Shown here: positions 1 through 64,000 of the stretch, one piece after another
How the letters are laid out: each line of letters opens with the position of its first letter
How positions within the stretch are numbered: position 1 is the stretch's first letter
Assembly (NCBI GenBank): GCA_021292105.1
Contig: CM037869.1
Span: forward strand, 49,163,234-49,227,233
Origin: Anadara kagoshimensis
Lineage: Eukaryota; Mollusca; Bivalvia; Arcoida; Arcidae
DNA: 64,000 nt
Direction: 5' to 3'
Made by a program: the position numbers and the translations under genes
Notes under the pieces: model-generated
Database searches by the model: none
Seen by the model: only the letters and a program-made list of their open reading frames with translations
What the model was told of the DNA's origin: nothing

Positions 1-3000
1 AGTGACATTTTGTATAATCACCTGGCCAATATCAGTTCTGAAAATAAAGTAAAAGATTTTTTTAGAGTTTTAACACCATATCTATCATGGGGAACAAATG
101 GGACTTCGGTATCGGGACAGCTTTTCTAACACTGTTCATTGGTAATGAATATTACAGTTCTCAATGCAATTCATTTAAATTAGGCATACATCATGTCATT
201 TCCCCTGTTAGCATCTTCACCGAGACCCTGAACACCACTCAACCCCCTATATTCTTATATGTATTAAGGAAATTCAATACATGTGTACTTGCAAATGTAT
301 TTATAAACGAAATGGTTATTGCCCCGTACGTGGCGTAACAAATGTGTTATTACCACATCTTTTATTATTACGTTTTTTATATATATGGGCTATATGATGA
401 TATAAATTTCTTAAATACATCAATTTAGTGTTTATTTAAGTATAAATAATAGAAATTTGTCATATTGGGTCAAATAATAAATTATTTTGATTAAAACCAT
501 AATTATGTTTTTAGATCCGCCATTTTGTTTTCACCATACAGTCAGATCGTTTTGCAGTTCAAAACTATCAAAGATAGATCATTTTGCAGTTCAAAATGAT
601 CAAAGATCGATCATCCATCATTTTGAAAACAATTTTTTGGAAGAATATCAATAAAAATTGGATTTAATTCTAAATTCGACTATTTAATCCTATTCAATTA
701 ATGGTATGTAAGGGTGCAAACAGTTATACAGGTATGAAAACATAGCACTGTTGTGCTGTTGTACAGCATAGTTGGGAAAATTGTGTTGTGGCAAGACAGA
801 ATATAACCGAAAATTCGGGGGGGGGGGGGGGGCTGCAATCTATGCATCGTCCGACGGATGTTTTTTTTTTTTGGAAAAAGAAACAATGTACCAAAGCATG
901 TATTGCTGAATTAAATGGTAGAAAATAATAATTTCATAAATATATGAAAAAGACAATCGGTAATTAAAATTTAAAAAAGTTGTACCCGATCGTTTTGTCA
1001 TTTCGGATAGAGAGAAAGTAGAGTTTTGAATATTTCCGTTTCATGTTAATGGTGAAGTACAGTTGTTTTACCAGTTCCGAATTTTTACTACCGAATAATC
1101 TACTGATCTAAAATTTCAATCCCGTTCAATTAAAGGAATCGCAAAATAACTTTCTAAATTTGCTTCTACTTGAATGTATGGGCATTAATTGTTTAAATAA
1201 TATAAACTTCAACCGCTTTCTAAATGTATGTGCAGGACAGGTCGACAGATTGTTGGTGACCTAGTTTAACGATGTAAACAAACCGTGATCACGGAAATGC
1301 TTTTTTCATGAAAACATACTACCACGTGTTTTTGAGGACATGTGTCGATATTTTGGAATCAGTAAACATTTGTATTATTACACCACATATATTTTATTTC
1401 CTCTGCTTGTGGATGACGTCTGCAGCAGCGCTTATATGAAACCCTGTTCGGAACTGGTAAAACGACTGTATTTAAAATTTGCACACAACGCTGTACGAAT
1501 TATCTCCCTTTCACGAAAGTAAAATCTAATCGATAAACATTTTAAAATATGACACAATTGCCTCAACATCAAAATACGTTATCATAACCTTCAAAATAAA
1601 TTTAAATTTCCGTAGATTTCACGAAGAATTAATTAAACAACATGCCGTTGCTGTTCATTTAATAAAAAGTTATGATTTTACATCTTCTCGGACTACTTTT
1701 TATTGTAAACATGAGATCAGTTCGCCAAATTGCAGAAATTATTAGATGCATCCCGTCGCAATATTTTACTAGATTCCGAAATGTATTCCGAAAATTTATT
1801 CCAAATGTGCATATGTAACCAAATGCATTACCCGTCTCAGAATACATATCTCACGATAAAACAGATATACTTCTTTCACGCTCATTTACCAGGCGCACTA
1901 TTTCCAGGTGTACTCATATCTTATAATTTCATAGCAAAGAAGCTCGATATCTTGGAAGAAAGCGATCGCAATGTACACGCGTTCACTATCGTGAACGCTG
2001 TACAAAAATATGTGGTAATAACATTGCCTTATTATTTGCTAATAATAAATTATTAGAAAGCACAGCTTTTTTGCGACCAACGGCTGTTAAAGCAAAGCTT
2101 TCACTATAGACAATGTGTACTGGTATAAAGAATTCTTACATCAATCAAATCATAAAAAGTCCATTAATCCAACACAACAATGCATATTATTATATGGCCA
2201 ATGATTTTGCCCTTTTCTGATTGGCTGAGAAGGCGTTTTGGGAGCCTGATAAACTGATATGTTCACCGCGCAATAATGCATGAGAAGTTTATATGATGTA
2301 ACAATGGGCAATGTCCACCATGCAAAAATGCAAACGACGTTATGTGATTAACATTGAAAAAAGCAAATGACACCTCTAAGAAAGAAACTTTATTACGTTT
2401 TCAATTTGTAATTTAAAACATAATAATATGGTGATAAAAATCATTGGTCATATAATAAAACAATTATTGACTTTTGATTAGACATAAGGATTTATTAACC
2501 TCAAAAACAGAATATAAACCTTTGCCTATGGCGTCGGTGAATACAATATTTCTGAGGTTGATAAATCCTCATTTCTATCTCATCAAAAGTCAATAATTGT
2601 ATAATATCTGGCGAGTTAAAAATTTGTGTCAAATTCACATGAATTTTCCAGAAATACATCGCCACATTGAAATGCGGATGAAACATGATCTTGCAAGATC
2701 ATTCTTTCTTTCGGAGATCATGTCTGGCGCACCAGTGTAAAAACAGACTGCATATACTGTCTGTAACTAAAAGTTTCCAAAGGTTTGACCTAGCAAATAA
2801 TTTACATTTGGCCTATGGCTATACTGAAATTAGAATAAAAACTTCTGTCATAGAACTTTGTATGCTGCGCTTTTAAAACGGACACACTGTCAGTCATATT
2901 ATTACATTGTATTATTTGGTAATCAGTCTCCACTAGTTTTAGTTTAGAGAAGAGTTACTTCTCATTATTTGTATTTCCTCTATGGGAACTCGATTGGTTG

Positions 3001-3364
3001 AATAAAATATCTTGTATCATATCCATTACACAAGCAAACTGCTGTTGTTGTAATGTTTTACATCACACCAGCAATCTTTTAGCTACAGGAGCAAATTTAT
3101 TAATCTGTACAGATTGATCTAAGAATATGTTTTTGTATACATGTATAAAAAGCTAAAGCGTGTGTGAAAAGCTAAAGTTTATTGAGCACTTGTCTGCAGC
3201 CATTACCGGGTTATTTCATTTCCTATTAAATCTCTTATAATTTTCTCAAACCTGTTTGTGAAAGCAACATTAAGAATACTGCCAAGTAATAACAGTATAT
3301 ACATTTACAATATGCCCTTTCATTTGGAATAGAAATTAAGAGAAAGCGGTCCTTTTATTCGGAG
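1..3364. other. Intergenic stretch without a recognisable gene
   Basis: AT-rich sequence with no frame that I can link to a protein family. The longest open frame (108 codons, 1730-2056) has no recognisable motif. It holds a run of 16 G at 817-832 and a foldback cluster at 2185-2600. It ends at the target duplication of the large transposon. Confidence 0.6.
2185..2600. repeat. Two adjacent inverted-repeat (foldback) elements
   Basis: Positions 2185-2211 are inverted relative to 2430-2458, both containing the core CCAATGATTTT or its complement. Immediately after, 2460-2506 is inverted relative to 2552-2600, sharing ACAATTATTGACTTTTGAT, with a loop of about 45 bases. The layout is that of MITEs. 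No transposase is present and I do not recognise the family. Confidence 0.6.
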
Positions 3365-3372
3365 AATGAAAC
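3365..3372. repeat. Left target-site duplication of the P-like transposon
   Basis: AATGAAAC abuts the left terminal repeat, and the same 8 bases follow the right terminal repeat at 12281-12288. P-superfamily transposons are known to duplicate 8 bp on insertion. Confidence 0.9.
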
Positions 3373-3673
3373 CACAGGCATTTGTTTCTATGAATGAAAA
3401 AAAAATCGAGAAATTACTATATAATAACACAAGGTGGTCATCTCTTTTTCAGGAGAATTACCACCAGTCCGCTTCAAACTGATTATTTCCATTTTTGCAC
3501 GATAAAAATTCAAACAAACCTGGTACCGTTCGATTCAAAACACTTTTATCTTTACGGTAATACACATTTTTGTATCCCTCGATAACCCCTCGCTTGAATA
3601 ATTGACATATTTCTCAGCTATTCCAACGACTACGACAAATATCACACTTCCACTATATTCACTTCCGGTCCGC
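3373..3673 (+). repeat. Left terminal inverted repeat (301 bp)
   Basis: It matches the reverse complement of 11980-12280 without a mismatch that I could find. Identity stops abruptly after GGTCCGC. A 63-codon open frame inside it occurs in both copies simply because they are identical, and it resembles no known protein. It probably contains the promoter of the transposase gene and transposase binding sites (inference). Confidence 0.9.
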
Positions 3674-3936
3674 AGTTAATATTATTTTGAGTAAATAAAA
3701 TGAGTTGTTTAAAAAATATAAACGTATAACAGTTTTAACATTTATATTTTTACACAAACAAAATAATACATATCTTAATTTAAAATCTGTGTTTTATTAT
3801 TTTGACTATATTTATGTTCTCAACATGTACGCCATGACAAGTCAAGAGGGTTTCCAAATAAGAACGATAACTCCCGATGAAATCAAATTGACATTTGGTG
3901 GGAAATTTAAAACGGACAATTTTGATACTTTTCAAA

Positions 3937-3974
3937 ATGAGTGAATGCAGAAATAATTTTGCAATTACTTTTTG
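3937..3974 (+). CDS. Candidate first coding exon of the P-like transposase
   Basis: An ATG at 3937 opens 12 codons plus two bases and stops at a consensus donor, TTG|GTAAGT (GT at 3975). Joined to the acceptor TTTGTAG|G at 5549-5550, the frame continues without interruption into the large transposase exon, giving a 795-residue protein. A 36-codon frame just upstream (ATG at 3834) ends in a stop that overlaps this start and could be an upstream ORF. No THAP zinc finger is encoded. The exon is inferred from splice signals and phase only. Confidence 0.4.
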
Positions 3975-4423
3975 GTAAGTATAATGAGAGAACTCTCAAT
4001 TTGTAATACAGCCAATTATATTGACGTTTTGGGGAAATATATAAAGGAGATAGTACCAAATGAGGCTTTCTATGGTACTAGTACCTAGTCAAATTTGTGT
4101 TTCTGTAAACATGGAGAATGCAGCATAGAGTTAAAAAAAAAATGACGGTACCTACATTTGTACGGGGGGGGGGGGGATCAGATTTATGGACTGGCACAAC
4201 ATTTATGCAGTAAAAAAAAAAAAAAGATTAAAAAAAAAATGTTCAAAGTTTATTATGTTCTATATGTTCATGAGAGTGCATATTTCTCACAGGCACTTGT
4301 TTCATGAATAAAAAAAATTATCGAGAAATTTTTGATTGTCAATATATATTTAGTTGATATGCAATTCTATGGCAGACCAAATGGGTTTTTATTCAAAAAA
4401 TGGAGTTATCTACATTTAAATAC

Positions 4424-5340
4424 AGATATCTTTATTTCAAATAAAGATATCTCTTTCAAATACAGATATCTACATTTTCCAAAAATTAATGCTTTAATAC
4501 AGATATCTCTAATTCAAATATAGATTTCTGTATTTGAAATAGAGATATCTATATTTCATGTTTATGCATTGATTAAATAGGGTAAGGTGTTTTACGCCTA
4601 CTCAAGAATATTTCACTTATACGAGGCGTCCAGTTTTCCATGGTGGAGGAAGACCCTGGTTTCACGAGGAGACGCCAGGTAGAACCACCGACCTGCGGTA
4701 AGGGAACTGAACAAACCCTTTCTCAGATAAGGCCGCGCTGTGCGGATTCGAACCTGCGACCTCATTGCTGAGAGACCACATGATTGTTGGCGCCCTGCCT
4801 AACCACTCGGCCACTGCGGCCTAATTGATTAAATAAAGTCAAATGCAGATATCTGTACTTATGTAGCTAAACGTTTACGTCGTAACAATTTCATTTTAGT
4901 GGTCAAAGTTTCATATTCAGAATTCTGTGAAAAAAAATTTAGTGATCCCCAATTGAAATCAACAAATAACTAATTTTTTAATGGGTCTCTAAAATGGTGG
5001 TGAGGGAGCAGTTATTAACCGACATCAAATATGAAACTAAAGTTAATAATCAAATATAAAAAGTCCCATCACCTTCTAAATAAAGATATCTGTATTTGAA
5101 ACAAAGATATCTTTTTTTGCATTTCAGTGTCACTAAATAGAGATAGCTGTATTTGAAATATATATATCTTCATTTGTAACACAGATATCTGTATTTGAAA
5201 TTCAAATATATTTATTTAGGGTTAGAATGTTCGTTTAATATAGATATCTATATTTGAAATAGATATATCTTTATTAAGTATATCAAATGTCGATATCTGT
5301 ATTATGAATGTAGATATCTGTATTTGAAATGCAGATATCT
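4424..5340. repeat. Array of the palindrome AGATATCT inside the transposase intron
   Basis: Exact AGATATCT occurs at 4424, 4445, 4464, 4501, 4543, 4847, 5084, 5105, 5183, 5242, 5312 and 5333, with several one-mismatch copies between them. Many copies extend to the longer palindrome AAATACAGATATCTGTATTT. A random 8-mer is expected about once per 65 kb. The array is split by the SINE at 4580-4823 and by about 220 bp of unrelated sequence. Confidence 0.85.
4580..4823 (-). mobile_element. tRNA-derived SINE with 12-bp target duplication
   Basis: Read on the minus strand it starts with a tRNA-like head containing an A box (TGGCCGAGTGG) and a B box (GGTTCGAATCC), as in a tRNA-Ser/Leu relative. Its tail resembles the other SINEs here (GTGAAATATTCTTGA). 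ATTGATTAAATA flanks it on both sides (4568-4579 and 4824-4835). It interrupts the AGATATCT array, so it inserted after the transposon was built. Confidence 0.88.
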
Positions 5341-5550
5341 CTATTTATTGAATGAAAATCCATTTGGCTTACCATAAAATTCAGTAGCAATATTTACAAA
5401 AAAGAGAAATAAAATTTAAAATAAGTTAAAATATAAGATTTTGCTCAAGAATGAAATGGCTCAATTTAAATAAAAAAGAAACTTTTTCTTAAGAATGAAA
5501 ATGGCTCCCTTTAAATACTTAATATAAGCAAAACATTGTTTACTTTGTAG

Positions 5551-7900
5551 GTTATCAGAGCATCTTGCATTTAATACTGGAAATACATCTCTTCATTTAA
5601 TTTATGAACAATTGAAAGAAAACAGTATAATCCAAAACAAGGATCATGAGCATATAAGTGTTAACCTTGTTGCACATTTAATATCTGTATTATTTAAAAA
5701 TGTACAAAAATCAACAGTCCACTGTCAGACCACAGGGAAACTTTTACAAAGTTACAAAAATATTTCAATACTACCATCTGTATGTAACAAAGAGATTCCA
5801 TTTGAAAGTGTGTACAAAATGTTACCTCCTAACTGGTTTATCTTTCATAAAGACTCCATCTCAGTTACATTTGGTCATTTATCTGAAGTTCGATTTAACG
5901 GACAACCATCAACACTTTATTTGAAACTTACTGCTTGCAATTCAGTGTCTGTTGAAATGGATCATACCCCTATAGACTTAAAAGAATATTATATTCCAGA
6001 CACTATCAGATATACCAACTCATCAATACCTGCCTTATTTCACTGTATGTCTATTTTACAACCATGCCAAGGCTATGAAATCCTTAAACAAGATGAACAT
6101 TCTTTAAGTGACAGTTCTAAATGTATTAAAGTTCAAATGCAATCAGGCAACAACATAACATATATACTGAAACACAAAGACTGTATACGGTGTTTGAAAC
6201 TGCAACTGAAGTCTTCTACCACCTGTAAAAAATGTACAGTATTTGTAAGAAATAGAAAAAAATTACAAAAAGTTGGTGAAAAGGAAAATAAAATACCCAA
6301 ACCTCTTTCAAAAGATGAAATTTTAATAAAACTTAAAATTTTAGCTCCTAATTTACATGACAACCAGCTGTCACTTATGCAATCACAAATAGTAGCATCA
6401 AATATTAACAATAAGAAAGGTATGCGCTGGGACAAAGAAATTATTTGTATGTCATTGAGTTTATACAACAGAAATCCTGCTGTTTACAGAGACCTAACAT
6501 TAAATAAATGGCTTCTCTTACCATCTGAACAACTACTTAAAGTTTACAAACATGCTGTTCAACAGAAGCCTGGAATTGTACCAAATATGATGCAGTGGAT
6601 GTACAATGAATCAATGAGACAAATTTCAATTCCTGAGGGTTATTATGGGGGTATTATACTGGATGAGATGGCAATCCAGGAGGATCTCCAGATTATACAC
6701 ACTGGTCAAAGTTCAGAATTATATGGGTTAACATTCACTGGAGGAGACCTTGGAAAAATGCAGGCATTAAATAATGGAGAAATAACTGACTGTCAATTAG
6801 CTAATCATGTTCAACAGTATGTTTTCACTGGTCTTACTGGATTCAGGTGGCCTTTTGCAAATTTTCCTAACACTCAAGCCCCACCAGCTGAAATATTTAT
6901 TACCACTTGGATGTGCATAGATGAATTGATTAAATGGGGGTTCAAACCCATATATTGCTGTATGGATGGGTCTGCCAACAACAGGGCTTTTTTAAAAATG
7001 CATTTTTCAAAATCTGATCCACTCTCAATGAAGATGGTTGCTAAATATTATAAAAATCCCACCAAGAAAATAGTATTCATGATGGACCCATGTCATCTTA
7101 TCAAAAAGATTAGAAACAGTGTATTAAGTAGTGGTTTCCTACAAAGTCACCAAAGACTGCTTACAGTGGATGGGCACTTTGTCATTTGGAAAATGTGGAT
7201 TGATGCCTACCAGTGGGATCGCTCTACAAACACTTTTCCAATCCATCATAAATTGAGTGATGAACACCTTTTCCCAACTAATGCTCAAAAAATGCGGAAC
7301 AAATTAGCATTTCAGGTCCTTGATAATGATATGCTGCATTTAATGAGATGTTACTCTTCAACCTTAAATGATACTTGTCAGGCTGAAATGATAGGAGTGC
7401 TAGAGTTTTTGAAATATACCAGTTTTTTTGTATCATTTTTTACTGACTCAAGGCCCATAAAAGACAGAAATGATCCAAGATTAAACAGCCTCACTGAGTC
7501 ATATAATTGGTTTAAGTCTTGGGAAAAACAGGAAATCAGTGACAATGAGCCCAACAAAAGATACAAGTCTTTGTTGACAATGGAAACAAGAGAAGACCTG
7601 GACTATATGTATTACGGATTTATTTCTCTTGTGGAAATATGTACAAATGAACTGAATATTGAACTGGTCCCCAGTAGAGTTAACAGTGACATAATCGAAA
7701 ATGTTTTCTGTCAAGAAAGATCACTTTATCATGGCGCCAATACTAATCCAAATTATAATGAATATAGAACTGGAATAAACAGTATAATATTGGGACAAAC
7801 TACAACATCCAGAAAGTCAAATGCTGGAGGTGAAACTGCAAAACCATTTGCTATTGGACCACCATCAAAGAAATTTAAACATACCAGTAAGTATAAATAA
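5551..7900 (+). CDS. P-element/THAP9-type transposase, main exon
   Basis: This encodes a DDE transposase expected to cut at the terminal inverted repeats and reinsert the element. The exon opens at acceptor TTTGTAG|G and stays open to a TAA at 7898; no ATG lies near its start, so an upstream exon is needed. Counting from the TTG at 5612 (762 codons), the catalytic motifs are LDEMAI with D351, CCMDGSANNR with D452 and DIIENVFCQ with E696. The P-family signature DPCHLIKKIRN follows D452 and opens the insertion domain between the second Asp and the Glu. Residues 191-208 hold a CxxC-x10-CxxC cluster that may bind zinc. No THAP domain is visible. The basic tail may be a nuclear localisation signal. 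The frame is intact. The family assignment is confident; activity is not shown. Confidence 0.9.
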
Positions 7901-8330
7901 ATAAATAATAAGTAAATAATAAATAAGTAGACAAAAAATAAAATAAAATAAAATAATTTTTTTTTCAAAAAGAAATAAAAATACATAAATTATTATGAAT
8001 AAAGTTGTTAATAAATCAGAAATTACAGTTGTTAATAAATCAGAAATTAGATAACTTGATAAATCAAATAAATAAATTTCATTTATTATTGGACCACCAT
8101 TAAAGGTCACTGTAAATTTAAACATACCATTAAGTATAAATTAATAAATAAAAATAAATAATAAATATATAATAAAATAAAATAAAATAAATAATGAATA
8201 AATGCAATAAAATAAAATAAAATATCAAAATAAATAAACCTTTTTTTTCAAAAAAAAAATAGAAATACAGAAATTATTATGAATCAAGTTGTTAATAAAT
8301 CAGAAATTAGATAATGAACAAATTTAATTT
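7856..8330 (+). repeat. Imperfect tandem duplication at the end of the transposase gene
   Basis: The unit beginning ATTGGACCACCAT at 7856 recurs at 8089. Both units continue into a block containing AAATTTAAACATACCA, an A/T-rich stretch and GTTGTTAATAAATCAG. The first unit includes the last 15 codons of the transposase; the second has lost the coding frame. The rest of 7901-8786 is very AT-rich and separates the two convergent stop codons. It may contain both polyadenylation sites. Confidence 0.75.
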
Positions 8331-8786
8331 ATTTATACAAGAATAAAATAATTGCACTTTCTTTTTATTTTTTATAATTATATTACCATTTGAAATAAAT
8401 AGTTATTCATTCATTATAATCTAAATGATAATTTAATTAATAATTAATTCTTTGATTAATAATTAAACAATTGAATAAATAGATTAGTCAGTTCATGAAT
8501 TAATTAATGAATTTGGTAATTATAAATTATATGTATTAGGAAATTTTTAAACATTTAATATGCTTTGTAAGTCTTTTAAGGCTTGATATGAAAGCTTTGA
8601 TGATATAGAGTATGTGTTATTTTATATGTATGTGCTGTGTCACTATATTTGATTATGAATGCAATTAATGAATTAGGTAATGAGTGCATTAGTCAATTTT
8701 AAACATAATTAGAATAATAATAATATTTATATCTTAGATTTGTGTTTTAGACATGCACACATTTTTGTAAACCAGTATATATGTAC

Positions 8787-11700
8787 CTATTTCAAGCACT
8801 CGGGACAGAACCAGTCACTCTCTTCTATTTCATTCCATTGAGTCTCTGATACTTGAATGCATTTTCTGTCATACCACCGGTCACAAAGGTCGCAAGCAAT
8901 CCAATCTTCACCATCTTTATATACAGAATTACATAACGGGCAAATAGTTTCAGTTTCATGTGTTTTCTTTGCAGATTTTTTCTTAGATGAATATTTTGAT
9001 GACCTTTTTTTCCTCTTTTTCAGATTTGCATTAGGTGGTTGTGAAACACTAACAGATGCCACAGAAGGACCAGCAGATGCCACAGAAGGTCCGGCCTTTG
9101 GTGAATCTGAAGTAGATGGCGGAGGTACTGGTATGGTATCAGGAATTGGATTTTCAGTTGTCAGATAATGAGGGAAATGCATACTGTCTGACTCGCGGAT
9201 AACAAGACATAGTTTTTTTTTTAATGAATCCTTTGCATCATTTTTAGAAAATTCAATTCCATATGCATTGACTAATTTTATCAAATCTGTCTTTGTAAAG
9301 TTTTTTAAAGATGACATTCCATGGTCAAATATGAAAGATTTTAACTTCAGATGTGTACTTAGTTTGTTGGCAGACTTGTCATTACAGAAAGCTTTGATGT
9401 TCAGTTCTGATGTAAGGGTAGACTTAACATCAACCCTTTTGCGTAATGCATCAGTTTTTATTTTACCAACTTTATGAATGAAATCTTTCCTAAACTGATT
9501 GTCAGCCACACGACAAAATCTCTGAATAATGTCAGAATAAAGTTCTCGCAAACAATGATCTGCACTATCTTTATCAATAAACAAATATTTATCAGACTGT
9601 TCAAAAGACTGAAACAAAATTCTCCATTTGTTGAAAAGAGTTTCATTTTCTAGGAGGACAGAATGACAGTGATTTAAAAATTCCGTTCCATATAATTTAA
9701 AATTGCTTTCAGTTTGAACAGAAAGTCTCTCTTTTTCAATCGCTTGAACAAAAAGAAAAGCAGAATCAATGATGTTGGTTAATCCTTGGGAGAGATTTTG
9801 TTTACGCTGTGTTTCGAAAAGGGATTCCTTATATTCCGAATTATTTTCCAAATCTGCATAACTTGTTGTTAACGAGTCTAACATTTTAACTTTCAAAAAG
9901 GCTTTCCCAACTGAAATTCTACTTTTTTTATTGTACATGTTGTTTTTTGCATGTTTCATATGATGATATCTACATTTCGCAACACAACGTCCAAATATAT
10001 ATCTTAACTTACCCTTAACAGATTCAGAAATTTCTTTTCCTGTTGTATCTTTTGACACAGTTAAATGTTCTGACTGTTTTTCTATTACTAAAGACTTCAC
10101 TTTATCAAAAATGTTACTACAGATTTCATAATAGATATCTGAGGGCTCACCATCAGATATCAAGTGAACAAGAGCAGTGTATTCTGCAGATACAGAAAAG
10201 TTGTATAGTTCTGTACAGAATGCTGTCCATATCTTTGAATCTGTTGACACTGTTTTAACATTTCCACATGTTGCTTGAAAAATATCACTGAATTTGTGAA
10301 AAAGTTTATTTGAAAAAGTTTCCACAGTATTGATTCTGTTTTCAGTTAATGATTTAAAATAAGAACTTACCAGTTTTTCTCTTGGCGAAACTTTCTCTCC
10401 AGAAAAAATACTACAGATTTCATTCATGTTAATGACTTTATGAACCTGTTCCTCTGGATCAAGAACATCAGAATCACTACTCATCAAAAAATCAATTTCT
10501 TCAATTTCTGTGTCACTAAAATCAGATAATTCCTCCCCCTCCTCAAAGATTGAAATTGCAGGATGTGCTTTCTCTTCAGTCTGACTGGGAACAAAGTCAA
10601 TTTTGCAACAAGTTGTGTCTTGAAAAAAATTCTTATGGCACTTTACACAGTCATCATAAAAGTCATATAAAATTTTCTCGTGTTTTATGACACAAGATGG
10701 ATTAAAGCCCATTATACGTAGACCCTTTTTTTCTGTTGCCCGACCTATTGCCACGCCAAACTGACCAGCTGCAAATATGCAACTGGCATCAACTTCTAAC
10801 CTACTTAATGTCAACCCCTGAGACTTATGGATTGTAATGGCAAATGCCAAACACAGAGGCAATTGTCTACGTGTTGCTACAACTTTATTGTCAGTGGTAC
10901 TGAAGACAGTAAATGTTTCCTTTCTCAACTCTGTGTATAAAGTACTTTCAAAGTTTTTATTTTGGAAGTTTACACCAACAGTTTTATTAGTTTTGTCAAT
11001 TTTCACCACAGTACCTCTTAACCCATTGACAAGTTTGTCAGATAAATTTTTTAGCAGTAGAATAGAACAGCCAATCTTAAGGTGCAGTGTTTTAGGAACA
11101 GGCATTCTCTCAAGTTTGTTTGTATCACCCTCGTCAACTGAATGAAACACATGGTCATCACCTTCAATTTCCATTAATTTACAAGCATTAAAAATAAAAC
11201 AATCAAAATTCCGTGCACATAGATGGATAGGTTCCTCGCCAGGTGGTAAAGGACGACTCAAGCGCTTAATTAATTAAGAGTGTCATCAGGTAAATTTCCT
11301 CTCGACACATCATTCACAGCCTTAATAAAGTCTGGCTGATTTTGACGCATGACATCAGTTAATACAAATTTATGAATAAAATAGGTTTTAAAAATATCCG
11401 AGACAAAACAATATTCTCCTGGGTCATCCTTTAGGATGTCAGGAACTGGGGCTAACTGAAAAAAATCACCAACCCCCAGTACCTGAATTCCCCCAAATAT
11501 TTTCTCACTTTTTCTTGTTTTCCTGCAAATATATTCTAATTGTTCGAATAAGCGTTTTGACAACATAGAAATTTCATCAATGATTAAGCAGTCTGTTGTT
11601 AAAATATTGTTCTTATATATTAAAAAATGTTCATTGTTAGAAATTTTGTCCAGTAAATTTTCGTTCGAATATCTACCATCGCCAATACCACACCACGAAT

Positions 11701-11884
11701 GAACAGTTTGTCCCCCTATATTAAGGGATGCTATCCCTGTAGTGGCTGTAAGCCTTACATTTATACACTTTTCTTTAAGTTTACGGGCAATTTCTTTACA
11801 AACAAAACTCTTTCCAGTGCCACTCTGGCCTAAAATTAACAAGGAATGGCCATTTACCGCCTTTTGAACAATATCGTCTTGCAT
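8787..11884 (-). CDS. Pif1-family DNA helicase with C-terminal PHD finger (one frameshift)
   Basis: A superfamily 1 helicase of about 1,029 residues, encoded without introns and broken once near 11266-11277. The first part (11884-11270, 204 aa) has Walker A GQSGTGKS (19-26), Walker B IIDE (103-104), GVGDFFQLAPV (137-147) and TDVMRQ. The second part (from 11261, 824 codons) has AITIHKSQGLTL (about 138-151) and VAIGRAT, the last helicase motifs. About 450 unassigned residues follow, then a SAP-like stretch (about 655-690), a Ser/Pro-rich linker, a Lys-rich segment and a PHD finger (774-822). The start ATG at 11884 lies 96 bp inside the right terminal repeat, with an in-frame stop just upstream. 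It probably unwinds or repairs transposition intermediates (inference). Confidence 0.88.
11261..11277 (-). other. Frameshift point in the helicase gene
   Basis: The upstream frame ends at a TAA (11270-11272) inside TTAATTAATTAA. The downstream frame is open from the same repeat. One extra T would restore continuity at the expected position between helicase motifs IV and V. No classical slippery heptamer is visible. It may be a genuine lesion or a consensus error. Confidence 0.8.
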
Positions 11885-11979
11885 TCTTGTCGTTTTACCT
11901 GTTTTACAATTTCTACTTTCGATTTGTGATTCTATTTATTCACCGACCAATCAAATATGGTCATCATATTCCCTGCGCA

Positions 11980-12280
11980 GCGGACCGGAAGTGAATATAG
12001 TGGAAGTGTGATATTTGTCGTAGTCGTTGGAATAGCTGAGAAATATGTCAATTATTCAAGCGAGGGGTTATCGAGGGATACAAAAATGTGTATTACCGTA
12101 AAGATAAAAGTGTTTTGAATCGAACGGTACCAGGTTTGTTTGAATTTTTATCGTGCAAAAATGGAAATAATCAGTTTGAAGCGGACTGGTGGTAATTCTC
12201 CTGAAAAAGAGATGACCACCTTGTGTTATTATATAGTAATTTCTCGATTTTTTTTTCATTCATAGAAACAAATGCCTGTG
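11980..12280 (-). repeat. Right terminal inverted repeat (301 bp)
   Basis: Reverse complement of 3373-3673. Its inner edge is 96 bp from the helicase start codon, so the same repeat sequence probably drives both element genes. Confidence 0.9.
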
Positions 12281-12288
12281 AATGAAAC
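12281..12288. repeat. Right target-site duplication of the P-like transposon
   Basis: AATGAAAC, identical to 3365-3372. Confidence 0.9.
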
Positions 12289-14519
12289 GTCGGAAATTGG
12301 CTAACTTGCTAACACAGCAAAATGTAAAATTAATTCTCAGCCTCTTTTGATGACCAAATTACCCGTTTATCTAGGTTGACATCGTTAAAATGAAATCGGT
12401 ACAATCAAACTTTACGTCATAAAATCGTCTGAAATGTTTTGGATTACGATTAAATTAAAATTTTCATATTTTCTCACCTTTTTAAAAATGTTTATGAAAA
12501 TCACTTGATGTTTATGAATTGTACTTCCTTGTTTTGTTCTGCGCATGACCGTCTGAGTGAAAAGTAAATACATAACTCGAAAAATGGATCAACCCCAAAT
12601 CTGTCTGATTTACGAAGGCTTGATCTACACAGTCTCTGTTTTTGTGTTTACCATAGGTGGTCTTTAAAATAAATTTTGCCCAAGTGGATGTAATGACAGT
12701 GGTGAGCCCATAGAGGCTGGAAATCCTAACAACAACAACAATGGCAGGTTTGATTATTTAAAGTATTTTGAATTCACGGGGAAAAATCCGTTCATATCTT
12801 TTTATCGCCAATGAGCACCTACTAAATATTGTGATTTCCTGGAACGACTAGGCTCAAGTGAGTTGACAATACATGAATTTTCTTTCATTTTTTGATTTGA
12901 TTTTCTATGAACTTTTGACGATATTCACTGTCATGATCTGACTGGCCAGTACAGTGAAACATAACTTGAGTTTTAACGTTTGACCGGGTAAGCTTGCCAA
13001 ACAATGAACCGTTACAACTCATCCATAACTTGAAGATATTTATAAACCTATTATTATTATTTTTGTTGTATTCTAAATGTACCCAGCCGATATGTTAGTG
13101 TACTTAATGATAAATATGGGAAAACGGCATCACAATGACATTGTAATCATTTTGAATCATGAATTTCAATTAAATATTTTTGAACAAACTTGATTAAAAA
13201 TTAAAATAAAGTTGATCAATCGAAAGGCACATGATTCTTATCATAATAGAGGATACGGGTGTGATGTTTTATGAATACCGTAAATGTTATGGCTGACGTA
13301 CGTTTTCCTCTCAGTGTCCTTACTCTCCGGGGCAACCGGTCTCACTTCCCTATTAGAAGTTCACGCGTTTTGACTTAATTTAGCCAGTTTGAAAAGTTTT
13401 TACTTTTGTCAGTTTTGGATAATGTTCTTGGACATGGTTTGGTATTTTTATCTTCAAAATTATAATAAAATTTAAAAAATACCCATAAGTATATAAAAAA
13501 AGAGTACTCTTTTTATATACTTATAGGTATTTTTTAAAATTTTATTATGAAACTGGCCCCTGTGATGGTTAACCATGGCTTGTTACTTCACTGACATTCT
13601 AAGGACCCCATCGACCCAAGTAAAGATTAGAAATATACTGTTTTTATATATCAACTCTTTTGCGTAACAAACTTCATTCACGATGTCTTGCTTATCATTC
13701 TTCATAAAAATAGTGCTATAAATATTAAAACAGTATTGTATAACTCGTGTGTATTTTTATTAGATCTATGGTAGGGCCATGCCAAACTTCGAGTGATTTT
13801 TTTTAATTTAGAATTTTAAAAAATCATAAATTCAGTCAATTCAAATCGATTTCCTCCTGTCCTTAAACCCCACATGACAAGTTTGAAAAATAAAGTTGGT
13901 TATTTGCGGGTTTAGTTGGTATGGCTAATGGCCTATAACTATCACATCTGGCTCGCGTATTTTTAGGTTGCAAATAAATCATTGACAATCTTGGTAATAA
14001 ACAGTCTAATTTTCATAAAACGTCATATAACTCAAAATTCCCTAGCCTCTCTGTACTAGCAGACTAGAATGATCTTTTGATTGGTCAAGTTTATTTTTGT
14101 TTTTGTTCACGGTCTTCTATAATCATTTTGACGTTAGAGGGCGTCATTAAGTGTGTAAATTAAAATTCAACAATTTGAATTTTAAAGTCATAAAATACTT
14201 TAACAAAAATCAATAAAAGAAAATCATGATTTTGTAATCATTAAAAAAATAGGCACTGGATTTCAGTAATCACTGGTAATGCCTACTTTAATCCCGGCCC
14301 GTTAATATTTTCCTATCAAGTTAAAGTTGAATGTTTTTCAGCCAAAATAGTGTGAATTTATTATCTCTTAGAATAATATTTACCTGTCTTTTTATATTTT
14401 CCACAAAATTAAAAAAGAAGATCGAGAAACTTTGTTGCATTCATTTAGCGAGTCAGTCCTGTTCCGGGTTTCAGAGTTATTCCCAGATCCATTTCAGGTA
14501 TTAGTCAGCGATAAAGAAA
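12289..14519. other. Intergenic and 5' region upstream of U2SURP
   Basis: No gene is recognisable. It contains the hairpin at 13461-13549. The last 100 bp or so should be the U2SURP 5' UTR and core promoter, but I see no convincing TATA box or initiator. Confidence 0.55.
13461..13549. repeat. Near-perfect hairpin (MITE-like)
   Basis: Arms of about 39 bp (13461-13499 and 13511-13549) are complementary except at single positions, around the centre AGAGTACTCT. Both arms contain AAAAAATACC or its complement. Confidence 0.75.
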
Positions 14520-45162
<30,643 letters not shown>

Positions 45163-45339
45163 AATTGATTATGTTATCGTCATAGCAATGCATTTCATGT
45201 CATTACCAAGGAAACTCATTCTTCCGTTGTTATAGCAACACTTCATGTCATTTCTGTGGTTACTTTTGTTAGCATCATCATTACATTTTTGTTTTTGGTT
45301 ACTATAGCTACGACTTTTGAGTGGAGATAAAACTTTTGG

Positions 45340-45915
45340 CACTTATGTGTGAATTTTATGAGTACTTATGTCATAGCATTGTTGTCATGGCAACTCCTTT
45401 CATCCTATCACTATGGTAACAGTTTAGAGTATTGTTGTCATGGCAACTTTTCATCCCATCACTATGGTAACAGTTTATAGCATTGTTGTCATGGCAACTC
45501 CTTTCATCCTATCACTATGGTAACAGTTTAGAGTATTGTTGTCATGGCAACTTTTCATCCCATAACCATGGTTACAGTTTACCTCAGTTACATGTCATGT
45601 CTATACCAAAAGTTAACTTTTGACACTTGTGTAAATTAAAAGAGTACTTATGTCAGTACAATGTTGTCATGGCAACTCCTTTTATCCCATCACCATGGTA
45701 ACAGTTTAGAGCATTGTTGTCATGGCTGCTTCTTTCATGTTATCACCATGGTTACAGTTTACCTCAGTGACATATCATGTCTATACCAAAGCTGTACACC
45801 TGTCACTTGTGTCAATTAAATGAGTACTTATGTTAGCACAATGTTGTTATGGCAACTCCTTTCATCCCATCACCATGGCAAGAGTTTAGCATATTGTTGT
45901 CATGGTAACAACAAT
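45340..45915 (+). repeat. X-box-like tandem repeats in the 3' UTR
   Basis: GTTGTCATGGCAAC occurs at 45381, 45433, 45485, 45538 and 45663, with one- or two-base variants at 45716, 45843 and 45896. CACTATGGTAACAG lies between many of them. The spacing is about 52 bp in the first group. Confidence 0.8.
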
Positions 45916-46239
45916 TTTGTAATAATTCATGTAGAAGAGTTAAGTTCAAGAAACTGAACTTATGAAAAATATAAAACTGAAAAGATATATGGCTATATGA
46001 GTTATCCCTATCACAGCTGGTTTAGAATTTAACTCAAAAACTTTAAATAACTGGACCAAAAGTCACTGTAAAAATTAGGTTTGATAGCCATGATGTTGCG
46101 ACAGATTTCATTGTATTTACATGTGTTCAAATCTTGTAAAGAAAGAGAAAGTGTATAGGTATGGGTGTGTGTGTATGTGCTTAAGATTGTGATTTGTGTT
46201 TTTGTATACTAAGGAGTATGTGCATGTTTGAAGTGTGTG

Positions 46240-46280
46240 CATAGAATGCTGTGTGTGTGTGTGTGTGTGTGTGTGTGCAC
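46240..46280 (+). repeat. (GT)n microsatellite
   Basis: About 15 GT units within a GT-rich segment of the U2SURP 3' UTR. Confidence 0.9.
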
Positions 46281-46572
46281 AAGTGTTAGTGTGTACAAAT
46301 GTTAAAGAAGTGTTATTTGATATGTAAGTACATGTATGTGTTAATGCGAGTCCCTTCATGTTTAGATTTGTTCCATTTGATTTGATTTAAACTAGATGAG
46401 TGTTATTACAACTGATCATGAAATAGGAGGGTGGGTGTTACTTGGGAGATTTTTATCATGGATTGTCTAGGTATGTTTACCAGCCTGACAACATTTTTTC
46501 AAAGAGTTAGTAGTCGTTTGATGATCGAGAGTCTGAAATATATTAAGTATTTATGTTTACAGTCAGAAATTG

Positions 46573-46578
46573 AATAAA
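46573..46578 (+). terminator. U2SURP: Polyadenylation signal of U2SURP
   Basis: AATAAA, the first clear signal before unrelated repeat sequence begins at about 46612. Confidence 0.5.
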
Positions 46579-46654
46579 CATTTAAAAACATTTCTGTCTT
46601 TGGTTTTGATCGGCTCTGTCTAGTGGGGCATTGGTGACCAAATGGTCTAAAAGT

Positions 46655-47715
46655 CAGGGTTCGTACAGGCCTGAAAAAGTCCTTAAATTTTGAGGTTTGC
46701 CCTAAAAAGACCCTAAAACCAAGTCTGACCCTAAAAAGCGCTTGAATTCATCCTGAAGGCCCTAAAAAGCCCTTGAATTTGGCCAGTTTGGTGTCCATAT
46801 TTTGTAGGGGTGTAACGATACGGCAGTGTTGTATCGCGATATATTGTGATACATGATGGGTGTATTGCAATACGTATCACGGTATATTGTTTTTACAGGT
46901 CTGACATAAGAAGGTCAGTACAAATTTAACAATAGTCTTCAATACATTCATGGTTATTTTACTTCTTGGCTTTTATTCATAAATTCCAAGATGAAACACA
47001 TAAGTTATAAGGCAATAATAAAGTCTATGTTCTTTAGTAGACAAAAACTGACTAGACTACGAAGTCGTAATTCTCCGACATTGTTAATCACTCTCAATCA
47101 CATGCTTATTACTTCTACAGCTTTCGTATATATTACAAACATCTTAATGACTAAAACTTTACCACGTGTGTGCTTGTGAAAAATATTTATTTTCAAGATC
47201 ATTCTACTACTGATGAGGAATTGTATTTCGAAAAGGCCATCTAGAGTGCTGTGAAAAATTAAAATAGGTAGTATATATATGTAATTTCAAGCGTCCGAGT
47301 GAGATTCAACAGTCTAACAAGCATACAGTAAATGTATTGCAAAATACCGGTTTTCATTTAGTGTATCGCGATACGAACCGGTCTAGTGTGCACATCACGG
47401 TTTACCGGTATATCGTTACACCCCTAATATTTTGATATTAAGTGGTTGCAAATAGACTGATATAAATAAACAAATGAATTAATTAATAAGTAACATTGAA
47501 ATGGGTAATTTAAAGGTACCTGGCCCAACTGAATGAACAATGTCAAACTCCACTTCAAGTATCGTTACTATGGACACGTAGTAATTGTTTTATTGATTTA
47601 ATTGCCTTTGCACCAATATTTTTTTGCTAAAATTGTCCTTCTGATTAGGCCTTAAATTTGCAAATAAGACCCTAAAAAGTCCTTAAATTTGGAATCCATG
47701 TCTGTACGAACCCTG
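46655..47715. mobile_element. hAT-like element with CAGGGTTCGTAC termini
   Basis: CAGGGTTCGTACAGG...CTGTACGAACCCTG with AAAGT flanking both ends. The body has repeats of CCCTAAAAAG-CCTTGAATT. It is interrupted by the element at 46805-47426, leaving about 430 bp of its own. Confidence 0.75.
46805..47426. mobile_element. Nonautonomous hAT element with TAGGGGTGTAACGATAC termini
   Basis: TAGGGGTGTAACGATAC is inverted relative to TATCGTTACACCCCTA. Perfect 8-bp duplications ATATTTTG lie at 46797-46804 and 47427-47434. The 622-bp interior has no transposase. Confidence 0.88.
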
Positions 47716-47752
47716 AAAGTGTGTGCTTTAAAGTAACAGTGCTTCTCACTAA

Positions 47753-48094
47753 ACCACTACGGTAGCTCAGTTGATAAGAGTGCTCGCTCCATAAGTGGGA
47801 GGTCATGGGTTCGAGCTCTGACCGGGTCCGACTCAAGACTTGAAAGTGGGTAGTGACTGTTCTTTCGCCAAGCACTCGGCATTATGAAATGAAAGTCACG
47901 GTTCTTTCGGATGGGAACTTAAAATAAACGAGGTCCTGTGTCACTGTAGGCTTGGCAAGCTGAAGAACCCTGTTGTATAATGCCATCAGGGCAATGCACT
48001 AGCAAAATTTCTGCACCTTTGCCTATAGCTGGTGACGTCTCCATATAAGTGAAATATTCTTGACAGGGACGTTAAACACAATTACTCAACTCAA
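47753..48094 (+). mobile_element. SINE-1, full-length copy
   Basis: A box GGTAGCTCAGTTGATAAGAG, B box GGGTTCGAGCTCTG, body with TAGTGACTGTTCTTTCGCCA and tail GAAATATTCTTGACAGGGAC. Flanked by TGCTTCTCACTAA (47740-47752) and TGCCTCTCACTAA (48095-48107). Confidence 0.85.
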
Positions 48095-48439
48095 TGCCTC
48101 TCACTAACTCGGTTCTAGTCACACTCTGGACAGAACCTAGTATGATAAAAAGTTTGTCAATTTGCTTGCCGACAGTCAGTGGGTTTCTCCGGGCACAATG
48201 GTTTCCACCACCATTCCTGAATTTCCGCTATACAAGGGAAAAAAATCTTGACTAGGGTGTAAAAACGCCATCAAAAACAGTGTTTCATCTACAAACAAGG
48301 CCAGACAAAGGTAATGCAAGTGCATAAATTCTAGGAGGTATAAATTTTTGTGCAAATTATAACTTGGATAAATTCATGTTGACTTGAAATACATGCATTG
48401 TATATCTCGTGGATCGCCACATGCAATATAATTTTACAG

Positions 48440-48603
48440 TCAAACCTGTCGATAAAGGCCACGTAAGGGAACCAGTATAAGTGGCCTGTATTAGCTGGCG
48501 ACTTTTTATATAGCATTTCCAATAACATGGATAAAGAGCAAATAAGATAAAATTTTGCTGGCCTTAAAAAGCAAGTGACCCTTATATAGAGGTGGTTCAA
48601 CTA
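48440..48603. repeat. Interspersed repeat with CAAACCTGTCGATAAAGGCC
   Basis: Same family as 18107, 56970 and 60243; the two ends (AACCTGT...AAAGGCCAC and TATAGAGGTGGTT) are weakly inverted. Confidence 0.6.
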
Positions 48604-49190
48604 TTTAATTTGATGGTGAATTTAAATTGGTGCTAATTAGTACATAGCTTAAATTGATATGTTAATATTGGAGTAATGAGGTTTATTGCTACATTAGAGA
48701 TGCACAACACTTGTGCAATGTATATGAAAGGCAATATTCTTGGATTCTGGAAGAAACTGAAGCATGCGGGAAAACCACCAATTTGTTGCACACAAACTGA
48801 CAAATTTGTCTTGTATTTAGTATGTGGTCGAGTGGAATTGAAGCCTAGGTAAGAAAAGATGCCGTGTATCATGAGTGTGCTTAAGATCACTTGGCCAATT
48901 CAGTGCTTTATGGTGCAATAAGAAACCATTGAATTAACACCAGTGGCAGTTAAAACTAGCTATATGGAAGGTACTAAACCTTCCGGGACACCTGGCATCA
49001 TGACATGCCAGTTTCAAAGTTTATACTTTGCTTTGGGGTTGTGACTTTAACATGGATTGGTATGATTGTTTTTGATTAACACTCGTTGACAAACACATTG
49101 CATAGATATACATTTCTTCAGCTATAACTGATGATGTCTTGATATAAGTGAAATAATCTTGATTTGTATATAAAACTAAATTTTAAACTA

Positions 49191-50454
49191 CAGTCAACTC
49201 TCGTTAATTCCAAATCGGTTGAATCGAAATTTCGCTTAAATCGAAATGATACAAATGGTCCCGTCAGATTGCTATGTATTTCTATGTAAATTTGTATGTT
49301 TAATTCGAAATACCGAAATTCGAAATTTTGCTTAATTCTAAGTGAATTTTCAGTCCAAATTACGAAATATAACGAAAATTCTGTTTAAATCGAAATCAAT
49401 TTTCAGTCCAATCTAATATGAAATATAATGAAAATCTAATGTTTTAATCAAAATATACTTTCCTTGTTTATACTTTTAAATGTTTATACAACAAGCGGCA
49501 AAAAAAAAAAAAAAAATACACAAAAATATTTTATCTTAAACTTGAACAATACCTGAAATAATTACTCCATCTCTTATTTAAAATGTGTTTACAGTAACAG
49601 AATGACGGCTTACTTGGAAGATTCATTTCCAACTAAAAATACCCATAAAAAAGAAAGTCAGCATCTCGTGCTATTTTCACAATTTTTCAATTTGTACTCG
49701 ACATACCGGTCATTAGTAAAATGTCAGTCAGTAAGAGGAGAAATTTCATTGGTGAGTGGGCGGTCTTCCATTCCACAGAATACCCAAAGCTAATCGACAC
49801 ACCGAAACTTCTTTGATCTATCACGCTCAATTGTTTACACCATTCAGCTACTGTCTGTTAATTACAGGTGTGTGACATGACAAACTGATTTTTAAAAATC
49901 ACCAAAGTCAGACAATTAGGATTACGGATGAAGAAATTATGATTATGAACAAAATTTAATGAATTTTGACAAGAGTTACTAGTATAGCTAGATCAGTCAT
50001 AGGGGAAAAGGTGTAAATTGTTAAAAATTCTTGATAAAACAATTCTTCAATTGAGAATCGCTAGTGCTGGGGAAACTTCAATGGAACCTTGTAAGTTATG
50101 GTGAAGTTTTTTCAAGACTTTTTTGGCCTCGCCATAATTGGTGTTTAACGGAAAATTTCAATGGAATCTTGTAAGTTTTCGGACTTACTTATTTATTGCT
50201 TACAGGATGTTGTCAAAGCTTTACATTAACATAGAAAAAAATCAAAATGATTTTTAATCATAAGCGATACACCATAATATGTAACAGCATACATGTGACA
50301 TCAATGGAGGAGTGCTTTACTATTATTAGAGTTATCTCTCCCGTTATCATCGTTCTGAAGTGTCCGTCAGCGATCAAAACGGTTAATTCGAAATTCTGAT
50401 AAATGGAGTTTTTTCATCCGATCCCTTCAATTTCGAATTAACAAGAGTCGACTG
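49191..50454. mobile_element. Nonautonomous pogo/Tigger-like element
   Basis: Starts CAGTCAACTCTCGTTAATT and ends AATTAACAAGAGTCGACTG, with TA on both sides (49189-49190, 50455-50456). TA duplication and CAGT termini are typical of the pogo group of Tc1/mariner. Internal repeats of TCGAAAT follow the left end. No DDD transposase frame remains. Confidence 0.75.
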
Positions 50455-52497
50455 TAGTTATGCCCACCTACAAAGTGCAAGATGTATTTATAAGCCATGC
50501 TGCATTTGGTGTTTTCAAACATACAGGCTTGAGATACAAACTTATTGGCATGACAAGTTTATTACAGTTTCTGTTATTTTTTAGTCGCCTTACTACACCG
50601 ATACTTGCCAACACAAAATAATAATTGCCATTTGCCAATACATGTAGTATTTTGTGAAATAGTTTATTTGCCCAAAAATTAAACCTTTAACTGCATTACA
50701 TGAAAACAATACAACTTATCCATGCATAGATCTTTGTTTTGTTTGCATTGAATAAACAACTTGCATGTATAAAATTAAACACACTTTCATTTTACCATTT
50801 TAGCGATATCCAATTCAATAAAAAATTTATACAAAAACATCACTCGCTAGAGAAAGACAATGGTATTTCAACAATATACTTTGTTCAAGGATTTCAAGTT
50901 ATCCAAAAAGGAAAGTCCACAATTAAATTTAACTTTCTTCACAATTACAGATCTTGTGATTCAATCTTCCTCTCTCTCTCTCTGGCAAGACATTTAGTTT
51001 ACATCTGTTTCCTAGCAACAAGGTGTCCATTTCACTCCAGTAGGTATTAAATGTTACTATTTCTTTTGAACCAATGAAAACTTGTGTTACAAAATCATTG
51101 ATTTTGGAGGCTATTTTGTAAACCTGTCTGTGATAGCTTGAAATCCTTGGACCAGATTATTATTGTCTATACCGTATAACAGCTTCAAATATTCATGAAT
51201 TTTTGAAACGCAGCTTGCATCGTTTTAAGATTATTGTTCAGCTGAAAATATCTATGTTAACTGTAAACAATAATTATGAATTAATGAACCTGTTTCAATC
51301 CAAATGTTTTTTTTTTTTTATTTATTTCCCCATTTCAATCCAAATATTTTCTATTTATTTTATTTTTAGGAAACGCTTATATATATTTCCCATTTTAGCC
51401 CTCCCTGGATTTCATTCTACACTGAGCTTAAAGTCAACCCTTTCCACCCCAACCTTGTACGTCCTGAACATAACGCAAATCATTTCCTCAGTTTTCTTCA
51501 CATATAATAATAATGATGACATAAAAATCTAAGAGTTACACAAAATCATTGCATAGATAATTTTTTCCAAAGAATTTGGCACAGCTACCTATAACATTAT
51601 ACATGTACACCAGTAAAAATTAAGAATTAAAATAAAACATTTATACATAAAAGCATGTATTGTATCACAAAAGTGATTATAATCAATATAGGTCACAAAA
51701 TTTTGTCTAAAAACATTTTTTTTTTAAATTGGGGGGAAAAAAATTGCCATCTGATGGAAGTACCGTCTAAAAGATTAAAATTTATTTTACTGCATGGGTG
51801 TACCAGAAAGCTTGGATTCAATTTGAAAGTACAATTTTTTTAAAAACATTGTTGTTTAATTATTTTTTTTCGCCTCTAAAAATATGAAAATGACATTTTT
51901 CAGTTTTGCTCCAAAGGAAGATAACTCCAAAAGATAAAGCGAGTATCAAGTGTAATACTGTATATTAACAACAGTTGTCATGGCAACAAAAGCTTGCAAA
52001 ATCTTCACTTGCAATACATTTGTAAAAATTTGGCAGTGATAAAAATACAAAATGTTCTGATGCAAAAAAAGTTCATTGGAATTTAAAAAACAAACCCAAA
52101 ACTTTAAAGATTTAAACGGACTATCAAACTGCAGTGTATAAAAATTGAGCAAGAATAATATTCTATCTACATTTTATATAAACATCCGTTATTAGCACCG
52201 TCGTGGAAATCAGTTTATATGTTTATCTGACAACATAAGGCACATAAGATCATACACATTAAGAATAAAAAAAAAAACAAATATAAAGAAATTTTATACA
52301 TAGTTACAAAATATACAAAAGCAGTTACCGACGACAAAAAAAAAAAACTTTGGCACAATGAATTCTTGATGTATTTATGTATGTATGAGCAATGTTCATA
52401 AACATTTTACAATGTATACAAATTAATTTTTTTTCTTCACATACACGTAAAAATTTGATAAAAAACAGTTTGTATTTATAGCTAAAATTTGAATAAT

Positions 52498-52749
52498 TTA
52501 ACCCCTCATGCAGACTTGACAACGGCTAATCCTTGTTTGAAGATTTCCTGCTTTAAGAGTTTGTGATAACGGAGATCTAAATTGGTTAAACAGATCTATA
52601 GTAGCCAACCAGAAGCTATAAGAGGTGGCATAGTAATTACAGGTGCCTTTTCCGTGGCACTCGACAACTGGAGCGGATCTAAAGTCCTCTAGACAGGATC
52701 CTGGAGATTGCAACTGGTGCCCAGCTCCGTGTCCTCCTGCTCCTTCACT
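52498..52749 (-). CDS. COL4A1: Collagen IV last exon (end of NC1)
   Basis: Begins [20 protein letters not shown] after acceptor GTATTACAG and ends SRCQVCMRG with TAA at 52500-52498. Contains five of the second-half NC1 cysteines. Confidence 0.94.
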
Positions 52750-55700
52750 CTGTAATACAAAATTATATATGTTAAGTCACATGTTACAGACAATTTTTAG
52801 CAGAACCTGGACTTCCCATTATGTGGGACCTCAAAGGCAGAGTGGTCTAATAAACAAGAGGCCCATGGGCCTTATACGCTCACCTGATAACTAATGGCTA
52901 GCTGATAGATTTAAAGAAAACATAAATACTAAACCCCAATGACTTTTTTCTTTACTACATGATAACCATTGCATCAATACCTACAACATTCTAATATACA
53001 TGCCTATACAAAAAGTAAATAGTTTTCAAGATAATTAACTATTTCAGTATTGTTTCACATCTGTGACCTTGACCTTTGAACCCATGACCTTTTTCTATAC
53101 ATCAAAATGATTGTTGTATCAATACCTACAACATTCTAATATACATGCCTGTACAAAAAGTAAATAGTTTTCAAGATAATTAACCATTTCAGTATTGATT
53201 CGCATCTGTGACCTTGACCTTTGAACCCATGACCTTTTTCTATACATCAAAATGATCGTCGTATCAATACCTACAACATTCTAATATACATGCCTATACA
53301 AAAAGTTTATAGTTTTCGAGATAATTAACCATTTAGGTGTTGTTTCGCATCTGTGACCTTGACCTTTGAACCCATGACCTTTTTCTATACATCAAAATGA
53401 TTGTTGTATCAATACCTACAACATTCTAACATATATGCCTATACAAAAAGTTTATAGTTTTCGAGATAATTAACCATTTGGGTATTGTTTCGCATCTGTG
53501 ACCTTGACCTTTGAACCCATGACCTTTTTCTATACATGAAAATGATCATTGTATCAATATCTACAACATTCTCATATAAATGCCTATACAAAAAGTTTAT
53601 AGATCGAGATGATTAACCATTTCAGTAATGATTCGCATCTGTGACCTTGACCTTTGAAACCATGACCTTTTTCTATACATCAAAATGATCGTCGTTTCAA
53701 TACCTACAACATTCTAATATACATGCCTATACAAAAAGTTTATAGTTTTCGAGATAATTAACCATTTCTGTATTGTTTCGCATCTGTGACCTTGACCTTT
53801 AAACCCATGACCTTTTTCTATACATCAAAATCATCGTTGTATCAATACCTACAACATTCTAATATACATGCCTATACAAACAGTTTATAGTTTTCGAAAT
53901 AATTAACCATTTTGGTGTTGTTTCGCATCTGTGACCTTGACCTTTTCCATGACCTTTTTCTATACATCAAAATGATCGTTGTATCAATATCTACAACATT
54001 CTAATATAAATGCCTATACAAAAAGTTTATAGTTTTCGAGATTATTAACCATTTCAGTATTGTTTCGCATCTGTGACCTTGACCTTTGAACCCATGACCT
54101 TTTTCTATACATCAAAATGATCGTTGTATCAATACCTACAACATTCTAATATACATACCTATACAAAAAGTTTATAGTTTTCGAGATAATTAACCATTTC
54201 AGTATTGATTCACATCTGTGACCTTGACCTTTGAACCCATGACCTTTTTCTATACATGAAAATGATCATTGTATCAATATCTACAACATTCTCATATAAA
54301 TGCCTATACAAAAAGTTTATAGTTTTCGAGATAATTAACCATTTCAGTATTGTTTCGCATCTGTGACCTTGACCTTTGAACCCATGACCTTTTTCTATAC
54401 ATCAAAATGATTGTTGTATCAATACCTACAACATTCTGATATATATGCCTATACAAAAAGTTTATAGTTTTCGAAATAATTAACCATTTCAGTATTGATT
54501 CGCATCTGTGACCTTGACCTTTGAACCCATGACCTTTTTCTATACATCAAAATGATCGTCGTATCAATACCTACAACATTCTAATATACATGCCTATACA
54601 AAAAGTTTATAGTTTTCGAGATAATTAACCATTTAGGTGTTGTTTTGCATCTGTGACCTTGACCTTTGAACCCATGACCTTTTTCTATACATCAAAATGA
54701 TTGTTGTATCAATACCTACAACATTCTAATATATATGCCTATACAAAAATTTTATAGTTTTCGAGATAATTAACCATTTGGGTATTGTTTCGCATCTGTG
54801 ACCTTGACCTTTGAACCCATGACCTTTTCCTATACATGAAAATGATCGTTGTATCAATATCTACAACATTCTCATATAAATGCCTATACAAAAAGTTTAT
54901 AGTTTTCGAGATAATAAATATAATCAGAGGTAAAAAAAATTAGGTCGCGACCTTTACAATTGACCTTGACCTCATTTTGAAGATAATAACAATAAGATGT
55001 CAAAACTAAAAACCCCATGTCATTATCTGGTCAAGTAGTCAAGTTATAACAATTTGAAGCTATTTTACGATTTTTTCAAAATTAAACGCAAAAACGCGTA
55101 ACCCATTTTTCGACCGAATTTCACAAAATGAACAAACTATAGGCTTAAGACCCTAGAGAAGCCAAATATCACATCAGATTTTTTCTCCAAACAATACTTT
55201 CGGAGAAGAAGATTTTTTAAGATTTTTGCACCCCTAGGTCACCTTGACCTAGTTATGGTAGCCATGGCAACGCCACGAACAAATCTGAATTGCACCGACC
55301 CAGACATGCTTATGACCAAGTCTCGTTGAAATCTACCGAGTACTTTCAGAGGAGAAGTCGAAAATGTGTGTTAACGACGCACGCATACACGCACGCACGC
55401 ACATACACACGCTGCACCATACCATAAGCTCACATGACCTTTGGTCAGGTGAGCTAAAAACAAACATACTAATCCATGTCCGAATCACAATCCAGAAGCA
55501 AAGTAAAAACTTTGGAACTGACAAGTTATGTTAGCGTACACTTACTGATCACAGTGCCTCTTACCACTTAGCTTTAAATCCCACTTAGGACATTCTAGTA
55601 TGAGAAAGTGTTAGTTCACTTGCCAAAGGTTGGCGGTTTTCTCTAGGCACTCTGGTTTCCTCCTCTATCATTGAACTGACCCCGTTCAACACAATCTTGA

Positions 55701-58700
55701 CAGGGCGTTAAACTCTGTTAATCCACTAACCCCTTCCCATTACACACATTTACATTAGATACCAAAGACAAATGGGAAGGTAACCCATGGAAAATTCTAC
55801 AACATGAGAAAATCAAAGGTTTAATTCCTTGCTTGTAGCAATATAAATTGGACAACTTGAACATAATTTTCTTGAACGGGCATGCATTTACAGATCACAG
55901 TGACTCTCATCATCTTAGTTTTAACCTGCCTTTGGCAGATTCAAGTGCAAGAAATTTTTCATTTTACTTGGCAAAGGTCGGTGGTTTTCAGTCTAAGTAT
56001 TCCAGTTTTCTTCATCATCCCTGCACTGACCAACTAATTATTGGGAAGTCATAAAATTCTAAAGTTTAATTCCACTTCACTTATCAATAGAAAGAAAGCA
56101 GATTTGAAAAGCAATGAACATTTATGAACAAAGGAACCTAAAAATTTTTTTTTTTTCATTTTTTGTGTGTGTTAAAACTAGCAATTTAAGATGACATCTT
56201 ACCATGATGAAACTGTACCCAATCCACAGTCCTCTGAATCCTAAAGGACATTCTGGAATCCTAATTGTCTGACTGTGTACAGCAATTACCTGTAAAATAA
56301 AGGGAGATCATCAAGTAATTGTAAATAAAGGGAGGTAATCCACAGTCCTCTGAATCCTAAAGGACATTCTGGAATCCTAATAGTCTGACTGTGTACTGCA
56401 ATTACCTGTAAAATAAAGGGAGATAATCAAGTACTTGTAAATAAAGGGAGGTAATCCACAGTCCTCTGAATCCTAAAGGACATTCTGGAATCCTAATAGT
56501 CTGACTGTGTACAGCAATTACCTGTAAAATTAATCAAGCACTTGTAAATGAAGGGAGGTAATCCACAGTCCTCTGAATCCTAAAGGACATTCTGGAATCC
56601 TAATAGTCTGACTGTGTACAGCAATTACCTGTAAAATAAAGGGAGATAATCAAGTACTTGTAAATAAAGGGAGGTAATCCAGTCCTCTGAATCCTAAAGG
56701 ACATTCTGGATTCCTAATAGTCTGACTGTGTACAGCAATTACCTGTAAAATAAAGGGAGATAATCAAGTACTTGTAAATAAAGGGACGTAACCCACAGTC
56801 CTCTGAATCCTAAAGGACATTCTGGAATCCTAATAGTCTGACTGTACAGCAATTACCTGTAAAATAAAGGGAGATAATCAAGCACTTGTAAATAAAGGGA
56901 GATAATCACTGATTTTGTTACATATTTCAAAAACTACCTTCTGTCTCAAATTTTGACATATAAATACAGTCAGTCCTGTCATAAAGGCCGCCCAAGGGAA
57001 TCAGTAAAAGTGGCTTTTATGGGCAGTTGGCCTTTATATACAGGTTCAAATAATATTAAACAACAATTAGGATACAATTCTACAGGCCTTTATAAGCAGG
57101 TGGTCCTTACAAAGATGTGGCCTTTAAGGCAGGTTGGAATATATATATATATCTCTAAAGTGATTTATAGGTCTCTTGGGCTGGGTGTATCATACATTAA
57201 AACAAATTTGAAATTTGAAGTGAATACTTCAGTCTCATAAAGAAATACCGGCAACCTTTTATGTAAACAAGAACTTTTATTTATTCTAGAGTAGCAATCC
57301 TAACAGCTTCAACGACCCAACACAATTTACAAAGTAGAACTACTTTATATTTAAATAAAAATAGCAATTAATTAAGCCATAATTCAGTGAATTAGGATAC
57401 CCTCCCAGTAGGTACTTTTGTGTTTTGCTCTTACGCTCAGGGGTCAATAATTACCAGAAAATGAGCAAACCAACTCAGATACTGTAAAGAGGATTAATTT
57501 CACGGGGTGAAAATTTTGTGCTTTCTAAAATCTCATATTTTTTGCGTGTGTGTAACTTTCGCATTACCAATATAAGTGGGTGTATATATATATAATTTAT
57601 TAACCTGTGTATGGTAGACATTTTCGCGTGGGTAAAATTTTTAAGGTAATTTCTTTAGCGTGAAATAAGGGAAATTTTACCCACACGAAAATTTCCACCT
57701 TTACAGTAAATGATATAGAGATCTCCTATAATTGTAATTGTATCAAGTTTTGTAAAATAGTGCTTTAGTTTTGAAGAATTACTACAGACAAGAGGTGTCT
57801 GGATGGACGGAAGGACTGAGTTTCGAATTTAATATCTCCATTTTTCCACAAAAGGTAAAAAAGCTTGGGGACAATAAGATAAAATTCAAATACCTGAGAT
57901 GTAGCTTCACAAACTGAGCATCTACTTATGTATTTTTGTATTTGTGTACCCTGTACTGGGTTCATCATGGCCGTCATGGGTTCTCTGGTTGATAGCCAGT
58001 AACTGTAGTCGTTCCTCCAGGCCACGTTACATCTATTGTTGATGTTACAGAACATAAACGGCATTGTACTGAATCTCTGTAGACAACTACCAGATGTACC
58101 TGTAAAGGAAAGGAGAAAATTAAATGTCAGTGACTGACTAGATGAACACCTCCAATCAAACTGGAGAAGGTTAATTATTTGGTTTGCATTGTTAGTTAAG
58201 GTACAGTATTGAAAATTTTAAAAATATCTGACTATTAGCTTTGAGAGCATGACCAAACCTGGGAACTGAATGACCAGCACAATAGCCTAAAAGAGATCAG
58301 AACTTAATAATTTTGATTCAAGGTACACAAGATACTGTAAACGTATTTAATTTCATTTTATTTATTTTTGAGGTATATGTGAAATTTAGACATATCCTTA
58401 TAGTTAAATTCTTTGCGTTTCTTTAAATGTGCACTGCACAAAATTAGCATAATATAATTTTTGCAAAGTATTTGAGCGCAAAACAAACAACAGCGAAAGT
58501 AAGTACACCATGTGTTTCCAACCATGCCAGGCAAATAATCAAAATAAGAATAGCAAATAAAACATCTACTCCACCAAAGATTGTTTTTTGTAAAATTTCA
58601 TAAAGATCTGCAGAATATAGATTTCGGGAAAAATTAAGGACAAAATGGTTTTCAAGAGCTGCGACTGACGGAAAAAATGTTGGCAGAAGAACTGTAAGCG

Positions 58701-61700
58701 ATATATGCCCCCCAAACCCAACTTCATTTAGGGACATATATATATATTTTTAAGTAAACTAACCTAGATCCTGTCCATGACTCCTTCCATTGCCAATGAC
58801 AAAGGCCAGCGAATATCCATCCCATAATTTGTTGGATCCCCGAGGACATTCCGGGATTATTGTTTCCTGACTGTGTCTGTAAAAAGGATTATAAATCTAA
58901 ATCAGCTGCTCACTCACAAAAGATACCCTAAGCAAAAGTTTTTTTTTCTATTTACAAACTTCATGAAAAAAACTGCCTGAATTTTGTCAAAAAGTTCTTA
59001 TTTTTTTCTTAATTTTCTAAAATTTTTGGCATTTTCACATTTTCAGAATGAATTCAGAATTTTCAGACAAAATTCAGAGTGCAGATAAAAGTGTTCAGAA
59101 AAATTCAGACACAAATTTTAGAAATGAATTCAAAAATATTCAGACAAATTTTATAAAAAAAAAATTTCATGCAGGATAATTTCAAAAATGACTGTATTAT
59201 TACAATATATAGCTATAAAGGTTATAATCGATTTATTTTTGGAGATTGCATGATCAGTAACAACAGAAATCATGAACACAGCTTTGAAAAGTAAATGGAG
59301 ATAATCAACCTCCTGTCTAGTAAAGGGAGATAATCAACTACCTGTGTTAATAAAGGGGGGGGGGGGGGGGGTATTAACTATCTGTCAAGTAAAAGGAGAT
59401 AATCATCTTCATGTAAAGTAAAGGGAGATAATCAACTACCTGTAAAGTAAAGGGAGATAATCAAGTCAAAAACTATTATCTATCAAACCTTGTAAAATAG
59501 ATTCCTTGTGATGCCCCTATGGCTCCATTGGGTCCTGGGTCTCCTACTTGACCTTGGGCTCCAAATGGTCCATCTCGACCTCTCTCACCACTTCGACCAT
59601 CAGGACCTTGGCCTCCTTTCATACCTGGAAGGCCTGGGGTACCAGGTAATCCGTTTTCTCCACGGTCTCCACTGAAACCAGGCAGTCCTTTGTCACCTGA
59701 AATACCATGTAAATGTTACATAATCATCAGAATTGAAAAAAGTAAGTCCTTGGACAAATACATGTACAACCAAAAATTTGAATATGTGTTCTATCTAGAA
59801 GCTTCAATCAAGGGGATTATTTTCACAGGGTGAAAATTTCGCGATTTCTGAAATCTGGCATTTTGCTTGGGTGTAATTTTCACGTAACCAATATAAGTGG
59901 GTGTTTATACTATATACAGTATATATGACATATTAACCTGTAGTGTAGATATTTTCACATGGGTAAAATTTTTGCGGTAATTTTTTTAGCGCGAAGCGAG
60001 CGAAAATTTTACCCACACGAAAATTTATCCCTTTACAGTATATCATAGTGGCCATAGATTTTATACATGTCTTATGTAAACTGACCTCTCCTGCCTGGTA
60101 GTCCACTCAGACCATCATCTCCTGGTTGTCCCTGGTATCCCTGGTCTCCTGGTGGTGGGCGTGGCAGGTCAGTGATGTCAATTACACCTGCATCACCTTT
60201 CATTCCCTTTAAACCTAAAATACAACAATAAACGTAAAGTTAAACCTGTCTATAAAGGCTACCCCAGGGAACCTGTAAACGTGGTCTTTATGGACAGGTG
60301 GTCCTTATATACAGGTGACCTTGAAGGCAGGCTGGTCAAAAGGAAAATCACTACCTTTATTTCAAGTCTTAGTAAGACCTGGCCAGGTTTCAAACCCCCC
60401 AACCTCTCATATACTGAGCAACTGTATCTATAAGAACCAAGCAGTGTACAATATATAAATATATAGAGGTCACTTTTTGGAACTTTAAAGCAATTCAAGA
60501 ACCTTTAAACAGTGGTCTTAATAAACAGATGACATTAATATAGAGTTGTGTCAAGTGATGGTGTTCAATGTCCCAGTCAAGAATATTTCACTTATATATA
60601 TAAAGATGTCATTGATGTCCTGATGGCATTATTCAGCAGGGTTCTTTATTGTGCCACACCTATCAACATGATTAAGACACGGAACCTTGTTTATTTTAAG
60701 TTCCCAACCAAAAGAACTGTGAACTATGACTTTCATTTCGTAATGTCCAGTGCTTGGCTAAAAGATCAGTCACTACCCATTTTCAAGTTTTGGGTCAGAA
60801 TGGATCAGGGTTTGAACAAATGACCTACATGTACCGGCCACTTACAGAGGAAGCACTGAGCTACCTCTAGAGGTGGTAACTATACAAGGTTTAACTGTAT
60901 TTGTTTAATTATGATTCTTTTCCAGAAATAACGTTTTTTTTTCTTGTTTTTTTTTTCTTCTTCTTCTTTTTCTTTTGCTAGGACTTAATGGGTTAACTCT
61001 GCTATTCGCCAATTTAGCCCATTGCTATTTTTCGGCTCCAAAAATTGCTTTTGGCTCATATTTTTGCTCCAACATTTTTATAAATTTCATTATGAAAATC
61101 AAAATCACATTTGTTACACAAGTATTAAAAATTAAAACAAAAGTTACAAACTGTTAATCATGAACAATCTTTATCGATTTTACATTTGAGAAAAATTTTG
61201 TCACTTTTATTCTCTTAGTTTTTCTAGCTCTTTAATATATATGTATATAAATTGACTCCTAAATGTTAAAATGGACCTTTTTTGAGAGCCAGAGCTCTGG
61301 ACTTTATGAGGTATGTGCATGCATAAATGATTTGTTTAGCTTGCAGCAAAAAAAAATCTTTAAAAAAAAATTCTTTTTTTTAAATCCATCATTCAAAAAA
61401 TCTTACCTCTTGGACCTTTAGTACCAGGGAAACCAGAACCTCCATCAAACCCACGTTCTCCTGGCTGTCCAGTTCGTCCGATTTCACCTGGGAAACCTTG
61501 ATCTCCTGATGATCCTTTTAGTCCTGGAAATCCTGCCAATCCGGGATTACCCTGGAAAAAAAAGGTTTAAAATACAGTCATTAAAATGTCAAGGGATGAT
61601 TGTGTGTCTCAGTATCATATACATATAATCAATTCTCATTTGTTAAAAGCAAACTTGCTAAAGGTAAACAACATTGACCTGTCCGGTTGACCTTTCATTA

Positions 61701-63533
61701 GGAATATCCATATTGGAGGGTCCACCCAATACATAGGTAACATTAGAATTCACAGTTAATACATATACACATTGCCCATGATTAGTGTTCACATCATATA
61801 GACAAAATATACATGCATGATCCTATTACTTAAATTTACCCGTCCATAATGAATATTTAAACCAAAGGTCAAGCAGACAGGTAAATGTTGTTTGCCTATA
61901 CTTAGTTAGATTTTGTCATATTGTTTGTAGATATCTACATGTATTTATAACACTTTTCAAGCGAACTGACAAACTTTCTTCGACTAGTAAGTTTCTGCAT
62001 CGAGAGCAATTCAAACCTTGGTGGCTTTTGTCCAACAAAGCGCCTCAAACTAAGTGGAATTTGAACAAGGCCCAGAATGGTTCTGACATCTGTAAGTAAA
62101 TGGTTCAAGAAACAAGTGTACATTTTAGCCAAACACTCTGTCACCAAGACTCAAGATAGTAAGAGAAAACAAACAAATTCAGTGAATTAGAATCCCCTGT
62201 CAATAGGTACTTTTTGTGATTTGCACTTATGTTCAAAGGGCCATAACTCCCAGAAAATGAAGAAACAATCTCAGGTTAATGATATGTACATCTTCTATAA
62301 ATGTTGATGCTTTGTACCAAGTCTCATAACATGTTTCATAGTTTTGGAGAATTACTGAAGACACATAGTGCCTGAACAGACAGACAGAGAGAGGGAAGGA
62401 CACAACCTAGAATTTAATTTTCCCATCTTTATTCAAAATGGAGGGGATAAAATCCATCAAGATTTTTACATTCTGTCCTTGGAATCCAATATCTCCGTTC
62501 TGAACAAACTCGGAAAGACGCAATCTAGAATTTAATATTTCCAACTTTATTCAAAAAGTGGGTATAAAATCCATCCAGATGTTATACATGTACTTACTGG
62601 TTGTCCTTGGAATCCAGGATCTCCATTCTGTCCAAACTCACCAGGAGCACCATCTGGTCCACGTTCACCTTTAAGTCCATCAATTCCAAAACCACCGGGC
62701 CTTCCTTCAAAACCTTTTGGTCCATCAGCACCTGTTAAGATAAAACAAGGATAAAATGAAATAAAAATCTGCAAGTCTTGACTCTATCATTTGAACAACA
62801 AGAATTTGGCGTTTCATGGTAAAAAAAAGAATAAGAAAGATCAGAAGTTATGTCAAATTATACTTTGTTTTTATTAGCACTCACTAATGACAAACTTGTA
62901 CATGTTTTATCTAAAATATTTCATTAACAAATATTGTAGACCATGCAGTCCATTACACTGGTACCAAAACCACCAGTCCCCAGGAATAGTGGCTCTGAGA
63001 CAAAAGCAAGGGGAATTCCAGTTTACTAAATTTTCATTTGTTGATGTGCTCAGGGTTCAAAGCCTAGTCAGCAATTTCATAACGGGTTAACTTTCTAGTT
63101 GGACCTGAAAACTTTCCAGTCGGACCTGAACTTTTCAGTCAGACCTGTTAACTTTTCAGTTGGACCTTAACTTTTCAATCAGACCTGTTACTTTTCAGTC
63201 AGACCAGTTTCATTTTAATCAAACCTGTAACATTTTAGTCAGACCTGCAACTAATTTTCTAAATAATCATAAAAACATTTAAATTTTGAAATTCTGGTTG
63301 TCAGATTTTCAGCTTTTTTTGGACACTGAATATGTAAGATGACATACCTCTTGCTCCTGGCAATCCAGGGAATCCAGGTTCTCCCTTTACTCCTGGACGT
63401 CCAAATCCAGGACTACCCTTCATTCCTCTGAGACCAGGAAGTCCTGGTAGACCATCATCACCAGTCAGTCCATTTGGTCCAGGAAGACCTGGCAGTCCAG
63501 ATAAACCTGGTGTACCTCTTTCTCCAAACAATC
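52498..63533 (-). CDS. COL4A1: Collagen alpha-1(IV)-class chain, 3' nine exons (partial)
   Basis: Type IV collagen forms the basement-membrane network. The window holds the end of the triple-helical domain (63533-59489, Gly-X-Y with short interruptions such as [17 protein letters not shown]) and a complete NC1 trimerisation domain beginning after GIYFTR. The two NC1 halves each carry six cysteines in the expected order (ECP, GSC, FC/EC, C, RC-VC). The ending SRCQVCMRG and IGYSF motif place it in the alpha-1/3/5 class. Exon phases agree throughout and no frame is broken. In animals alpha-1 and alpha-2 genes are often head to head, but the 5' end is outside the window. Exact orthology is not certain. 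Confidence 0.93.
52852..55455 (+). mobile_element. 2.6-kb nonautonomous element with 145-bp tandem repeats
   Basis: Left end AAACAAGAGGCCCATGGGCC with GCTCACCTG; right end is a hairpin AGCTCACATGACC-TTT-GGTCAGGTGAGCT. The core is about 13 monomers, mostly exactly 145 bp apart (for example 53061, 53206, 53351 and 53496), sharing GTGACCTTGACCTTTGAACC and CTACAACATTCTAATATA. After the array (54920-55450) is a unique tail with TGACCTTGACCT. It lies in the last intron of the collagen gene. Termini match 30969-33150. Confidence 0.82.
55540..55720 (+). mobile_element. SINE-2 copy
   Basis: GATCACAGTGCCTC, CACTTAGGACATTCTAGTATG, GGCACTCTGGTTTCCTCC and tail AATCTTGACAGGGCGTTAAA. A second, more degenerate copy lies at 55888-56045. 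Confidence 0.68.
56203..56289 (-). CDS. COL4A1: Collagen IV exon (NC1, second half start)
   Basis: Encodes [20 protein letters not shown] and LWIGYSFIM; 29 codons in phase 0. Acceptor TTTTACAG, donor ATG|GTAAGA. Confidence 0.95.
56340..56855 (-). repeat. Five degenerate tandem copies of the neighbouring NC1 exon
   Basis: Copies occupy 56340-56405, 56456-56521, 56563-56628, 56679-56743 and 56793-56855. Each retains the acceptor side TTTTACAG|GTAATTGC and about 22 codons, but runs into ATTACCTCCCTT instead of the real exon end and its donor. Spacers repeat AAAGGGAGATAATCAAG-ACTTG. They should not be coding. Confidence 0.9.
56970..57140 (+). repeat. Interspersed repeat with AGTCCTGTCATAAAGGCC
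   Basis: Same family as 18107, 48440 and 60243; contains GGCCTTTATATACAGG and GGTGGTCCTTA. Confidence 0.6.
57385..57850 (-). repeat. Interspersed repeat, family 3 (copy 3, interrupted)
   Basis: CAGTGAATTAGGATACCC...AGAAAATGAGCAAACCAA and AATGATATAGAG...GAAGAATTACTACAGACA match 62165-62450. The MITE at 57482-57706 lies between them. Confidence 0.7.
57482..57706. mobile_element. TA-target MITE with CTGTAAAG termini
   Basis: CTGTAAAGAGG...CCTTTACAG flanked by TA on both sides. Comparison with the uninterrupted repeat at 62264 shows the insertion point. A related copy lies at 59803-60038. Likely Tc1/mariner-derived. Confidence 0.75.
57894..58099 (-). CDS. COL4A1: Collagen IV exon (NC1, first half)
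   Basis: Encodes [33 protein letters not shown] and [14 protein letters not shown]. Phase 1 to 0. Confidence 0.95.
58764..58876 (-). CDS. COL4A1: Collagen IV exon (NC1 start)
   Basis: Encodes [20 protein letters not shown] and GRSHGQDL, the beginning of NC1. Phase 2 to 1. Confidence 0.95.
59347..59370. repeat. Poly(G) tract
   Basis: A run of G in a segment with repeated AAAGGGAGATAATCA motifs (about 59300-59465). Confidence 0.85.
59489..59696 (-). CDS. COL4A1: Collagen IV exon (Gly-X-Y end and NC1 junction)
   Basis: Twenty or so Gly-X-Y triplets, then [10 protein letters not shown], the junction to NC1. Phase 1 to 2. Confidence 0.95.
59803..60038. mobile_element. MITE related to 57482-57706
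   Basis: Shares GGGGATTATTTTCACAGGGT-type start, AACCAATATAAGTGGGTGT and the end ATCCCTTTACAG followed by TA. The left terminus has decayed. Confidence 0.65.
60086..60214 (-). CDS. COL4A1: Collagen IV exon (Gly-X-Y)
   Basis: Encodes [10 protein letters not shown], a non-collagenous interruption ([12 protein letters not shown]) and further triplets. Phase 1 to 1. Confidence 0.94.
60243..60340. repeat. Interspersed repeat with AACCTGTCTATAAAGGC
   Basis: Fourth copy of the family at 18107, 48440 and 56970; contains GGTGGTCCTTATATACAGG. Confidence 0.6.
60560..60868 (-). mobile_element. SINE-1 copy
   Basis: On the minus strand it ends with GAAATATTCTTGACTGGGAC and contains GGTTCTTT/CCTGCTGAATAATGCCATC like 47753-48094. 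The head near 60868 keeps a degenerate A box (GAGGTAGCTCAGTGC). Confidence 0.7.
61407..61551 (-). CDS. COL4A1: Collagen IV exon (Gly-X-Y)
   Basis: Sixteen Gly-X-Y triplets beginning [10 protein letters not shown]. Phase 0 to 1. Confidence 0.94.
62165..62450 (-). repeat. Interspersed repeat, family 3 (copy 4)
   Basis: Uninterrupted copy in reverse orientation: CAGTGAATTAGAATCCCC...TTTGGAGAATTACTGAAG...CACAACCTAGAATTTAA. Confidence 0.7.
62473..62512 (-). pseudogene. Degenerate duplicate of part of the next collagen exon
   Basis: TGTCCTTGGAATCCAATATC and TCTGAACAAACTCGG match the real exon end at 62605-62645 with several differences, and neighbouring intron sequence is also repeated. No donor site is present. 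Confidence 0.65.
62598..62731 (-). CDS. COL4A1: Collagen IV exon (Gly-X-Y)
   Basis: Encodes [19 protein letters not shown] through GFQGQP. Donor CCA|GTAAGT; phase 1 to 0. Confidence 0.94.
63100..63250 (+). repeat. Short tandem repeat TTTTCAGTCAGACCTG
   Basis: About eight imperfect units of ACTTTTCAGTCGGACCTG type in a collagen intron. No function recognised. Confidence 0.7.
63348..63533 (-). CDS. COL4A1: Collagen IV exon (Gly-X-Y), most 5' exon visible
   Basis: Encodes [20 protein letters not shown] and more triplets. Acceptor TGTAATCAG, donor G|GTATGT; phase 1 to 1. Upstream exons lie beyond the window; 63534-64000 holds none that I can see. Confidence 0.94.
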
Positions 63534-64000
63534 CTGATTACAGACAATGATTAAAACATAATTATGACAATGGTAGATGTAGTTATAAAGATTATAACAC
63601 CAGTTATTATGTAATGTAGCATTTAATAAGCAAGTTAATAAAATTTTATACAATGAGCCTTGCATACACACTTATATCACATAACCTTCCTGTTTATTGA
63701 TGGAATAAAATGGTGTAATATTTTTCGTATTACACAGGTACCCATGTCATATCACTCAATGTGACATAATCAGTTATCACGCTTCTGATTTACGTAGTGG
63801 TCGTGCCTAATGACGTCATATGAAAACTGTGTCAGTCTGTTGTTTATTTTTAGACTTTTGAAGACTTTCGGATTCTTTGAAAAATAATTTTGATGCATTC
63901 GGAAAAATACTATGATTTAAACTTACATACTGATTATGGTTTTTTTCTAGGTGATTAATTTACTTTTACTATAACTAAATAGAACTATATTCTTACTTGC

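Follow-up and report, generated by a model that had tools for sequence, protein, structure and literature searches.

A stretch of 64,000 nucleotides of the Anadara kagoshimensis genome (hereafter the window) carries a P-type transposase gene next to a gene for a Pif1 helicase with a PHD finger. The question raised by this arrangement is whether the two genes belong to one transposon and, if so, what such an element does with a helicase of its own, as P elements are textbook cut-and-paste transposons that leave repair to the host.

Two convergent genes between one pair of inverted repeats

Both genes lie within the same inverted repeats and make up one cut-and-paste transposon of the P superfamily. 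It occupies exactly the positions given in the preliminary description (3373..12280), and the perfect 301-bp terminal inverted repeats (TIRs) and perfect 8-bp duplication claimed there were recovered as well. The left TIR (3373..3673, plus strand, starting with CACAGGCATTTG) precedes the transposase gene, and the right TIR (11980..12280, minus strand) precedes the start codon of the helicase by about 95 bp; the two arms, of 301 nt each, are 100% complementary and are flanked on both sides by the 8-bp target-site duplication AATGAAAC (3365..3372 and 12281..12288). Since the same 301-bp repeat precedes both start codons, it could serve as one promoter for both genes. A 43-bp internal copy of the terminus (4288..4330, plus strand; 88.6% identical to the TIR, E 0.004 in the window) was found in the predicted transposase intron, and AT repeats, some of them inverted, are abundant within the element. 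Scans for tRNAs (positions 4500-4950) and for Rfam families (3300-12400) found nothing.

The transposase reading frame runs from stop to stop over 790 codons on the plus strand (5528-7900), and its main exon (5551..7900, plus strand) encodes an RNase H-like core of the P type with an inserted GTP-binding domain, which places the protein in the P superfamily. Splice signals and phase are good for a small first exon (3937..3974, plus strand, MSECRNNFAITF-, donor GT at 3975) that is likely spliced to the main exon, and its addition would bring the transposase to 795 amino acids. Candidate catalytic D-D-E residues are D379, D480 and E724, which we take to correspond to the catalytic residues of the fly P transposase; D480 is invariant in 11 sequences and E724 falls within the alignment to the C-terminal part of 6p5a. 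A THAP domain was matched neither in the reading frame nor in any of 29 proteins, and visual inspection of 3674-5560 in the three plus-strand frames revealed none; upstream exons that are small or missing could conceal it. We do not regard this domain as required for membership of the superfamily. The earlier label of a P/THAP9-type transposase thus holds for the P-type core and the open frame, and is too strong in its THAP9 part.

The helicase gene (8787..11884, minus strand, with a likely start codon at 11884-11882) is convergent to the transposase gene, as had been described, but in the window copy it is broken by a one-base deletion near 11271, which splits it into two minus-strand frames (11935-11270 and 11273-8787) and which is absent from the five other full-length copies that were fetched. 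The protein belongs to the Pif1 family (SF1B) by its PIF1 ATPase core (PF05970, 11288..11866, minus strand, E 1.5e-33), its Pif1 2B domain (PF21530, 11001..11102, minus strand, E 1.6e-8) and its motor motifs (Walker A GQSGTGKS and Walker B IDEISML); Walker A was kept in 16 of the 17 aligned helicase rows covering that motif, the exception being P0007. The top fold matches were Candida, human and yeast Pif1, and the middle helical region (approximately residues 487-910 of P0001) had no fold match of its own among the matches listed, which the motor fills. The C-terminal PHD finger (PF00628, 8796..8942, minus strand) scored above the cut-off (E 3.6e-7) and has kept the seven cysteines of the C4HC3 ligands, with aspartate at the usual histidine position. 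Scans of IMG/VR with the transposase and the helicase found no relatives.

Full-length and internally deleted copies

The genome searched comprised 1.115 Gb in 36 contigs. When the 301-bp repeat was used as query, all of the 40 best candidates that were scored (out of 136) were 100% identical over 301 bases. Five further full copies were found (L031-L035; 8,906-8,910 bp, 99.888-99.989% identical to the window copy). In each of them the 301-bp TIRs are 100% identical and a separate, perfect 8-bp duplication is present, so that a chance arrangement is ruled out; the two-gene element is a mobile unit that was recently active. The target-site duplication was perfect in all six full-length copies and in 10 of the 12 deletion derivatives with both ends, the other two (L040 and L049) having no matching 8-mers at their flanks.

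A search with the transposase protein (best 57 of 120 candidates) yielded at least 15 loci with all 790 residues at 100% identity and no stop, and at each of these 15 a piece of helicase DNA was located 2,799-2,804 bp from the transposase (38 of 38 helicase candidates scored; coordinates paired by hand). Two of them (C11:37824271 and C11:37834668) form, by their coordinates, an inverted and partly overlapping pair and not two regular elements. The uninterrupted helicase frame (1049 codons, stop to stop) was found at a minimum of nine loci (best 44 of 410 candidates). Both genes were unbroken at seven of the 15 loci, and at the other eight, which include the window copy, the helicase was broken or rearranged, which argues that the helicase is dispensable in cis. 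Among 19 copies with most of both genes, discordant decay affected the helicase in eight and the transposase in two, a difference that was not significant (p 0.11, or 0.20 when adjusted for length).

Twelve shorter copies (1.7-3.6 kb) had kept both ends and lost middle parts; the set was taken from L036-L050 after removal of L042 (a piece of an array on C5) and of L043 and L044 (one locus with one element end). Some retain part of a gene, like L036 (the start of the transposase) and L037 (most of the helicase). At the 13 deletion junctions in these 12 copies, 1-5 bp of common sequence was found at 11, 11 bp at one and a 3-base insert at one. The fly P element, too, has internally deleted copies, with lengths of 0.5-2.8 kb (PMC7776569). 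Helicase-free copies between the same TIRs had been named as evidence for a chance insertion, but all 12 short two-ended copies examined are internal deletions: they lost parts of one element and give no pointer to a helicase-free founder.

An older family and divergent gene pairs

Five further helicase loci (L051-L055), with 65-67% DNA identity, are each adjoined by a convergent, diverged P transposase. L051 and L054, and likewise L052 and L053, are segmental duplicates with common flanks, and the five loci represent one older, decayed family, the end of which reads CACAGGCACTTG at three of the five. A search with this end (best 40 of 102 candidates) found inverted ends outside both genes at three loci, namely C14:47524465-47531536, C14:49373296-49380340 (the outer 75 bases of the right end unmatched) and C13:10068902-10076983 (one end 75% identical); the C1 and C3 loci gave a match only at the end next to the helicase. 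The same gene pair thus also lies within termini that belong to a second family.

Wider searches were made with two helicases (P0010, best 44 of 510 candidates; P0031, best 52 of 462) and one transposase (P0148, best 52 of 90). With the family of the window element (family 1) left out, manual merging of the hits gave 19 divergent loci for the transposase and 25 for the helicase. A convergent helicase was present within 5 kb at 12 of the 19 transposase loci, and at 13 kb at one more; random placement would give approximately 0.001 of 19. The loci are partly non-independent (two duplicate pairs, and two C17 loci 9.4 kb apart that may be a tandem copy), so that a probability calculated from this excess is not to be read literally. 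In one diverged pair (C4:21372870 and C4:21374699) the helicase, at 34% identity, has an open frame of 1,047 codons. At six of the 19 loci no helicase was detected among the best-scored helicase candidates. One of these transposases (C16:10120133) has 803 open codons; in the adjoining 1,001 bases a perfect inverted repeat of 280 nt is present, and tblastn gave no clear match to the helicase there (best E 0.015). Conversely, at 12 of the 25 helicase loci no transposase was detected, the helicase candidates scored being the best of longer lists. A helicase flanked by its own separate termini, which the preliminary description had named as contrary evidence, was not seen at the loci examined for termini, which lie outside these 12.

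In codon comparisons of family 1 with each of L051-L055, the synonymous difference (pS) was 0.73-0.81, near saturation. The nonsynonymous difference was 0.17-0.27 for the transposase and 0.28-0.38 for the helicase, values that are biased downwards by the choice of codons via a protein alignment and upwards by the decayed copies. Both proteins seem, from these comparisons, to have been kept by purifying selection for most of the divergence. The distance matrices of transposase and helicase correlated with r 0.71, and 144 of 5,040 permutations were as high, but the points are non-independent (duplicates and members of one family) and the correlation is not counted as evidence.

These data bear on the explanation that a Pif1 gene or a piece of a Helitron landed once in a P element and has hitch-hiked since. 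Pif1 helicases are the motors of Helitrons, and a Helitron structure was among the helicase fold matches (rank 38); the broken or rearranged helicases of family 1 and the six divergent transposase loci with no helicase detected would also fit a passenger. Helitrons and Helentrons share the Pif1-family helicase with the present element, but Helitrons are rolling-circle elements whose helicase is joined to a Rep nuclease and which have neither TIRs nor target duplications. The element described here has a P transposase, TIRs and 8-bp duplications, and no Rep domain was among the Pfam matches shown (25 of 45 families), so that membership of the Helitrons was rejected. Against a chance nesting stand the recurrence of the same convergent pair in the older family with TIRs of its own and at the divergent transposase loci, and the purifying selection that seems to have acted on the helicase. 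We consider such a nesting very improbable and rejected it; the earlier view of one two-gene P element, and not a nested insertion, is borne out by the six full copies and the second family.

Relation to known transposons and the role of the helicase

The element shares with the Drosophila P element and the zebrafish and human THAP9-type elements a P-fold RNase H-like transposase, inverted repeats, 8-bp duplications and internally deleted copies (as described in PMC7776569). It differs in size (8.9 kb, against 2.9 kb for the Drosophila element), in the length of its TIRs (301 bp, against 31 bp in Drosophila and 13 bp in zebrafish), and in that fly and zebrafish elements have a THAP domain, whereas here none was found and a second gene, for the Pif1-PHD helicase, is present. 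The fly element has one gene from which two proteins are made by splicing (PMC7776569), so that the earlier statement that P elements encode a single protein was loosely worded. Galileo of Drosophila is also a cut-and-paste element of the P superfamily with long TIRs (PMC2775673), but its target duplications are 7 bp long. What PMC2775673 calls a helicase is a DEAD-like gene of the host, unrelated to the present one, and two Galileo papers use the term for host genes. Helicases are known from other DDE transposons, like KolobokH, where it is a RecQ (PMC9587614), and AcademH (PMC10045372). These are likewise cut-and-paste elements with a helicase besides the transposase, but they belong to other transposase superfamilies, AcademH makes target duplications of 9 or 10 bp, and no Pif1-PHD protein is mentioned in the available portions of both papers. 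Among the titles and abstract beginnings of the open-access articles listed as matches, no P-superfamily element with a helicase was found; an entry in Repbase or Dfam may exist.

For the function of the helicase we favour, tentatively and at somewhat below even odds (about 0.45), a role in repair of the donor site, in which the private Pif1 aids gap filling and so restores the donor copy. The preliminary description had likewise proposed a dedicated partner for processing or repairing transposition intermediates, possibly steered by the PHD finger, and that part of its reading stays conjectural, the more so for the PHD finger with its mostly replaced histidine. The transposase would excise the element and leave a double-strand gap; the Pif1 protein of the element, together with host Pol delta and PCNA, would then carry D-loop (bubble) synthesis along the full 8.9 kb of the sister-chromatid template, by which the donor copy would be restored and excision turned into a net gain. 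Aborted repair is closed at microhomologies, and synthesis that aborts here would have its ends joined in that way, giving short, internally deleted copies. In flies, repair of the P excision gap uses the sister as template, with two D-loops that converge, and helicase mutants show shorter repair tracts and more aborted repair at such gaps (as described in PMC8951532). Without POL32, a P-element gap of 14 kb depends on PIF1 for its efficient repair (Kocak 2019, as cited in PMC8951532), and Pif1 with Pol delta drives bubble synthesis (as described in PMC8998199). Restoring 8.9 kb takes more copying than restoring 2.9 kb, so that a private Pif1 would pay. That an animal lineage of P transposons possesses its own gap-repair motor, with the Pif1-PHD protein making cut-and-paste transposition copy-restoring through long sister-templated synthesis where the element was excised, we hold to be slightly more doubtful. 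Several observations count against a repair helper: internally deleted copies are frequent even though the element encodes the helicase, it is not required in cis, and some relatives may be without one.

A partner role in the transpososome, in which the helicase would open or remodel repeat DNA, disassemble the strand-transfer complex or, through the PHD finger, guide cleavage or integration to chromatin, seems unlikely to us. It draws on RAGL elements (RAG1L-RAG2L), which also occur in bivalves and have a convergent gene pair between TIRs and a partner with a C-terminal PHD finger (as described in PMC7204232). The PHD finger is complete in 17 of 31 aligned helicase proteins, and the single-stranded ends left by P cleavage in flies are unusual, at 17 nt (PMC7776569). 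However, only 3 of these 17 have kept the PHD histidine, with Asp in its place in 12 and Asn in 2 (counted by eye). The Pif1 motor of the helicase is complete, no kelch domain was among its Pfam matches as far as shown, and for fly P transposition in vitro the available portion of PMC7776569 names transposase and GTP, with a helicase (the Bloom homologue) only in repair. RAGL elements differ further by their RAG1/Transib-type transposase with a RAG1-like core, their 5-bp duplications and a kelch-PHD partner without a helicase motor, and membership of this group was rejected. Somewhat less likely again is that the helicase serves the element otherwise, by helping replication through its AT-rich and repeat-rich DNA or by counteracting silencing or repair by the host. 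In favour are the conservation of the gene and the apparent selection on it, the many AT repeats of the element and the general part that Pif1 proteins play as replication helpers (as described in PMC8998199), but no specific sign of such a role was found here.

If the lineage does possess such a gap-repair motor, the element would be independent of host helicases that limit copy recovery, which would explain a P element three times the length of that of the fly. A dedicated helicase kept under selection suggests that donor-site repair can belong to a transposon's own equipment, and makes the old question of how cut-and-paste elements gain copies testable. The repair-helper idea can be tested directly, since P-element gap-repair assays with helicase mutants exist in Drosophila (PMC8951532).

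Some genes annotated as PIF1 in bivalve genomes may be transposon genes. Helicase and transposase hits from Pinctada and Tegillarca fell on contigs of matching length, which is little informative for contigs of 45-47 million bases; in Mytilus edulis helicase P0008 and transposase P0124 were found on contigs of equal size (3,052,682), which suggests linkage.

Conserved cysteines of the transposase

Four cysteines (C180, C219, C233 and C236) are located N-terminal to the core of the transposase ORF, and all four were found to be invariant across 11 aligned sequences, among them the THAP-bearing P protein P0151. Together they are a candidate zinc site.

Inserts and repeats within the predicted transposase intron

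Within the predicted intron of the transposase gene, the transposon terminus recurs as a 43-bp segment (window 4288-4330), of which the first bases are closer to the end of the older, diverged and decayed family (CACAGGCACTTG) than to the element's own terminus; the segment is perhaps the relic of a nested derivative. The intron also holds clustered AT-rich repeats centred on GATATC (repeat families D1 and I2-I4, window 4411-5368), often spaced by ~21 bp and present in both orientations, and the cluster was also found in five fetched full-length copies.

A SINE-like insert lies on the minus strand at 4567-4822, and inspection by eye picked out in it a box, GTTCGAATCC, that resembles a tRNA promoter motif. 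Neither ARAGORN (4500-4950) nor Rfam (3300-12400) gave a match to the insert.

Copies and relatives elsewhere in the genome

On contig C5 of the searched genome (48829286-48862624; loci L014-L025, L041 and L042) a 1.9-kb deletion derivative occurs six times at a spacing of ~6.29 kb, apparently as a tandem array in which the transposon derivative is contained in the repeat unit. The full-length copy on C1 (L035) has eight changes and a one-base insert packed into 19 bp (window-equivalent 9675-9693), as if patched during repair. The copies at C17:27160133 and C12:23786979 appear to have a transposase frame break in common, which suggests that transposase-dead copies were mobilised in trans. At another locus (L056, C16:10118700-10119700) a perfect inverted repeat of 280 nt adjoins a P transposase frame of 803 codons, with an 86-nt repeat pair situated outside the inverted repeat.
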